Below, one piece after another: positions 1-64,000 of a DNA stretch of 64,000 bases. The stretch is from positions 21,916 to 85,915 of the forward strand of contig CAIUHP010000118.1 of the NCBI GenBank assembly GCA_903899015.1, written 5' to 3'. Numbering within the stretch: position 1 is the stretch's first letter; the number at the start of each line of letters is the position of its first letter. Origin of the DNA: an uncultured Armatimonadota bacterium (GTDB lineage Bacteria; Armatimonadota; Fimbriimonadia; Fimbriimonadales; Fimbriimonadaceae). Made by a program: the position numbers and the translations under genes. Below the pieces are notes generated by a model. It was not told the DNA's origin and did no database searches. It saw nothing but the letters and a program-made list of their open reading frames with translations.

Positions 1-1445
1 CCTTCGAGTGCGACGCTGGCATCAGCTCCTCGACCTAAGAAAAAGCACAGAGGCATCGACTTGTACTTGTCCGCAAGCTTGATCATCTGTTCCTCAAGCT
101 TCAAACAAACTTCTGCCTTCTCACTCAAAGCAACCAACTCCGCAACGGCATCTGAAACGCGCACACCGGGCATCTCTTGAACCTGAGCGATGTACATCGC
201 TAGGAGAGTGAGAACCGTTACCTGAGCTGTGTAAGCCTTCGTACTTGCAACGCTAATCTCGGGACCTGCCTGCGTGAAGATGGTTCGATCGCATTCTCGG
301 GCGATACTCGATCCGATGACGTTAACGACGCCTAAGGTTCGGATGCGACGAGATTTACAAAGTCGAAGTGCCGCAAGGGTGTCGGCCGTTTCACCCGATT
401 GACTAACGAAGATCGCTAACGACTTAGGCGAAAGCACCGGGTCACCATAGCGAAATTCGCTTGAGAAGTAAACGTCAGTTGGCAACCGAAGTAGTTTCTC
501 AAACAGATGCTTGCCCATCAACCCGGCATGGTAAGCGGTTCCGCAGGCAATGATATTGACTCGGTCAATCTCGGTCCAAACGTGCTCTGAGAAGACCTGC
601 TCCAACCGGACGCGATTCTTTTCATCGATTCTTCCAGCCAATGCTTGTCTCAAGACTTGGGGCTGCTCGTGAATTTCCTTGAGCATGAAGTGCTCATAGC
701 CACCTCGCTCTGCTGCCGCGATGTCCCAATCAATATGGATCGGTTCAAGGGGTAGTTCACGCCCATCAAGGTCTGTGATGTGCACAGATTGCCGTGTCAG
801 GGTTGCGATGGTGTCCTCTTCGAGGATCACGACTTCGCGCGTGTAAGGAAGTAACGCAGGAATATCACTGGCAAGCATATTCTCGTCGATTCCGATACCG
901 AGAATGAGAGGACTCGCGTTTCGTGCGGCAACAATCTTGTCTGGTTCTAGTTTTGAGACGACAACCATGGCGTAGGCGCCACGAAGGCGTTGAACACCTT
1001 TCCGTACTGCTTCCTCAAGCGGCGTGCCTTCGGTGTATTCCTCGCCGATCACATGTGCGGCAACCTCGGTATCAGTCTGAGATTTGAAGGTGTGTCCCTT
1101 TGCCAAAAGTTCTTCGCGAAGGTCGAGATAGTTTTCGATAATGCCGTTATGAATAACCGCGATTCGCTCCAACCTGTCGAAGTGAGGGTGTGCGTTTTCA
1201 TTGGTGGGTCCACCATGAGTCGCCCAGCGCGAGTGCGCGATGGCAATTCGCGAATCGCGAGGAGCCTCGTCTAGAAGTTTCTGTAATTCAGTGAGCTTTC
1301 CGGCTCGCTTAACAATCTCAATTCGGTCGTTTTGAGGATAAGCGATTCCTGCGCTGTCATACCCTCGGTACTCCAACCTCTTTAGCTGATCGTATACAAC
1401 TTCTACACCGTTGCGGGGTCCAATATATCCTGCGATGCCACACAT
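1..1445 (-). CDS. glmS: Glutamine-fructose-6-phosphate aminotransferase, C-terminus beyond window
   Basis: GlmS makes glucosamine-6-phosphate from fructose-6-phosphate and glutamine, the first step towards UDP-GlcNAc for peptidoglycan. The protein starts MCGIAGYIG, so Cys2 is the N-terminal nucleophile of the class II glutaminase domain (about residues 1-220), with YRGYDSAG and ATHGGPTNENAHPH following. Two SIS sugar-isomerase domains come next, with KEIHEQP, SQSGETADT and ASTKAYTAQ. About 481 of the usual roughly 605 residues are present; the last part of SIS2 and the catalytic C-tail lie beyond base 1. It is divergent from the polyprenyl-phosphate arabinose operon. Identification is secure. 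Confidence 0.96.
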   Translation of the reverse strand, partial: MCGIAGYIGPRNGVEVVYDQLKRLEYRGYDSAGIAYPQNDRIEIVKRAGKLTELQKLLDEAPRDSRIAIAHSRWATHGGPTNENAHPHFDRLERIAVIHNGIIENYLDLREELLAKGHTFKSQTDTEVAAHVIGEEYTEGTPLEEAVRKGVQRLRGAYAMVVVSKLEPDKIVAARNASPLILGIGIDENMLASDIPALLPYTREVVILEEDTIATLTRQSVHITDLDGRELPLEPIHIDWDIAAAERGGYEHFMLKEIHEQPQVLRQALAGRIDEKNRVRLEQVFSEHVWTEIDRVNIIACGTAYHAGLMGKHLFEKLLRLPTDVYFSSEFRYGDPVLSPKSLAIFVSQSGETADTLAALRLCKSRRIRTLGVVNVIGSSIARECDRTIFTQAGPEISVASTKAYTAQVTVLTLLAMYIAQVQEMPGVRVSDAVAELVALSEKAEVCLKLEEQMIKLADKYKSMPLCFFLGRGADASVALE

Positions 1446-1601
1446 GAGGGGATACTACCTTGCATGCGAGCAACGTTTTGAGGGTTGTCGACGTCCTCTC
1501 TTAGGACCAGTCAAAAGGTCCCGGTTTACCACGTAGCAACTTGGAACCCAAACAAATTACAGATCGCCTTGTGGCGCTTCCGTTTGAAAAGAGAAATTGT
1601 G

Positions 1602-2534
1602 ATGTCTGAATCAAATAGGTTGGATCAAACATCAGTCAAACGGTCGATTCCGATCAGCGTCATCAAACTACTTCGGCCGAAGCAGTGGGCCAAGAACCTA
1701 CTCGTATTTGCGGCGCTTATATTCACCGCCGGTTACCACTCTGCCGACAAAGTCATCTTGGCGATAGCTGGTTTCGCAGTCATGTGCATGGCAGGTTCCG
1801 GAACCTACGTTTTCAACGATCTGATTGACGTTGAGAAAGATCGTAAGCATCCTAAAAAGAAGTTTCGGCCTATTGCTTCGGGCGCGGTTCCGAAATCGGT
1901 AGCAACGGTCGTTGGAGTCGCTGCTTTAGCCGTCGCGATTATTGGCTCTTACAGTCTTAATAAATACTGTTTTGCCATCATCGCCACTTACTTGGTTCTC
2001 CAGGTGTTGTACAACTGGCGTCTGAAACATATCCCGGTTGCCGACGTCTACTGTATCGCGGTTGGCTTTGTTCTGCGAGCCGCTTTAGGTGCGGCGGTTT
2101 TGAAAGCTGGAATATCGGGATGGCTCCTGTTTTGCACAGGATCGCTCGCGCTCATGCTTGGATTTGCGAAGCGAAGGAATGAATTTATCCTCCAAGGAGA
2201 TGATAGGACGAGCAGTCGAGCAAGTTTGGCCGGTTATTCTCAACTCGCCTTAGACGGATTTGTTTTAATTACGGCTTGTGCGGCCAGCCTCTGTTACGGA
2301 ATCTACTCGCTTGATAGTGCGACCGCTCATAAGTACCCTGCGCTAATCCTTACTGCGCCATTTGTTTTTTATGGAATTTCCAGGTACGTCTTACTTGTTT
2401 TCTCAGTTAACGAGGGCGGCGAACCTGCCGACGTTTTATTCGGAGACGTACAAATAATCGTATGCGTGTTGTCGTTTGTGGCGTGTGCCGCGTTTGCAAT
2501 GAGTGGTCTCCGTGTTCCACTTTTGGAGCGCTAG
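1602..2534 (+). CDS. UbiA-family decaprenyl-phosphate phosphoribosyltransferase (DPPR synthase-like)
   Basis: This integral-membrane prenyltransferase-fold protein most resembles mycobacterial UbiA (Rv3806c). That enzyme moves 5-phosphoribose from PRPP to polyprenyl phosphate, the first committed step to polyprenyl-phospho-arabinose. Visible are RPKQWAKN near the N-terminus and the first Asp-rich motif NDLIDVEKDRKHP followed by KKFRPIASG, the variant typical of this subfamily rather than of quinone prenyltransferases. About eight hydrophobic segments follow. The frame is open from 1485, but the ATG at 1602 (MSESNR) with GAGA upstream starts just before the conserved region and gives 310 aa. 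It is the first gene of an operon with DprE2- and DprE1-like genes, which supports the assignment. Confidence 0.85.
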   Translation: MSESNRLDQTSVKRSIPISVIKLLRPKQWAKNLLVFAALIFTAGYHSADKVILAIAGFAVMCMAGSGTYVFNDLIDVEKDRKHPKKKFRPIASGAVPKSVATVVGVAALAVAIIGSYSLNKYCFAIIATYLVLQVLYNWRLKHIPVADVYCIAVGFVLRAALGAAVLKAGISGWLLFCTGSLALMLGFAKRRNEFILQGDDRTSSRASLAGYSQLALDGFVLITACAASLCYGIYSLDSATAHKYPALILTAPFVFYGISRYVLLVFSVNEGGEPADVLFGDVQIIVCVLSFVACAAFAMSGLRVPLLER

Positions 2535-2546
2535 GAGACCGAGTCA

Positions 2547-3275
2547 GTGCCTAATTTTCGTCATGCAATCGTAGTAGGAGCCTCATCCGGCATCGGAGCC
2601 GAGCTCGTTCGTCAACTTGCCCAACAAGGTTGTCGAGTTGCGGCAATCGCGCGTCGCGGGGATCGACTCAAGGGGCTCGCTGCTGAATTTCCAAGCCTAG
2701 TGATTCCGGTTGAACACGACGTTACGGATTACGCCAGAGTCCCCGAGGTTTTTCAGAAGGCAACGGGAGACTTGGGTGGCCTGGACTTGATTATTTACGC
2801 GGCTGGTGCAATGCCGACCGTTGGTGGGACTGAATATGACTTCAACAAGGACAAAGTCATGATTGACGTAAATGTCCTCGGAGCAATTGCCTGGCTTGAT
2901 CAAGCCGCGGTTCGATTCCAGAACACCAAATCCGGTTCGATTGTCGCTATTGGCAGTGTCGCAGGAGATCGTGGCCGAGTCGGTCAACCGGTTTATAACG
3001 CCTCGAAAGCTGCCCTAACAACCTATGTTGAAGCCCTGAGGAATCGTCTCAGTCGATTCGGCGTAAAAGTAGTTACGATCAAGCCCGGTCCAACTGAAAC
3101 AGAAATGACGGCTCACCTTCACATGAAAGGAATGATGAAGGCGGAAGATGTGGCCCGTTTTATCCTTCGCAAATCGGATAAGACCGGCGAGTTTTACGTT
3201 AAATTCACTCATAGGCTCGCGTTCTTTGTTATTCGACACTTCCCTAGTTGGCTCTTCCGCAAGCTCAGCGTATGA
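2547..3275 (+). CDS. dprE2: DprE2-like short-chain dehydrogenase (polyprenyl-phospho-2-keto-pentose reductase)
   Basis: This is a classical SDR of 242 aa starting at GTG 2547, 12 nt after the preceding gene. It has the Rossmann motif GASSGIG near residue 10, an AAGAMP segment in place of NAG, and the YNASK catalytic Tyr/Lys. The C-terminus (RHFPSWLFRKLSV) and the KPGPTETEMTAHL segment closely resemble mycobacterial DprE2. DprE2 reduces the 2-keto intermediate made by DprE1 to decaprenyl-phosphoryl arabinose. The stop codon overlaps the next start as ATGA, implying translational coupling with the DprE1-like gene. Family assignment is secure; the exact polyprenyl substrate is inferred from context. 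Confidence 0.85.
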   Translation: MPNFRHAIVVGASSGIGAELVRQLAQQGCRVAAIARRGDRLKGLAAEFPSLVIPVEHDVTDYARVPEVFQKATGDLGGLDLIIYAAGAMPTVGGTEYDFNKDKVMIDVNVLGAIAWLDQAAVRFQNTKSGSIVAIGSVAGDRGRVGQPVYNASKAALTTYVEALRNRLSRFGVKVVTIKPGPTETEMTAHLHMKGMMKAEDVARFILRKSDKTGEFYVKFTHRLAFFVIRHFPSWLFRKLSV

Positions 3276-4708
3276 AGACCGGACCCACTGAAATGCAGCC
3301 GACCCTTCTCCTTCCGCCAGAAAGAATTCACAAGCTAACGGGCTATGGAATGCGTACTCATGCGGACGGCTATCTTTTCCGGCCAACTTCCGTTGACGAA
3401 ATTCGTCGGGTGCTCGACATTGCCCGCAAGAGTGGCCGTAAAGTTGTCTTGCGAGGTGCCGGACGAAGCTACGGAGATGGCAACATCGGCGCAGAGTGTG
3501 TGATTATCGACACCACCCGAATGAACCGAGTGCTTTCGTGGGATGCTGGAACCGGGATCATCGATTGTGAAGGTGGCGTCACCATTGAAGGTCTTTGGCG
3601 GACGACAATGGAGGACGGATATTGGCCTCCCGTGGTCAGTGGCACCATGTACCCGACCTTGGCCGGTGCACTTGGGATGAATATCCACGGGAAGAACTCT
3701 TTCAAAGTCGGAACCATCGGAGATCAGGTGATCGAGCTTGATGTCTTATTCACCACTGGCGAACTCAGGACTCTCACTCCTGCCGATGATCTCTTTTTTG
3801 CCGTTATCAGCGGAGCAGGACTGCTCGGAATCATCACCCGCGCCAAGTTGAAAATGAAGCGTGTCCACAGCGGAAACGTTAAAGTGCTCGCGGTCTCATG
3901 TCACAACTGGGACGACCAATTTAAGGTGTTCAATCAGTTCGAGCACGATGCGGACTATCTTGTAAGTTGGATCGATTGCTTTGGTAGAGGAGCGTCGGCA
4001 GGCAGAGGTCAAATTCATGTCGCTTGGTATTTGAATGAAGCGGCGGAATTGCCATCTTCCCTGCGGCCCGACAATCAGGACCTGCCCGACAACATCTTAG
4101 GTTTCTTCCCGAAGTCTTCTATGTGGCAGATCTTGAGATACTTCAATAATCGCCTTGGAATGCGATTCATCAACTCTGCCAAACACAACGCCTCGCTTCT
4201 GCTTGGGAACGGTAAGGAAGTCGAGCAGAGCCTTGTAGCCTTCTCATTCCTCCTTGACTACGTACCTAATTGGCGCAAAGCCTATCTTCCTGGCGGATTC
4301 ATCCAATATCAATCGTTTGTCCCCCGCGAGCACGCCAAGGAAGTGTTTTCACAGCAGATATCCCTCCAGCAGGAGGCAAAGCTTGAATCGTTTCTTGGGG
4401 TGTTGAAACTACACAAGCCGGATAACTTCTTGTTTAGCCACGCGACCAATGGCTACTCGCTCGCACAAGACTTCAAAGTGACGCCAAAGAATTGGTCCCG
4501 CATTGAAGCGTTGTGCCATAAAATGAACGATGTCGTTTTATCGGCCGGTGGTCGCTTTTATTTTGCCAAAGACAGCACTTTACGCCCTTCGGATGTTAAG
4601 GCTTATCTTGGCGAAGAGGCACTTTATAAGTTCAAACAGTTCCGATCGACATGCGATCCAGAAGGGTTGCTCACTACAGATTTGGCAAAACGCCTGGAGT
4701 TAATTTGA
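3272..4708 (+). CDS. dprE1: DprE1-like FAD-dependent decaprenylphosphoryl-ribose 2-oxidase
   Basis: This 478-aa protein belongs to the vanillyl-alcohol-oxidase/PCMH flavoprotein family. DprE1 oxidises the 2'-OH of polyprenyl-phosphoryl ribose, and with DprE2 epimerises it to the arabinose donor. The FAD-binding half has GRSYGDGN and the SGTMYPTLAGALGMNIHGKN stretch, keeping the HGKN found in mycobacterial DprE1. The C-terminus keeps GGRFYFAKDS and DLAKRLEL. The frame is open from 3248, but the ATG at 3272 overlaps the dprE2 stop (ATGA) and fits the family start. The position of the benzothiazinone-target cysteine in M. tuberculosis appears to be Ala here (NGYSLAQDF), judged from a remembered alignment. 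Confidence 0.87.
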   Translation: MKTGPTEMQPTLLLPPERIHKLTGYGMRTHADGYLFRPTSVDEIRRVLDIARKSGRKVVLRGAGRSYGDGNIGAECVIIDTTRMNRVLSWDAGTGIIDCEGGVTIEGLWRTTMEDGYWPPVVSGTMYPTLAGALGMNIHGKNSFKVGTIGDQVIELDVLFTTGELRTLTPADDLFFAVISGAGLLGIITRAKLKMKRVHSGNVKVLAVSCHNWDDQFKVFNQFEHDADYLVSWIDCFGRGASAGRGQIHVAWYLNEAAELPSSLRPDNQDLPDNILGFFPKSSMWQILRYFNNRLGMRFINSAKHNASLLLGNGKEVEQSLVAFSFLLDYVPNWRKAYLPGGFIQYQSFVPREHAKEVFSQQISLQQEAKLESFLGVLKLHKPDNFLFSHATNGYSLAQDFKVTPKNWSRIEALCHKMNDVVLSAGGRFYFAKDSTLRPSDVKAYLGEEALYKFKQFRSTCDPEGLLTTDLAKRLELI

Positions 4709-4763
4709 CGTTTGAGTACAATGACGGAGATTTGACACCTTTATTTACGGTTCGGAGTCGACG

Positions 4764-5741
4764 ATGAGCATTGCCAAAGATCTTGCTCCGGCATTTCAGA
4801 AGGAACTTGAGAACGTTTCTTCGGTCCTCATCGGGACCCACCTTAATCCAGACGGCGATGCCCTTGGCAGCGCACTTGCGGTTTCGCTGTACCTAGACGG
4901 AATCGGTATTCCCAACGAGGTCATGTGCCATCACGGTGCGCCCCAGAACCTTCGCTTCTTACCGAAAGTTCAATCGGTCAGCCAGACTCCGAAGCTCGAC
5001 AAATACGATCTTGGAATCGTTGTTGATCTGGACGCCATGGATCGACTTGGCCGAACACAGCCGTTTTTCGATACTTGCAAACGATTAGTGGTTGTGGATC
5101 ACCACCTCCCTGTTGATGCGCCCGGAGATATCCGAATCGTCGATACCACCGAACCCGCAACGTCATTGATCTTGACGAGGCTCTTCCTTGAAATCGGCGC
5201 CAACATAACCCCGGATATCGCAACGTGCCTTCTTACAGGAATCGTTACGGACACCGGGTCTTTCCGATTTAGAAACACGACTCCTGACGCTTTGAGTCTA
5301 TCCGCGATCCTGCTCGAGCACGGCGGGGACATCAATCTTATTAGCGAAGAGATCTTCCAAAGCAAGCCACTCTCTTCGGTTAGGTTACTCGGTCATGCGC
5401 TCGAGACTATGAAACTGGACTGCGATAACCGGCTGGCGTGGTCAACGTTAAGCAATCACGATTTTGTCGTCGCAGATGCACTTGACGAAGATACCGAAGG
5501 GATCGTTAACGAGATGCTCTTTATCACGTCGGTCCAAATTGCGGCTCTTATTCGAGAACCCAAGCCCGGTAAGGTGCGATGCTCGTTCCGTTCACGTGGT
5601 CGCTATGATGTAGCAGAGGCCTCGCGCGACTTCGGGGGAGGCGGCCACAAAAATGCCGCTGGCTGCACGTTTGACATGCCCCTACATGAAGCTGAAGAAT
5701 TAGTGGTTCGGAGGCTGAAACTTTGCTTGGAATCCTCCTAG
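4764..5741 (+). CDS. nrnA: DHH/DHHA1 phosphoesterase, NrnA-type oligoribonuclease/pAp phosphatase
   Basis: This 325-aa DHH-family hydrolase degrades nano-RNAs and can dephosphorylate 3'-phosphoadenosine 5'-phosphate in the NrnA family. The metal-binding motifs are in order: HLNPDGDALGS near residue 28, VVDLDAMDR, VVDHH (the name-giving DHH) and TGIVTDTGSFRF. The DHHA1 substrate-binding motif GGGGHKNAAGC lies near residue 293. GGAG precedes the ATG. The gene is 55 nt after dprE1 and its 3' end overlaps truB by 19 nt. Pairing of nrnA with truB is common in bacteria (often rbfA-nrnA-truB), which supports the call. Confidence 0.92.
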   Translation: MSIAKDLAPAFQKELENVSSVLIGTHLNPDGDALGSALAVSLYLDGIGIPNEVMCHHGAPQNLRFLPKVQSVSQTPKLDKYDLGIVVDLDAMDRLGRTQPFFDTCKRLVVVDHHLPVDAPGDIRIVDTTEPATSLILTRLFLEIGANITPDIATCLLTGIVTDTGSFRFRNTTPDALSLSAILLEHGGDINLISEEIFQSKPLSSVRLLGHALETMKLDCDNRLAWSTLSNHDFVVADALDEDTEGIVNEMLFITSVQIAALIREPKPGKVRCSFRSRGRYDVAEASRDFGGGGHKNAAGCTFDMPLHEAEELVVRRLKLCLESS

Positions 5742-6595
5742 TTCACAAGCCGATTGGAGTGACATCTCACGATGTCGTGAACGATGTGCGTCGCCGATTT
5801 GGGACCAAACGAGTCGGCCACGCGGGCACTCTTGATCCGCTTGCGAGCGGAGTTCTTGTGGTCGCAGTCGGTCCAGCTACGCGCTTCCTGCAATATCTTC
5901 CCCTCGAACCCAAGGTCTATGTTGCGGATATCGTTTTCGGACATTCCACTACCACCTATGATGCGGAAGGAGAACTTTCTGAGGCTCTTCCAGTGCCCGA
6001 AAATCTCACAAGCGTGCTCGAATCGGTGCTTCCGCAATTTCGAGGCCTCATCCAGCAGCAGCCACCCATTTACAGTGCGGTTAAGGTTGGGGGCAAAGCG
6101 ATGTACAAATATGCTCGAAGTGGTCAAGAAGTGGAACGAGAATTTCGGACCGTGCACATTACATCGTACGAAGTTTTGTCTGCCTCTGAAAATCAAGTGA
6201 AGGCTCGTATCATCTGTTCGGGTGGCACTTATATTCGGTCGTTGGCTCACGACTTGGGTCAGACAATTGGATGCGGCGCTTACCTTTCGGGACTAGTCAG
6301 AACCGACGTGGGCAGGTTCTCGATTGATCAGACGACTCACCTCAAGGACCTCACGCCCGAGTGCCTCATACCCCTTCACCAGGCGCTACCTCCCATGCCT
6401 TTGATTCCCCTGGACGAACTGCAAACGGCGAATATTCGTGAGGGAAGGCAAATCACTTTAACGGAAACGCCAACCGCAACTATGGTAGCCCTCCTCGAAC
6501 CGAGTGGAACGGTATTTAGCGTTGCTCGAGTTGATGGCAACGTCTTGCAGCCCGAATGCGTCATTCCTAGTGGTGTCCCTCATGCCACTTCTTGA
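5723..6595 (+). CDS. truB: tRNA pseudouridine-55 synthase
   Basis: TruB converts U55 of the tRNA T-loop to pseudouridine. The 290-aa protein has the family N-terminus (ILLVHKPIGVTSHDVVN) and the catalytic Asp in GHAGTLDPLASGVL near residue 40. It also has QQPPIYSAVKVGGKAMYKYAR and the GGTYIRSLAHDLG motif. The start is TTG at 5723 inside the end of nrnA. It is preceded by a perfect GGAGG at 5710-5714 with 8 nt spacing, and no ATG is available upstream of the conserved region. The last residues overlap the next gene. Confidence 0.95.
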   Translation: MLGILLVHKPIGVTSHDVVNDVRRRFGTKRVGHAGTLDPLASGVLVVAVGPATRFLQYLPLEPKVYVADIVFGHSTTTYDAEGELSEALPVPENLTSVLESVLPQFRGLIQQQPPIYSAVKVGGKAMYKYARSGQEVEREFRTVHITSYEVLSASENQVKARIICSGGTYIRSLAHDLGQTIGCGAYLSGLVRTDVGRFSIDQTTHLKDLTPECLIPLHQALPPMPLIPLDELQTANIREGRQITLTETPTATMVALLEPSGTVFSVARVDGNVLQPECVIPSGVPHATS

Positions 6596-7055
6596 ACCAG
6601 GTTATGATCGAAAGTCTTTAAAGAGCCAACCCATGTGGTTTGGCGGATGGCTCATTGTCACGCTGATTGGGGCTTTTCTGCACCCCGACCGAAGTGGACA
6701 CGGTACTCACCAGCAACTCGGATTGCCACCTTGTCCGAGCGTTCTGCTCTTTGACCGACCTTGCCCTGGCTGTGGATTGACGACAAGTTGGACCGCATTC
6801 ATTCACGGAGACCTCGCGTATGCGTTTCATGCTCACCCGCTTGGGCCCCCGATGTATATCCTCTACACCGTCTCGGCGTTTATGGCCCTCTACGCCTTCT
6901 TCAAGAATCTTAGATTCTCAACCGATACCCGTGAGTTCAACCGAGTGATGGCGGTTGCGATCACCGTTTTCGTTGTTTTTGGTTTCTTCCGCATGGCAAC
7001 TACTCCAAACTTCGGAACCGTCTCCGAACACTGGCTAAGCCGGCTTCCCAACTAA
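6582..7055 (+). CDS. DUF2752 small membrane protein
   Basis: This small membrane protein of about 157 aa has the hallmark RPCPGCGLTTS of the DUF2752 family, followed by WTAFIHGDLAYAFHAHPLG and two or three hydrophobic helices. The function of the family is unknown. The Cys-Pro-Gly-Cys pair suggests metal or thiol chemistry, but this is not established. The frame extends upstream into truB. The ATG at 6582 overlaps truB by 14 nt and is chosen as the start; GTG 6573 and ATG 6633 are alternatives. It is the last gene of the operon and meets a convergent minus-strand gene with a 4-nt overlap. Confidence 0.8.
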   Translation: MPLLEPGYDRKSLKSQPMWFGGWLIVTLIGAFLHPDRSGHGTHQQLGLPPCPSVLLFDRPCPGCGLTTSWTAFIHGDLAYAFHAHPLGPPMYILYTVSAFMALYAFFKNLRFSTDTREFNRVMAVAITVFVVFGFFRMATTPNFGTVSEHWLSRLPN

Positions 7056-8029
7056 ACGAACAGGGCAGGTACGCCTCCGGTGTGCCAAAACAAAACCTTT
7101 CCTGTCAGACTTCCCTTCTGTGCTAAGTCAATCACGGCCGAAAACGCCTTTGCTGAGTAGATAGGATCCAGAAAAATCCCTTCGGTGCGAGCCATTAACT
7201 CAAGCGCCGCATTTCCAGCAGCACTAGGGATCCCATAGCCGGGGCCAACGTAATTGAAGTCCAAATCATAGTCTGAAGCGCAAAGAGGCGTGTCCCCGAG
7301 AATCTCACGACTCAGTTCTAAGGATAACTCCGCGAAATCTTGTGCAATTTCGGGTTCGGGATCGCAGGCAATCCCCAGAACCCGGGTGCCCGTTCCGCGG
7401 AATCCGTGCGCCAATCCGGTTTGTGTACTCCCACTACTACTTGCAAAGACGATGGTGTCAAACGGCTCGGTGATTTCCTTTGAAGCTTCATAAAAGGCAT
7501 ATGCCCCAAGTGCCGATGAACCGCCGATCGGAATTCGGTAAGTCTTTAACCCCTGAGTTTCATAGGCTAGAGCGATATTCTCCGCATGCGCGTAAAGCTC
7601 ATCCCAAGTACCGTCTGTAAAAGGATGCAACTCGATCCCCAATATCTGATCGAGAACCAAATTTCCGCGGTAACCCATGCGACTGATCGAATTAGGTCGC
7701 ACCTCGTCGTATGGCATGGACATGATCGCGGCTGCGCATCGAACGCCTTCCATCGCACAGGCCGCCCCCAACTGACGGATGAAATTCGACTGTGACGCGC
7801 CACAAGTCACAACGATATCAGCCCTTTCTGCTAAGACCGAGGCCATGAGATACTCCAGCTTTCTCCCTTTGTTCCCACCCAACGCCAAGCCAGTAAGGTC
7901 GTCTCGTTTAATCCACAGATCAAGATTCAACAATTTAGACAGCCTGTTCAGTCGGTGAAGCGGGGTTGGAGTTTGAATTAACGAGATACGCGATGGACTC
8001 ACACGCAACAGTTTACGTTGCGGCGACAT
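7052..8029 (-). CDS. PLP-dependent D-cysteine desulfhydrase / ACC deaminase family
   Basis: This is a fold-type II PLP enzyme of about 325 aa in the DcyD/ACC-deaminase group. It has TPTPLHRLNRLS, WIKRDDLTGLALGGNKGRKLE with the PLP-binding Lys in GGNKGRK, CGASQSNFIRQ, and a Ser/Gly-rich phosphate loop SSSGSTQTG. Members turn D-cysteine into pyruvate, H2S and ammonia, or deaminate 1-aminocyclopropane-1-carboxylate. Sequence alone does not separate these activities. The frame is open to a TTG at 8035, but ATG 8029 is preferred; GTG 8002 would also fit family length. The start lies about 10 bp from the divergent start at 8040. Confidence 0.85.
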   Translation of the reverse strand: MSPQRKLLRVSPSRISLIQTPTPLHRLNRLSKLLNLDLWIKRDDLTGLALGGNKGRKLEYLMASVLAERADIVVTCGASQSNFIRQLGAACAMEGVRCAAAIMSMPYDEVRPNSISRMGYRGNLVLDQILGIELHPFTDGTWDELYAHAENIALAYETQGLKTYRIPIGGSSALGAYAFYEASKEITEPFDTIVFASSSGSTQTGLAHGFRGTGTRVLGIACDPEPEIAQDFAELSLELSREILGDTPLCASDYDLDFNYVGPGYGIPSAAGNAALELMARTEGIFLDPIYSAKAFSAVIDLAQKGSLTGKVLFWHTGGVPALFV

Positions 8030-8039
8030 AATCAATCAT

Positions 8040-8594
8040 ATGGGTTTAGGCAAACGACTTGTACGCCGAGTGGGCTGTGGATGCTTGGGGATCCTCAGCC
8101 TTGTCGTCCTCATTCTTTTGGTGACACCGTTGGGGCACACCGTCCTTACTCTTTACCGGCGTGGCTATTTAGATGCTTACGTTAACCCAGACGAGGAGCG
8201 TAAATATCAGGCGGGAGAAGTAGAGAACTTGAAAGCTCTCTACACAGCGATGAATCTGTATCACGAATCAGAGGGCCAGTATCCGTATGCAAACGGTTGG
8301 ATGGACGCAATCAAGAGCCGCACGAGTACATCTGATCTGGCAAAAGGAGAGGCGGAAAAGAAATTCATCAGCCCCGCTTTAGCCGGCAAGCCCGGACAAT
8401 TTGGATACGCCATGAATGATAAAGCAAGTGGCAAGTACAAGGGCGATTTGAAAACACTCAAAGAACCGCTTTTGTTCGTTTCCAGCGATACGTCTCGAAA
8501 TGCTCACGGAGATCCAAAGAAGCTAACCCCAAATCCTCCGCGACCGGGTGGAAACGTTGGAATTGCGGTGGACGGTACCATCGTCAAGCTATAA
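8040..8594 (+). CDS. Membrane-anchored hypothetical protein with pilin-like periplasmic part
   Basis: This 184-aa protein has a basic N-terminus, a single hydrophobic helix (about residues 14-32, CLGILSLVVLILLVTPLG) and a soluble C-terminal part. The segment after the helix (ENLKALYTAMNLYHESEGQYPYANG) resembles type II secretion pseudopilin-like proteins, which often have a helix followed by a Tyr/Pro-rich loop and a short terminal strand (here GNVGIAVDGTIVKL). There is no prepilin peptidase motif before the helix, so it is not a typical pilin. Function is unknown. It is divergent from the PLP enzyme with almost no space between the starts. Confidence 0.7.
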   Translation: MGLGKRLVRRVGCGCLGILSLVVLILLVTPLGHTVLTLYRRGYLDAYVNPDEERKYQAGEVENLKALYTAMNLYHESEGQYPYANGWMDAIKSRTSTSDLAKGEAEKKFISPALAGKPGQFGYAMNDKASGKYKGDLKTLKEPLLFVSSDTSRNAHGDPKKLTPNPPRPGGNVGIAVDGTIVKL

Positions 8595-8652
8595 TTGATG
8601 CTTCATCGATGCTGATGAGCACACTCACGTTCAACGTTGAATAGAGAAAAAC

Positions 8653-10614
8653 ATGTCAACCATCCCAGCAAATAAAGCGTTTTCGAAGATCGATTTCCTA
8701 AAGCTCATGCTCCTTAGCAGAGAGGGAGATCGACGGGAAGGAATCCTGCTCCGCCAGAGCAAGGGTTGGTTCCAAGTCAGTGGTATGGGACATGAGGCCC
8801 TAGGAGCACTCTCCTTAGCCCTCCGCCCGGACGATTACATTTTTCCGTATTACCGAGACCGTTCCATCGTTCTTGCTCGCGGTGTCTCAAATTACGATTT
8901 GGCACTCGCCTACTTTGCAAAACGAGGGAGTAGTTCGGGTGGCAGGCAGATGCCAGGACACTACTCGGACCGCGAAAAAAATATTTTTAGTGTCTGTACC
9001 CCGACCGGTGGTTCGTTATTACCCGCCTGCGGTACCGCTTGGGCGATGAAAATGGCCGGAACCGATTCGGTCTGCCTCGCCAGTGTCGGCGACGCAGCAT
9101 CCAGGCAAGGCGAGTTTTTTGAGGCACTGGCATTTGCGCTCCAAGAAAAACTCCCGGTTGTCTTTGTGGTTGAAGATAACAAGTACGGAATCTCGACCCC
9201 CACCGAAAAATTCCTCCCCTTCCATTTAGGATTGCTCAACGAAGACATCGTTATCAAGGTCGATGCTCGGCATCCCGACAATGTTTATGAAGCTGGTAAA
9301 GCTGCAATTGAGCGTGCTCGACGGGGCGAGGGTCCCTCTCTTATCTGGGCTGACCTCGATCGACTCTCATCGCACACCTCTAGCGACGACCATAGGGTCT
9401 ACCGAGCCTTAGCGGACATCGAAGAGATGAACAAGCGAGATCCCATCCGACTCCTTGCTCAAGAGCTTATCGAATCCGGCGAATTGGATGAATCAGGTTG
9501 GCAAACGATGCAGGACAGTATCGCTAGCCAAGTAGATGAGGACTATCTCCAAGCCGAGAAGGAACAAGACCCGCTCGCATCGGAAACGTTACTGCACAAT
9601 TTCGGCCCCGAACCCGTAGCAGAGACGCCTCCGATTCAATCTGGCCAGAGAACGACAATGGTTTCGGCAATCAATGGCACCTTCAAAAAGGCCCTTGAAG
9701 ACGATCCTAAGGTTATCTTTTTTGGTGAAGACATCGAAGACCCAAAAGGCGGAGTTTTCGGTATCACCAAGGGTTTAAGCGATAGCTTCCCGAATCAGGT
9801 TTTCAACGCTCCGCTCGCAGAAGCGACGATCATGGGAGTTGCGGTCGGAATGGCTGCCTACGGATACCGCCCGGTTTTCGAGCTTCAGTTCATCGACTTC
9901 ATTGCTCCCGGATGGAATCAAATTACAACGAACATGTCCACCCTTCGGTGGCGTTCGTTTGGGAATTGGACTTGTCCATGTGTCATTTACGCCCCTTACG
10001 GCGCGTATCTGCCGGGCGGCTCGCTATGGCACAGTCATAGCAACGAAGCCTCTCTAGCCCATGTGCAAGGCATTCGGGTTGCTATTCCTTCAACTCCTGA
10101 AGATGCAGCCGGTCTTCTTTGGACCGCTATTCACGCTGAAGATCCTTGCTTCGTTTTGGTTCCCAAGCACATCTTCCGAAAGCAGATGGATGTTGAGAAT
10201 GCCGTCCCCGTTCCATTCGGGAAGGCAAAGGTTGTTCGTGCAGGCTCTGACGTGACACTTGTCACTTGGGGTAATTGCTTGGAACTAGCCCACGAAGCAG
10301 CCGCTCAAGTGAATGCGAGTGTAGAGATCATTGATCTTCGTTCAATCGTTCCATGCGACTACGACACAATTGTTGCCTCACTTGAAAAGACAGGACGACT
10401 TGTAGTTGTTCACGAGGACAATCGAACCGCAGGATTCGGACAAACGATCGTCGCAGAAATCACGAGCGTGCCCGAGAGATGGAATCTGTTCCTTTCCCCA
10501 CCTCAACTTGTCACCCGAGACGACGTCCATATCGGTTACAACCCGATTTATGAGTACGCCGCGTTACCAGATGTTAACCAAGTGATTGAGGCGATTCGAG
10601 TCGTCATGGAGTAG
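8653..10614 (+). CDS. Fused alpha/beta 2-oxo-acid dehydrogenase E1 component
   Basis: This 653-aa thiamin-diphosphate enzyme carries both E1 halves in one chain. Residues 1-300 are E1 alpha, with YYRDRS and the TPP motif GDAASRQGEFFEAL through VVEDNKYG (GD...N). Residues 330-653 are E1 beta, with FFGEDIEDPKGGVFG, NAPLAEATIMGVAVGMA and VHEDNRTAGFG. Such E1 proteins decarboxylate pyruvate or branched-chain 2-oxo acids and pass the acyl group to lipoyl-E2. The resemblance is nearest to branched-chain (2-oxoisovalerate) E1, but substrate cannot be fixed from sequence. No E2 or E3 lies nearby. A strong intrinsic terminator follows. Confidence 0.88.
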   Translation: MSTIPANKAFSKIDFLKLMLLSREGDRREGILLRQSKGWFQVSGMGHEALGALSLALRPDDYIFPYYRDRSIVLARGVSNYDLALAYFAKRGSSSGGRQMPGHYSDREKNIFSVCTPTGGSLLPACGTAWAMKMAGTDSVCLASVGDAASRQGEFFEALAFALQEKLPVVFVVEDNKYGISTPTEKFLPFHLGLLNEDIVIKVDARHPDNVYEAGKAAIERARRGEGPSLIWADLDRLSSHTSSDDHRVYRALADIEEMNKRDPIRLLAQELIESGELDESGWQTMQDSIASQVDEDYLQAEKEQDPLASETLLHNFGPEPVAETPPIQSGQRTTMVSAINGTFKKALEDDPKVIFFGEDIEDPKGGVFGITKGLSDSFPNQVFNAPLAEATIMGVAVGMAAYGYRPVFELQFIDFIAPGWNQITTNMSTLRWRSFGNWTCPCVIYAPYGAYLPGGSLWHSHSNEASLAHVQGIRVAIPSTPEDAAGLLWTAIHAEDPCFVLVPKHIFRKQMDVENAVPVPFGKAKVVRAGSDVTLVTWGNCLELAHEAAAQVNASVEIIDLRSIVPCDYDTIVASLEKTGRLVVVHEDNRTAGFGQTIVAEITSVPERWNLFLSPPQLVTRDDVHIGYNPIYEYAALPDVNQVIEAIRVVME

Positions 10615-10630
10615 CCAGAAGGCTGACGCA

Positions 10631-10670
10631 AAAAAGACTCGGTCGAGCAAAGCTCGGCCGAGTCTTTTTT
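10631..10670. terminator. Bidirectional intrinsic terminator
   Basis: GACTCGGTCGAGC and GCTCGGCCGAGTC form a 13-bp stem with one U.G pair and an AAA loop, flanked by an A-run on the left and a T-run on the right. It sits between the convergent fused E1 gene and sdhC and can serve both. Confidence 0.92.
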
Positions 10671-10678
10671 GTTTGCGC

Positions 10679-11404
10679 TTAGGCGGCAATGAATCGAGAC
10701 GAAGGTGCCGATTCCAGCCGAACCTGAGACTGACCTTCACCACTTGTTCCTTTCTGGGGAATCAAGAAACCGGCGAGTGCTCCCCATCCGATAAGGGTGA
10801 TAGCGACAAACATTCCGAAGGCAAATTTCTGAACTTGGTTTTGAGCCTTTTCAGAGATCGTGATGCCCCAGCGAATGCTGAAGTTCCAAACGCCGTAGGC
10901 GAGGTGGTAGCTAGCGGCCGCAACACCCAAGATGTAGAGGACCAACCAGATATAAGGTGCGGAAGAAAGCTTCTCGTGCCAAGCGGCATATTCGATCACC
11001 TTAGCCGAGCCCGAAACGTACTTGGCTCCCGTGGTTGTGGTGACGTGAATCATTAAGAAGAAGAACAAGAAAATGCCTGACCACCGTTGTAGGGTGTACA
11101 TCAGGTTTTGAGACCATCCGTAAACACTTCCAAAATAGTTTGGCTTTGCCCGGGACACAATAAAAATCCCATAAACCGCGTGGAAGATGAGCGGGATCCA
11201 GATTGCACAAACCTCCATGATGAGGAGGAAGAACTTCGGCATGCTCTCAAAAAAACCGATGACAGCATTGAATTTCTCTGGGCCACCTAAAGTGAACGAG
11301 TTCAGCACCAAGTGTTGGACCACGTAATAACCCACTGGAACGATGCCGCTCAGCGAATGGAGCTTATGAAGAACGTAATTCTCTTTACCAACTGCGACTG
11401 CCAT
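10679..11404 (-). CDS. sdhC: Succinate dehydrogenase cytochrome b558 subunit
   Basis: This 241-aa membrane subunit of complex II is of the single-subunit, five-helix diheme type known from Bacillus SdhC. It anchors SdhAB and passes electrons to quinone. Five hydrophobic helices are visible, with conserved histidines that could bind heme: LHKLHSLSG near residue 13, VVQHLVLN near 31, IFHAVYG, LMIHVTT and YHLAYGVWN. The C-terminal about 25 residues are Ser/Gln-rich. The sdhA and sdhB genes are not adjacent in this window; the gene stands alone between a terminator and the divergent enolase gene. Confidence 0.85.
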   Translation of the reverse strand: MAVAVGKENYVLHKLHSLSGIVPVGYYVVQHLVLNSFTLGGPEKFNAVIGFFESMPKFFLLIMEVCAIWIPLIFHAVYGIFIVSRAKPNYFGSVYGWSQNLMYTLQRWSGIFLFFFLMIHVTTTTGAKYVSGSAKVIEYAAWHEKLSSAPYIWLVLYILGVAAASYHLAYGVWNFSIRWGITISEKAQNQVQKFAFGMFVAITLIGWGALAGFLIPQKGTSGEGQSQVRLESAPSSRFIAA

Positions 11405-11432
11405 GACTCTGTACGGAAGCTTACCCGCCTAA

Positions 11433-12779
<1,347 letters not shown>

Positions 12780-12796
12780 GCAGATCCCAAAGAAAT

Positions 12797-12830
12797 ATCC
12801 CTCGATGGACGACCATCGGGGGATTTTTTT
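12797..12830 (+). terminator. Intrinsic terminator after eno
   Basis: The arms ATCCCTCGATGG and CCATCGGGGGAT make a 12-bp stem with one U.G pair and an ACGA loop, followed by seven T. The T-run touches the stop codon of the convergent DinB-family gene. Confidence 0.92.
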
Positions 12831-13287
12831 ATCTCAGAGACAAGTAAGCGGAAAGCTGTTCGATGTGATACATATCGTGCCCCAGGAGCATGTTTGCCTG
12901 GTCCGTAATCGACATCAAACCATTTGCCGGGTGTATGAAGCACTTCGCAAGTTCTTCTTCTGTGAGCGAGTGCAGGAGCAGCTTCGTTTTCTGTCTTTGA
13001 GTAGAAAAGATGTTAAGCTGCTCGTCTAAATTGGACTGCGAATATTTCATCTCAATCGCTCTTTGCCCCTCGTCGTGAACAACGATGGACGTTTCTGGTC
13101 GAGTTAAGGCTCGATCCATTCGACCTCGGAACAAAAGTTCCCAGTCTGCGAGATGCGCAACAACTTCACGTACCGTGAACCGATCTGGTCCAAGTGCGAC
13201 GTCGATCTTGCTATCGGGAATCAGGTTCACAAGTCTACGAACGACAGTTGGCCCTAAGCCGATGCTTTTAAGAAGGTACGGATTCAC
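12829..13287 (-). CDS. DinB-family metal-binding four-helix protein
   Basis: This 152-aa protein of the DinB/YfiT-like fold carries the three-histidine metal site pattern: HLADWE near residue 46 and GHDMYHIEQL near residue 137. DinB-superfamily members are bundles that bind Ni, Zn or Fe. Some act as bacillithiol- or mycothiol-dependent transferases, but most have no known role. Nothing here allows a narrower call. It lies downstream of, and in the same direction as, the CDF transporter gene (21-nt gap), so the two may be co-transcribed. Confidence 0.8.
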   Translation of the reverse strand: MNPYLLKSIGLGPTVVRRLVNLIPDSKIDVALGPDRFTVREVVAHLADWELLFRGRMDRALTRPETSIVVHDEGQRAIEMKYSQSNLDEQLNIFSTQRQKTKLLLHSLTEEELAKCFIHPANGLMSITDQANMLLGHDMYHIEQLSAYLSLR

Positions 13288-13308
13288 CGTGTTAGAATAC
13301 CGCTCGAC

Positions 13309-14226
13309 TCAATTCATAGCAGGCATTCCTGCCTTCGCATGGTCAAATGGATCGATATGAACGACTACATGAGCCGGCGGCAAAGCGGCTTCTAGCTTCG
13401 ATTCAATCTCGTCAGCTAAGTTATGACCTTGCACAACCGTCCAATGATTAGGAACCACCACGTCCACATCAATGTAGTGAACGTTTCCGCTGTGACGAGT
13501 CCGCAACCGATGGTAAGAAATCATATCGGGGATCCCTTGAAGTACTTCGTGGATCCGCTTGATCTCGTCGTCAGAAACTCTTCGGTCAATCAGTTGCTCA
13601 ATCGCTTCCCTCGAAATCGAGACCGCGTTGTAAGCAATCCATAAGGCGAGCCCCATAGCGAACCAAGTATCTGCCTGTTCCCAACCTGTAAATTTCGTAA
13701 CACAGAGGGCAACAAAAACGCCAACACTTGTCCAAAAATCAATCAACAGATGACGGCCGTTTGATTTAAGTGCCGCGCTTTCAGTCTGAAAACCGACCTT
13801 GCTCACAAAGAGTCCCACGAACAGACTGATCAGTGCACTCCCTCCCATGATCCAAAATCCGATCTCAACACTTCGAACATGAGATCCATGACTTAAGCGA
13901 TCGATCGACTCTTTAAAAATAAAGAGCACGATTAAAATGAGAAGGATCGATTCTGCAAAGCTCGCTAAGCTCTCGACCTTTCCATGTCCATAGGGATGTT
14001 CCTCATCGGGTGGTACCGCGGCTACCCTAACGGAGAGGTACGTGATGATCGAAGCGATGACATCAGTGGTGGAATGAATGCTTTCAGAAAAGAGGCTCAC
14101 GGAGCCTGTCAGGACCGCTGCGATGACTTTCAAAAGCGTAAGGAGCAAGTTCGTCGCAAGCGATAGAACGGACCCAATTTGCTTAGACTCTTCGTGCGAT
14201 CTTGCTGTCGGCTTAACTAATGACAT
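13309..14226 (-). CDS. Cation diffusion facilitator (Zn/Co/Cd-type efflux transporter)
   Basis: This CDF transporter of about 305 aa exports divalent cations in exchange for protons across the inner membrane. Six hydrophobic helices are seen, with ESIHSTTDV in TM2 (HxxxD) and NGRHLLIDFWTS in TM5 (HxxxD). This pair usually marks Zn-type CDFs. The cytoplasmic loop has HPYGHGKVESLA. The C-terminal domain (about residues 210-305) has the ferredoxin-like fold residues HRLRTRHSGNVHYIDVDV and VVVHIDP. ATG 14226 is preferred over GTG 14238. No metal-responsive regulator lies next to it. Confidence 0.92.
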   Translation of the reverse strand: MSLVKPTARSHEESKQIGSVLSLATNLLLTLLKVIAAVLTGSVSLFSESIHSTTDVIASIITYLSVRVAAVPPDEEHPYGHGKVESLASFAESILLILIVLFIFKESIDRLSHGSHVRSVEIGFWIMGGSALISLFVGLFVSKVGFQTESAALKSNGRHLLIDFWTSVGVFVALCVTKFTGWEQADTWFAMGLALWIAYNAVSISREAIEQLIDRRVSDDEIKRIHEVLQGIPDMISYHRLRTRHSGNVHYIDVDVVVPNHWTVVQGHNLADEIESKLEAALPPAHVVVHIDPFDHAKAGMPAMN

Positions 14227-14295
14227 GGCCCTGAGCACAGTCTACTTGCAGGCAAGTGTGACCGAATCTACGTTCGATTTGGATGCCATGGCTCC

Positions 14296-15198
14296 TCAAG
14301 GAGTCAGTGCAAATAGATCGAGCCTCGACACACTCCATAATGGCACCCCCGCTGGGGGTTCAATCGTGATTTGTACGGTCGATTTTCCATTCGTCAATTC
14401 AGGAGCAATGCCAAATTCGGAGTATGCCCATCTGTGGATGCGATTCTCCCTGGCTATGTACCACCAACCAGCGAATGAACCGTCCACAAAGACCCTCGCT
14501 CGTTGCCTGCCATGAAACTGATCAAATCGTTTTCTCAGGATCAATCCAACGTTCGACTCTGGTACGTAAAAACTGAAGGTAGCCGCATTCAAATGACTGG
14601 CGACAAAATCGTCTAAAGTAGTTCCGTCTTCAAATTTAGAGCTCAAAGCAAAGATTGCACTCATGTTTTGAACCTTGAAACCGTGAGATTTCAGGTCCTC
14701 TAAATCGTTGATCGCAACCCCATCTGCCCGCTCACACGATTCTTGAGCCCGAATAATATCGAGACGACCACTACCGGAAACCTGCCGGTAGAAAGGAACG
14801 CAAATTCCGACTGCGGGCCTCGGCGACGAAACGGAATTCTCGTCGGTTTCAAATTCGTTGTCCGCCGAAACAACCCAACCCGCACCTGAGTAGCGGTCTT
14901 GGAACGAGACGACTTCCCCTGATGGCGGCGCTGACCGACCGAGGGCAATCACGACCGAACACGGGCCAGTTTCTCGGGAGACCAACAAACTTCCGTTTTC
15001 AAAGGCAGCTGGAACATCTGAGATTGTTGAGTCAAGGTTTACCGAATACAGTTGTTCCCTGCCCTCAAGGACGATTTGATAGCCAGCACCCTCAACATCT
15101 GCGATTACTCGGCGTCCGTGATGATCTCGGTATAGGCATTCCGAACCATCAAATCGGTGCCAATGGACTTTTTCGAGGGGAGAAATAGTAGGAACCAT
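14296..15198 (-). CDS. Hypothetical protein with DUF2961-like C-terminal half
   Basis: This 300-aa protein has no signal peptide. The C-terminal segment (about residues 210-298) includes GLILRKRFDQFHGRQRARVFVDG, FAGWWYIARENRIHRWAYSEFGIAPEL and GKSTVQITIE. It resembles the second beta-sandwich half of DUF2961 proteins, a family of carbohydrate-active or capsid-like jelly-roll folds (known from memory, not searched). The N-terminal half reads like a small beta-rich domain with no recognised motif. Function is unknown. It is divergent from the zinc-ribbon gene at 15246. Confidence 0.6.
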   Translation of the reverse strand: MVPTISPLEKVHWHRFDGSECLYRDHHGRRVIADVEGAGYQIVLEGREQLYSVNLDSTISDVPAAFENGSLLVSRETGPCSVVIALGRSAPPSGEVVSFQDRYSGAGWVVSADNEFETDENSVSSPRPAVGICVPFYRQVSGSGRLDIIRAQESCERADGVAINDLEDLKSHGFKVQNMSAIFALSSKFEDGTTLDDFVASHLNAATFSFYVPESNVGLILRKRFDQFHGRQRARVFVDGSFAGWWYIARENRIHRWAYSEFGIAPELTNGKSTVQITIEPPAGVPLWSVSRLDLFALTP

Positions 15199-15245
15199 TT
15201 AGCTTGAACCGATGATCTTATCGTTACGGATTGGATGGTAGCACG

Positions 15246-15554
15246 ATGAGGTTCCACATAGACAATCGAAGTCCAAAGAACGAGGCACGACGAATTTGTA
15301 GCGCTTATGCCCTTAAGCGTTGCCCACTCTGCGACGCTATCAACGGATTATTGAATGGTGAGTGCTATGTTTGCCGATGGCGCGGTGAGTTTGATCTCAA
15401 TCCCATAAATCTCCAAAAAGGCGTGGAAGATTTGATTGCGACAACCTCCGATTGGATCGTGAATCCTGAGCCCAAATCAACTCAACTTAATCTCCTAAAC
15501 CGGATAATTACATCCATTTGGATTAGATTCTGTCCTAAGCACCAGCGGGCATAG
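15246..15554 (+). CDS. Small zinc-ribbon protein
   Basis: This is a predicted 102-aa protein with CPLCDAINGLLNGECYVCRW, a CxxC-x11-CxxC pattern typical of a zinc ribbon. The rest has low complexity and no recognised domain. The frame opens at 15231 (TTG), but ATG 15246 is the natural start. It lies directly upstream of dnaB with 79 nt between. No function can be assigned. It could be a cytosolic nucleic-acid- or protein-binding factor. Confidence 0.55.
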   Translation: MRFHIDNRSPKNEARRICSAYALKRCPLCDAINGLLNGECYVCRWRGEFDLNPINLQKGVEDLIATTSDWIVNPEPKSTQLNLLNRIITSIWIRFCPKHQRA

Positions 15555-15604
15555 AAACTCGCGCAATAACCTCGGGTTGGGGATTTTCCGCACTCGCTCG
15601 GGCC

Positions 15605-15610
15605 TATAAT
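15605..15610 (+). promoter_or_regulatory. TATAAT -10 element before dnaB
   Basis: A perfect TATAAT ends 3 nt before the ATG at 15613, so transcription would begin at about 15617, after that ATG. This favours the downstream TTG at 15634 as the dnaB start. No good -35 hexamer is seen at 16-18 nt; TTGGGG lies 22 nt upstream. Confidence 0.5.
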
Positions 15611-15633
15611 AAATGCTCCCTCAGGAGCATCCC

Positions 15634-17034
15634 TTGTCGTTTGGCCCGGAAGAATTAACACCGCTTTATAGTTACGAAGCCGAGATGAGCACGCTCGGTT
15701 CAATGCTGCTTTCTGAGCGAGCAGCCGAAGAGATTGTCACCATTCTCGACGAAATGGACTTCTATCGTCCCGCTCATCGCATGATTTTCAAAGCGATGAA
15801 GCAGCTCACTCAGAACAACAAGCCAATCGATATGCTTACGTTGCGAGATGAGCTATCCGCACGAGGCAATATGGCGGACGTCGGCGGTGAGGACTATCTG
15901 CTCGAAATTGCCGAGTATGTTCCGAGCCCCGCAAACTCCAACTATTACGCGCAAATTGTTTTAGACAAATCCACCCTTAGACGTCTCGAAGATGCGGGCC
16001 AACGCATCCGGGGAGTGGTTCATGATCCAGATGCAGGATCAGTTGACGATAAAGTCGACAAGGCAGAGCAACTCGTTTTTGAAGTCGGTCGAAAATCACT
16101 CGGAAAATACTTCCAGCATGTTCGTGGTTTGGCAAAAGAGTTCTTTGTCGATGTTGATAACATCATCGAGTCCGGTACTCCCCTTAGCGGATTGAAAGTC
16201 GGATTCTGGGATCTTGATCGACTCACAACAGGTTTTTATCCGGGAGACTTCGTGATTATCGGAGCACGACCTGCCATGGGAAAGACTTCTCTCGCCCTGG
16301 ACATGGTGGTAAATGTTGCCCAGAAGCTTGTTCGAGAAGAAAAGGAAGGCAGCATTGCCGTTTTCTCGCTTGAAATGGGTGCGATCCAGCTCGTTCGACG
16401 TATGGCTTCGATGATCAGCGGCGTTTCGGCGAGTGTCTTACGACAGGACAAGCCCATTACCGATCGTCAGTACAAACTACTCGCCGACGCTTGCGACGAA
16501 CTCTATAGTCTTCCGATCTACATCGACGATGCTTCCGACGTGACTCCTCTCGAAATGCGGGGTAAATGCCGCCGATTGAAGGCCGAACGCGGCTTATCGA
16601 TGGTTGTTATCGACTACTTACAGTTAATGAAAGGTGGACGACGTACAGAGAATCGCGTCCAAGAAATTTCCGAGATTGCACGCGCTTGCAAGTCCATGGC
16701 GAAAGAGCTGGAAGTTCCCGTCATTGCTCTCAGCCAGCTAAGCCGTGCTGTTGAGAATCGTGACGATAAACGCCCTCAGCTAAGCGACATTCGTGAGTCC
16801 GGTTCGATTGAAGCGGAAGCTGACTTGGTCATGCTCCTTTATCGAGACAGCTACTACAAAGCCAAAGAAGAGCATCGCCCCGAAACCGAGAATTTTGACG
16901 ATGTTCAATCTGCTGAAGTCATCATCGCAAAGCATCGAAACGGCCCGACAGGAAAAGTCATATTAGGATTTCAGCCCGCATTTGCTCGCTTCCGCAATTC
17001 ACAAGAAGGTGGATTCCGAGCGAGTGATGATTGA
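15634..17034 (+). CDS. dnaB: Replicative DNA helicase
   Basis: DnaB is the hexameric helicase that unwinds DNA at the replication fork. The N-terminal primase-binding domain has YSYEAEMSTLGSMLL. The RecA-like domain has Walker A GARPAMGKTSLA, an FSLEMG segment, Walker B VVIDYLQLM, LSQLSRAVE with DKRPQLSDIRESGSIEAEADLV, and IIAKHRNGPTG. No intein is seen. The frame is open from ATG 15613, but TTG 15634 is preferred. It has AGGAG at 15623-15627 with 6-nt spacing, and the TATAAT at 15605 puts the likely transcript start after the ATG. That gives 466 aa, a normal length. Confidence 0.95.
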   Translation: MSFGPEELTPLYSYEAEMSTLGSMLLSERAAEEIVTILDEMDFYRPAHRMIFKAMKQLTQNNKPIDMLTLRDELSARGNMADVGGEDYLLEIAEYVPSPANSNYYAQIVLDKSTLRRLEDAGQRIRGVVHDPDAGSVDDKVDKAEQLVFEVGRKSLGKYFQHVRGLAKEFFVDVDNIIESGTPLSGLKVGFWDLDRLTTGFYPGDFVIIGARPAMGKTSLALDMVVNVAQKLVREEKEGSIAVFSLEMGAIQLVRRMASMISGVSASVLRQDKPITDRQYKLLADACDELYSLPIYIDDASDVTPLEMRGKCRRLKAERGLSMVVIDYLQLMKGGRRTENRVQEISEIARACKSMAKELEVPVIALSQLSRAVENRDDKRPQLSDIRESGSIEAEADLVMLLYRDSYYKAKEEHRPETENFDDVQSAEVIIAKHRNGPTGKVILGFQPAFARFRNSQEGGFRASDD

Positions 17035-17223
17035 TATCGAAGGTTTTATATGCTGGATCGTTTCATCGCGAAGTTCTACCGAATTGGCAGTCGTTACTGG
17101 TATTGAACTTGAGTGGGCTGAATAAGTCACGAGTCGCCTCAATGCCAATATGCGCGATACAACAGTTTTGTTTTCCTTTTCGCATTCTAAAGATCGTCAC
17201 AGGATGCCACAATCCCAGATGAC

Positions 17224-18474
17224 ATGAGAATCTTGGTGGTTGGCGGCGGTGGTCGTGAGCATGCGTTGGCGTGGAAGCTTTCACGAGAGGCAGAAGTAAT
17301 AGCCGCACCAGGAAATCCCGGAATGGCGGAGGACGTCGAAGTTGTTCCGATTTCACCCAAGAAACACCTTGAACTGGTTGACCTGTGTAAGAAACGAGAA
17401 ATTGACCTTGTCGTAGTCGGCCCGGAAGATCCACTTATCGAGGGTCTCGCAGATGTACTTCGAGAGAATGGCATTTCGGTATATGGTCCGGGCGCAGACG
17501 GTGCCGGTCTTGAAGGCTCTAAGGCCTTTTCCAAGCAGTTGATGGCAAATGCGGGTGTTCCAACCGCTAAGTTTCAGACGTTTACGGACGCGAAGCTGGC
17601 AAAGGAATACGCAAAAGCTCGATTTGATGCTGGGAAGTCGGTTGCCGTAAAAGCAAGCGGAAATGCACTGGGTAAAGGTGTCGTGGTTGCCGCTTCCTTC
17701 GAAGAAGCAAACGATGCCATTCACCAAATGATGGTGGGTAAACAATTTGGTATCGCCGGTGAAAAGGTTGTCATCGAGGACAAGCTAGAAGGACCCGAGT
17801 TTAGTGTTCTCACCATCGTTGGAGATCAGAACTTCGTCAGTCTTCCAATTGCCCAAGATCATAAGCGAGCGTACGACGGTAATAAAGGGCCTAACACTGG
17901 CGGAATGGGAGCGTTCTCACCGGTGAGTTGGGTTCATGATGGCCTCGTTCGACAAGTTGAAGAAACCATCATCAAGCCCACGTTGGCTGCGCTCAAGGAC
18001 TCAGGAATTACCTATCGAGGAACCTTGTTCTCCGGAATCATGATGGACGAAGGTCGCCCTCATTGCCTGGAATTCAATGTTCGCATGGGAGACCCAGAAA
18101 CCCAAGTTATCGTTGCCCGACTTGGAAACGGATTCATGAACGCCCTCGCAGCATCCGCTAATGGTGAATTCATCGAAGAACCGGAAGTTTTGCAGAACGC
18201 GGTCGTATCAGTGGTCGTTGCAAGTGAGCACTATCCAATTTTAAGTTCGAAAGGCAGCCCCATCACGTTCTTGGAATATCCCGTGGGTGTTAAATTCTTC
18301 CACGCAGGAACAACGATGATTGGCGATCAGCTTGTCACAAATGGAGGCCGAGTGATCAACGCAACCGCTGCCGCAGGCACGCTAAGAGATGCTCGCAAGC
18401 TCGCCTATCGGGCTGCGGCGGCCGTAAGTTTTAAAGCTGCACGTTTCAGAACCGATATCGCTTCGGAAGAATAA
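17224..18474 (+). CDS. purD: Phosphoribosylamine-glycine ligase (GARS)
   Basis: PurD joins phosphoribosylamine and glycine with ATP in the second step of purine synthesis. The 416-aa protein has the GARS N-terminal domain (MRILVVGGGGREHALAWKL), the ATP-grasp core with GNALGKGVVVA and EGPEFSVLTI, and the signature NTGGMGAFSP. The ligand residues lie in FNVRMGDPETQVIV near residue 282, and the C-terminal domain has GRVINATAAAGTL. It is a standalone gene. About 190 nt upstream hold nothing recognised. Confidence 0.96.
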   Translation: MRILVVGGGGREHALAWKLSREAEVIAAPGNPGMAEDVEVVPISPKKHLELVDLCKKREIDLVVVGPEDPLIEGLADVLRENGISVYGPGADGAGLEGSKAFSKQLMANAGVPTAKFQTFTDAKLAKEYAKARFDAGKSVAVKASGNALGKGVVVAASFEEANDAIHQMMVGKQFGIAGEKVVIEDKLEGPEFSVLTIVGDQNFVSLPIAQDHKRAYDGNKGPNTGGMGAFSPVSWVHDGLVRQVEETIIKPTLAALKDSGITYRGTLFSGIMMDEGRPHCLEFNVRMGDPETQVIVARLGNGFMNALAASANGEFIEEPEVLQNAVVSVVVASEHYPILSSKGSPITFLEYPVGVKFFHAGTTMIGDQLVTNGGRVINATAAAGTLRDARKLAYRAAAAVSFKAARFRTDIASEE

Positions 18475-18581
18475 ATTCCGATAGGTAATCCATTCATTGC
18501 GCCGCAGATCGCAACAATGAAAAGTGCTTAATTTGCACCTTGTTCTTGTGAGCGATGTTTGGCGCAAAAGTTAGCATGGTA

Positions 18582-18593
18582 GGGCTTAAGCCC
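18582..18593. promoter_or_regulatory. 12-bp perfect palindrome upstream of phosphoesterase gene
   Basis: GGGCTTAAGCCC is a perfect palindrome 43 bp before the start codon at 18636. It is placed where a dimeric regulator could bind. No other support is available. Confidence 0.3.
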
Positions 18594-18611
18594 CAGAATC
18601 GGCGTAGCATT

Positions 18612-18635
18612 AAAGAGTTCTAACCGAACTTTTTT
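18612..18635 (+). terminator. Terminator-like hairpin abutting the next start codon
   Basis: AAAGAGTTC and GAACTTTTT form a 9-bp stem with one G.U pair and a 5-nt loop, followed by T to position 18635; ATG follows immediately. It may end the purD transcript, or act as an attenuator or structural block on the phosphoesterase start. Confidence 0.45.
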
Positions 18636-19598
18636 ATGAACGCCGAACTAACTTCAAGAAGAAGCCTCCTAAAACTAGCTGGTATGGCGGGGGCTGCAAC
18701 ACTCCTTCCCGGTTTGGCATTTGCAGACGGTCGAAAAGGCAAAGTCGGCCGAAAGAGGCTACTCAGGGTTGCACACTTTACGGACTCTCACGTTCATCAC
18801 GACGGACCAGGCGGTAAGTGGCTTGGAAAAGCCTTAGAACATGCGAATAACCTAACGGATAAGCCGTCGCTCATTCTTTTTGGCGGAGACATGGTTTTCG
18901 ATGGACCAGCAGTTGATGCCAGCAACATGGCATCTCAATGGGCAGAGTTTAAGGGTGTCATGAATAACAGTAATGACATTCCAGTTCAATACTGCATTGG
19001 AAACCACGACATTTGGGGTTGGAATCTACCTTCTGCCGATGTGAGACATCCTCAATACGGTAAGAGCTGGGCGCTCGAAACACTGGAAATGACCCATCCG
19101 TATTACAGCTTTGATAAGTCGGGTTGGCATTTCGTGGTGCTCGACAGCGTTGCAAAGCATCACCACGGATACATTGGCCGATTGGGACATGAACAGTTGG
19201 AATGGCTCGCTCAAGACCTTTCCCAAAACTGTGATCGCCCAACAATGATTCTGTCCCACATACCTTTGCTCTCGGCATGTTGCTCGTTCTTTGGCGATTC
19301 TGAACAAGACGGCAATCGATGGCATGTACCGGGAGCCCTCATGCATATTGACTCGCGACACACTAAGAACCTGTTCTTGAAGCATCCTAGTGTTCGATTA
19401 GCGCTGAGTGGGCATATTCATCTCGTCGACCGAGTGGATTATAACGGTGTCAGTTATCTGTGCAACGGTTCGGTTGCTGGAAATTGGTGGCAAGGACCTT
19501 TCCAGGAAACACCTCCCGGATACACGCTGATGGACCTGTACGATGACGGCACTTGGCATCGAGAATATGTCAAGTACGGCTGGCAGCCGATCGCCTAA
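18636..19598 (+). CDS. Tat-exported calcineurin-like metallophosphoesterase
   Basis: This 320-aa protein has a twin-arginine signal (SRRSLLKLAGMAG, then an Ala-rich h-region ending near FADG, residue 32). The metallophosphoesterase core motifs are in order: FTDSHVHH (DxH), LFGGDMVFDG (GD), IGNHDIWGW (GNHD), LSHIPLL and LSGHIHL (GHxH). Members bind two metals and cleave phosphodiesters or phosphomonoesters in the periplasm; the substrate is unknown. The PEP-like gap between GNHD and LSH is of normal size. No Shine-Dalgarno is visible because a T-rich hairpin lies directly before the ATG. Confidence 0.85.
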   Translation: MNAELTSRRSLLKLAGMAGAATLLPGLAFADGRKGKVGRKRLLRVAHFTDSHVHHDGPGGKWLGKALEHANNLTDKPSLILFGGDMVFDGPAVDASNMASQWAEFKGVMNNSNDIPVQYCIGNHDIWGWNLPSADVRHPQYGKSWALETLEMTHPYYSFDKSGWHFVVLDSVAKHHHGYIGRLGHEQLEWLAQDLSQNCDRPTMILSHIPLLSACCSFFGDSEQDGNRWHVPGALMHIDSRHTKNLFLKHPSVRLALSGHIHLVDRVDYNGVSYLCNGSVAGNWWQGPFQETPPGYTLMDLYDDGTWHREYVKYGWQPIA

Positions 19599-19785
19599 CC
19601 TAAATGTGACCGAGAGGGCTTGGATTCTGTCGTGCATTTATTTGCACGTCTCCCTTTCTTTACAGATCATCCCAAACCTCTCCCAGTCGTCGCCAACTAC
19701 GGCGACACAGGAATGATCGGAAAACCCAAGTGTTAACTTATCTGCTCTAGGACTATTAGCGAGGTAATCAGTCTCTTGTGATCTG

Positions 19786-20493
19786 TCATTTGATTTCAAA
19801 CAGGGAGTCATCAAGCCCCGAATTTAACTTAATGTCAACGTAGTCGGTCACGCCTGCTAAATGACCTTCCCCATTCTTCACTTCCATGTGAGTCGGAATC
19901 CAGACATCTCCAAACTGTTGGGGAGCCGAAAAATCAAATGTCGCAAGTTGAACGCCTTGCTGATTGAACCAATCTCGACGCACGATGTATTTCTTAGAGC
20001 GATCTAGCCAGACTCGGCTCCGGCTCTTATCAACGTCGCCGTTTCCATAAGTAAGGTCAAAAACGGCCGTTCCCGTCGCTTTGTCGTCTTCAATGAATTG
20101 CGCGGTGTAAAGTGAGCCGAAAAGATCGACAGTTAAAACTCCCGTCTCAAGGGTTGTTTGACGGCGCCCTGGACGGTTAGCCAGATTTTGCTTCGACTTA
20201 AGCGAGCCCAGCTTCATGATCATGTCCGTTCCGTTTACGATATAGACAACACTTGTGTCTTCCACTTTAGATTCTGCTCGCATCTTAAAAGGGGGCTTGA
20301 ACGATAAAGTCGTCTTTTCAAACCGATAACTCGCCCCGAAATCTTTGTTGATCTTTTTCAATTCAACTTGATCACCTTTCACGATCTTCGCCGTCAGAGT
20401 GAGGTCCTTAATCCCAGCAGGAATATAATCCTCGATTTTCGTATCCTGTCCTGAAATCAAGACAAGTGTCATCAAAGCGGCCAATGTCATCAT
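19786..20493 (-). CDS. LolA-like/outer-membrane lipoprotein-sorting family exported protein
   Basis: This 235-aa protein has an N-terminal signal peptide (MMTLAALMTLVLISG). Its beta-rich body follows the LolA/LolB-like layout: a strand with FKPPFKMRAESKVEDTSVVYIVNGTDMIMKLGSL, then FDLTYGNGDVDKSRSRVWLDRSKKYIVRRDWF and a VWIPTHMEVKNGEG segment. Related proteins (outer membrane lipoprotein-sorting, DUF1571-like) bind lipids or lipoproteins in the periplasm. No strict LolA signature is seen, so the call is at fold level only. It is divergent from the envelope operon starting at 20540. Confidence 0.6.
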   Translation of the reverse strand: MMTLAALMTLVLISGQDTKIEDYIPAGIKDLTLTAKIVKGDQVELKKINKDFGASYRFEKTTLSFKPPFKMRAESKVEDTSVVYIVNGTDMIMKLGSLKSKQNLANRPGRRQTTLETGVLTVDLFGSLYTAQFIEDDKATGTAVFDLTYGNGDVDKSRSRVWLDRSKKYIVRRDWFNQQGVQLATFDFSAPQQFGDVWIPTHMEVKNGEGHLAGVTDYVDIKLNSGLDDSLFEIK

Positions 20494-20539
20494 CTATTCC
20501 CTACTTACCTTCAATTTCGTTCCAACGAACCTTCCTACG

Positions 20540-21583
20540 TTGGATACACTACGTGTCGTGACATCCGATCCGGTTGCACGGTTCCTTGCAGAGCGAGGAG
20601 CCAAGGTCGATCGCAAAAACCGAATGCGATTGATGAAGTCGAGCGAAATTCTCGACACGGCCTTACGCATCTATCAGCGTATGGGGCTCACCTTTCTACG
20701 CTTTACTGCAGTCCCCGCGCTTCTTTGTCTCGCCTCACTTGGGTTCGTCGATAATTTTGTTCTACCCAATCTGTTCACCACCAGCAGTAACGGCAGTGCG
20801 GGACAAGTAATGGGCGAATTTGCCTTTTCAGTTGGATTAGCGGTTTTTGTCGGTGGCCCCTTGTTTCTGTTAGGTGTTTCCTACACATCCGCGTTGGTCG
20901 TACAACTGGTTTCGGAATACATGTTAGGACACGCTCCCGCTCCCGAAGAGGCCGCGAGTGTCGCCAGCCGACTCCTCCCCAAGCTATTTGTTCTGAACCT
21001 GCGAGAATTGGTTCTATCCATCTCCGGAATCCTGGCTTCAACGGCAATCATCGGACTCAGCGGGTACATCGCGAAGACATCGCCCGACAGCGATTCAACG
21101 GCTGGTATTGTCGCGGTGGTAGGAGGCTTAGGAGTCTTCGCGGGAGCGATTATCTTCTTGTTCATCATTGCGAGCGACGCTTTAGCGGTTCCCGTCGCAG
21201 TCCTGGAGCGAATATCCGCAAGAGATGCCGCAAAACGAAGTCGGAATCTGCTCAAAAGAGTTGGTTACCATCCCTCGGGAACGGGGAACATTTGGTCACT
21301 CTACTTCTTGCTTCTCTTTCTCGCCCTGATTCTCGCGGCTGGGCTCTATGCCTTCATTGGTATTTTTGATTTACGGGACCATTTCTCCAATTTAGTGTCC
21401 TCGGTGCCAGGTCATCCATTGCTCGTTCAAGCATTTGACCTTTTTCCGCCCTTTGTGATTATTTGGACACTCCTCCCGGTCTGGGCATCCGTCATAACCA
21501 TCGTCTACTATGAAAGGAAAATTCGCTTGGAGGGATTTGACATTGATGTCCTTGCATCCGAAATTCCAGTTGACCGCCGCTAA
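20540..21583 (+). CDS. Polytopic membrane protein of a DUF4129/DUF4350 operon
   Basis: This membrane protein of up to 347 aa has about six hydrophobic helices after an SSEILDTALRIYQRMGLTFLRF motif. That motif is typical of glycerophosphodiester-phosphodiesterase membrane-domain-like proteins that precede DUF4129 genes in many phyla. A KRSRNLLKR segment lies in a central loop. No catalytic motif is present. The start is uncertain: TTG 20540 opens the frame, while ATG 20624 or 20633 would begin close to the conserved motif. Its 3' end overlaps the DUF4129 gene by 38 nt. Function is unknown; the context suggests envelope assembly. Confidence 0.7.
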   Translation: MDTLRVVTSDPVARFLAERGAKVDRKNRMRLMKSSEILDTALRIYQRMGLTFLRFTAVPALLCLASLGFVDNFVLPNLFTTSSNGSAGQVMGEFAFSVGLAVFVGGPLFLLGVSYTSALVVQLVSEYMLGHAPAPEEAASVASRLLPKLFVLNLRELVLSISGILASTAIIGLSGYIAKTSPDSDSTAGIVAVVGGLGVFAGAIIFLFIIASDALAVPVAVLERISARDAAKRSRNLLKRVGYHPSGTGNIWSLYFLLLFLALILAAGLYAFIGIFDLRDHFSNLVSSVPGHPLLVQAFDLFPPFVIIWTLLPVWASVITIVYYERKIRLEGFDIDVLASEIPVDRR

Positions 21584-22481
21584 AGCAGCTTTCATAGGGG
21601 CGTTGATCATGTCGAGCATGTTCGCGAGCGCTGGTCCTTACCGCGATCTCCAACTCGCCCTAAAGTCCGCCAAGACTCCGCAACAAGTGATCGATGCGGT
21701 TACAAGCGAGCGACGCTTGACGAGTCAGCCCGATATTAAGCGAGAGCTAGATGGACTTTCTGATCCTGAAACCGACAGAGCCGCCACCGCATCAGATTTG
21801 AGGGCAATGATCGACCTCGGTGCGATGGCTGAAGATCGGAAGCCTTCGCCGACAAGTCAGTCTCAAGCGAAAAAGATCAAGGATTCGCCTCTTTATTCCG
21901 ACCAAGGGATTGATCGCAAGAAGAATTGGCTCGGCGATGCTCTTAGTCGCCTGAAGAATCTCAAGCTTAAGGACGACACGAAACCCAACCTAAAGAGTCC
22001 CGATCTTAGCCCGGTTGGCGAGTTTGTAAAATTGGCAATCTGGATTCTATTGGTCGCGGCGGTTTTGATCCTGCTCTACTATGCGATTCGATACATCGAT
22101 TGGCGCAAAGCTCTCACACGGCGTACGAAGGCGTTAATTGAAGACGATGAACCTGAGCGAACTCTCGATGAATGGTTGGAACTTGCCGATCAACATGCTG
22201 CTAACGGAAGATATCGAGAAGCCGTTCGAGCACTCTACTTAGCTTGCCTCTTACGATTTGACGAAAATAACGTCGCTCGCTTTGACCGTGGAGAGACTAA
22301 CTGGGAGCATCTCGCACGTATCATGGCAAGTCCCACCAAGCCCGAGGACGTCGATTTCACAGAACCCACCAAGCGCTTTGACCGCATCTGGTATGGCTTC
22401 CAAACCCAGGGTCAACCGGATGTAGACCTCTTCCGAGCTTGGTACAAAAACCTAACCGAACAACTGAAGGTGCCGCATTGA
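21546..22481 (+). CDS. DUF4129 domain protein
   Basis: This protein of about 311 aa has a signal or first helix (AAFIGALIMSSMFASAG), a soluble periplasmic part and a second helix (about residue 160, LAIWILLVAAVLILLYYAIRY). The cytoplasmic DUF4129 domain has WLELADQHAANGRYREAVRALYLACLLRFDE and RFDRIWYGFQTQG. DUF4129 proteins occur with transglutaminase, MoxR and DUF58 genes and are thought to serve envelope processes. ATG 21546 is preceded by GGAGGG at 21529-21534. The stop overlaps the next TTG start as TTGA. Confidence 0.82.
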   Translation: MSLHPKFQLTAAKAAFIGALIMSSMFASAGPYRDLQLALKSAKTPQQVIDAVTSERRLTSQPDIKRELDGLSDPETDRAATASDLRAMIDLGAMAEDRKPSPTSQSQAKKIKDSPLYSDQGIDRKKNWLGDALSRLKNLKLKDDTKPNLKSPDLSPVGEFVKLAIWILLVAAVLILLYYAIRYIDWRKALTRRTKALIEDDEPERTLDEWLELADQHAANGRYREAVRALYLACLLRFDENNVARFDRGETNWEHLARIMASPTKPEDVDFTEPTKRFDRIWYGFQTQGQPDVDLFRAWYKNLTEQLKVPH

Positions 22482-23653
22482 AACGTTCAGGACTTCCTTC
22501 AATTGCCTGGGTTTTGGTTGGCTTACTCGGCGTGGCCGCCCTGCTGTTGACTCTCGGACAACAAGATACAGAAACCAATCCCGAAGTGAGCTCATTCTCG
22601 CCGAGCGGTATTTCTGCGTTCAGCGAGTTATTAAAGCAAAACGGCGTCTCGGTCGTAGTCGATCAACAACCGAAACCACGCTTAATGCCAAACGATATCC
22701 TTGTTGCCTTTGCTCGAAAGAGTCCTGACGAGATCAGCTTGGCTGCGAATCAGAATCCCGAAGCTGAGTTCCGCAACTATTTCTGGAAACAGATCCAGGA
22801 TGGGCATTCTGGAATCCTTCTCAACGTCGATAAGGACTTTTCTGGAGGTTCAAAGAAAGTCGTCGAACGGGAGCCTTTACTCGTGAACGATTCAGCGACT
22901 GGGGAGTCGTTTAAAGTCAGCACATCTCTCGCGGATCAGGCTGAGATCGATGACCCGGACGAATTGGAATCAATGGTAGATGTCACTCTTTGGACCAATA
23001 GCAATTTAGCATTCCTGAAGGCTTACCGTTTTAAACAAGGAACGGCTCTTGTCGTCAAGGATGGCATCGGAATCACGAATCGATTTATTGACAAGAACGA
23101 TAATGCTCGGGCGTTTACTTCGCTGATATCAATTCTCCATAAGCCGGGCTCCCGAGTCGTCTTTGCTGAGGCTAGTTTTGGCAATGTTCACGAGCGTGGC
23201 CTGCTGGAAACCATTGGTCCGTGGGCGAACGCCGCTTGGCAACAACTACTTTTCCTAGGCGTCGTTGTCGTGTTTACGCTTGGCCGCCGATTCGGCCTGC
23301 CCGAAGAGACTCGAACGGTTCAACGCGGTTCCCGAGAACTACTCGACGCAGTTGGGGACACGTTCCATCGAGCCAAATCAACTCAGATCGCACTCGAAAC
23401 GGCTTGGTTGCGAGCAGATATTGAGCTTCGCCTTGTGCTGAAATTGCCAAAGGATGCATCCAGAGACGAACGAGACCGCCTATTGCCAGACACCCTTCAA
23501 AATGCGCTCAGAAGGTTGGAGGCAGCAAAACAGATGGATCGGGTTGCGTCCGATCAGGCGTTGATTCTGATTCAAAAAGCCCAACTAGAAATGGATGCTT
23601 TTCTTGGCACACGCAGAAGTAACTCGCGTCGTCTTGCTAAACTAAAGAAATGA
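22478..23653 (+). CDS. DUF4350 domain membrane protein
   Basis: This 391-aa protein has a first helix (IAWVLVGLLGVAALLLTLG) followed by a periplasmic DUF4350 domain (SSFSPSGISAFSELLKQNGVSV). A second helix lies near residue 265 (WQQLLFLGVVVVFTLGRRFGLP), with a helical cytoplasmic tail. Related to GldG/IflA-like domains, DUF4350 has no proven activity. The start is TTG 22478 with AAGG at 22467-22470 (7-nt spacing), overlapping the DUF4129 stop by 4 nt. The end overlaps the next start as ATGA. The run of overlaps implies coupled translation. Confidence 0.82.
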   Translation: MKRSGLPSIAWVLVGLLGVAALLLTLGQQDTETNPEVSSFSPSGISAFSELLKQNGVSVVVDQQPKPRLMPNDILVAFARKSPDEISLAANQNPEAEFRNYFWKQIQDGHSGILLNVDKDFSGGSKKVVEREPLLVNDSATGESFKVSTSLADQAEIDDPDELESMVDVTLWTNSNLAFLKAYRFKQGTALVVKDGIGITNRFIDKNDNARAFTSLISILHKPGSRVVFAEASFGNVHERGLLETIGPWANAAWQQLLFLGVVVVFTLGRRFGLPEETRTVQRGSRELLDAVGDTFHRAKSTQIALETAWLRADIELRLVLKLPKDASRDERDRLLPDTLQNALRRLEAAKQMDRVASDQALILIQKAQLEMDAFLGTRRSNSRRLAKLKK

Positions 23654-24030
23654 AACTCGTTTCTGTTCCAGCAATCCTTGCCCTATGCGTAGTGCTACCT
23701 TCGTTGACCATTGCACAAGGCCCTGCGTCCGGCGGTGCAGACAAAGCGCGCTTGACGAAACTTGAGAAGGAATTCAACGCAGCCAAAGCCAAGTTGGCGA
23801 ATTCTCCAAAGGACAAGAAACTCCAGAAGTCGTTTGTTGACCTTGGCGCACTCTATGGGCACGAGAGCATGATGTCACCGGTTCTCCCATCCAAAGTCAA
23901 ATACCGCCAAGCTCTGCACATCTACCGCGAAGTCCTAAAGGTCGATCCGAAAAATCCGGTTGCCAAGCAAGATTCCGACCAGATCATTTCGATCTACCAG
24001 AGCATGGGTCGCCCTATTCCAAAAGACTGA
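23650..24030 (+). CDS. Small exported helical (TPR-like) protein
   Basis: This 126-aa protein has a clear signal peptide (MKLVSVPAILALCVVLPSLTIAQG). A helical region follows that reads like two tetratricopeptide-type helices: KLQKSFVDLGALYGHE, and YRQALHIYREVLKVDPKNPVAKQD, with the typical DPKNP turn. It probably serves as a periplasmic partner of the DUF4129/DUF4350 pair. ATG 23650 overlaps the previous stop (ATGA). It is the last gene of the operon; a hairpin follows. Confidence 0.65.
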   Translation: MKLVSVPAILALCVVLPSLTIAQGPASGGADKARLTKLEKEFNAAKAKLANSPKDKKLQKSFVDLGALYGHESMMSPVLPSKVKYRQALHIYREVLKVDPKNPVAKQDSDQIISIYQSMGRPIPKD

Positions 24031-24052
24031 TCCTCCATTCCATAAATGCTTA

Positions 24053-24082
24053 ATGGCCGGTTAGCAAGTGCTGACCGGCCAT
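24053..24082 (+). terminator. Intrinsic terminator-like hairpin after the DUF4350 operon
   Basis: ATGGCCGGTTAGCA and TGCTGACCGGCCAT pair over 14 bp with one U.G, a very short loop, then ATTTGTG. The T-tract is imperfect, so termination may be partial. Confidence 0.7.
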
Positions 24083-24236
24083 TTGTGTAACACGATCTAG
24101 CAAAATGATTCAGTCACTCATTGTCGACGCGAACTCAAACGCGCATCTTATTGTTTGCTCGTTTACGGTTTAAATTTGGAACCCTCTTTTGGAAGAAACT
24201 CAACTAAAATCGCCGGCCAATAAGACATTTACCGAG

Positions 24237-26069
24237 ATGTCCGACAAGAAATTCTTGTCCCTTCTCGTGGGCCTCACTGTATTTCTGGCGGCATTACCAT
24301 TCATTATTGGAATGCTAACAGCTCCGCCGGGAGGGTCTTATCTTGGGTACCAATTCGGGACCGATGACCACATGGTGTATTCGGCCTGGATGCGTCAGGC
24401 GATGGACGGGCATTTCTTCCTCGACAATCGATTCACAACCGTTCAACAACCAGGGATCACTGTCCATGTTTATTTCTTTATGCTCGGATTGATCGCAAAG
24501 ATTACGGGCATTCCCATTGCATCCGCATTGAGTCGACTCTTCTTTAGCGGACTTTTCATCGTACTGATGTGGCGCTTGATCCAAAGACTTGGATGGAATA
24601 GTTCGACCACTCGATTCGCATCCCTTTTCACCGTCGTCGGCGGAGGAATTGGGTTCTTGGTCTGGCACACCTTTGGTGTGGCTATCGTGTCCGGATCACC
24701 TGCCCCCCTTTCTGATCTATTGGGAGGACTGCTACCAACGGATGTTTGGCAGCCAGAAGGGTTCGTTTTCCCGTCAATGCTCGTAAACGGGCTGTTCATG
24801 GTCAGCTTGTGTTTGATCGTCACCACTTTTCGATGCTTGCTAGATGCGAAAGAGAGTTGGAAACCGGTTGGCATCGGGGCCCTATGTTTGGGCATCTTGA
24901 TGAACATCCATAGCTATGACGTCTTGCTTATCGCCTTGGTGATGGTAGGGTTTCTAGCTGCATCGATCTACCAGAAACAAGTCACTCGGAACTGGGTTAT
25001 CCGTGCCGCAGCCATCGCCATGGGCGCAATTCCAGCCGCTCTTTGGTTCGTGCATGTCTTAAAGTCGGACGTCGTCTTTCAAGCACGTGCCCAAACCGAC
25101 ACTCCAACCGCCAACTTCAAAGCGGTGTTGTTTGGCTATATCCTCATGATAATCTTGGGGCTAGTTGGACTCGCCAACCGGCCTACCGAAGACTCGAATC
25201 TCAAAAAGCGCAGACTCGCTGGCGTCGGGCTAGCTACTTTCCTGTTCATTGGAATGTATCTCGCCGCATTCAGCTCAAAGGATAAATATTTCCTTGACTT
25301 CGGCGGTTGGGCGTTTATTTTCGTGATCGCGCTGGCCGCAACAACTTTGTTAAGCGATGAAAACCCAGTGATGAATCTGATCGTATCTTGGGCTCTTGTC
25401 GGAACAGTCGCCATCTATTTCCCAGGGCTCTTTCAAAGAAAACTATCCATGGGATTGAGTATTCCCTGGGCGATTCTTGCCGTATACGGAATCGAGACCC
25501 TCCTAGCAAAGCAGGAGAAATCGGTTCGAACTTTGGGAACCGTCTTGGCAACTCTTGTATTAGCGGCTACTTCAGTTCGCTGGCTGGGTCGTGAGTTTCG
25601 ACTCATCCAGTCAAATGCGTCGAATACTTCCGTTCAGACCGCATATATTGAGCCCGACTTACAAGAGATCCTGAAATACTTGAACGCGCAACATGGTCGA
25701 CATGTGCTCATCGCCGCACCCGGAATCCCGTCACCTGCATTCCAAAAGAATCTCCAAGAATCGGGCACTGAAAGCATTACTCCGACGCTAGCGGACTTCA
25801 ACCCGATCGCGTCTGGCCTGTCCGGTGTCTACACCTATGCTGGACACTGGAGCGAGACTCCTGATTACAACAAGAAGCGCTCTGTACTCTCCAAACTGTA
25901 TTTCGCAAACATTCCAGCAGAGGCCCGCAAAGAGTTGCTCAAGGAGACAGGAGCCGACTTCATCGTCAACGTCGAAGCCAAGGCTCAACCCGCTCCCATG
26001 TTTGACTTCAACGCTTTTGGAGAAGCAGTCGTAAAAGGAACTCGATTCAGCCTTATCCGCGTGAAATAG
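24237..26069 (+). CDS. Polytopic membrane protein, GT-C glycosyltransferase-like
   Basis: This protein of about 610 aa has at least ten hydrophobic helices and a periplasmic-type C-terminal domain (from about residue 470, EILKYLNAQHGRHVLIAAPG). After TM1 comes a long first loop GSYLGYQFGTDDHMVYSAWMRQAMDG. The acidic pair in this loop is the usual catalytic position of GT-C enzymes, which transfer sugars from polyprenyl-phosphate donors. This is a fold-level inference; no specific family was recognised. The frame opens at TTG 24189, but ATG 24237 is preferred, just before TM1. The 3' end overlaps the convergent VanW gene by 17 bp. Confidence 0.65.
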   Translation: MSDKKFLSLLVGLTVFLAALPFIIGMLTAPPGGSYLGYQFGTDDHMVYSAWMRQAMDGHFFLDNRFTTVQQPGITVHVYFFMLGLIAKITGIPIASALSRLFFSGLFIVLMWRLIQRLGWNSSTTRFASLFTVVGGGIGFLVWHTFGVAIVSGSPAPLSDLLGGLLPTDVWQPEGFVFPSMLVNGLFMVSLCLIVTTFRCLLDAKESWKPVGIGALCLGILMNIHSYDVLLIALVMVGFLAASIYQKQVTRNWVIRAAAIAMGAIPAALWFVHVLKSDVVFQARAQTDTPTANFKAVLFGYILMIILGLVGLANRPTEDSNLKKRRLAGVGLATFLFIGMYLAAFSSKDKYFLDFGGWAFIFVIALAATTLLSDENPVMNLIVSWALVGTVAIYFPGLFQRKLSMGLSIPWAILAVYGIETLLAKQEKSVRTLGTVLATLVLAATSVRWLGREFRLIQSNASNTSVQTAYIEPDLQEILKYLNAQHGRHVLIAAPGIPSPAFQKNLQESGTESITPTLADFNPIASGLSGVYTYAGHWSETPDYNKKRSVLSKLYFANIPAEARKELLKETGADFIVNVEAKAQPAPMFDFNAFGEAVVKGTRFSLIRVK

Positions 26070-27423
26070 GGCGAGCTTGGAATCCAGAGTTGGTTGAACC
26101 GAGCGGCGTGAACGCTCTTGGAGCAACCGGCGAAGTGGGAGAAGGTCCAACCGCGATGATCTTTTCGCCACCGCCATAGTAGCTACGGTTCAGAAGTTGC
26201 TTGTCAACGAGAACACCGTTCTTATAGATCAAGCGATAAGTAGTAATAGAGTGTCCCCAACTTCCCTTTTCAACAACTTCACGCGAACCAGCAGGAAGCT
26301 TGGGATCTTGAATCACTTTCGTTCCCATATCCCATGACTTCCCCCCTTCCTGAACGAGCTTTACAGTCATTCCTGGGTCCTTTTTACCAAGGATACGAAA
26401 AGTCAATTTGCCTGGCTCGAATGCCGAACTGACCGCGATCGGGAACGGCTTGTCGTTCTGGATAATAAGGTCGAGGTTGCCGTAATCAACGGTTGCGTCG
26501 CGACCGAGTGGGACGTAAGCAACCGGCATCGAGTGGTTTGACCGATGAACGATCTTCACATTGCTAAAGATGCACGCATTGTATAGCGTAGTACTCACCT
26601 GGCAAATACCACCGCCAATTCCGGTGTCGTGACGACCGTTCTTATAGACTCCCGCCAGTTTGAATCCCCGTTCAACAGTCCGTTTGCCAACGGTGCCATT
26701 GAAACTTAATTTCTCACCCGGAAGCAGGATAACCCCGTCAAGTTTGGAACTAGCCAACTTAATATTCAAATTTCTATTCCATTGCTTTTTAGGAAATCTT
26801 GTTGAGAACGAAGCCATCACGTCGGTGATCTGACTAACTGTTGCGTCATCAAGTCTCTTTGGGCCCTGAATAAGTGGGAGTTCTATGACTCCATTGCCTT
26901 TCATCGCCGCAAGAACCGCTGTGGGCCAAGCCTTTGCATCGATCTGGGTTTCCGTTACTTCCGGCTCTTGAACAACCAAACCCTTTCTAATCGTGACTCG
27001 GGCAGGCCTCGGCTTACCGATTGCCTTGGTAATCATGGCAACTAGTTTTTCTGGAATCGGCTCGGAAACGATAAAGGTGGGCTCAAGTTCCTTCTCTGCG
27101 GTATCTCCCACGACCGTCGCGGATTGCATGGGCAAGTGAGCTACCGTAGCCTTGTCATCAAGCTGAAGACCAATGTCGGACGGATGAAGGACGGGCAACT
27201 GAGTTCGAATCAAATTCGAATGAATTCGGAACTCACGGGTCTTCTGAGATTGCCACCAAACTCGGAGTTGCTTGCCTGCTTGTTCGGGTGTGAGACCACC
27301 AAGTTCATTGCCAGCTACCTTCGTGTAGGCACGGACGATAATGTCCTGTTGTTGACCAGGCTCCGCCTCCACAAAAGCGAGTGCGGAAGAAAGGATAACA
27401 AGGCTGAGAGCAAGTCTGTTCAT
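26053..27423 (-). CDS. Exported VanW family protein
   Basis: This protein of about 456 aa has a signal peptide (MNRLALSLVILSSALAFVEA) and an N-terminal YoaR-like/putative peptidoglycan-binding part. The VanW domain (about residues 225-365) has LLPGEKLSFNGTVGKRT, the strongly conserved GGGICQVSTTLYNA, RSNHSMPVAYVPLGRDATVDYG and LDLIIQN. A G5-like tail follows. VanW proteins accompany vancomycin resistance clusters and sporulation genes; their activity is unknown. The frame continues to TTG 27447, but ATG 27423 starts the signal peptide. Confidence 0.88.
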   Translation of the reverse strand: MNRLALSLVILSSALAFVEAEPGQQQDIIVRAYTKVAGNELGGLTPEQAGKQLRVWWQSQKTREFRIHSNLIRTQLPVLHPSDIGLQLDDKATVAHLPMQSATVVGDTAEKELEPTFIVSEPIPEKLVAMITKAIGKPRPARVTIRKGLVVQEPEVTETQIDAKAWPTAVLAAMKGNGVIELPLIQGPKRLDDATVSQITDVMASFSTRFPKKQWNRNLNIKLASSKLDGVILLPGEKLSFNGTVGKRTVERGFKLAGVYKNGRHDTGIGGGICQVSTTLYNACIFSNVKIVHRSNHSMPVAYVPLGRDATVDYGNLDLIIQNDKPFPIAVSSAFEPGKLTFRILGKKDPGMTVKLVQEGGKSWDMGTKVIQDPKLPAGSREVVEKGSWGHSITTYRLIYKNGVLVDKQLLNRSYYGGGEKIIAVGPSPTSPVAPRAFTPLGSTNSGFQARPISRG

Positions 27424-27677
27424 GTGGGGTACGGTGAGTTCAAGCAAGGCAGTGGAGTCGACGGCAAATTCTGGCTTTGAAAACGCGCCTAACTACCCAT
27501 TATGGCATTTTTGGGCCCATTGACTGGGCCATTCGTCGGCGAGGGCGTATGCCATTTAAAGCCATGCATTTCTTCTTAGTTAATACGATTTGTAAGGGTC
27601 AATCGTCACGCTTTCTGTTATGTTCACCCTGTAAGCGGAAACAGGGTAAATCCAGTTCCATCGAGTAAAATCCCGAA

Positions 27678-28553
27678 ATGCCTAAGTTGGTTTGGCTCAA
27701 TGGCCAGGTGATGCCCCTGGAGTCTGCAGTAACTACCGTTGCAGACCATGCGCACTTGTATGGTGATGGTTTGTTCGAAGGAATTCGAATTTACAACCAC
27801 CGTGTGTGGAAACTCGACGAGCATCTTGACCGCCTCTATCACGGCATTAAATTCCTCGGCTATGAGATGAAACAGTCGGTTACTGAGCTGCGCGCGATTT
27901 TGCTCGATGTCTGCAAACAAGCCGACATCAGTGATGGCTACATCCGGTTGAACGTGACTCGCGGTACTGGTTTAGGACTTGACCCAAAAGGAATTGATCG
28001 AACTCCAAACGTGATGATCATGGTCTCAACGCTGGCCCTTTATCCGCCATCCGCCTACGACTTGGGACTCGACGTCATTACCTCTTCCATTCGAGTGATC
28101 CCATCGGACGCCTTAGACCCTAGACTGAAGTGCATTGGTCGTTACGCCGCAAACATCCTCGCAAAACAGGAAGGCAACCGCATGGGTGCAGGCGAAGCTC
28201 TCATGCTTAACTATCAGGGTCAAATTGCGGAATGCACTGGCGACAACATTTTCTTGATCGAAAAGGGCGTTGTCCGAACTCCTCACCCGTCGTGCGGAAT
28301 CTTGCGTGGCGTGACTCGAGATACCGTTATCCAGATGGCGAAGGATGCTGGCTACACCGTAGAAGAGACGATCCTCACGACCTTCGATGTATTCAGCGCC
28401 GATGAAGCCTTCTTGACTGGAACGGCTGCGGAAGTTATTCCAATGGTCACTCTCGATGCCAAGAAGATCGGAACTGGCACGCCGGGGCCGATTACTAAAG
28501 AGATCATGAGCATCTTCAGAACACAGACAACCACCACTGGAGTCGAGTTCTAA
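27678..28553 (+). CDS. ilvE: Branched-chain amino acid aminotransferase
   Basis: This is a fold-type IV PLP aminotransferase of 291 aa that interconverts Leu, Ile and Val with their 2-oxo acids. It has ADHAHLYGDGLFEGIRIYN, the RLNVTRGTGLGLDP strand, the PLP-lysine segment DPRLKCIGRYAANILAKQEG, and EALMLNYQGQIAECTGDNIFLIEKG with the family glutamate. TPHPSCGILRGVTRDTVI and EAFLTGTAAEVIPM complete the signature. A 7-bp hairpin (ACCCTGT/ACAGGGT) precedes the gene but no leader peptide or T-box was seen. Confidence 0.95.
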   Translation: MPKLVWLNGQVMPLESAVTTVADHAHLYGDGLFEGIRIYNHRVWKLDEHLDRLYHGIKFLGYEMKQSVTELRAILLDVCKQADISDGYIRLNVTRGTGLGLDPKGIDRTPNVMIMVSTLALYPPSAYDLGLDVITSSIRVIPSDALDPRLKCIGRYAANILAKQEGNRMGAGEALMLNYQGQIAECTGDNIFLIEKGVVRTPHPSCGILRGVTRDTVIQMAKDAGYTVEETILTTFDVFSADEAFLTGTAAEVIPMVTLDAKKIGTGTPGPITKEIMSIFRTQTTTTGVEF

Positions 28554-28894
28554 TCGAAGGCTGTGCATCGTGCGGCATGCTTGCGGAGTTCAGCGTCGTT
28601 CAAGACGGTGTTCAAACGTGGGCATGCAGCCGGTGTATCGACTTGTTGTTGCCTGACGCGGGTCTGTCGTCAATATCGTTGGCACTTTGCCCTCCCAAGC
28701 GTATGCTTGGAATTTGCCCTTACTGCAAGTCCACTCAAGAAGAAGCACTCCAAACCGGCTTAGTGGGATGCCCCCTCTGCTACGAAATGCTGGATGCAGC
28801 GGCACTTGTTCACTTCGGAATCGCCAAAGGCGCATGGCAACCCGAGAAAAAATGGTCACTCGTTCTTCCCAACGGCGTGATTCCAGTCGAGTAA
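28553..28894 (+). CDS. McsA-like double zinc-ribbon protein, possible ATC start
   Basis: This small protein has four CxxC pairs in the McsA/UvrB-adaptor order: CASC, then CSRC about 22 residues later, then CPYCKSTQEEALQTGLVGCPLCYE, which matches the McsA second ribbon. McsA activates the arginine kinase McsB or acts as a clp adaptor in Firmicutes. The first ATG in frame (28577) would lose the CASC pair. The frame upstream, which ends at a TAA at 28496, has no ATG, GTG or TTG. ATC 28553 overlaps the last base of the ilvE stop and has GGAG 10 nt before it. The start is therefore inferred. No mcsB or clpC lies nearby. Confidence 0.6.
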   Translation: MEGCASCGMLAEFSVVQDGVQTWACSRCIDLLLPDAGLSSISLALCPPKRMLGICPYCKSTQEEALQTGLVGCPLCYEMLDAAALVHFGIAKGAWQPEKKWSLVLPNGVIPVE

Positions 28895-29222
28895 CCACGC
28901 GACTCTTGCCAGACAAATATGGTACTGAATCGACCTCACGATGCCTGAGCTAGCCATTTAAAGCTCTCATCCAAGGCACGTATCGTAGGAGGCAGAAAAT
29001 CAACCTCTCCCGTTTGGCTCCACTTGTAAATTACTGATTTTTGGCGGACACTATAGGGTGTCGCTTCGAAGAGGAAGCGCCAAATAATGCGCTTCGATGC
29101 CTTAGATCATTCACAAATCACTAGGTTCTCAAGTTCTGGTGTGGAAGTGAAGCATTCCAGGGTGACGGAGTGTTAAACTGACAACCCGCGCATCGATTTG
29201 ATCGGCGCGCCCGTCTTTGTCT
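28895..29222. other. Intergenic region between McsA-like gene and ECF sigma gene
   Basis: About 330 nt without a convincing gene. It includes a short hairpin with GACAC and GTGTC arms around 29050 and an AGGAGG-containing stretch near 28990 with no usable reading frame. No known RNA family was recognised. It presumably holds the promoter of the sigma-factor gene. Confidence 0.4.
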
Positions 29223-29768
29223 ATGCCGAATGACGCACTACAAGACTCACTGGCCGAAAAACGCTGGCTCACCGCTCTCGCAGAGGGCGATCCTAGCGCG
29301 CTTGGTGGAATATACGAGTTGTATGGTGAGCGGATTTTCCGCTACACCTTTCGGATGCTTGGTAATCGCACGGATGCAGAAGACGCAACCGCAGAAACAT
29401 TTCTGCGGGTGGTTCGGCGCTCAGCCGAACTTCGCGCCGATGGTGCCTTTCGGACTTGGTTATTCCGCATTGCGCGGAATCTATGTATCGACAAACTACG
29501 GCAGCACAAGCTTATGGAGTTGCCGCCCGACGCTCAGTACTCGGGTGCAGAAGAACGCACAACCCTTAGGGTCACCGTTCATCAAGCACTTAATGACTTG
29601 CCCTTGGAATACAGGGAGCCGCTAATTTACTGCGATCTTGAAGAAATGAGCGCAAAAGAAGCAGCCGATATCCTGAAGATTAGCGTTCCGGCGCTGAAAT
29701 CAAGGCTATATCGTGGTCGAAGAGCACTGAGAGACAAGCTAGGAAGCGCCATGGAGCGGACGCTATGA
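29223..29768 (+). CDS. ECF RNA polymerase sigma factor
   Basis: This sigma-70 family factor of 181 aa has only regions 2 and 4. Region 2 has YELYGERIFRYTFRMLGNRTDAEDATAETFLRV and WLFRIARNLCIDKLR. Region 4 has LPLEYREPLIYCDLEEMSAKEAADILKISVPALKSRLYRGRRALR, a helix-turn-helix. It redirects RNA polymerase to specific promoters. The ATG at 29223 is chosen (TTG 29217 is also in frame); no Shine-Dalgarno is visible. The stop overlaps the next gene as ATGA, suggesting that gene encodes its regulator. Confidence 0.9.
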   Translation: MPNDALQDSLAEKRWLTALAEGDPSALGGIYELYGERIFRYTFRMLGNRTDAEDATAETFLRVVRRSAELRADGAFRTWLFRIARNLCIDKLRQHKLMELPPDAQYSGAEERTTLRVTVHQALNDLPLEYREPLIYCDLEEMSAKEAADILKISVPALKSRLYRGRRALRDKLGSAMERTL

Positions 29769-30052
29769 ACAATGAACTTTTCGAAAAACTAGTCGACCTT
29801 TATGCTGGTCGAGACCTGACCAGCGAACTTGATGAGCAAATGGAGGCGGCTGCGGCCGTCGATACGGGGCTCGGTCACGAAATGACCTCTCTGAGAAATA
29901 CAGTAGACCTGTTGCACAGCGATCCAGGTCCCATCTACACCGAAGAATCCTATCAAAGGATTCTCATGAAACTTTATGCAAGGGGTGCGGCCATTCAGCC
30001 GAAGGCGCCGTCACCGATCCACTTGCAATATCACCTGCCCATTCAGGGCTAA
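29765..30052 (+). CDS. Small acidic partner of the ECF sigma factor (putative anti-sigma)
   Basis: This 95-aa protein is translationally coupled to the sigma gene (ATGA overlap). Its N-terminal helix (NNELFEKLVDLYAGRDLTSELDEQMEAAAAVD) has the character of the N-terminal anti-sigma domain. However, it lacks both the HxxxCxxC zinc motif and any membrane helix. The position strongly suggests a regulator of the sigma factor; the sequence alone does not prove it. It ends 14 nt before dnaN. Confidence 0.6.
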   Translation: MNNELFEKLVDLYAGRDLTSELDEQMEAAAAVDTGLGHEMTSLRNTVDLLHSDPGPIYTEESYQRILMKLYARGAAIQPKAPSPIHLQYHLPIQG

Positions 30053-30066
30053 GCGACCTGTAACCT

Positions 30067-31170
30067 ATGAAGCTTGTTTGTCCACGTAAGGAGTTCTTTG
30101 AAGCGGTTAGCGCAGCAGCAGTTGCGGCGAATGTCCGCACCTCTCTCAACATTCTTCAATACCTAAAGATTGAAGGTAGTGAGAATTCGGTCCGAGTCAT
30201 CGGTTGCGATGGCGAAATGTGGGTCGAAAGAGAGATGGCTTGTTTCATTTCTGAGCCTGGCTCAATTTGTCTTCAGGCGAAGTTGCTCAATGACATCGTA
30301 ACTTTGATGCCAGACGGCGATATTGAACTTCAAACATTGGATAACGGCGGCGTTCTGCTTCAACAAGGTGCTTCAGAGTACCGAATGATGAGCCTGGACG
30401 CAGATGACTTCCCCGAGCCTCCAACCTTTGGCGGCGACGGTGAACTTAAGCTCCAAATGGGTCTTCTCCGCAAAGCGGTTGATTCCGTCATCTATGCGGT
30501 GACTCCGGAGCAGCATAAAGCAGTTTTAACTGGCGTCCTCTTTTCCTACAACGGGAAAACCTTAACGCTAGTTGCCACCGACACCCATCGGTTGGCAGTA
30601 CGCAAGATTGACCAAGAGGGTATTGGAACAAGCATCAATGCGGTCGTTCCTGAAAAGGCTCTCCGAGCCATTAAGGCTCTTCCCATTCCGGACGATCATG
30701 ATGTCGAAATCCGTTTCGGCGGTGGTCGCTTGGGAGTTGAAGCCGGTGGCGCAAAAGTTGTCTCGCAACTTCTTGCCGGCACCTATCCCAACTGGGAGCG
30801 CGTTGTTCCCTCCGAGTCGACTCGAGCATGGCTTGTTGAAGTAGACCAACTTACTGAGAAGGTCAAGCGAACCATGATTCTTGCTCGCGATAACGCTAAT
30901 CGCGTTCGATTCAAAGGAGCTAACGATCAGATCCTTCTGGCCGCACGATCCGAAGAAAAAGGTGAAGCCAAGGAAGAAGTCAGCATGGTTCCTTCCAATG
31001 GTGAAGTCGAGATTGCGTTCAACGGCAAATATGTTCAAGACGCTCTCGGAGCCATTGAAGGCCCCGGTGTCCGAATCGAGATGACTGAAAGCACTCGACC
31101 TGCAGTTTTCCGTCCTGCAGACGACGAGAGCGGCTACTTCTGCGTCATCATGCCAATGGCATTGGCCTAA
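30067..31170 (+). CDS. dnaN: DNA polymerase III beta sliding clamp
   Basis: DnaN forms the ring-shaped dimer that tethers DNA polymerase to DNA. The 367-aa length is standard, with three repeated clamp domains. The N-terminus is MKLVCPRKEFFEAVSAAAVAANVRTSLNILQYL. The second domain has YAVTPEQHKAVLTGVLF and LVATDTHRLAVRK. The third ends ESTRPAVFRP and the canonical C-terminus FCVIMPMALA. It is unusual in following an ECF sigma operon instead of dnaA. A terminator follows. Confidence 0.96.
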   Translation: MKLVCPRKEFFEAVSAAAVAANVRTSLNILQYLKIEGSENSVRVIGCDGEMWVEREMACFISEPGSICLQAKLLNDIVTLMPDGDIELQTLDNGGVLLQQGASEYRMMSLDADDFPEPPTFGGDGELKLQMGLLRKAVDSVIYAVTPEQHKAVLTGVLFSYNGKTLTLVATDTHRLAVRKIDQEGIGTSINAVVPEKALRAIKALPIPDDHDVEIRFGGGRLGVEAGGAKVVSQLLAGTYPNWERVVPSESTRAWLVEVDQLTEKVKRTMILARDNANRVRFKGANDQILLAARSEEKGEAKEEVSMVPSNGEVEIAFNGKYVQDALGAIEGPGVRIEMTESTRPAVFRPADDESGYFCVIMPMALA

Positions 31171-31188
31171 TTAGATTCGTCAAATATA

Positions 31189-31218
31189 AAGGAGTCCACG
31201 ATTGTGGGCTCCTTTTTT
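31189..31218 (+). terminator. Intrinsic terminator after dnaN
   Basis: AAGGAGTCCAC and GTGGGCTCCTT form an 11-bp stem with one U.G pair and a GATT loop, then TTTTTT. Confidence 0.92.
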
Positions 31219-31380
31219 GTTGGGCTTGGTACGCTCGCATCACCGCCATTTTCATGATGAATCCTCAGGTTTATCCTTCCTGAAGAAAGGCGATGCTGCA
31301 GACTATCTGCCAACCGCAGCACTGATTTCATGGTGAAAGGCGATAAAACTGACCTCATTCACCGAAAGCTGAAACCAGCT

Positions 31381-31782
31381 TCAACGTCGGCATTGCTGCT
31401 GAAGTCTTAAATTGAGGACGTGAAAGGAGACTAACAGAACGCCGCCAGCGACTGCAAAGAATGTCGTCATCATTCGCGTCATAACATCTTTGCTCTCATG
31501 ATCCAAAACAAAATGGCTGATCACGATTGAAATAACACCGGCTAGAAAAATGAGAGCCGGCCGCCACGACCCGTGACGTCGAATCCCCGTGATGATCGCT
31601 AAGCTCGCTACCGACAAAGTGACCGTCAAGAAAATGATGTCCGTCGTTGTGGAGCCGATAAACCCCATCCCGACTACCGACAGAACCCCAAGTGCTAGAC
31701 CGCTAAGCAAGCAATGAATGGCACAGGCAGCGCTTGCAAAAGCACCCACCTTGTCCAGATTCATCCGCCCCATTGCTCGCAT
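31381..31782 (-). CDS. MerC-domain membrane protein
   Basis: This membrane protein of up to 133 aa has four hydrophobic helices and the MerC hallmark LDKVGAFASAACAIHCLLSG, with a Cys pair in the first helix. A His/Cys-containing C-terminus (VLNLRLQQQCRR) follows. MerC proteins carry Hg(II) inward in mercury resistance operons, but chromosomal MerC-domain proteins without merA, as here, have unclear roles. ATG 31782 or ATG 31764 (MNLDK) could be the start; MNLDK matches the usual family beginning. Confidence 0.82.
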   Translation of the reverse strand: MRAMGRMNLDKVGAFASAACAIHCLLSGLALGVLSVVGMGFIGSTTTDIIFLTVTLSVASLAIITGIRRHGSWRPALIFLAGVISIVISHFVLDHESKDVMTRMMTTFFAVAGGVLLVSFHVLNLRLQQQCRR

Positions 31783-31924
31783 GACGTATCTATGATACCC
31801 CTACTGGGTATTGGAATAGTGCTTAGAAAATTGAATCCCGAATCGGAACTCTACCCAATTGCTTCGACGCACTTAGATCACAGAACAACAAAATAGAACC
31901 AACGAATCTCCAAAATCAGGTAAC

Positions 31925-31950
31925 AAAAAAGCCCCCAAATGGGAGCTTTT
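31925..31950 (-). terminator. Intrinsic terminator after tRNA-Arg
   Basis: On the minus strand AAGCTCCC and GGGGGCTT pair around ATTT, followed by a U-run. It lies 13 nt beyond the tRNA 3' end. Confidence 0.88.
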
Positions 31951-31962
31951 GCAAATTTTATT

Positions 31963-32038
31963 TGGCGCGCTCGATAGGACTCGAACCTACGACCCTCAGC
32001 TCCGCAAGCTGATGCTCTATCCACTGAGCTACGAGCGC
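31963..32038 (-). tRNA. tRNA-Arg with GCG anticodon
   Basis: A 76-nt cloverleaf is complete on the minus strand. It has acceptor GCGCTCG/CGAGCGC, D-stem GCTC/GAGC, anticodon stem TCAGC/GCTGA with loop TTGCGGA, T-stem GTAGG/CCTAT with loop TTCGAGT, discriminator G and an encoded CCA. The loop puts GCG at positions 34-36, reading CGC (Arg). Most bacteria use ACG edited to inosine for the CGU/CGC/CGA box, so GCG is unusual. A terminator follows. Confidence 0.95.
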
Positions 32039-32247
32039 ACTCTTCGACTAACCCCGATACTATACCTGAAAATAGAACCGACATTTGAACCTGAATTGGT
32101 CGTCTTTGGCCCCCTCCACAGGATCAAAAAAACACATTACAAGGTGGAATTACCATTGTGTTCCAGTCCTCAAAAACCATGCGATCAAGGATATCAAACG
32201 TCGCAGGCCTCTGAATTGAACAGATCACAAGCCAATGAAGTGACAAG

Positions 32248-33030
32248 TTACGGAGCAACACTTCTGGCTGGTTGGCTCCTTGGATCAACGCGTGTGGAGG
32301 AATGTCCCGAATGCTTCACCAGCGGCGGTCCAGCTTCTCCATCGGTCGAAGGAATCGCTCCCGAGTCAAGTGATGCTCTTGATTCTGGCTCCATTTGCAT
32401 TCTTGCGATACTTTGAATCGGAATAATTCGAACGCGGCCATCCTTGGGCGAGAATAGAAAGATGTAGCTGGAATTGGATCCTAGCAGGAGACTGGTTACT
32501 TCCTTGAGCTTCGGATTAGGATCTGTCAATGTTGCGTTTAGCTCAATCGAGATAGCTCTCCCCTTGCCAAGCATCAAATTTGAAGCATTGTACTTTGCAA
32601 ACACTTCTGTGGTGCAGAAGAAGTAGGTGCAAACGAAGGCAGGATAAATGAGCCAAGTACTAAACCACATCTTGGTCTCAACTCGCTCCATCGCCTTCCG
32701 GTATTTCACTGACTTTGCTCGCCACTTTCGATCCTTCAGGATGATTCGCCAGACCATCAGGACCGATACGAAAAACAATACGAAGAGGACCGGTTGCCTA
32801 AATCCCGCCAGAACAAAATCGCTGGGCTGAGAGAAATTCAAAATCGGAACGTGAAAGATGTCAAAAAACAGAACATCGTAAATGATCCCGATCGCAGTAA
32901 GGAACAAGTAGCCGATCGTAACGAATAAGCCGGGATGGTGCTGCAAGAAGGCAAACGGCCCCGTCGGTCTCTTTGATCCGCGAGGTGCTTTCTCAGTTTC
33001 AGTGTGAGGCTTCTCTTCTAATTCAGTCAT
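32248..33030 (-). CDS. Hypothetical membrane protein
   Basis: This 260-aa protein has a charged N-terminus and hydrophobic helices near residues 35-58, 72-92 and 120-140 (ITKMWFSTWLIYPAFVCTYFFC-like region). A soluble domain follows: ISIELNATLTDPNPKLKEVTSLLLGSNSSYIFLFSPKDGRVRIIPIQSIARMQME. This part reads like a short beta domain. The tail is low-complexity and Ser/Pro-rich. No family was recognised and no functional partner is adjacent. Confidence 0.6.
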   Translation of the reverse strand: MTELEEKPHTETEKAPRGSKRPTGPFAFLQHHPGLFVTIGYLFLTAIGIIYDVLFFDIFHVPILNFSQPSDFVLAGFRQPVLFVLFFVSVLMVWRIILKDRKWRAKSVKYRKAMERVETKMWFSTWLIYPAFVCTYFFCTTEVFAKYNASNLMLGKGRAISIELNATLTDPNPKLKEVTSLLLGSNSSYIFLFSPKDGRVRIIPIQSIARMQMEPESRASLDSGAIPSTDGEAGPPLVKHSGHSSTRVDPRSQPARSVAP

Positions 33031-33166
33031 ACCGTCTCACACCTTCCCTGCCACTTTTGATCCGACAAGGTGAATCATATCTGGTTATTCTGAAAGGAAT
33101 ATGAAGGCCGGCAATTCTTCCCATAGAAGTCGGCAGAGAGTTGATCCCAATTGGGCAAGCTACGCC

Positions 33167-33571
33167 TCATCCCATGAGGTCCTTGAGTTCCTGATCAAGA
33201 ATGGCTTTTTGACCGTCCGTGCCGCCAGGCCACTTAGGAAAGTGCTTACCCTTTTGGTCAACCACTCGCCAATATGGAGTGTGCCTCGTGAGACCAAGCC
33301 GCGCCGATTCTTCGCATGCTTCGGCAGCAATTCGTAAGAAAATGCCCATACAGAGCGGACAAGTGTGGTCCGCTCCAAGTCTTTTAGCCAAAGTCGCTCG
33401 CATGAGTTTGGGGTTAGACACCGCTCCCAAAGGAATCTCACGGACCAGAGATTCGATTTGGCGAGGCGTTGGGATTAGAAGGTTGCCATGGAATCGATTC
33501 CCTCCGTCAACGATCTTCCATTCCTGGACTCGATCAAGCTTTGCTTGCCAAGATGTTCTGCCGTTCTTCAT
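33167..33571 (-). CDS. MGMT/ATL-like DNA-alkyl-lesion-binding family protein
   Basis: This protein of about 134 aa resembles the small MGMT-family/alkyltransferase-like proteins from memory. It has LLIPTPRQIESLVREIPLGAVSNPKLMRATLAKRLGAD, CPLCMGIFLRIAAEACEES and TPYWRVVDQKGKHFPKWPGGTDGQKA. The usual PCHR methyl-acceptor motif is absent. If the family call is right it would bind alkylated bases without repairing them, like ATL proteins, or have another role. The frame continues to GTG 33586; ATG 33571 is chosen. Confidence 0.55.
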   Translation of the reverse strand: MKNGRTSWQAKLDRVQEWKIVDGGNRFHGNLLIPTPRQIESLVREIPLGAVSNPKLMRATLAKRLGADHTCPLCMGIFLRIAAEACEESARLGLTRHTPYWRVVDQKGKHFPKWPGGTDGQKAILDQELKDLMG

Positions 33572-33748
33572 TGATTTGACCGACACGCGTACCCTCTCGA
33601 ACCATAACTCAAGGCTTGGATGGAATCAAGTGTAATAGGGAAAAGAAAGACAGAACGTGATGTTTTGCTATTCTGATTGTCTTCAAGGGCATATTTCTTC
33701 CAAGAATTCCTGCAATGGTTTAGACTGCATTCGCAGGTTCGAACATCG

Positions 33749-34237
33749 ATGCTAATCCGCGATATTATGACGGTTGATCCCGTCCTCATTGACCCCGACG
33801 CTAACCTTCTCCGGGCAGCGGAAATCATTTCTCTCACAGAAGTTACCGACATCATGGTTGTCGGCGAAGGTCAGAAATTTATTGGTGTTTTTTCGGAAGG
33901 AGACATCCTTCGAGCCATGCTCCCGAACGTCGACGAAATCATATCGGCGGGTGGTTCCCTAAAAGACGCATTCGATTTCTTCAGCAAGAAAGGACAAGCT
34001 CTTCGTAACCGACCGATTGCCCCTTACATTATTCGAAACGCCATCGCGATGAGGCCAAATGACAACGCGGCTATGGCTGCGACCGCGATGATGGAGAAAC
34101 AGATCCGACGGTTGCCAGTTGTCGATGGTGATCGGCTCGTGGGAACAATCTCAAGGTCCGATATTTGTCGAGCTTCCGTGTTTGGGTTCACCCGGTATCA
34201 GCCAGATCCAGTTGTACTTGAAGGTAGTCCTCTCTAA
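33749..34237 (+). CDS. Two-CBS-domain protein
   Basis: This 162-aa protein consists of two CBS domains. The first has IRDIMTVDPVLIDPDANLLRAAEIISLTEVTDIMVV. The second has NAIAMRPNDNAAMAATAMMEKQIRRLPVVDGDRLVGTISRSDICRA. CBS pairs bind adenine nucleotides or related ligands and regulate partner proteins. The frame is open from 33677, but ATG 33749 begins directly at the first domain. The TAA stop shares its last base with the start of the giant redox enzyme gene (TAATG), so the two are surely co-expressed. A regulatory role towards that enzyme is inferred. Confidence 0.85.
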   Translation: MLIRDIMTVDPVLIDPDANLLRAAEIISLTEVTDIMVVGEGQKFIGVFSEGDILRAMLPNVDEIISAGGSLKDAFDFFSKKGQALRNRPIAPYIIRNAIAMRPNDNAAMAATAMMEKQIRRLPVVDGDRLVGTISRSDICRASVFGFTRYQPDPVVLEGSPL

Positions 34238-37200
34238 TGGCTGCGCAGTCACCCGCGCGTGAGGCGCTGAACCGCGCAATCGCAGCAAATAAGGCTAACG
34301 GGCACGAAAATCTTGGTGCGTTGTCCGAAGAATTTGGCTTTATTCCCGCTACTCGCCCGCTAGAGCGTCTACCCGCTTCTCACTCTCAGTGGGATGATTT
34401 AGCGCATCAGCTTCCTTCGTTGCACCTAACCTTAGGATTAAGGCAAGCCGTCGAAAAGATGGCCACTCTTGACGCCTCAGCGGGACACTTGCCCGATGAA
34501 TTCCTATCTCGAGCGGCACTCGTTCTCAGCACGATCGCCCATGCTTACTGGTGGGTGGAACCAGAGGCACCAGACGAGCTTCCTGAATGCTTGAGCAAAC
34601 CTTGGGAGCAAGTTTCAGCTCGATTAGGGCGTCCCGAGGCATTCATGCCTTATACAGACGTGTTCCTTTACAACTGGCGTGCCTCCAAGGATTGCACAGC
34701 ATCGGACCTCAAACTAGAAAGGTTAGAAGTTCTGGTTCCGACCTTCGGTAACGCAGCCGAACGAATCTTCCTGCTTACACAAGTTGAAATTCACGCTCAC
34801 TGCTCGGCAATTGTCGGAGCAGTCGTGCGTGCTCAAGAAGCCGTTATCGCTGACGACCCTCACAAACTGGGCTCAGAGCTCCTTTCAATCGTTGATTGCC
34901 TCAATCACATCACCAACTATTCCCTCCTTAAAATTGACGCAGATCCTTACAGTCCAACTTACGTCGATCCAGTCGTTTGGTCGAAAACGATAGCACGATA
35001 TGCTGTGCCCATCAAAGAAGGCATTCAAGGGCCGAGTGGTACGGCTTCCCCGTTATTCCAGCTTCTTGACATCTTCGTTGGCCGGAATCAATTCAACTCG
35101 CCACTTGGCCAAGCCGCATTACAATCCCGTAAATGGCTCGCGCTCAACCACGTTCAGTTTCTAGATGCGGTCGAACAGGTTTCGATTAGGGACTACGTTC
35201 GCGAGTGTAGCGACCCAAAGATCAAAGGACTTTTTCAGTCCGTATTAGAAGCCTATGTGGGAGATACCGGCTTTCTTGGTGCCCACCGGCTTAAGGCATA
35301 TGGCTTCTTAGAAACAGCATTCAAGATGGGCCGTACTTCCGAGTATTTGGACAGCCATACCCGAATCAAAGATCGAGGGTGGGAGTGTTACCATGCCCAA
35401 CTCGCTCAGTCACGTTTAGAAAGACTCGAAGGAGCCCCAACTCATTGCCAGTTTGGACAAATCGTTTCGAGTGAAGCGACAACTGCTTCTGCTGATGACC
35501 AAGTTAAAAGCGTTATCATCAACACAAAGGATGCTGGCATTCGATTTGAACCAGGGGACCGAGTTGGGATCTTCCCGGAGAACAGTCCCGAGTTAATTTC
35601 CAAGACTCTGAAGGCACTGAAAGCTACCGGCGCGGAGAATATCCGTCTCGATGGACCTTGGAAGTCAACTTGGCCCAGTATTTCCGGAAACCATGCCGAT
35701 TCCCTACCTTTAGCTGACCTCCTGCGATACGCGAAGATTTGTCCGGTCACCCGTGATTCCGTACAGACGCTTTTCAAGCTCACCTTTAACTCCCGGCTTC
35801 AGACCATTTTGCATCGCCGCAACGAAACCCAATGGGAGCTTTCAGGCATCCTCGAGATGCTCGCTAAAAGCGGCTTTGACACTCGAAGACTGTGGAAATC
35901 TGAACCGTGGGAACCAGAGAATATCTGCAAGTTAGCCCCTACCTCCATGTTCAAGATGTTTACCGCGGCATCTGCAATGGATGGAGAAACCGATGACACG
36001 GCTCAAACTCTCGAAATCACTATCGGAGAGCTAGAAGAACAAGCTGGCTTCTATCCCAGCTCTACCGAATCTGAAGAGTTCGGGGAAGCAAGTTCGAGCA
36101 TCACCCGAAGCACTTGGTACCAAGAAGAGTTTGGAATGTTCGCCAACGGTGCCAACCTCACTCTTAAAGTCGTTCACCCGACACGCTTCCATTTGCCAAT
36201 CGATGCGAAGACTCCCATCGTCATGTTCGCTTCGGGACCAGGAATCGCACCCTTCCGAAGCTTCATTCAAGCACGCTCCCGAATGTCCCAAACGGGCGAA
36301 AATTGGCTGTTCTTCGGTGCCAATAATCACGATGAGTTCCTTTATCGTGACGAGATCGAGAGCTATGTATCCAATGGAAGGCTTAAATTCGAAATTGCTT
36401 TCTCTGCCGAGAATATTGAAGCAGAATGGGACAACCTATCAAAGCAGTACAAGTTGGTTACGGGATCTCCTCGATTTGTGTCGCAACTCATTGAATCCGA
36501 GACTATTGCCGCTAAGATCTGGGATTGCATTCGCACCCGGTCAGAAGGGGGGCTTGAAGCTAGTTTTTATGTCAGTGGAAGTGCAGGATTCGCCGTTTCA
36601 ATCATGTCGGCATTGAAGTCGGTTGTCGCTCGGTTCTCGGGAGCCAACGATGAGATGGATGCCGAAGAAATAGGCAAGGTAACGTTGTTCCGAATGGTCG
36701 GGGCGAAGCGATTCATGCAATATGTCTACGCTTCGTACACGCCTTTCGATGAAGACGAACGAACCTACCAAGTTTCTGAGATCGCTCGCCACAACTCAGA
36801 CCAAGATGGTTATTGGACAGTTATCAACGGCAAAGTCTATGACGTTACCACCTACCTAAACCTCCATCCTGGCGGGAACACAATCCTCCGTTTTAATGCG
36901 GGACTTGACGCCACAACCGCGTTTGAAAGTGTTCAGCACCACTTGAACTCGGAAATTAACGCCGTACTCGGCATGTACCAGATCGGTCGAGTACAGCAAT
37001 TGAACTTTGCCAACTCCTGGGGAGTAGCCGTAGGAGCTGAGGGTCTGCGATTCGTTTCACTCGACTCAGCTCACTTGTCATGGGTTCAATTCCTCTACCG
37101 TCTTGTGGAAATTGAAAACCTAATTGCCGTCGATCTTGCCAGTCTCTACGAACCGCTCACCCAGCATGATTCCGGCCAGAAACTTACTCCTCTCAAATTG

Positions 37201-37656
37201 CAGATGGTCATGGACACCCATCTTCGGTTTCGACATAACTGCCTCGACGGAGCGTTTTCCCAGGACTTGCACGAGCTGTGGGCTAACTCCATCGGACTCT
37301 GCGGTCCTCAGGAAAACATTCAATACATGCAAGCGGATCTCAAAGAGATTTACGGAAACTCTGACGCAGATTTCGTTCACAAGAAAACTCTTTCGCTACG
37401 CGATGAAGCTGTCCATCTACTCAGCCAGGAGGCAGAGTCAGTTGAGCGCAATACGGGAATCATTCAGACGATCCTCAATCACGACCTAAATTATCTCGCC
37501 TCGCTTAAGCGAATCGTAAGTGACTGCGTGCGAGTTTTTGAGACTTACGAACACGCCACCGCTACCTTCGGCAACGAAGAGCTTCTCGATACGATCCGGC
37601 AAATACCCGCGATTACTAAAGGCTATTACGAGTCGATGGCTAACGATCTGGCGTAA
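34237..37656 (+). CDS. IDO-type heme dioxygenase fused to FAD/NAD(P)H reductase and cytochrome b5
   Basis: This 1139-aa protein combines four parts. (1) Residues about 28-375 match indoleamine 2,3-dioxygenase: LPSLHLTLGLRQAVEKMATLD, AYWWVEPEAPDELP, FMPYTDVFLYNWR, GPSGTASPLFQLLDIFVG, and the proximal heme His at about 350 in FLGAHRLKAYGFLE. Arg254 may equal the substrate Arg231 of human IDO1. (2) Residues about 405-800 match cytochrome P450-reductase/ferredoxin-NADP reductase modules: FEPGDRVGIFPENSPELI, a degenerate FAD motif KMFTAAS, FASGPGIAPFRSFIQAR, LFFGANN and FYVSGSAG. There is no FMN domain. (3) Residues about 843-920 are cytochrome b5, with the heme ligands His877 in HPGG and His901/902. 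(4) Residues 926-1139 are helical and unassigned. The likely electron path is NAD(P)H to FAD to b5 heme to IDO heme; the substrate is unproven, as no kynurenine genes lie near. Confidence 0.85.
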   Translation: MAAQSPAREALNRAIAANKANGHENLGALSEEFGFIPATRPLERLPASHSQWDDLAHQLPSLHLTLGLRQAVEKMATLDASAGHLPDEFLSRAALVLSTIAHAYWWVEPEAPDELPECLSKPWEQVSARLGRPEAFMPYTDVFLYNWRASKDCTASDLKLERLEVLVPTFGNAAERIFLLTQVEIHAHCSAIVGAVVRAQEAVIADDPHKLGSELLSIVDCLNHITNYSLLKIDADPYSPTYVDPVVWSKTIARYAVPIKEGIQGPSGTASPLFQLLDIFVGRNQFNSPLGQAALQSRKWLALNHVQFLDAVEQVSIRDYVRECSDPKIKGLFQSVLEAYVGDTGFLGAHRLKAYGFLETAFKMGRTSEYLDSHTRIKDRGWECYHAQLAQSRLERLEGAPTHCQFGQIVSSEATTASADDQVKSVIINTKDAGIRFEPGDRVGIFPENSPELISKTLKALKATGAENIRLDGPWKSTWPSISGNHADSLPLADLLRYAKICPVTRDSVQTLFKLTFNSRLQTILHRRNETQWELSGILEMLAKSGFDTRRLWKSEPWEPENICKLAPTSMFKMFTAASAMDGETDDTAQTLEITIGELEEQAGFYPSSTESEEFGEASSSITRSTWYQEEFGMFANGANLTLKVVHPTRFHLPIDAKTPIVMFASGPGIAPFRSFIQARSRMSQTGENWLFFGANNHDEFLYRDEIESYVSNGRLKFEIAFSAENIEAEWDNLSKQYKLVTGSPRFVSQLIESETIAAKIWDCIRTRSEGGLEASFYVSGSAGFAVSIMSALKSVVARFSGANDEMDAEEIGKVTLFRMVGAKRFMQYVYASYTPFDEDERTYQVSEIARHNSDQDGYWTVINGKVYDVTTYLNLHPGGNTILRFNAGLDATTAFESVQHHLNSEINAVLGMYQIGRVQQLNFANSWGVAVGAEGLRFVSLDSAHLSWVQFLYRLVEIENLIAVDLASLYEPLTQHDSGQKLTPLKLQMVMDTHLRFRHNCLDGAFSQDLHELWANSIGLCGPQENIQYMQADLKEIYGNSDADFVHKKTLSLRDEAVHLLSQEAESVERNTGIIQTILNHDLNYLASLKRIVSDCVRVFETYEHATATFGNEELLDTIRQIPAITKGYYESMANDLA

Positions 37657-37680
37657 GGCGTGAGAACGTACGGTCACGCT

Positions 37681-38592
37681 TTAAAAGTCAAACTTAATGG
37701 CCTCGACTCGGTGATGCGTGCATCCAACAATTAATTCGGACCCCGAATGATCAAATGCCATGCAAAGACCCGATGCAGCATCAAGTTCATGCCTTGAGAG
37801 GAACTGCCCGCTCAAAGCAGAAAATGAAATCCGACTTCCCTCACCACAAGCAACGAGCGGTTTCGAAGGGTGAAGCGCAACAATTGGCGTACCGGGCTCA
37901 ACCGGTATCGAACTCATTCGGGTCTCACTCTCAATGTCCCAAATGAGCACTTCCTTTAGGGTTCGAACGGCCGCAATCGTTCCTGCCTGGTTCAAATCCA
38001 TGCCATAGACCCGATCTGGCAAGACAATCTTTCGCTTCGCCTTTAGGTTCGCAAGGTCCCAAATGCACACACTAAAGCTATCAGTACCAACAATTCGGCC
38101 TGCGTCTGCCGCATATTTCAAAATTCGAGGACAATCGTTGTCGTTCCAGCGAGCTCTTAGTTCCCCGCGAGAATCCCACACCTTAACCGAGCCGTTATCA
38201 AAAGCGACCGCTATTTCACCCTTTGTGGAGACATCGAGAGTCATGGGCGAGATAATAAGGAACCCAAATGATCTTGGTGCAACGTAGCTCCATCGAATTT
38301 GCCCATCGTATGCACCAATTGCCCAAAGCTTCTCACCCGCCGCGATATAAATCTGTGATCCATCCGGCGAAAATGCTAATCCTCGCACTCGTTCAGTCGG
38401 CTTAATTTTCTCGTTCGCCGAGCTGAAGTTCTCGTTAAAGATAACGGTGCCTTCACTTTCTATGACGACATTCATGTCGACGTCGCTTGTTGCTCGCAGC
38501 TTTCCATCACGGGAGATCGCGAAACGATTGATTCCATGTTGAAATCGATCAACATGGGTCGATACAGGTGCATCTTTTTCGGCAACGAACAT
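37681..38592 (-). CDS. WD40-like beta-propeller protein
   Basis: This 303-aa protein is made of WD40/quinoprotein-like repeats. Seen are GLAFSPDGSQIYIAAG, AVAFDNGSVKVWDSRG, FSVCIWDLANLKAK, LKEVLIWDIESETR and MAFDHSGSELIVGC, that is five or six blades ending in WD-type dipeptides. It probably serves as a cytoplasmic binding scaffold; there is no signal peptide. The frame runs to TTG 38622, but ATG 38592 has a GGAAGG Shine-Dalgarno and is chosen. It converges on the redox enzyme gene and is divergent from cysE. Confidence 0.72.
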   Translation of the reverse strand: MFVAEKDAPVSTHVDRFQHGINRFAISRDGKLRATSDVDMNVVIESEGTVIFNENFSSANEKIKPTERVRGLAFSPDGSQIYIAAGEKLWAIGAYDGQIRWSYVAPRSFGFLIISPMTLDVSTKGEIAVAFDNGSVKVWDSRGELRARWNDNDCPRILKYAADAGRIVGTDSFSVCIWDLANLKAKRKIVLPDRVYGMDLNQAGTIAAVRTLKEVLIWDIESETRMSSIPVEPGTPIVALHPSKPLVACGEGSRISFSALSGQFLSRHELDAASGLCMAFDHSGSELIVGCTHHRVEAIKFDF

Positions 38593-38682
38593 AGGAACCT
38601 TCCATAAATGACGGATACTCAAACTATGTTAACCAGTTGCAAAGTTATTCGCTAGTCAAAACTTCAACCTTCTAATAGTGCG

Positions 38683-38688
38683 TATAAT
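38683..38688 (+). promoter_or_regulatory. TATAAT -10 element before cysE
   Basis: GTGCGTATAATTG carries a perfect TATAAT 33 nt before the cysE ATG, with TG 4 nt upstream. No clear -35 at 17 nt was found. It is the likely promoter of the cysE-cysK operon. Confidence 0.55.
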
Positions 38689-38721
38689 TGATAGACTACT
38701 AACGTATACCAAGTTGATTCA

Positions 38722-39573
38722 ATGGATGTCTTCGAAATAAAGAACAAGGAACTCGTGGAAGAGTTGATGGCTCGACGGAGTGAACATCGATTTCCAGTTC
38801 AGATTCGTTCAGCCGCCAAGCGGTTTGCCCACGAGCTTCTTGCAGTCCTTTTCCCTCACTTCACCGACCACATACAAGATAGTGCCTCGCAATTGGACTC
38901 TGAAATCCAGAAACTGGAGGCAACACTCCGAGATATTCTGGGCTCTCTAAGCGACATCTATCCAAAAAGCCCTGAGTGTGTAGTGAGGACGTTCATTGAC
39001 AACCTCCCAAGCATCTACCATGCTCTACTCCTTGATGCTAAGGCAATTTATCATGGCGACCCAGCTGCGGTTAGTGTCGACGAAGTGATCCTTGGATATC
39101 CTGGCTTCTATGCCATTGCCATTCATCGAGCCGCCCACGAACTCTACAAGTTGAAGTTTCCTTTGCTGCCCAGGCTGCTGGCTGAACATGCCCATCATCA
39201 CACTGGCATCGACATCCATCCGGGAGCAACCATTGGTCGCTCTTTCTTCATCGATCACGGGACTGGCATCGTCATTGGTGAAACGGCCCTTATCGGCAAT
39301 GGAGTGAAGTTCTACCAAGGTGTCACTCTTGGTGCCCTCGTCGTTCAGAAGCATCTATCCAATCGAAAGAGGCACCCGACGATCGGTGACAACGTTGTCG
39401 TGTATGCAAACGCCACCATTCTTGGCGGGGAAACTGAAGTGGGTCATGACAGTGTCGTAGGCGGTAACGCCTGGATCACCGAGTCTATCCCTGCCTTCTC
39501 CATTGTAGGAAGGAACAGCGACGTACGACCGCGTAAGCCAGGAGCGGAAGCGGATATCGAATTTAACATCTAA
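38722..39573 (+). CDS. cysE: Serine O-acetyltransferase
   Basis: CysE acetylates serine with acetyl-CoA in cysteine synthesis. The 283-aa protein has a helical N-terminal domain and a left-handed beta-helix of hexapeptide repeats. These include [48 protein letters not shown], with the catalytic His in the DHGTG turn, and [19 protein letters not shown]. It has a longer N-terminus than E. coli CysE, like the SATase group that pairs with plant-type CysK. It lies 11 nt upstream of cysK. Confidence 0.94.
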
Positions 39574-39584
39574 GGAACCAAAAA

Positions 39585-40496
39585 ATGAAGGCAAACAACA
39601 TTCTAGAGACAATCGGAAATACGCCTCACGTCAAGGTTAATCGCCTTTTCGGAGACAAGCACCATGTGTGGGTCAAACTTGAGCGCGCAAACCCAGGAGG
39701 AAGCATCAAAGATCGTATCGCCCTGAGCATGATCGAAGCGGCCGAAAAGGACGGTTCTCTCAAGCCAGACGGTGTGATTATCGAGCCAACTTCTGGAAAC
39801 ACTGGAATTGGATTGGCCATGGTTGCAGCAGTCAAAGGCTACAAATTGATTTTGGTTATGCCCGAGTCCATGTCAATCGAACGAAGAAGGCTCATGGCAG
39901 CCTATGGTGCAACGTTCGAGCTCACCCCACGCGAACTCGGTATGAAAGGTGCCATCAACCGGGCTCTTGAGCTCACCGCGGAAACTCCCGGCTCGTTTAT
40001 GCCTCAGCAGTTTGATAATCCTGCAAACATAAGGATTCACCAAGAGACCACCGCGCAGGAGATTCTCGCCGACTTCCCGGACGGTATCGACTACCTCATC
40101 ACCGGCGTAGGTACAGGCGGACACATAACGGGCGTGGCAGAGATCCTGAAACCCAAGTTCCCGAACCTCAAAGTTTTCGCAGTCGAGCCCACAAAATCAC
40201 CCGTCATTTCAGGCGGTCAGCCAGGTCCTCATAAGCTACAGGGCCTCGCAGCCGGATTTATCCCAACGAACCTTCACACGGACGTTCTCGACGGAGTCAT
40301 CCAGGTAACTGAAGAGGCAGCCTATGACTACGCAAAGAGAGCGGCGCTCGAAGAAGGTCTCTTCATTGGAGTTTCGTCTGGTGCGTCACTTGCAGCGGTT
40401 GCTCAGAAGCTTGATGAGATTCCCGAAGGCAGCACGGTCCTAACCTTTAACTACGATACGGGTGAGCGCTACCTGTCTGTCGAAGGACTGTTCTAA
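39585..40496 (+). CDS. cysK: Cysteine synthase (O-acetylserine sulfhydrylase)
   Basis: CysK replaces the acetyl group of O-acetylserine with sulfide. The 303-aa PLP fold-type II enzyme has the [11 protein letters not shown] start, [16 protein letters not shown] with the PLP Lys, [15 protein letters not shown], the phosphate loop [18 protein letters not shown], and [11 protein letters not shown] before the C-terminus. AAGGA precedes the ATG. It forms an operon with cysE. Confidence 0.96.
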
Positions 40497-40503
40497 GCTT
40501 CGA

Positions 40504-40917
40504 TCAATCTCGCGCAAATTTAATCTGGTGGGCGAGGTGGGCAGTGCGCTCCCATCCGTCCACCCGGTTACCGCGTACTTGGTATTTCAGCGCCTCAACG
40601 AGCCCTTGAAGGTTTCTATCTTGAGGTCGAACTCTAAGCCATTCTTTCGCAATCGAGTAAGCCTCTTCATACCGCCGTAACCGATCATGACACTGGGCGA
40701 GCTTAACGCCCGCCTCCCAAAAATTTGGGTCAAGAACGGAGGCTTTCCGAAAGGGTTCAATGGCCTTTTCAAACTCTCCCTTGCGGAAATGACACATTCC
40801 CAAATATCCGAGAATTCGCGTGTTCACAGGCTGAGACTGCAAGATACTCTTGCACTCTAATATGGCTTCATCCCATCGACCTTGTTGCATCAAGGCGTCT
40901 ATGCCTGGATTACTCAT
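40504..40917 (-). CDS. TPR repeat protein
   Basis: This 137-aa protein is composed of about three tetratricopeptide repeats: GRWDEAILECKSILQSQPVNTRILGYLGMCHFRKGEFEKAIEPFRKASVLDPNFWEAGVKLAQCHDRL, then RRYEEAYSIAKEWLRVRPQDRN. Such proteins serve as protein-binding scaffolds. No signal peptide is seen. Its 3' end converges on cysK with a 7-bp gap. The partner is unknown. Confidence 0.82.
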   Translation of the reverse strand: MSNPGIDALMQQGRWDEAILECKSILQSQPVNTRILGYLGMCHFRKGEFEKAIEPFRKASVLDPNFWEAGVKLAQCHDRLRRYEEAYSIAKEWLRVRPQDRNLQGLVEALKYQVRGNRVDGWERTAHLAHQIKFARD

Positions 40918-41063
40918 TGAACACCAATAGATTAAACAGCTAAAACGGTAAAAAGTTTTCCTAAGTTGCTAAAAACCTAGTGTTTTTTAAGTTAAAGCCT
41001 CACGGAAAACCCTCATACGCTTGAGCGATATTCTTTGGGTGTCTCTGGTTCCGAATGGAGTTC

Positions 41064-41100
41064 AAAAAAAATTCGAGTGAAGAAAATCTTCACTCGAATT
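41064..41100 (-). terminator. Intrinsic terminator after pdhAB
   Basis: On the minus strand AATTCGAGTGAAGA and TCTTCACTCGAATT form a 14-bp perfect stem with a 3-nt loop, followed by a U-run. It ends the pdhAB transcript. Confidence 0.92.
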
Positions 41101-41122
41101 TAAGAATAGCGGCTACTCGAAC

Positions 41123-42106
41123 TTAGCCAAGTTTTCGAACGGCTTTGACGACATCATTCTCGTCTGGAATACACTCAAGTTCAAGAATGCGTGAGTAAGG
41201 CATGGGCACGTTTAAGCCGCCTACTCGTCCAACTGGAGCGTCCAGATAGTCGAAGCAGTCTTCGCTGATTCGAGCCGCAATCTCCGCTCCAAATCCGCCA
41301 CTTCGCCAGTCTTCGTAAACAACCATGGCTCGATTCGTTTTGCGAACAGATGCGTAGATCGTTTCAGTGTCTAGCGGAAGCAACGACCGAACGTCGACGA
41401 CTTCGCAGGAGATGCCGTCCTTCTCAAGAATCTCGGCCGCGGCAAGGTTGACATGCGTCATACGGCTGTAGCCGATGAGGCTCAAGTCTTTACCCTCACG
41501 GAGAATTTGAGCTTTGCCAAACGGGATCTTGAATTCAGGATCGTCTGGGACGATTCCCTTCATCGCATAAAGGCCTGGGTTTTCATAAAGAATGACAGGA
41601 TTGTCATCATCAACCGCAGTTTTCAGCATGCCATAAACGTCAGCAGGGGTCGACGGAGCCACAACCTTCAGTCCTGGAACGTGGGCGTACCAACCTTCCA
41701 TCGAGTGAGAGTGCTGAGCTGACAACTGCTTCGCCGCACCACCAGGTCCTCTGAAGACGATTGGGCACTTCACTTCGCCGTTAGTCATGTAATGGACCTT
41801 GGCGGTGTGATTGATGATTTGGTCAAGCGCCAAGATCGAGAAGCTCATAGTCATGAACTCAACGATCGGGCGGAGACCCGCCATGGCAGCACCCGTTGCA
41901 ATACCCGCGAAGCCAGCTTCCGTGATAGGAGTGTCGATGACGCGCCGATGGCCGTATTTGGGGAACAGACCGCGAGTTACTTTAAAAGTGCCTTCATATC
42001 GGCCAATGTCTTCGCCCATCAAGAACACGTCTGCGTTCTTGTCCATCTCTTCGACCATGCTCTTGTGCAGGGCCTCACGATAGGTCATTTCTAACGTCGA
42101 TGCCAT
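41123..42106 (-). CDS. pdhB: Pyruvate dehydrogenase E1 component, beta subunit
   Basis: This 327-aa E1 beta subunit works with PdhA in oxidative decarboxylation of pyruvate. It has ALHKSMVEEMDKNADVFLMGEDIGRYEGTFKVT, FPKYGHRRVIDTPITEAGFAGIATGAAMAGLRPIVE, the SHSMEGWYAHVPGLKVVAPSTPADVYGML segment and VVYEDWRSGGFGAEIAA. Its start overlaps the pdhA stop by one base (TAATG). No E2 or E3 gene follows; a terminator ends the unit. Confidence 0.93.
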   Translation of the reverse strand: MASTLEMTYREALHKSMVEEMDKNADVFLMGEDIGRYEGTFKVTRGLFPKYGHRRVIDTPITEAGFAGIATGAAMAGLRPIVEFMTMSFSILALDQIINHTAKVHYMTNGEVKCPIVFRGPGGAAKQLSAQHSHSMEGWYAHVPGLKVVAPSTPADVYGMLKTAVDDDNPVILYENPGLYAMKGIVPDDPEFKIPFGKAQILREGKDLSLIGYSRMTHVNLAAAEILEKDGISCEVVDVRSLLPLDTETIYASVRKTNRAMVVYEDWRSGGFGAEIAARISEDCFDYLDAPVGRVGGLNVPMPYSRILELECIPDENDVVKAVRKLG

Positions 42107-43122
42107 TAGTGTCCTTTCTCCGGGGTCATGTCAGTGTATATATTGTCGTAAACCTCATCCACGTCTGGATGGGGCGAAGCATCTGCCTCTTCGTAAATCT
42201 TCTCGACGCGCTCCAAGATTTCCGCCTCAATTGCTTCTAACTTCTCTTCATTAGCGATGTTGCGCTCAATAAGGATGTGTTTGAGTTTCTCGACTGGATC
42301 TCGCTTGAGGTTCTCGGCTTCTTCTTCCTTCGTTCGATAAAGCTGACGATCGTTATCTGCTGCGCCATGTCCTGCATAGCGGTAGGTCATGATTTCGACC
42401 AGGTAAGGCTTCCCTTCTTTTCGAACCCAATCGATAATGCGCTGTGCGTCCTTCTTCATCTGAAGAACATCCATGCCGTCGATACGTTCGCTCTTGATTC
42501 CAAACGGAGTGCCGCGCTTCCAAAGCTCGGTGTCTGCCGCGTGGTATTCCAAGCGTGTTCCCATCGCGAACTCGTTGTTCTCAATAATGAAGATGCAAGG
42601 CAATTCGTACAGGGCAGCCATGTTCAAGGTCTCGTAAACGACGCCTTGGTTGGCCGCGCCATCTCCCATAAAGTTGAGAGTGACCTTGTCATCACCACGA
42701 TAACGGGAAGCAAAAGCTAATCCAGCACCGAGAGGGATGTGGCCTCCGACGATGCCCCAGCCTCCGTAAAATCCGTTCTTCGGATCATAGATGTGCATCG
42801 AACCACCTTTACCTCCGGCAGTTCCTGCTTTCCGTCCCATGATTTCGGCCATAACAGCCACTGGATCGGTACCAAGCAAGAGTGCGTGGGCGTGGTCACG
42901 ATACGCGGTGATCACGTAGTCATGGGCCTTTTTGATGGAATGCATCCATCCAACGGCCAAGGCTTCCATGCCAATGTAAACGTGCATGTACCCGCCAGCT
43001 TTGCCCTGTCGGTATGCAACGTTGCACTTCTCTTCGAAGTGCCGAATGAAAAGCATGTCTCGGTAATACTGCTCGAGCTCAGCGGGCGATTCTAAGTTCT
43101 TTTTTTCGGCTTGTTTGGCCAC
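42106..43122 (-). CDS. pdhA: Pyruvate dehydrogenase E1 component, alpha subunit
   Basis: This 338-aa TPP-binding E1 alpha subunit has YRDMLFIRHFEEKC, AYRDHAHALLLG, GGKGGSMHIYDP, the TPP motif GDGAANQGVVYETLNMAALYELPCIFIIENNEFAMGT and TYRYAGHGAADNDRQLYRTKEE. The start is GTG 43122 (MAKQAEKK) with AAGGAAG about 9 nt before it. With pdhB it is a separate E1 from the fused E1 at 8.6-10.6 kb, so the genome encodes at least two 2-oxo-acid E1 enzymes. Confidence 0.93.
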   Translation of the reverse strand: MAKQAEKKNLESPAELEQYYRDMLFIRHFEEKCNVAYRQGKAGGYMHVYIGMEALAVGWMHSIKKAHDYVITAYRDHAHALLLGTDPVAVMAEIMGRKAGTAGGKGGSMHIYDPKNGFYGGWGIVGGHIPLGAGLAFASRYRGDDKVTLNFMGDGAANQGVVYETLNMAALYELPCIFIIENNEFAMGTRLEYHAADTELWKRGTPFGIKSERIDGMDVLQMKKDAQRIIDWVRKEGKPYLVEIMTYRYAGHGAADNDRQLYRTKEEEAENLKRDPVEKLKHILIERNIANEEKLEAIEAEILERVEKIYEEADASPHPDVDEVYDNIYTDMTPEKGH

Positions 43123-43250
43123 AGGGGACTTCCTTTAAAGTTAATTGGCGGCAAGATGGGATCGTCGAAAGCTTCTACACCGGAGCAACGACCAAACGGG
43201 GAGTTTACCCACGTCACATCCTTACACTTCTGTTCATTACGAGTTGATCG

Positions 43251-44345
43251 TCACTTTCGATTTATTGAGGCAAAGATAAAGTAAGCACGAGCCGCGCTTG
43301 CCTGGTCGATCAACTCCCATTTGGGCCCCTTCGATGGCTTCGCGGCGTCCCATCGAGACGGATACAAGCCTGAAGCAGGATCACGTAGACCATGAAGGTG
43401 TTCGACGATACTTTGGAGTTGAGAATCGCTCGGCGAAGTGGTCTCTAAATCTTTCCGATAGATGGTCAAAGCCTCAAACAGCAGGTGAGCAAATTTGCCT
43501 TCATCTTTAAACGCAAAAGTTTTCGGATCGATCCAATGATTCCAGCTTGCCGTGAAAAGGTCAGTTGCCTCTTTGGCGTATCGGGCCTCGTGTGTATATC
43601 GAAATAGCTCGGCTGCGGTGCGGAGCATTAACGCTGTGTTGTAACTCCATTTGTCCTTACCGATTTTGCCATTCATCGTCATCGCATCCCAGTAAAGAAA
43701 ATCGGATGGATCCTGAAGGTTCTGCTTTGTCCAGTCGTAAATCTGGATCGCTTTCTGGAGCAATCGCGGCTCCTTCGTCTTTTCGTAAACAGCTAGGCAA
43801 GCGGCCGCCGATGGTCCATTCGAGCAGGTGTTTTTGGAGGTCTTCTCCGCTTCACGCCAGTAAATTCCACCACCGAGATTCGAGTCTTCACCGCTGAGAA
43901 CGTATTTCAACGTATCTTCCGCATATCCAAAAATCTTCTTGTCATGCAAGATGTCGGAAGCTTCGACAAGCGCTAACACCATCCAAGCATTGTCATCGTA
44001 ATAACGATCCACCGACTTGGGACCGGGTGAAACATCGTAGCCAGGAACCGGCCCCTTATCGTTCCAATAAACTCTTGTTGCCTGCACATAGTCCCGAAGC
44101 CATCGAGCATTACGATCATCAGCTCGAACAGAACCATTGAGAGCCGAAAGCATGACCCCAACTCCCCAAGTGTAGGCAACCTGCTTCGAATTTGGCCCCC
44201 ATATGTTCCGCTCTGTGTAGAGGGACAGCGAGCGCAAGTAGAAATTCTTTTGCATCGAGTGGATAAGATCGAGCCCCCACGATTTAGGTGTCGATTGGGA
44301 TTGGTTCAGGACCAAACAGATTAGGGCGGAGGTGATTCCTAACAT
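43251..44345 (-). CDS. Exported GH76 family glycosidase (alpha-1,6-mannanase-like)
   Basis: This 364-aa protein has an N-terminal signal peptide (MLGITSALICLVLNQ) and a GH76 (alpha/alpha)6 barrel. RYYDDNAWMVLALVEASD carries the paired catalytic aspartates. Also seen are LGGGIYWREAEKTSKNTCSNGPSAAACLAVYE and WSYNTALMLRTAAELFR. GH76 enzymes cleave alpha-1,6-mannans, such as those of yeast walls or mycobacterial lipoglycans. The exact glycan used here is not known. It is divergent from the large lipoprotein gene. Confidence 0.85.
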   Translation of the reverse strand: MLGITSALICLVLNQSQSTPKSWGLDLIHSMQKNFYLRSLSLYTERNIWGPNSKQVAYTWGVGVMLSALNGSVRADDRNARWLRDYVQATRVYWNDKGPVPGYDVSPGPKSVDRYYDDNAWMVLALVEASDILHDKKIFGYAEDTLKYVLSGEDSNLGGGIYWREAEKTSKNTCSNGPSAAACLAVYEKTKEPRLLQKAIQIYDWTKQNLQDPSDFLYWDAMTMNGKIGKDKWSYNTALMLRTAAELFRYTHEARYAKEATDLFTASWNHWIDPKTFAFKDEGKFAHLLFEALTIYRKDLETTSPSDSQLQSIVEHLHGLRDPASGLYPSRWDAAKPSKGPKWELIDQASAARAYFIFASINRK

Positions 44346-44403
44346 TGAATGTACTTTATTCCATTACAAGCAAGAACCCATCTCGCCTCGGCTGAGATCT
44401 CTC

Positions 44404-44415
44404 TGAGAATTCTCA
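44404..44415. promoter_or_regulatory. 12-bp palindrome between divergent genes
   Basis: TGAGAATTCTCA is perfectly palindromic and lies between the GH76 gene and the lipoprotein gene, next to a second GAGAATT...AATTCTC arrangement. It is a possible operator; nothing else supports it. Confidence 0.3.
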
Positions 44416-44465
44416 TAATTCTCCTGGGTTTTTAACTTTGACCTTGGATCAATGTGTGAAACACT

Positions 44466-46814
44466 ATGTGTATGGCGCGCATGGCTCACTCTTGGATTCT
44501 CGGTGGACTTGCGATATCGTGCCTAGTTTCATGCAAACAAGTTGACTCCAAACGGGCGAACCTACCGGCTCCAATCATCCCCAAGTCTCGACCATGGAAC
44601 GCCGCCCAAACATCGTTGCCAACTTCGTTTGTTACCGCAACGGAATTTCTACTGAGTCACGGATTAGGCGATCCACGGGGAGGGTCCTATCGACACTTCT
44701 CAATAAAGATCAACAACGTTTGGGGAAATCCAACTAAAACAACAATGGCCTACGGCTGGATATTGCCGATTGAATATGGAAAACCCCGGATTGCAATTTG
44801 TCTAAATGGTCTCTCCTATGAACCTACCGATGCCGGTAGTCCAGCCGATCTGAGAGCTGACTTACAGCAAGCACTCACGTCTTCCAAGAAAAATCAATTT
44901 CGAAATTTCCTCGCTGGCAGATCTGCATTAGATGTCAAAGACTTTACGACGGACATCTCGGCCTCGTTGCTACTCATCGTTGGAGAACCTCGCTTGGCCG
45001 AACAGGTTTTTGCTCATCGAAGCAAGCAAAACCAAACGCAAGACTTCATGAGACTTTCTCAAGCATTCTTGTCGGCGTGGTGGGACCAAGCCGTCACGGA
45101 ACACATGCAAGAACAGTTCGAACCGGCATTCCATCGGTCTGTTCAGATACAAAAATTCCGGGGTGATTATGAGAAGGAAGCAAGGCGAGTTCTCGGCGAA
45201 TCTGCCGTCCAGGCGATGAGTCAACCCAATATGGGCGGCTCAGGAGTCTTTCAGGCTTACCCATTTATCAGCCCGGTCGAAGATCTTGTAAACGATTGCG
45301 CGCGCCGAATCAATGCTGGGCCACGTCCGCCGCTCGACTTTTCGGCTCTAAAAAAACTCAACCCTACTGATCGCATCAAAACACTCATTGACCACCTTGA
45401 CGATTTCCAGGCCAAGCAAATGGGACAGCCGGGTGGGATTAACTGGATGGAAGATCCGATCTTTGCGGCCCTCGTTAAAGAAGATCGTCCGGCACTCCTT
45501 CCTTTGATCGACACCCTCGAGAACGACACCAGGCTGACGCTTGCGGTTTCATTCCCACGTGACTTCATGCCAACACGGAACCTGATATCCGTTAAGGATG
45601 TCGCTCGTGCGGCAATCGGAAATATTCTTCAGTGGTTCAACATTTCTGACCTTAACGGTAAGCCAGCAACGCCAGAACAGATTCGGCAGTTCATTGTAAA
45701 AAATGGGACCGGTTCAAAAGCCGACCTTTGGTTTAATGTGCTGGCAGACGATCAAGCGACTCCTGAACAGTGGACGGACGCAGCAGATAAATTGTTGGAG
45801 CCATCCAACATCATCCACGAAAGTCGCTTCAGTTACATGGACCCCGGTCAAGCCCCCGGAGCGCCCCCTGTGCCAATCAACGCAGAGCAAGTCCGAAGCA
45901 GAGTGATGCCTTCCCTGTCCGATCTCCTACACAAGCGAGCGAGCCAAGTGATCGATAACGAGGCGACCGATCCTAATCGATTGTCAATAGATTCTGTCGG
46001 ATTAAAGTTGGCAGTTGATCTCGCTAAATGGGATAAGGTCAACGGCCTTCCCGTGCTTGCGAAAGCAACTTCGGCATTGATGCTCGCTAACGATGGTCAT
46101 GCCGCGCTGAACAACCGACTATTTTCTAAGGCTATTCAACTCCGAATCGACCTTGGTGATCGATCTGCGATTTATGAATACGCTCAATGGCTCTTGGCCC
46201 TTAAAATTAGCCCGAATGAATTCCTCGAACCGGAAGTTTTGGCTCCTTTGGTGAAGAATGCGTCATCTCCGGATATGGCCCAGATTCCCGAAAAACTGTT
46301 CCTCGGCCCAGACTCCAACCTGAATCTTGCTCACCTCATCGTTCGAGCAAACTCAACTCAATCGGCCCAAAGGTTGATCGTTTCTCCCCTGCTCAATCTT
46401 CCTGCCGTGCAAAAAGCGGTCTTCGAAATTCTAAAGAATAAGACTTCGCTTGGAGTTGTTACCCTCAACAATAATCAAAGTTATTCGATTATTTTGTCCT
46501 CATCCAGTGGAATCCGAAATCAAGGTTCACCTGCTCTCGCAACCGATCCGCTGGCCCCTAAGCCAGGTGACCACCGAGAGTATCGAGTCTGCGACTCGCT
46601 GGCGGAAGCACTTATTCGACTCAGCGGCGCACCGAAGTTCGAAGCCTATTGGCCCGAAACTGCGAAAGACACTGCGATTTGGAAGCTCCTTAACTTTTTA
46701 ACTATAAATCGCTCGAACCTCGGAAGTCTTGTACCTTGGCCAAATAATTGGAAAGATCATCCCGACTTCCCTGCACTTAAGCCAAAAAGTGTTCCAGCCA
46801 TGAAATCCCATTGA
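44466..46814 (+). CDS. Large predicted lipoprotein of unknown function
   Basis: This 782-aa protein has a lipoprotein-type signal: basic start, hydrophobic SWILGGLAISCLVSC with lipobox LVSC, and the Cys at about residue 23. The rest is mostly soluble and alpha-helical, with no recognised domain. A Gly/Pro-rich stretch MDPGQAPGAPPVP lies near residue 460. Helical segments such as LSDLLHKRASQVIDNEATDPNRLS resemble TPR-less solenoids. ATG 44466 or 44472 could be used. It may be envelope-attached; function is unknown. Confidence 0.65.
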   Translation: MCMARMAHSWILGGLAISCLVSCKQVDSKRANLPAPIIPKSRPWNAAQTSLPTSFVTATEFLLSHGLGDPRGGSYRHFSIKINNVWGNPTKTTMAYGWILPIEYGKPRIAICLNGLSYEPTDAGSPADLRADLQQALTSSKKNQFRNFLAGRSALDVKDFTTDISASLLLIVGEPRLAEQVFAHRSKQNQTQDFMRLSQAFLSAWWDQAVTEHMQEQFEPAFHRSVQIQKFRGDYEKEARRVLGESAVQAMSQPNMGGSGVFQAYPFISPVEDLVNDCARRINAGPRPPLDFSALKKLNPTDRIKTLIDHLDDFQAKQMGQPGGINWMEDPIFAALVKEDRPALLPLIDTLENDTRLTLAVSFPRDFMPTRNLISVKDVARAAIGNILQWFNISDLNGKPATPEQIRQFIVKNGTGSKADLWFNVLADDQATPEQWTDAADKLLEPSNIIHESRFSYMDPGQAPGAPPVPINAEQVRSRVMPSLSDLLHKRASQVIDNEATDPNRLSIDSVGLKLAVDLAKWDKVNGLPVLAKATSALMLANDGHAALNNRLFSKAIQLRIDLGDRSAIYEYAQWLLALKISPNEFLEPEVLAPLVKNASSPDMAQIPEKLFLGPDSNLNLAHLIVRANSTQSAQRLIVSPLLNLPAVQKAVFEILKNKTSLGVVTLNNNQSYSIILSSSSGIRNQGSPALATDPLAPKPGDHREYRVCDSLAEALIRLSGAPKFEAYWPETAKDTAIWKLLNFLTINRSNLGSLVPWPNNWKDHPDFPALKPKSVPAMKSH

Positions 46815-46873
46815 CGCAATAGGTTGGCAAAACATCTGAAAAAGCCTAAGATAGAACCTGCAAGGAGTATTCG

Positions 46874-47111
46874 ATGCACGTTTTAACTTCCATCCTCTCT
46901 ATCATCGCATTGATCGTAGGTTTCGGCTGTGGAATCATCATCCTGATCGAAGCCTTTAAGGACGAAATTTGGAAAGGCGTTTTTAATGCTGTTTTGCGGA
47001 CTCTACGGTCTGTACTATGCCCTCTTCGAATTCGAGCACGAATACAAGTGGCCGATCGTCATCGGTGCACTCGCGGGTAGTAGTATCGCCGCAGGCATTT
47101 CCCGTTTATGA
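46874..47111 (+). pseudogene. Frameshifted small two-helix membrane protein gene
   Basis: The ATG at 46874 has AGGAG at 46863-46867, so translation initiation is well supported. The first part (SIIALIVGFGCGIIILIEAFKDEIWKGV) is a membrane helix and a charged turn. At the T5 run 46980-46984 the frame must shift by +1 to continue as LMLFCGLYGLYYALFEFEHEYKWPIVIGALAGSSIAAG, a second and third hydrophobic part ending at TGA 47109-47111. One T fewer would give an intact 78-aa protein. It is a pseudogene, a programmed frameshift or a sequencing error; these cannot be told apart here. Confidence 0.6.
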
Positions 47112-47563
47112 CCGTCGCGGAAATCGTTGAGGCTCGGGCCCATAAGTTTTAAAGCATCCGTCGAATGATTTAAATCGACGTTTTACGCTCTTCGGCTTGT
47201 GATCTCGCAGGTTCCGCATTACTGCCGGTGAATCGATCCACAAGACCTTTGCCCAAATACAAACACAGCCTGACCCTTAAATTCTGCAGCCCGGAGCATT
47301 GCTTATTAACACAGATCGTAAGGGGCTACTGGGTTCGCTTCGCCGGCTGTTAAGCCGTGTTACAAAACATCCCCGGTTTACGCCTGCGGTGCCGGAGCTA
47401 GGTTCAAATAGTCGGTCGAAAAGAGCCTCCCTTCCTCAACTTTGGCCGTCCAAAGGTCCCAATATCGGTTTGTCACGATGTTGTCACGCCAGAGTCACGT
47501 TCGGCTGATATCAATAGCGTGACCCTTCAGACAAAAGCGTCTGTTGGCGAAAGGAGACAAGCT
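47112..47563. other. Long leader region upstream of the heparinase-like gene
   Basis: About 450 nt without a supported gene. It has a weak hairpin (CGTCGA/TCGACG, 47159-47180, followed by TTTT) that may end the preceding transcript, several GC-rich short inverted segments around 47330-47400, and the Pho-box-like repeats at 47470-47498. No known riboswitch consensus was recognised. Confidence 0.45.
47470..47498 (+). promoter_or_regulatory. Pho-box-like direct repeats (7 bp, 11-bp period)
   Basis: TTGTCAC at 47470, TTGTCAC at 47481 and GAGTCAC at 47492 recur every 11 bp with 4-bp spacers. This is the layout of PhoB/PhoP-family (OmpR-type) binding sites, whose consensus in enteric bacteria is CTGTCAT. 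An inverted CGTGAC lies at 47518. Regulation of the downstream gene by phosphate is inference. Confidence 0.5.
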
Positions 47564-50500
47564 TTGAAGAGGAATCTCATCACTCTCATAAGGGGAATGT
47601 GCGAACGCATAGCGTTTAGTCCAACATTGGCGACTGCCGCTTTCGTATCAAACTCAACACACTTCAATCAGGCTCCAAGAACGGCATTACAGGTTTCAGA
47701 GGCAGGCTCAACGAAGAGTCAGGGCCAAAAACTTGCTAAGTGGTTCTTAAGAGTCCTAACGATTGCAGTAGCCATGCCGGTTGGTATCGCTGCCGCCCAA
47801 ACGGTTAAGGTGAGCCCAACTGGCTACGTAACCGCTGGCCTTGGGGCCTCCGTTCAATTCACAGCGACCGTGACAGGACTTTCAAGCTCAGATGTCAACT
47901 GGTACGCCGGCGGAACCCTTGGTGGAAACACGACGGCTGGGAAGATCAGCACGACCGGCGTCTACACCGCTCCCACAACTATGCCCGGACAGAACCCAGT
48001 TCAGATTCGTGCCGTCAGCAAAGTTAATACATCGGTTTCTGGAACGCAGTACATCTGCTTACTAGGCGCTGGACCGACAATCACATCTGTCACACCCAAT
48101 CCAATTTCACCCGGGAACTTAACCGTCACTATTAAAGGTTCAGGCTTCCAGCAATACGCAACGGTCTTGGACACGACAAACGGTTCGCCGGTCCAACTCA
48201 GCACAACTTCAGTCACAAACGACACCGTGATTACTTCTGGATGGCAGGCAAATGGCCCGAGTGCAACATTCGTCGTCACGAACCCAGGCACTTCGCCAAG
48301 CAACGCGATTGTCGTCCCCATTTCAAGTGGCGAAGTCAATTACGCTCTCACCGTTACGAACGGTTCGGGAACGGGCACTTACCAAGTTGGAAAGGTAGTC
48401 ACCATCACGGCAAACGCCGCTCCCGCGGGCCAGAGCTTCCTTAATTGGACTGGCGCGGTTGTAGCAAACGCCAATTCACCGACAACTACTTTGACAATGC
48501 CCGCTGCCGCAACGACGGTCAAGGCTAACTACACAACGTCAAACGGACTTTATCAACTGAACGTAACCAACGGCAGCGGAGGCGGTTCTTATGCACCAGG
48601 AACAGTCGTCACGATTACTGCAAATGCTCCTCCAGCAGGAAGCGCATTCCTAAATTGGACGGGCTCAGCGGTTGCGAATGCAAACAGCGCGACAACAACC
48701 ATCACCATGCCGAGCGCCAATGCTTCGGTAACGGCTAACTACACGGCTGTCAATTCTCAATATCAACTGACCGTAAACAACGGCTCCGGCAGCGGTTCCT
48801 ACAGCGCAGGTACGGTTGTTACGATCACTGCAAATGCGCCTCCCGCAGGCAATGTCTTCGTAAACTGGACTGGGTCCGCAGTTGCAAATGCCAATAACGC
48901 AACCACGACCATTACCATGCCAAGCGCGGCCACATCGGTTACCGCCAATTACAGCGTGGCTCAGCAGATACCTTTCCCAGTAACCACACACCCACGTCTG
49001 TGGATCACGCCTTCAGACCTACCTCGCCTCCAAAGTTGGGCTGTCTCAAGCAACCCGACGTACCAGACGGGCATGTTGCCTTTGCTTAACCAAGCAGTCA
49101 GCATCTACCAGAATCAGTTCTTCCCCGGTGGCGTTGCCAACCCGAACTATCCGGACCTTGGAGATACCCAAGGCTATCAGGGTCAGCTCACGGAAGAAGT
49201 TGGATTCATCCTTGCCTTCAACTCACTTATCGATCCTAGCGCTGCCAACCGCATAAAATATGCTCAGTACGCTCGCAACCTCTTGATGTATGCCATGAAC
49301 CAGGCCGCACTCGGACCTCAATCCGGGGCGCCTTTCCGAGACCCACTCTTTGCTCTGTATAACCGAGCCAATGAGACCGGCGCTCAGTGGGGGCTCATCG
49401 TTGACTGGATCTACAACGCAAAAGACGCTCAGAACAACCCAATTCTTACAGCTGCCGACAAGGCAACGATTCGAACGGTTTTCATGATCTGGGCAAACCA
49501 GTGCCTCAGCGCCTACACAACTGGTGGCGACCACCCATCTCCGATCGGTGCAACCAACAGCTTCTCCTTAATCGGCGGCGGCACGGGTGCCTACCGAATG
49601 GCTTCCAACAACTACTACCTTGGGCATGCTCGACTGATGACCACAATGGCTCTCAGCTTCGACCCAAGCGACGATCCCGTAATTGACAACACGAAATCAC
49701 CAGCCACTCTCGGCAACTCACTTCGAAGCTACATTCTCAACGCAAATGGCGCTTGGCTCTACCAAGAGTACGCAATGATGGGTGATCCTCAGACTGTCAA
49801 AGCAGACTACAACCTTCCTGGAAATGGTTCTGGATTTGGTCTCGCCAGCGGTGGCTTGCCACCTGAAGGAATGCTCTATGGACACTCTTTCGGGTTCATT
49901 CTCGGACAGCTTCTCGCACTTCAAACGTCGGGCTTTGCTGATCCAACGATCACCGGCCCTCAGGCCAAGCTCGCAACTGCACCCGTTTGGGATCGATTCA
50001 TCACCGGTTACTTGTCAAGCATGACTCCTCTTGCGGCAACGCCAGCAAGTGAATCTTGGCTCGGACCTGTTTATCTTCTCGCGAGCTACGGCGACCTTCT
50101 GCGACTTTGGGTTACCCCCGATGCCATGCAGCCGTTTGCCCTTCTCGCCATCCTCGAGCAGCAGCAGGGCCAAAATACGTGGCACCAAAACGCTGCCCGC
50201 TGGTTTACCAAGAATGCTATCCAAGGCTCACTCACCTACAACGTTAGCCAACCTTGGACATGGGGTACAGCTCAGTCTGTCCTCGCCTACATGCTCATGG
50301 ATCCTAATGCTGCACCAGCGACCGATCCTCGACCAACACTTCCTCTCAATTTTGTAGACGCTCCTGCGGGTCGAGTTCTTTCTCGCACCAACTGGAATAG
50401 CAATGCGACGACATTTAGCTACCGAGCAAGTTGGGAATCCGACAACCACCAAGACGGAGACGGAGGACAGTTCGAGTTCTTCCGCAACGGCGAGTGGTTG

Positions 50501-51403
50501 ACGAAGGAAATGAGCAACTACGACAACAATGGTCTGGGTCTCACCACCTACTACCATAACACTCTGGCCCTTCAGAACTGGTGCCAGAACGGCACCCCGA
50601 ACCTGAACTGGTTCGAAGCAGGCGAATGGGCTAACGGTAGCCAATGGATCCTCGGCCTCAGTGCAGGAGATCCCGTTACGACAACAAGCAACGGTCCCGG
50701 ATATACGTACGTGAACAGCGACCTTACGAAGCTGTACAACCGACCGAACATCTGGACACCTTCAAATGGCGCCACTGACATCACTCAGGCTACACGATCA
50801 ATCGTTTGGCTCAACAGTGACTACGTGGTTGTTTACGATCGAGCAACTTCGATCCACAGCGGCCTTTTCAAGAGGTTCAACCTGAACTTCGCGACACCGC
50901 CGTCCATCGCCGGTAAGACCGCAACGGAAACGATGGCGGACGGTCAGCTACTCTTCGTACAGACCCTCTTGCCTGCAAACAGCACATCGTCATCTCGACT
51001 CTCGGCCAATGACCTAAGCCCTCATTCCGATCTTGACCCGATGTTCTTCACCTACACGGTTCAGGACCCATCCAATCCGTCGGACACTCGCTTCTTGCAC
51101 GTTCTGCAAGGCAGCGATCCTAACGGGGCAATGGTTCCCGCAACTTACGTTACAAGCACCACTGGCACTGCATTCGACGGTGCAATCTTTGGAAGCGCAG
51201 CCGTGTTCTTCTTGAACACTGCCAATGTTAATGTTGTAGCGACAACCTTCACCGTTCCTTCATCCGTCCACACGTTCGTAGTAACTGGCCTTGCCGCCAA
51301 CACTTCGTACAACGTGGCCGTAAACGGAACCACAATCACCCTCACTCCTGGCGGAACCGGAAACCTCTCCGACGCTGCTGGTCTCATCAAAGTGAGCTTC
51401 TAG
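47564..51403 (+). CDS. Secreted heparinase II/III-like protein with Ig/IPT and InlB_B repeats
   Basis: This large exported protein of 1279 aa starts at TTG 47564, chosen because AGGAG at 47552-47556 is well spaced; the frame is open from GTG 47519. About 57 residues precede the signal helix (WFLRVLTIAVAMPVGIAAAQ), an unusually long pre-signal extension. Next come an Ig-like domain (about 80-165), an IPT/TIG-like domain (PTITSVTPNPISPGNLTVTIKGSGF) and three 70-residue InlB_B/Listeria-Bacteroides repeats (residues 260-469). The C-terminal about 800 residues read as an alpha-toroid plus beta-sandwich polysaccharide lyase of the heparinase II/III type (THPRLWITPSDLPRL; SWESDNHQDGDGGQFEF; VVYDRATSI). 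The substrate is unknown. Confidence 0.78.
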   Translation: MKRNLITLIRGMCERIAFSPTLATAAFVSNSTHFNQAPRTALQVSEAGSTKSQGQKLAKWFLRVLTIAVAMPVGIAAAQTVKVSPTGYVTAGLGASVQFTATVTGLSSSDVNWYAGGTLGGNTTAGKISTTGVYTAPTTMPGQNPVQIRAVSKVNTSVSGTQYICLLGAGPTITSVTPNPISPGNLTVTIKGSGFQQYATVLDTTNGSPVQLSTTSVTNDTVITSGWQANGPSATFVVTNPGTSPSNAIVVPISSGEVNYALTVTNGSGTGTYQVGKVVTITANAAPAGQSFLNWTGAVVANANSPTTTLTMPAAATTVKANYTTSNGLYQLNVTNGSGGGSYAPGTVVTITANAPPAGSAFLNWTGSAVANANSATTTITMPSANASVTANYTAVNSQYQLTVNNGSGSGSYSAGTVVTITANAPPAGNVFVNWTGSAVANANNATTTITMPSAATSVTANYSVAQQIPFPVTTHPRLWITPSDLPRLQSWAVSSNPTYQTGMLPLLNQAVSIYQNQFFPGGVANPNYPDLGDTQGYQGQLTEEVGFILAFNSLIDPSAANRIKYAQYARNLLMYAMNQAALGPQSGAPFRDPLFALYNRANETGAQWGLIVDWIYNAKDAQNNPILTAADKATIRTVFMIWANQCLSAYTTGGDHPSPIGATNSFSLIGGGTGAYRMASNNYYLGHARLMTTMALSFDPSDDPVIDNTKSPATLGNSLRSYILNANGAWLYQEYAMMGDPQTVKADYNLPGNGSGFGLASGGLPPEGMLYGHSFGFILGQLLALQTSGFADPTITGPQAKLATAPVWDRFITGYLSSMTPLAATPASESWLGPVYLLASYGDLLRLWVTPDAMQPFALLAILEQQQGQNTWHQNAARWFTKNAIQGSLTYNVSQPWTWGTAQSVLAYMLMDPNAAPATDPRPTLPLNFVDAPAGRVLSRTNWNSNATTFSYRASWESDNHQDGDGGQFEFFRNGEWLTKEMSNYDNNGLGLTTYYHNTLALQNWCQNGTPNLNWFEAGEWANGSQWILGLSAGDPVTTTSNGPGYTYVNSDLTKLYNRPNIWTPSNGATDITQATRSIVWLNSDYVVVYDRATSIHSGLFKRFNLNFATPPSIAGKTATETMADGQLLFVQTLLPANSTSSSRLSANDLSPHSDLDPMFFTYTVQDPSNPSDTRFLHVLQGSDPNGAMVPATYVTSTTGTAFDGAIFGSAAVFFLNTANVNVVATTFTVPSSVHTFVVTGLAANTSYNVAVNGTTITLTPGGTGNLSDAAGLIKVSF
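48341..48970 (+). repeat. Three tandem 210-bp InlB_B-type repeats inside the heparinase-like gene
   Basis: Units start at 48341, 48551 and 48761, each exactly 210 bp (70 codons). Each encodes Y-x-L-x-V-x-NGSG...G-VVTITANA-PAG...F-NWTG...VANA...TTT-TMP...V-ANY. Units 2 and 3 are nearest to each other. Such repeats form small beta domains in adhesins and surface enzymes. Confidence 0.92.
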
Positions 51404-51409
51404 CTCGCA

Positions 51410-51449
51410 AAACGCCCTGATCCGCTTTCGCTGATCAGGGCGTTTGTTT
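51410..51449 (+). terminator. Intrinsic terminator after the heparinase-like gene
   Basis: AAACGCCCTGATC and GATCAGGGCGTTT form a 13-bp stem around a 10-nt loop with a possible 2-bp inner pairing, followed by GTTTG. Confidence 0.85.
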
Positions 51450-51510
51450 GATTAGGCATTTGGTATGAGTTCTTTTTAAAGTTAAATTTCCAAAACTTCA
51501 TAACAGTGTT

Positions 51511-51614
51511 AACCGCAGATAGTTTGTGCCGCGGTTTTGCTCGTAAAGCTTGAAGCCAGCCTACGAAGACTCATCCTTCCAAAAGCAAAACCGCGGCACA
51601 AACCATCCGCGGTC
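51511..51614. repeat. 104-bp hairpin element with 30-nt arms
   Basis: The arm at 51511-51540 and the reverse complement of 51585-51614 agree at 27 of 30 positions, including a 19-nt perfect core (GTTTGTGCCGCGGTTTTGC). The three differences are G.U-compatible on the minus strand. The 44-nt loop contains TCGTA...TACGA. It carries no open frame and looks like a MITE- or REP-type mobile repeat. Confidence 0.7.
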
Positions 51615-51687
51615 TACAAGAATTCGGAGGCCCGCTATGTGGAAGTTGATCCGAATCCGACACATCACTCGGATCCCTTCCCCACGG

Positions 51688-53160
51688 TCACGCCATGATC
51701 GCGGGTAAGAGTTCTCCTGCGACGTCGGTGAGGCGGAAGTCGCGGCCCTGATATCGATACGTCAAACGCGTATGGTCGATGCCCAGGATGTGTAGGATTG
51801 TGGCGTGAAGGTCATGAACATTGACCGGATTCTCGACGATGTTGTAGCTGTAATCGTCCGTCTGGCCGTAAGTCATTCCCTTCTTGATGCCTGCGCCTGC
51901 CATCCAGATACTGAAGCATCGAGGGTGATGATCACGACCGTAAGTTGTCATCGAGAGTTCACCTTGAGAATAGACCGTTCGTCCGAATTCACCACCCCAG
52001 ATAATCAGGGTCTCGTCGAGAAGTCCTCTCTGCTTCAAATCCTTGATAAGGGCAGCGGTGGGCTGGTCCGTATCATCGCATTGGCGCCGAATCTGGTTCG
52101 GAAGGTCACCATGTTGATCCCAGCCTCGGTGATAAAGTTGGACGAAGCGAACGCCCCTTTCTGAAAGCCTTCGCGCAAGCAGACAGTTGTAAGCGTAGGT
52201 TCCCGGTGTCTTGGCGTTCGGACCGTACATCTCCATCACATTTGCGGGTTCTTTCGAGATATCGGTAAGTTCGGGAACGGACGCCTGCATCCGGAAAGCA
52301 AGCTCGTACTGAGAGATTCTTGTGGAGATTTCAGGATCTTTCACACTCAACAAGCGAAGCTTATTCATGCTCGCAATATCCGTAAGCATGTCTCGTCGAG
52401 TAGAAGAATCGATTCCGGCTGGGTCAGAAATATACAAAACCGGATCGCCTGAATTTCGGAATTTCACACCCTGATGTTCCGTCGGCAAAAATCCAGATCC
52501 CCAAAGTCGATCGTAGAGGGGCTGATCGTTTGTGTTTCCGTGGCCAATCGAAGTGAGAACAACGAAGGCCGGGAGATCACTATTTTGAGTCCCCAGACCG
52601 TAAGAGAGCCAAGCTCCCATGCTCGGACGACCGGCTAGCTGCGAACCTGTTTGAAGGAAGGTAACCGCAGGATCGTGGTTGATCGCTTCGGTGTTCATCG
52701 AGCGAATCAAGCAGATCTCATCAACAACTTCAGCAAGATGCGGGAGCAATTCACTGATCTCGATTCCACTTTGTCCGTGCTTTTGATATTTAAAGATCGT
52801 GGGCGCTACGGGAAATGCCTTTTGACCGGATGTCATTCCGGTGAGACGCTGACCATTCCTAATCGAATCTGGCAGTTCTTGGCCTCGGAACTTATCTAGT
52901 GCCGGCTTGGGATCAAAAAGGTCCATCTGAGAAGGCGCACCAGACTGATGGAGATAAATGACACGCTTCGCTTTTGCTGCGAAGTGGGGCAAGTTTGGCA
53001 AACCTCCAACTCGCTTAAAAGCTTGCTTCTGCGTTCCTGCAAAGGCATCGCCACCGATAAGTGAAAAAAGGGCTGCCAGACCAATGCCGGATCCTCGCTT
53101 GAGGAATGTTCGCCGGTTGATCGAGTCTTGCAGTTGGAGGATCGGATCCACGTAGTCCAT
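51688..53160 (-). CDS. DUF1501 (Tat-exported sulfatase-like) protein, module 1
   Basis: This 490-aa protein has a twin-arginine signal (INRRTFLKRGSGIGLAALFSL) and the DUF1501 family signatures: FAAKAKRVIYLHQSGAPSQMDLFDPKPAL, INHDPAVTFLQTGSQLAGRPSMGAWLSYGLG, LARRLSERGVRFVQLYHRGWDQHG, LIIWGGEFGRT and GRDHHPRCFSIWMAGAG. The fold is alkaline-phosphatase-like, as in sulfatases, but the activity of DUF1501 is not known. It is paired with the PSD1/DUF1549 gene 28 nt upstream, an arrangement typical of Planctomycetes and relatives. Module 2 at 57644-62319 is its paralogue. Confidence 0.9.
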   Translation of the reverse strand: MDYVDPILQLQDSINRRTFLKRGSGIGLAALFSLIGGDAFAGTQKQAFKRVGGLPNLPHFAAKAKRVIYLHQSGAPSQMDLFDPKPALDKFRGQELPDSIRNGQRLTGMTSGQKAFPVAPTIFKYQKHGQSGIEISELLPHLAEVVDEICLIRSMNTEAINHDPAVTFLQTGSQLAGRPSMGAWLSYGLGTQNSDLPAFVVLTSIGHGNTNDQPLYDRLWGSGFLPTEHQGVKFRNSGDPVLYISDPAGIDSSTRRDMLTDIASMNKLRLLSVKDPEISTRISQYELAFRMQASVPELTDISKEPANVMEMYGPNAKTPGTYAYNCLLARRLSERGVRFVQLYHRGWDQHGDLPNQIRRQCDDTDQPTAALIKDLKQRGLLDETLIIWGGEFGRTVYSQGELSMTTYGRDHHPRCFSIWMAGAGIKKGMTYGQTDDYSYNIVENPVNVHDLHATILHILGIDHTRLTYRYQGRDFRLTDVAGELLPAIMA

Positions 53161-53188
53161 GTTATTTTCCTTGATTCAATAGTCGGGG

Positions 53189-56100
53189 CTATTCTTTGTT
53201 GAGTGCTTCGTCGAGGTTCAGCAGAGCGCTTGCTGTTACGGTGTAAGCAGCCAGTTCGGTGGGATTAATCTTAGGATCAGGCTTAGAGTCACCCGTCATG
53301 ATCAACTCTTTTGCGGCCTTTGGATCCTTCTGATAGTGCGCTATGCGCCGTTGAATGCCCGACGCCATGATTTGGCTCTCTTGGTCGGTCGGATGGCGAG
53401 AAAGCAAAGTTTGGAACGCGAAGTCCAAGCGCGATTTAGCGTCCTTACCGCCTTGCCGAATCATCCGCTGAGCAAAAACGCGCGCGGCTTCGACAAACGT
53501 TACATCGTTCAGTAGGACAAGAGCCTGAAGAGGCGTGTTCGTTCGTGCTCGTGCAACGCGACATATTTCCCGTGAAGGAACGTCGAACAAGGTGAGCTCA
53601 GGAGGGGCGGCCGTGCGCTTCCAAATCGTGTACATGCTCTTTCGATAGAGACCTTCGCCCGTGTCGTGCTTGTAGTTGACCAAGTTGCCGAACGCAGCTG
53701 TTTCGTTCCATATTCCATCCGGTTGGTAAGGACGAACCGAACGACCACCTAGTTTTTCAACCAGTAGGCCGGAAACCGCGAGCGCTTGGTCTCGAATCAC
53801 TTCCGCTGGAAGTCGGAATCTTGGACCACGAGCCAGCAATCGGTTGACGGGGTCCTTCTTAACTAGATCGGTACGCGTGTCTGACGATTGACAGTAGGTC
53901 GCCGAGGTAACCATTTCTTTTACCAGGCGCTTCACGTTCCATTTAGAGTCCATGAAGTCGGTTGCTAACCAGTCAAGAAGCTCGGGATGGCTGGGAAATT
54001 CGGCGCGTGTTCCGAAATCTTCGGATGTTGCGACGATTCCCGTGCCAAAGAACCTCTCCCACAATCGGTTAACCGTTACACGCGACGTCAGAGGATTCGA
54101 TGGATCCACAATCCACTTAGCCAACCCCAGACGATTCTTCGGATAACCCTTGGGAATAGGGGGCAAGAACTTAGGAGTATCGGCGGTGACTTGCGGTCCG
54201 TGCTTATCGTATTGCCCGCGAATCAGAACAAAGCAATCTCTCGGCTTCGCCATCTCTTGCATCACACTGACCGTGGGAATCGCTGCCTCTAGGGCATCTT
54301 TCTCAGTAGTTAACTTCTTCTTCTCGTCGTGCAAGCGATGGTAAACCGAATCGTTCTGGTACGCCCAAAGCTCGGCCAACGCATTCTTCTGCTCCGCCGT
54401 CCGCTTCTCGGGTGCGATGCGGAGGAAGGGAGCGGCTGGGTTGACATCGGCTAGGCTTGCCGCTTCTTCGGGAGTGACCACTCGGTTGAAGATTATCAGG
54501 TCATCGACCTTCCCTTCGAATTGATCACTTCCCGTCCGTCGACCAATCGTAAGCGGCACATCGGTATGCATCGTAGCCGTCAGAGCGTTCGTTTCCGCAG
54601 AAATTTCAGCCTTTCGTCCGTTGATATAGAAATGAATCCCTTCCGGCTTGCGTGATCCATCGTTCGTGACAACAACATGGGTCCATTGATCGTTCGGAAT
54701 CCCCATCTTCGCCACCATCTTAAGGGAGTTCTCTGGCCACTTGTTGATAAAGTGAGCCATGATCCTGCCACCTGCAAGATACAAGTCCCAGCCCCGGAAG
54801 TTATTGCCCGAGTCCATACGGGATACTGGCGATCCGTTTCCATTCTTGGGATTCACCCAAAGGCTGTAGGAAAACGGCTTCGTACCATCGAAGTCAGCCA
54901 CATTCCCTGCGTTAATGTAATTCTCTTGGTTTGTAGTGACTGCACCAGTCGATCGACCCAGTTCAGACATGTACTTGCCAACCGTTTTCGGCTCGGGAGC
55001 CACAAAATCAGATTGAGCACTTTCGACCGAAACTTTGTCACCAAATGTGTAGTGTGCTTGCTCGCCCTGAAGCAGCTTTGGCTTACTTTCAGAGGCAATC
55101 GGGTTCCAGGTGGCGGCTTTGACCTTATCTTTGATAAAGCAGGCATTTTCTTCGGTCCGAACGGAAGTGAGCTTCGCAACTAGTTGCTCAAGCCTTTTCT
55201 CCTGGTCAGGATAGGGGGCTTTAATGAATGGCACCTGATTGACAGCTGCGTCGACTCCGGTTCCCTCTTCGGGAATGTTACTGAAGAAGGAATTGAGGCT
55301 ATAAAAGTCTTTTTGGCTCAGCGGGTCGTATTTGTGGTCGTGACAACGAGCGCATCCGGCAGTGAGTCCAAGCCAGGTTTGAGCGGTTGTTTCTACGCGA
55401 TCGATCACCATCTCGACACGCCACTCTTCGGAAATAATTCCGCCTTCCGTATTGACTCGGTTGTTACGGTTAAATCCGGTCGCTGTCTTCTGACTCACAG
55501 TCGAATTCGGAAGCAAGTCTCCTGCAATCTGGTCGACCGTGAACTCGTCGAACGGCATGTTATGGTTATAGGCATCGATCACCCAGTCACGCCACCGATA
55601 TTGAAATCGCTCGTAGTCGGACTGGAATCCGTTACTGTCGGCATAGCGAGCACAGTCGAGCCAGTCAAGAGCCATGCGCTCACCATATTGAGGGGAGGCT
55701 AGCAGCCGGTCGACGACTTTGTCGTACGCATTGGGAGAATTGTCGGCTACAAACGCGTTGACGTCGGCAGGTGTGGGAGGTACTCCCAATAGATCAAGCG
55801 TGACTCTGCGGATGAGCGTTCTCTTGTCTGCGCGAGGTGACGGCTTAATGCCATCTTGATCGAGTCTCGCAAGAATAAAGTTGTCAATGGAATTCTTCGG
55901 CCAAGCTGGATTACTCACCTTCGGAACAGCCGGTTTTACCGGTGTGACAAATGCCCAGTGCTTCTTGTACTCGGCACCTTCGGCAATCCACTCAACGAGA
56001 AGCTTGCGCTCATCGTCGTTCAGGAATTTGTTGCTATTCGCCGGTGGCATCTGCAACGCATTCTTCGCATAGATTCGATCGACGAGTTCGCTCTTCTCGG

Positions 56101-56395
56101 GATGGAATGGGACAATTGCAAAGCCGCCAGAGTAAAGCTTCTCAGTTGCGGTTTCCCTTTCGTCCAGCCGCAAGTTGGCCATTACGGCCTTGCTATCGTG
56201 ACCGTGGCAAGTGAAGCATTTGGTGATGATCGGCCGAATGTCTCGGTTGTAATCGATCTTCTTTACTTTCGTTGGTTTGGTATTTCGAGCAGGGACACTC
56301 CAAACACCCGCAGCGAGGACACAAAAACCCGAAATCTGGAGGAAAATTCGCGCCGACTTTCCTAAAGCGCCGCAACGTCGCAAGCTCAATGTCAC
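53189..56395 (-). CDS. PSD1 c-type heme / DUF1549 / LamG / DUF1553 protein, module 1
   Basis: This 1068-aa exported protein starts at GTG 56395 with a hydrophobic signal (FCVLAAGVWSVPA). The PSD1/planctomycete cytochrome C domain has CFTCH at residues 60-64 and WIAEGAEYKKHWAF. DUF1549 follows (LDWLDCARYADSNGFQSD; LTAGCARCHDHKYDPLSQKDFYSL, a second CxxCH). Next is a LamG/concanavalin-like domain (about 480-650, ending QFEGKVDDLIIFNRV) and DUF1553 (NRLGLAKWIVDPSNPLTSRVTVNRLWERFFG through ARTNTPLQALVLLNDVTFVEAARVFAQR). The family is tied to complex polysaccharide use in Planctomycetes. The redox partner role is inferred from the two heme motifs. Confidence 0.9.
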   Translation of the reverse strand: MTLSLRRCGALGKSARIFLQISGFCVLAAGVWSVPARNTKPTKVKKIDYNRDIRPIITKCFTCHGHDSKAVMANLRLDERETATEKLYSGGFAIVPFHPEKSELVDRIYAKNALQMPPANSNKFLNDDERKLLVEWIAEGAEYKKHWAFVTPVKPAVPKVSNPAWPKNSIDNFILARLDQDGIKPSPRADKRTLIRRVTLDLLGVPPTPADVNAFVADNSPNAYDKVVDRLLASPQYGERMALDWLDCARYADSNGFQSDYERFQYRWRDWVIDAYNHNMPFDEFTVDQIAGDLLPNSTVSQKTATGFNRNNRVNTEGGIISEEWRVEMVIDRVETTAQTWLGLTAGCARCHDHKYDPLSQKDFYSLNSFFSNIPEEGTGVDAAVNQVPFIKAPYPDQEKRLEQLVAKLTSVRTEENACFIKDKVKAATWNPIASESKPKLLQGEQAHYTFGDKVSVESAQSDFVAPEPKTVGKYMSELGRSTGAVTTNQENYINAGNVADFDGTKPFSYSLWVNPKNGNGSPVSRMDSGNNFRGWDLYLAGGRIMAHFINKWPENSLKMVAKMGIPNDQWTHVVVTNDGSRKPEGIHFYINGRKAEISAETNALTATMHTDVPLTIGRRTGSDQFEGKVDDLIIFNRVVTPEEAASLADVNPAAPFLRIAPEKRTAEQKNALAELWAYQNDSVYHRLHDEKKKLTTEKDALEAAIPTVSVMQEMAKPRDCFVLIRGQYDKHGPQVTADTPKFLPPIPKGYPKNRLGLAKWIVDPSNPLTSRVTVNRLWERFFGTGIVATSEDFGTRAEFPSHPELLDWLATDFMDSKWNVKRLVKEMVTSATYCQSSDTRTDLVKKDPVNRLLARGPRFRLPAEVIRDQALAVSGLLVEKLGGRSVRPYQPDGIWNETAAFGNLVNYKHDTGEGLYRKSMYTIWKRTAAPPELTLFDVPSREICRVARARTNTPLQALVLLNDVTFVEAARVFAQRMIRQGGKDAKSRLDFAFQTLLSRHPTDQESQIMASGIQRRIAHYQKDPKAAKELIMTGDSKPDPKINPTELAAYTVTASALLNLDEALNKE

Positions 56396-56557
56396 CTAGT
56401 TAGGATACACCAGAGCTTAAACACCGTGGTGGGTTGTGTTTGGATGAATCGGACACGGTTTTGGAAGGCAAAGGTTTTGTCCGGGCTCCCCGCCAAATTT
56501 CCCACCAGAGTCGTCGGTGGTTGCGATTCGACTAAACGCCTGTTAACCTAACTGGGG

Positions 56558-57049
56558 ATGCCAGCATTTCGCGAGAACAAACATCGCTTGCCGCCGGAGC
56601 GGTATATCGGACAATTTGCTACTTCATTCACCCTTTGCGTCGATAGAAAGCACACCGTCTTCCATCAGCGCAGCGACATTGAAATTCATGTGGAGCTGCT
56701 TACGGAGCAGCTCCGTCGATTCGAATGTCTCGCCCCGATCTACTGTTTCATGCCTGACCATCTACACGTTGTCACGATGGGCATGACAGATACCGCGAAC
56801 AGTAAATTGGCGATGGACGCCTTCAAACTGAAGAGTGGAAAGTTTCTTCACCGAACCTGTGCGACCTATCGATGGCAGGCAAATTACCACGATCGAATCA
56901 TCCGAGTACCACGCGAGTGGAAGAAGAAGATCTTCTACGTCTTCAAGAATCCGGTCCGAGCTGGGCTCATTGAAGATCCTTACGAGTATCCGCTAAGCGG
57001 CTCAATCAGTTACAGATTCGAGGAGATCATCTGGGACGCCGGGCAATAG
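56558..57049 (+). CDS. REP-associated tyrosine transposase (RAYT, Y1_Tnp/IS200-like)
   Basis: This 163-aa HUH-type nuclease of the TnpA_REP family has YCFMPDHLHVV with the HxH metal motif. The C-terminal part RIIRVPREWKKKIFYVFKNPVRAGLIEDPYEYPLSGS has the NPVRAGL signature and a nearby Tyr as likely nucleophile. RAYTs are domesticated transposases that move or process REP/REPIN repeats rather than themselves. It lies directly beside two REPIN-like 272-bp units, as expected. ATG 56558 follows CTGGGG. Confidence 0.9.
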   Translation: MPAFRENKHRLPPERYIGQFATSFTLCVDRKHTVFHQRSDIEIHVELLTEQLRRFECLAPIYCFMPDHLHVVTMGMTDTANSKLAMDAFKLKSGKFLHRTCATYRWQANYHDRIIRVPREWKKKIFYVFKNPVRAGLIEDPYEYPLSGSISYRFEEIIWDAGQ

Positions 57050-57079
57050 TCGAAAAGTCACGAGTCGTCGCTTGATTCG

Positions 57080-57351
57080 CCCCGGCGTTTGGTGTGGAAG
57101 TGTCTGTGAAGCCGTAAACGAACATGCACCCCCCCAAGGTTCTCGTAGTCGTCGGTTGATTCGTCCCGACGTCTCATGTGGAAGTGTCTGAATCTAGATT
57201 CACAAGGTTCGTGGATCAGAAATAATGGCTTTTGTACGAACTTCGTAAGATTGGCTAGTGTATTCGCCTCTCAACCACAAACCGCCAACCTACATTGATT
57301 CGGGCCATTACCAGAGAAACGTCGGGACGAACCCACCGACGACTACGAGAG
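57080..57351. repeat. REPIN-like 272-bp repeat, copy 1
   Basis: This unit begins CCCCGGCGTTTGGTGTGG. Inverted arms lie at 57141-57171 and 57320-57350 and agree at 29 of 31 positions. A related half-arm lies just before it at 57060-57086. The motif GTGGAAGTGTCTG occurs twice in the unit. No gene is encoded; an apparent reading frame here is a product of the repeat. Confidence 0.88.
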
Positions 57352-57624
57352 CCCCGGCGTTTGGTGTGGAAGTGTCTGTGAAGCCGTAAACGAACATGCA
57401 CCCCAAGGTTCTCGTCGTCGTCGGTTGATTCGTCCCGACGTCTCATGTGGAGGTGTCTGAATCTAGATTCACAAGGTTCGTGGATCAGAAATAATAGCGG
57501 TACTACGAACCTCATCAGATTTGCTCGTGTATTCGCCCCTCAAACACAAACCGCCAATCTACATTGATTCGGGCCATTACTAGCGAATCGCCGGGACGAA
57601 CCCACCTACGACTGCCAGAATGGT
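57352..57624. repeat. REPIN-like 272-bp repeat, copy 2
   Basis: This is a direct, slightly diverged copy of the preceding unit, with matching GTGGAAGTGTCTG/GTGGAGGTGTCTG motifs and inner arm TCTCGTCGTCGTCGGTTG at 57410. Its right arm (57590-57617) is more diverged. It abuts the 3' end of the second DUF1501 gene. Confidence 0.85.
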
Positions 57625-57643
57625 GGCGCCCACGCTCCCGCGT

Positions 57644-59110
57644 CTAAGCCATGATATCGGTGATCAACTCACCTGACACGTCCGTGAGACGGAAATCTCG
57701 TCCCTGATAGCGGAACGTTAGTCGAGTGTGCTCAATGCCGAGGATTCGCAGAATGGTGGCGTGCAAATCGTGAACCGATACTGGGTTCTCGGTGATGTTG
57801 TACGAATAATCGTCCGTCTTACCGTAGGCGATTCCCTTCTTAAGGCCCGCTCCCGCCATAAAGATCGTGAAACAACGAGGATGGTGATCGCGACCATAGT
57901 TCATCGGAGTAAGTTCACCCTGCGAGTAAACCGTCCGACCGAATTCTCCACCCCAAACGACGAGAGTCTCATCAAGCAATCCACGTTGCTTGAGATCTTT
58001 GATGAGTGCAGCCGTTGGCTGGTCAACATCTTGGCACTGACCCTTGATCGCGGTAGGAAGGCCAAAGTGGTGATCCCATCCCATGTGGAAGAGTTGGACA
58101 AACCGCACTCCACGCTCAGATAGTCTTCGAGCGAGGAGGCAGTTAAACGCATAGCTTCCAGGAATCTTAACGCTTGGGCCGTACATTTCCAGAACGCTTG
58201 ACGGCTCCTTCGAGATGTCAGTCAGCTCGGGCACGGAGGTTTGCATCCGGAACGCCAATTCGTATTGGGAAATTCGAGTTGAAATTTCTGGATCTCGAGC
58301 ACTTGTCAACTTCAGCTTATTCAGCCCCACTAGGTCGTTGATCATGTCTCGCCGAGTTTCTCGGTCGATTCCTTCTGGGTCCGAGAGGTAAAGAACGGGA
58401 TCACCCGCGTTGCGGAATTTCACTCCTTGGTGCTGAGTTGGCAAGAACCCGGACCCCCAGAGTCGATCGTAAAGGGGTTGATCATCCTTTCGGCCTGATC
58501 CAACCGAGGTCATGACAACAAATGCTGGTAGGTCCTTGTTCTCGGTACCAAGACCGTAGGACATCCATGAACCGATACTCGGTCGGCCAGCAAGCTGAGA
58601 TCCGGTTTGGAAGAATGTAACCGCAGGATCGTGGTTGATTGCCTCGGTGTTCATCGAATAGATAAAGCAACATTCATCTACGATTGAACCGATGTGGGGC
58701 ATGAGCTCCGTGAGATGAATGCCGCTCTGACCATGTTGATTGAACTTGAAGGCACTGGGTGCCACTGGGAAGGTCTTCTGCCCCGAAGTCATTCCCGTGA
58801 GTCGCTGGCCGTTTCGAATTGAATCGGGGAGATCTTGGCCTCGGAATTTCTCCAATTCAGGCTTCGGATCGAAAAGATCCATTTGAGACGGAGCGCCAGA
58901 TTGGAAGAGATAAATGACCCGCTTGGCCTTGGGTGTGAAGTGCGGAACACCAGTCAAACCACCAATGCGTTTGCGCTGGCCGGAAAAATCCTGGGCTGCG
59001 AGCCCTTCCGCTCCGAGCATGGTGAACAACGCGGTTAAGCCAAGGCCCGCACCTTTCTTGAGGAAGATGCGGCGATTCATCGAATCTTGTAACTGTATAA
59101 TCGGATCCAT
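57644..59110 (-). CDS. DUF1501 (Tat-exported sulfatase-like) protein, module 2
   Basis: This 488-aa paralogue of the protein at 51688-53160 has a Tat signal (MNRRIFLKKGAGLGLTALF) and the same motifs: FTPKAKRVIYLFQSGAPSQMDLFDPKPELEKF, NHDPAVTFFQTGSQLAGRPSIGSWMSYGLG, WGGEFGRT and GRDHHPRCFTIFMAGAG. The close match along the whole length shows duplication of the module. It lies 11 nt downstream of its PSD1/DUF1549 partner and probably shares its transcript. Confidence 0.9.
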   Translation of the reverse strand: MDPIIQLQDSMNRRIFLKKGAGLGLTALFTMLGAEGLAAQDFSGQRKRIGGLTGVPHFTPKAKRVIYLFQSGAPSQMDLFDPKPELEKFRGQDLPDSIRNGQRLTGMTSGQKTFPVAPSAFKFNQHGQSGIHLTELMPHIGSIVDECCFIYSMNTEAINHDPAVTFFQTGSQLAGRPSIGSWMSYGLGTENKDLPAFVVMTSVGSGRKDDQPLYDRLWGSGFLPTQHQGVKFRNAGDPVLYLSDPEGIDRETRRDMINDLVGLNKLKLTSARDPEISTRISQYELAFRMQTSVPELTDISKEPSSVLEMYGPSVKIPGSYAFNCLLARRLSERGVRFVQLFHMGWDHHFGLPTAIKGQCQDVDQPTAALIKDLKQRGLLDETLVVWGGEFGRTVYSQGELTPMNYGRDHHPRCFTIFMAGAGLKKGIAYGKTDDYSYNITENPVSVHDLHATILRILGIEHTRLTFRYQGRDFRLTDVSGELITDIMA

Positions 59111-59121
59111 AAGAGTTCGGT

Positions 59122-62100
59122 TTATTCCTTGGTGACGGTCTCGTCAAGATTAAGCACCGTGCTAGCAACCACGGTGTAAGCGGCGAGTTCGGCAGCATCG
59201 ATGGAGGGATCGTTCTTTGCGTCGCCGTATGAAATGAGCTTCTTGGCTGCAGACTGGTGGCTGCGATAGTGCGCCAACCGCTGAGAAAGTCCGCGCTTGA
59301 GAATGGTGAGTTCTTCACTCGTTACAGGTCGAGCTAGAGTTTGCTCATACATGGCATTTAATCGACCTTCAATTGTTTTACCACCATGCTTGATGGCATG
59401 GTTGGCGAGAACTCGAGCTGCTTCCAAGAACGTTACATCATTGAGGAGCACCAATGCCTGCAGCGGAGTATTGGTCCTTGCCCGGCGTACGCGACAGGTT
59501 TCACGTGTCGACATATCGAACAAGGTCATTTCAGGTGGAGCAGCCGTTCGTTTCCAGATCGTGTAGAGACTTCGGCGGTGCAAGCCCGAGTCCGTATCGT
59601 GCTTATAGTTTCTTAGGTTGCCATAAACGTTTAGTTCGTCCCAAACACCATCTGGTTGATAGGGACGGACGGAAGGTCCTCCAACCTTTTCAACGAGCAA
59701 TCCGCTGACTGCAAGGGCCTGATCTCGAATGACTTCTGCCGTGAGTCGGAAACGGGGCCCGTGAGAGTAGTAGCGATTTGTTGGGTCAAGCTTCGCCATC
59801 TCCGGATTTGCATCCGATCGTTGACGGTAGGAGGCGCTCATCACGATCTCTTTCAAGAAAGCCTTTTGATCCCACTTGAGCCGAATGAATTCCGTAGCCA
59901 ACCAATCGAGAAGCTCAGGATGAGACGGAAATTCCGCCCGTGTACCAAAGTCTTCCACCGTCGAGACGAGTCCAACTCCAAAGAAGCGTTCCCAGAAACG
60001 GTTAACGGTCACGCGAGAAGTTAATGGGTTCGTTGGGCTCACAATCCACTTCGCGAGTCCAAGTCGATTTCGAGGATAACCTGCGGGTATTGGTGGAAGG
60101 AAGCTTGGCGTGGCTGCAGTCACCTTTGGACCGTGCTTGTCGTATTGGCCCCGAATGAGGACATAGCAATCCCGCGGCTTGGGCATGTCTTCCATGACCA
60201 TAACTGTCGTGATCATCGAGTCCAACTTATCCTTTTGCTCAGAAGTGGACTGAATCTCCTTCTTGAGCTTTCGGTAGGTTGTATCGTTCAGGTCGGAGTA
60301 AGCCTCCACTAACTGTGCAACCTGAGCAGGAGTCCTTTGCTCGGGCTTGATCTTGAGAATCGGCGTTGCGGGGCTTACATCTGCCAGTTTCGCAGCATCG
60401 CTTGCCGACACCACTTTGTCGAATAGAACGACGTCGTCGATCTGTCCTTCAAAACCTTGATCGGTCGTCCGTCGGCCGATCGTAACCGGCACGTTCGATT
60501 TCAGTGAACCCGTCAATGAGTTCTTGTCGATGGTCGTCTCGGTGTCTTTGCCGTTAACGTAGATGTGAACACCACTTGGCTTCTTCGACCCATCGTAGGT
60601 GACCAATACATGGCTCCATTGATTCATAGGCAACTTCGTTTTCGAAATCACCTTCATCGCGTTATCGGGCCATTTGTCCAAAAAGTGAGCCGACGGCCGG
60701 CTATCGTCAAGCATCATGTCCCAGCCACGATAGTCATTGGCGGTATCCATCTTGGCAATTGGAGAACCGGAGCCCTGCCTTGGGTTAATCCATGCACCGT
60801 AAGAGAACCCGGTAGACCCGTCAAACTTATCAACCATCCCTAAATTGAGATGGCCCTTTTCACCCACCGAAATCGCACCCGTTGAGCGACCAAGGTTTGC
60901 GTCAACTTCACCCACGACCTTTGGAGTCGGGACTGAATCGTTATTTGCCGTCGGTGTCTTACTAAGTGTGTAGCGTGCAACCAATCCATCCGTCACCGAA
61001 GCGGCTGGGTCGACGGGAGGGAGTGACCAGTTAGCTGCTTTGTCAGCGTTTTCTGCGAGACATAGCTTAGCTTTGCCTTGGAGTGTCGCTAGAGTGGAAG
61101 TCAGTTCAGCCATCTTCATTTGCTGCTGCGAGGTAGGCGCTTTTATGAAGGGAGGGTGGTTTTCTGGACGTTCCACGCCGGAACCCGATTCGGGAACATT
61201 GTTGAAGAACGCGTTCAAGCTGTAAAAGTCTTTTTGACTGATCGGGTCGTATTTGTGGTCGTGGCATCGAGCACAGCCGGCTGTGAGCCCCAACCATGTG
61301 GCCGAAGTCGTTTCAACTCGATCAATGACAGTCTCAATTCTCCATTCTTCCGGAATGACGCCACCTTCCGTGTTAATTCGGTGGTTTCTATTAAATCCGG
61401 TGGCGATTCGCTGATCTAAAGTTGGGTGTGGCAGTAAATCACCCGCAAGCTGTTCAACCGTAAATTCGTCGTACGGCATATTCTTGTTGTAGGCATTAAT
61501 GACCCAATCTCGCCAGCGCCATTGGAATCGTTCAAAGTCCGCTTGGTAGCCATTACTGTCGGCATAACGAGCGTAGTCCATCCAATCCATGGCCATTCTC
61601 TCGCCATATTGGGGAGAAGCTAGGAGTCGATCGACTACCTTCTCATACGCGTTTGCCGACTTGTCGGCAAGGAACTTGTTAACGTCCGCCGGTGTAGGAG
61701 GAATTCCTGTCAAATCGAGCGAGGCTCGACGGATGAGCGTGCGCTTATCCGCCTCAGGCGATGGCCTGAGCCCCTTCTCTTCCATCTTAGCGAGGATGAA
61801 ATAGTCGATGGAATTCTTAACCCAACCTTTGGTCTTGATCTCTGGAAGGGCAGGCCGAACGGGAGCAACAAATGCCCAATGTTTTTTGTATTCAGCACCC
61901 TCCGCAATCCAGGTTTCGAGGAGATGTTTCTCTTCCTCGCTCAACTTGAGATTCGAACGCTTGGGAGGCATCGCCATCGCATTCGTCATATGAATGCGTT
62001 CTACGAGTTCGCTCTTTTCTGGATGGAATGGAACAATCGCTCGGTATCCAGTAGGAAGTTTTTCAGTTGCGGTATCAAACTGGTCGAGCCTAAGGTTGGC

Positions 62101-62319
62101 CTGAATCGCTTTGCTATCGTGCCCGTGACAAGTAAAGCACTTCGTAATGATCGGCCGAATATCACGGTTGTAATCGATCTTTTTTACTTTAGTTGGCTTG
62201 GAGTTTTTGGCCGGGCTACTCCAAACTCCTGCAACTAGAACTCCGAAACCTAAAATTTGGAAACCAATTTTCGCTGCTCGGCGAAGGCGTGAAGGGTCAA
62301 TCGGGCTCAATTCCACAAC
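59122..62319 (-). CDS. PSD1 c-type heme / DUF1549 / LamG / DUF1553 protein, module 2
   Basis: This protein of about 1065 aa is paralogous to the one at 53189-56395, with the same order: signal helix, PSD1 with CFTCHGHD, DUF1549 with CARCHDHKYDP, LamG (NYRGWDMMLDDSRPSAHFLDKW, ending GFEGQIDDVVLFDKV) and DUF1553 (NRLGLAKWIVSPTNPLTSRVTVNRFWERFFG). The frame extends to GTG 62343, but GTG 62319 (VELSPIDP) aligns residue for residue with the GTG start of module 1 up to VAGVWS. That makes it the better start. Confidence 0.88.
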   Translation of the reverse strand, partial: VVELSPIDPSRLRRAAKIGFQILGFGVLVAGVWSSPAKNSKPTKVKKIDYNRDIRPIITKCFTCHGHDSKAIQANLRLDQFDTATEKLPTGYRAIVPFHPEKSELVERIHMTNAMAMPPKRSNLKLSEEEKHLLETWIAEGAEYKKHWAFVAPVRPALPEIKTKGWVKNSIDYFILAKMEEKGLRPSPEADKRTLIRRASLDLTGIPPTPADVNKFLADKSANAYEKVVDRLLASPQYGERMAMDWMDYARYADSNGYQADFERFQWRWRDWVINAYNKNMPYDEFTVEQLAGDLLPHPTLDQRIATGFNRNHRINTEGGVIPEEWRIETVIDRVETTSATWLGLTAGCARCHDHKYDPISQKDFYSLNAFFNNVPESGSGVERPENHPPFIKAPTSQQQMKMAELTSTLATLQGKAKLCLAENADKAANWSLPPVDPAASVTDGLVARYTLSKTPTANNDSVPTPKVVGEVDANLGRSTGAISVGEKGHLNLGMVDKFDGSTGFSYGAWINPRQGSGSPIAKMDTANDYRGWDMMLDDSRPSAHFLDKWPDNAMKVISKTKLPMNQWSHVLVTYDGSKKPSGVHIYVNGKDTETTIDKNSLTGSLKSNVPVTIGRRTTDQGFEGQIDDVVLFDKVVSASDAAKLADVSPATPILKIKPEQRTPAQVAQLVEAYSDLNDTTYRKLKKEIQSTSEQKDKLDSMITTVMVMEDMPKPRDCYVLIRGQYDKHGPKVTAATPSFLPPIPAGYPRNRLGLAKWIVSPTNPLTSRVTVNRFWERFFGVGLVSTVEDFGTRAEFPSHPELLDWLATEFIRLKWDQKAFLKEIVMSASYRQRSDANPEMAKLDPTNRYYSHGPRFRLTAEVIRDQALAVSGLLVEKVGGPSVRPYQPDGVWDELNVYGNLRNYKHDTDSGLHRRSLYTIWKRTAAPPEMTLFDMSTRETCRVRRARTNTPLQALVLLNDVTFLEAARVLANHAIKHGGKTIEGRLNAMYEQTLARPVTSEELTILKRGLSQRLAHYRSHQSAAKKLISYGDAKNDPSIDAAELAAYTVVASTVLNLDETVTKE

Positions 62320-62548
62320 CCTATCATACAACAGTCCCTGCACCTGTGAATATTCCTGGTATTGGACAATTAGGACTGCGGTTTGGAGGCGTTGAACCTC
62401 GCTCAGGTGGCCATCGACGGTGAGCTAATTGGCAAATGTTGGATCCAGCTAACGTCGACGGAACTTGGAGGTTAGGAACAAAATCAAGACCACCTGAGAT
62501 GCAAACAACTCCATGCCGTTACTGGTCTTGTGTTGCCGAGGAAGCTTC

Positions 62549-63943
62549 ATGCCCTTAGAGTTAGAGCCTCAGCCTCAAAGAGTCCCGCGTAGCCTATTGG
62601 ATTATCAAGAGTTTCTTGAATTACTTCCGGATGGGGCATTAATAGTTGATTCGTTTGGCAATATATGCACGATCAATAGCAGCGCAGTCGAACTCCTTCG
62701 CTACCCCAAAAACGAAATTGTGGGTAAATCGATCGAGCAACTCATCCCCAAACCCATACAGTCGATTCACAAAGATTTCGTGAAGAATTTCTTCATATCA
62801 CCCACAAGGCGACCACACGGTAAGGTGATCAACTTAGCTTGTCGTCGAAGCGATCAAACAACATTCCCTTGTGATATCAGTCTTTCATCAATCCGAGTGG
62901 ACGAGAAGAATTTCGCACTCGCGATAGTCTATGACCTCACAACTTTAACCAATTCTAATAACGCCCTCGAAGCGAGTGAAATACTTTCACAGACCGTATT
63001 GAGATCGCTTTCCTCGGAGATTGTTGTTCTTAGTTCAACCGGCATGATCATCGCCATCAACGACGCTTATCGAGCTTTTGCAGTCGCAAACGGAGCTAAC
63101 GAAGCAACCTATAATGCCGTCGGAACAAATTATCTCGAAGTGGTGAAAAAAGCCGCTTTAGAAGACAATCCTTTTGCAAAACAGGCGATGGACGGTATCA
63201 AATCCGTGTTGGACGGATCCGTAGCTCAGTTTGAAATAACTTATCCATGCAGTTCTCCCACTCAAGAACGATGGTTCCACATGCTTGTAACACCGACGAA
63301 AGGATCTCCGGGCGGTGCCGTTATGTCTCACACGAATATCACGAGCACTCATCTAGCTGAGGACTCCATTCGTACATCAGAAACCCGGTACCGCAGGCTG
63401 TTCGAAACTGCGAAAGACGGCATTCTCATTCTGGATGCCGAAACCGGAGTTGTGGCAGATGTAAACCCATTTATGATCGACTTGCTGGGTTATCCAAAGG
63501 AGTACTTCCTGGACAAGAAAGTCTGGGAGCTTGGGTTCTTGAAGGACCTCGCAACAAGCGAGATTAGGTTCGAAGAACTTCAACTCAGAGAATACATTCG
63601 ATACGAAGATCTGCCGTTAAAAACATCAGCCGGTGTCCTAGTTGCCGTCGAATTTGTTAGCAACGTCTACAAGGTAAACGGGCGCAAAGTCATCCAGTGC
63701 AACATTCGAAACGTTACGGAGCGAGTACGCGCTCAGAAGGCATTGGTTCAATTGAACTCAGACTTGGAGCAAAGAGTTGAAGACCGGACGCATAGCCTGA
63801 AGAAAGCAAAAGAAGAAGCTGATCGAGCCAATCTGTCAAAGAGTGAATTTCTTTCTCGAATGAGTCACGAACTCAGAACTCCACTTGACCGGTCCCCGGA
63901 TGTTGACCCACCTAGAGTGTTAGTGCCTCTGCCTCCATTTTAA
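62549..63943 (+). pseudogene. PAS-domain sensor histidine kinase, cut after H-box by IS insertion
   Basis: This is a cytoplasmic-type kinase with three PAS-like domains (about 25-130 with LPDGALIVDSFGNICTINSSAVELLRYPK; about 145-270; about 285-400 with FETAKDGILILDAETGVVADVNPFMIDLLGYP). A coiled coil (LVQLNSDLEQRVEDRTHSLKKAKEEAD) follows, then the HisKA H-box LSRMSHELRTPL. The reading then runs into IS3-family DNA and stops after 18 foreign residues. The dimerisation helix remainder and the ATPase domain are lost, so the product cannot phosphorylate. ATG 62549 has GAGGA 6 nt upstream and is preferred to 62513. Confidence 0.85.
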
Positions 63944-64000
63944 CTAGATTTGCTTTGTAAGTCGCGGGAGAGATTCCTCCAAGTGCCGAGTGAGGACGAC
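63886..64000 (-). mobile_element. IS3-family insertion sequence, right end, running off the window
   Basis: The element begins TGACCGGTCCCCGG at 63886 (a TG-start terminal inverted repeat typical of IS3-family ends) directly inside the H-box codons of the histidine kinase gene. The transposase C-terminus lies on the minus strand within it. The rest of the element, including the other inverted repeat, lies beyond 64000. Confidence 0.75.
63912..64000 (-). CDS. IS3-family transposase (orfB), C-terminal fragment
   Basis: The last 28 codons encode RPHSALGGISPATYKAN and a helical tail ending EALTL, with a TAG stop at 63912-63914. RPHSALGG is a hallmark of the C-terminal end of the IS3-family DDE integrase/transposase (OrfB). 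The catalytic DDE part lies outside the window, so functionality cannot be judged. Confidence 0.85.
   Translation of the reverse strand, partial: RPHSALGGISPATYKANLVKMEAEALTL

Follow-up and report, generated by a model that had tools for sequence, protein, structure and literature searches.

Domain architecture of the fusion protein

On the forward strand of a 64,000-nt window, by which we mean the whole stretch of Armatimonadota DNA analysed, a single gene (34237..37656; this and all features below lie on the + strand) encodes a 1139-aa protein in which an indoleamine 2,3-dioxygenase (IDO)-type heme domain is followed by an FAD/NAD(P)H reductase, a cytochrome b5 and a helical tail. On balance we favour the reading that this fusion is a self-contained oxygenase that would pass electrons from NAD(P)H through FAD and the b5 heme to the IDO-type heme, its substrate probably being a compound other than L-tryptophan. 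The original prediction of one chain with this order of domains is confirmed, as domain searches and the predicted fold agree on it. The IDO-fold heme domain (residues 10-398, 34264..35430) matches PF01231 above the cut-off, with a fold match over residues 2-404. The module behind it, of the CysJ/P450-reductase type with FAD and NAD(P)H parts and without an FMN domain (residues 405-840, 35449..36756), scores 39.4 bits for the NAD(P)H-binding domain PF00175 (cut-off 22) and 22.4 bits for the FAD-binding domain PF00667, which is under the cut-off of 32.3, while a fold match to reductases is present; no FMN/flavodoxin family was matched in the domain searches of the fusion protein. The cytochrome b5 domain (residues 846-920, 36772..36996) is matched by PF00173 with 70.2 bits (cut-off 23.7; Pfam Cyt-b5 1.5e-19), and the C-terminal helical domain (residues 921-1139, 36997..37653) is, among the searches made, confined to the fusion family. 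Structure searches with the full model gave only reductases or reductase fusions among the 50 Foldseek matches listed and only IDO among the 50 VIA matches listed, so that these searches test those parts alone. We found no description of such a fusion in open-licence papers, a search that probably missed the comma spelling of '2,3-dioxygenase'.

The IDO-type heme domain and its substrate

The predicted proximal ligand of the oxygenase heme is His350 (35284..35286), which is kept in 86/86 rows and aligns with a His in all 19 single-domain IDOs among the relatives (387-438 aa), in agreement with the earlier placement of this ligand at about residue 350. What sets the fusion family apart is the position equivalent to human IDO1 Arg231, here Ala253 (34993..34995), which is Ala or Gly in 27/27 fused proteins whereas it is Arg in 19/19 ordinary single-domain bacterial IDOs of the alignment. 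The same position is Ala in 77/77 reductase-less sisters, and a larger locus alignment gives A 43, G 31 and P 2 over 76 rows. (In those 76 rows position 350 reads G once; this and the two P at position 253 are most likely misalignments.) Since we take Arg231 to be the residue that binds the carboxylate of tryptophan in IDO, its replacement by Ala or Gly makes tryptophan an unlikely substrate, which backs the doubt raised originally, and judged from these alignments the substrate of the fusion family probably differs from L-tryptophan.

If the fusion instead dioxygenated tryptophan for the kynurenine pathway, FAD and b5 would serve only to hold the heme in the ferrous state, and another residue, for example Arg283 or Lys353, would bind the carboxylate. 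The first of these (35083..35085) is family-specific, being R in 86/86 rows and 77/77 sisters, and in 27/27 fused proteins as opposed to Val or Ile in 19/19 single-domain IDOs, and Lys353 is likewise present in 27/27 fused rows; together with the IDO fold and His350 this speaks for such an enzyme, and the Ala/Gly at the Arg231 position speaks against it. The host genome also bears on this question, as it holds one kynureninase match over the cut-off (257.5 vs 246.4 bits, contig C78), no match to TDO and no second match to the fusion protein, which favours a tryptophan dioxygenase and makes the missing nearby kynurenine genes, the original reason for doubting tryptophan, weak evidence. Against it, the kynureninase lies on another contig amid sugar-transport and creatininase-like genes that look unrelated by eye. 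Ordinary IDO genes cut both ways: one directly follows the fusion in the cyanobacterial locus L077 and another is found in L024, on the opposite strand and ∼8 kb downstream, a proximity that would suit tryptophan chemistry, yet with an ordinary IDO present besides it the fusion there is not simply the genome's IDO. Taken together we consider a tryptophan dioxygenase unlikely. A kynurenine operon that includes the fusion gene was considered and dropped, as the kynureninase on C78 sits outside the 64,000-nt window.

In place of the GTGG loop found in single-domain IDOs, the fusion family has a TxGGxxG motif in the substrate-loop region (residues 369-375, 35341..35361). This motif is gone in the Armatimonadota copy through T369E, G371L, G372D and G375T, and 4/9 of its conserved loop/linker positions are altered (family median 0); the predicted model has pLDDT < 50 at residues 368-374.

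Reductase and cytochrome b5 of the Armatimonadota copy

The family motif RxYS, which we presume to be the FAD motif of CysJ/P450-reductase-type reductases, is well kept among rows with a letter there (R 80/81, Y 78/81, S 78/81) and reads KMFT in the Armatimonadota copy (residues 573-576, 35953..35964). Conserved reductase positions are altered at 10/54 in this copy, among them R573K, Y575F, S576T, T617E and C780S, against a family median of 2 and with more changes in 3/77 rows; several of these changes are conservative, so FAD may still be bound. Over 15 motif positions checked for heme, loop, FAD and b5 the Armatimonadota copy has lost 9. The eroded FAD site and the lost substrate-loop motif render the self-sufficiency of this copy less certain than that of the family, and they weaken the original description of this protein as 'self-sufficient'. 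Both predicted b5 heme ligands are retained, His877 of the HPGG motif (36865..36867, 80/81) and His901 (36937..36939, 80/80), and changes at conserved positions are few in b5 (1/16) and tail (1/11). The same-genus relative P0004 is changed in the loop, the FAD site and 13/69 conserved IDO positions. It shares in part the loss of loop and FAD motifs seen in the Armatimonadota copy, and b5 and tail are preserved.

One way to read these losses is that the gene is decaying in the Armatimonadota lineage and functionless now, to which the changes in both proteins and the occurrence of the full fusion in 2/20 of the own-or-same-genus genomes listed (60 matchless genomes lie outside this listing) would correspond. 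However, the frame is intact over 1139 codons, all heme-ligand positions are retained, b5 and tail are nearly unchanged and the upstream CBS gene remains coupled by a 1-nt overlap, all of which makes decay highly improbable.

Comparison with known systems and proposed mechanism

The fusion shares with IDO (IDO1/IDO2, bacterial IDO, PF01231) the fold over residues 2-404, the proximal His and a conserved core, and departs from it in the loss of Arg231, the replaced GTGG loop and three further domains on the chain. For residues 405-840 the best sequence and fold matches are CysJ, cytochrome P450 reductase and the FAD domain of the P450 BM3 reductase, from which the fusion differs by having no FMN domain and, in the Armatimonadota copy, by altered RxYS and Cys residues. 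As an oxygenase with a built-in reductase whose fold matches, P450 BM3 offers a works-like analogy, though unlike the fusion it is a thiolate-ligated P450 with an FMN domain and no b5.

Flavohemoglobin (Hmp) can also be likened to the fusion, as it too unites a heme O2-binding domain with an FAD/NAD(P)H reductase in a single polypeptide, with the differences that Hmp has a globin fold, no b5 and another reductase type. On this shared logic of heme and FAD reductase in a single chain the fusion could be an NO dioxygenase or similar detoxifier, an IDO-fold counterpart of flavohemoglobin that is perhaps linked to bacillithiol. Bacillithiol-type genes near the fusion in 6/89 loci searched, with BshA and BshB1 over the cut-off in L006, would agree with this, as would the flavohemoglobin-type gene and Rrf2 regulator downstream in L127; Pfam assigns globin, FAD and NAD domains to the former, whose NCBIfam equivalog score is under the cut-off. 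A flavohemoglobin neighbour was, however, seen in 1/89 loci searched, the best BshA match of the host genome is under the cut-off (121.3 vs 273.7 bits), the conservation of loop residues hints at a substrate of organic nature and flavohemoglobins are not known to need b5, so that we hold this detoxifying role to be very unlikely. Bacillithiol as a general function was rejected, with the four-gene set in 6/89 loci and a host without BshA over the cut-off, and is kept as a lead only.

A functional parallel to the self-contained oxygenase that we favour is offered by human IDO1, which together with cytochrome b5 and NADPH-P450 reductase makes up the same three functional parts on separate proteins (PMC13142367, PMC4191572); this supports the analogy drawn originally, and the fusion differs in being one chain without an FMN domain. 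The superfamily of heme-dependent aromatic oxygenases includes IDO (PMC12921851, PMC11791213), and by model and alignment the fusion shares its IDO/TDO fold and His-ligand position. No built-in reductase is mentioned for members of this superfamily in the accessible parts of PMC12921851, PMC12312684 and PMC11791213. In MarE ascorbate promotes monooxygenation and an active-site loop tunes the outcome (PMC12312684), a precedent for an electron donor shifting the outcome of a reaction, and for PrnB neither cytochrome b5 and P450 reductase nor any other redox system tried gave product (PMC11791213).

Tryptophan dioxygenation proceeds without extra electrons (PMC12312684), and so a reductase and b5 borne on the chain fit an electron-consuming reaction better, which could be monooxygenation or the repeated rescue of ferric heme. 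From the conserved domains and ligand positions we infer the bound cofactors, the electron route and the reaction: electrons would travel on one chain from NAD(P)H to FAD, the b5 heme and the IDO-type heme, where O2 would be activated against a non-tryptophan substrate. In the Armatimonadota copy electrons may flow slowly or come from another reductase, as must hold in the reductase-less sisters. More tentatively, the family may form a new branch of heme-dependent aromatic oxygenases, namely NAD(P)H-driven, two-heme, signal-gated monooxygenases, in which a CBS partner that senses adenylates, often joined by an FHA domain that reads phospho-threonine, would switch the FAD/b5 electron flow. In such a branch the tryptophan anchor would have been dropped for a new substrate, some lineages might serve bacillithiol or secondary metabolism, and the module of the Armatimonadota lineage, its substrate loop lost, might be turning into a heme sensor.

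The reductants serving human IDO1 in cells are still called unclear (PMC13142367). If our favoured reading is true, a natural enzyme that unites FAD, b5 and the IDO-type heme would put this electron-supply question within direct experimental reach, the fusion might be used as it stands to drive other heme-dependent aromatic oxygenases, and the conserved CBS/FHA coupling would be a new mode of heme-oxygenase control.

CBS partner gene and signalling neighbours

Directly upstream of the fusion lies a CBS-pair gene (33749..34237) whose TAA stop overlaps the fusion-gene ATG by 1 nt, the two sharing an A. Its product of 162 aa from the ATG at 33749 is matched by Pfam CBS in two stretches (81.4 bits, cut-off 24; 6e-23); the frame also offers a TTG start at 33677. 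A gene with two CBS domains adjoins the fusion in 55/75 judgeable loci, and likewise in the Armatimonadota locus. These 75 come from 80 loci, five without upstream DNA being left out; L057, whose fusion frame is broken, was therefore entered manually, and L040, with little upstream DNA, was scored as not adjacent. In a different set of 75 full-length loci (open frame >1000 aa) an FHA domain is present in at least 31, 29 found by pattern and L004 and L005 by eye, a lower bound because the pattern missed these two and L031 and L046 align badly; all 31 FHA-bearing loci also have CBS. Other signalling parts comprise a fused cNMP-binding domain (L029), a class III cyclase gene overlapping downstream (L054, L063) and a PAS histidine kinase-response regulator upstream (L044, L071). 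The analysis has thus added to the original prediction a conserved CBS partner and FHA and other signalling domains, besides the size of the family, the reductase-less sisters and the eroded FAD site and substrate loop of the Armatimonadota copy, all of which had gone unseen earlier. With CBS neighbours and FHA domains recurring in this way the oxygenase system looks regulated, and the CBS partner, plus FHA where present, may gate the oxygenase via adenine nucleotides or phosphorylation.

The same neighbours would be expected if the fusion were a signalling protein, a heme/redox sensor of O2, NO or redox state. Its state would be determined by FAD, b5 and the IDO-type heme, and the helical tail or a partner would relay it to CBS, FHA, cNMP, cyclase or histidine-kinase outputs; the Armatimonadota copy, its loop lost and its FAD site eroded, would be a pure sensor. 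Besides the recurrence of these domains (CBS 55/75, FHA 31/75), the loss of loop and FAD motifs in the Armatimonadota copy and partly in P0004, with b5 and tail retained, favours a sensor. On the other hand, the substrate-loop T369 is kept in 84/86 rows and 77/77 reductase-less sisters and 91/172 classified relatives possess the NAD(P)H-FAD module, which points to turnover, and FHA and CBS could equally well be inputs controlling an enzyme; a sensor thus seems to us rather improbable, and we retain the regulated oxygenase as the preferred reading.

Distribution of the family

Nearly two hundred related proteins were found, with gene copies in nine bacterial phyla, and plasmids gave no match to the fused or the reductase-less form. 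In a precomputed Pfam column, 74/85 relatives combine IDO and b5 with at least one reductase family (PF00175 and/or PF00667), and the other 11 are without one of these three parts. The reductase is absent in 81/172 classified relatives and is, by these domain assignments, optional in the family; that about half of the relatives are without it counts against self-supply. A label count on a FastTree tree of 169 rows (24 proteins with a failed motif search and three short ones omitted) gives five changes of reductase state, with 41/166 inner branches open. P0193, Parastagonospora by source name, groups there with P0077 (Aquimarina) on long branches, its placement and fungal origin being unsure.

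In six loci of reductase-less sisters a family-reductase profile, which other kinds of reductase could escape, found no separate reductase within about 6-9 kb (6/6). CBS likewise had no match in 6/6 of these loci and a match in 3/3 reductase-bearing loci fetched alongside, one on the opposite strand, both in a small, related sample. In 20/75 full-length loci none of the 15 positions checked for heme, loop, FAD and b5 has changed; the fusions of L007, L010 and L062 have intact motifs, and that of Herbidospora L036 deviates at 1/15 positions.

A reductase-bearing IDO fusion in nine phyla

The architecture proposed for the 34237..37656 (+) gene, an indoleamine 2,3-dioxygenase (IDO) domain followed by an FAD/NAD(P)H reductase, cytochrome b5 and a helical tail (1139 aa), is real, conserved and of wider reach than originally envisaged. 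Among 5.8 billion proteins searched, 86 were matched, the window's own (P0002) included, and a scan of genome contigs from 84,980 species gave 151 coding stretches matched by the family alignment. The best 80 of these 151, which form our set of loci, span nine phyla: Actinomycetota (32), Chloroflexota (21), Myxococcota (7), Pseudomonadota (6), Bacteroidota (5), Bdellovibrionota (3), Armatimonadota (2), Cyanobacteriota (2) and Poribacteria (2), where phylum is the NCBI rank of the record title and, as many are MAGs, single assignments may be wrong. No description of an IDO-reductase-b5 fusion turned up in the literature searched. The window's genome carries one copy, and among 100 related genomes the full fusion occurs in a single further one, G013, which is of the same genus and has a copy at 47% identity, the other 19 matching genomes having single-domain IDOs only (about 390-440 aa). 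His350, proposed as heme ligand, is kept in 86/86 aligned proteins (the window's and the other 85), and the b5 ligands H877 and H901 in 80/81 and 80/80 of the rows with a letter at that position. We predict that the fusion belongs to the heme-dependent aromatic oxygenases, carrying its own reductase and b5 and accompanied by a partner gene for regulation.

The short member P0087, used as query, matched 211 proteins at E <= 0.001, and among the matches listed (120 of 211) many run directly from IDO to b5 to tail. The spacing from heme His to HPGG was used to sort the proteins of both searches: 91 of 172 classified proteins had a reductase and 81 lacked one, 24 unclassifiable proteins lying outside the 172; a FastTree tree of 169 classified proteins requires at least five changes of reductase state. 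A253, R283, H350, T369, H877, H901 and R997 are each present in 77/77 reductase-less sisters, N961 in 76, W949 in 59 and E1102 in 48. Because of this conservation and the 91 to 81 split, IDO, b5 and tail form the constant core, the tail being the loosest of the three, with the reductase as an optional part.

Six Myxococcota and Bdellovibrionota members (L035, L037, L040, L049, L055 and L071) have long N-terminal parts, with a GGACT/AIG2-like region, a domain also found in P0048, and a b5-like stretch (by eye), and about 150-200 additional C-terminal residues with no Pfam match. An IDO-b5-tail protein lacking the reductase, P0193, carries the fungus Parastagonospora nodorum as source name; transfer from bacteria or contamination is possible.

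The substrate site and L-tryptophan

We aligned 27 fused domains, picked from the 80 loci for spread, with 19 single-domain IDOs from relatives and a segment of human IDO1. Opposite IDO1 R231, which we take to bind the tryptophan carboxylate, the fused domains have A (19) or G (8), whereas all 19 single-domain IDOs have R; in the larger locus alignment (76 rows) the position is A in 43, G in 31 and P in 2. All 27 fused domains have W opposite IDO1 F226, R283 where single-domain IDOs have V/I, and K353 where they have Y/F, and D274 is retained in all rows. Where single-domain IDOs carry a GTGG loop, the fused family has TxGGxxG instead. Taken together, the replacements at R231, at further sites and in the GTGG loop make L-tryptophan an unlikely family substrate, which backs the doubt already voiced about it. 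The window's genome gave neither a TDO match nor a second match to the fusion. It holds a kynureninase over the NCBIfam cut-off (L104:5813-7102 (-), contig C78), adjoining a creatininase-like gene.

A CBS-domain partner and a possible electron route

The gene immediately upstream of the fusion (33749..34237 (+), ATG at 33749) encodes a protein of 162 aa with two CBS domains, and the last base of its TAA stop is the first base of the fusion's ATG. The neighbourhood survey of homologues that had been suggested found a CBS profile match adjoining the fusion on the same strand in 54/75 judged loci (53 upstream, 1 downstream), or 55/75 once L057 is included; only three other CBS profile matches occur within the loci, one being L057's own partner. 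Most of the 20 judged loci lacking CBS belong to Myxococcota, Bdellovibrionota, Bacteroidota and Poribacteria. An FHA domain precedes the IDO domain in 29/75 full-length loci (by pattern), all 29 with a CBS gene; inspection by eye adds L004 and L005. Other links are a C-terminal fusion to cNMP-binding domains (L029), a class III cyclase gene overlapping the fusion downstream (L054, L063), a PAS histidine kinase-response regulator upstream (L044, L071) and a RidA-type gene upstream in eight loci from Chloroflexota, assigned by clustering and in one case confirmed with Pfam. At L011:1318-6045 a single 1576-codon open frame holds the whole IDO-reductase-b5-tail plus a saccharopine-dehydrogenase-like domain. 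The sole tRNA found in the window, tRNA-Arg (gcg) at 31963-32038 (-), lies about 2.2 kb upstream of the fusion.

According to two papers, human IDO1 is supported by P450 reductase and cytochrome b5 (PMC13142367, PMC4191572), and the fusion has the same parts, P450 reductase-type and b5. Electrons would pass from NAD(P)H to FAD to b5 and on to the IDO-type heme, the last station of the route, where O2 would be bound. Since IDO/TDO chemistry does not need additional electrons (PMC12312684), a permanent reductase suggests an electron-consuming oxygenation. The same paper describes MarE, where the electron donor can shift a same-superfamily enzyme towards monooxygenation, and another reports monooxygenase activity for IDO itself (PMC12921851). 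The CBS protein may gate the reductase: a CBS match is present in 0/6 reductase-less loci examined and in 3/3 reductase-bearing loci fetched alongside.

The state of the window's copy

Compared at conserved positions among 77 full-length rows, the window's copy is changed at 4/69 in the IDO domain (median 2), 4/9 in loop and linker (median 0), 10/54 in the reductase (median 2, with three rows changed at more than 10; R573K, Y575F, S576T, T617E and C780S are among the window's changes), 1/16 in b5 and 1/11 in the tail. Its same-genus relative P0004 has likewise lost the loop, carries S576P, G616D, T617P and S619L, and is changed at 13/69 conserved IDO positions. From a set of 15 positions covering heme, loop, FAD and b5, the window has lost nine; 20/75 loci keep all 15. 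The self-sufficient oxygenase originally envisaged stands as regards the heme ligands, which the window's copy retains, and is weakened by its reductase and loop/linker changes. Because loop and FAD positions are lost, though heme ligands are kept, a reductase-linked oxygenase is better supported for the family than for this copy.

Metabolic neighbourhoods

A four-gene set lies within about 10 kb of the fusion in 6/89 searched loci (L005, L006, L007, L009, L025 and L132); it encodes a glycosyltransferase of BshA type, a deacetylase of BshB type, a PIG-L/cNMP protein and a protein of 390 aa lacking a family match. In L006, BshA scores 291.5 bits (cut-off 273.7) and BshB1 280.7 (cut-off 182.5); no BshA over cut-off was found in the window's genome. 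The 390-aa protein is perhaps the cysteine-adding step of this bacillithiol-type set. Both cyanobacterial loci (L077:48-9058, called by Pfam, and L024:9926-22820, called by profile, clustering and eye) have ordinary IDO, Amidohydro_3 and sulfotransferase genes near the fusion, also encode a protein of 369 aa that in L077 matches no family, and look like a natural-product gene cluster. The metabolic neighbourhoods suggest that the fusion has more than one role, or that a single chemistry serves several pathways. In one further locus the genes that immediately follow a reductase-bearing fusion (L127:11700-13328) encode an Rrf2-type regulator and a protein of flavohemoglobin type.
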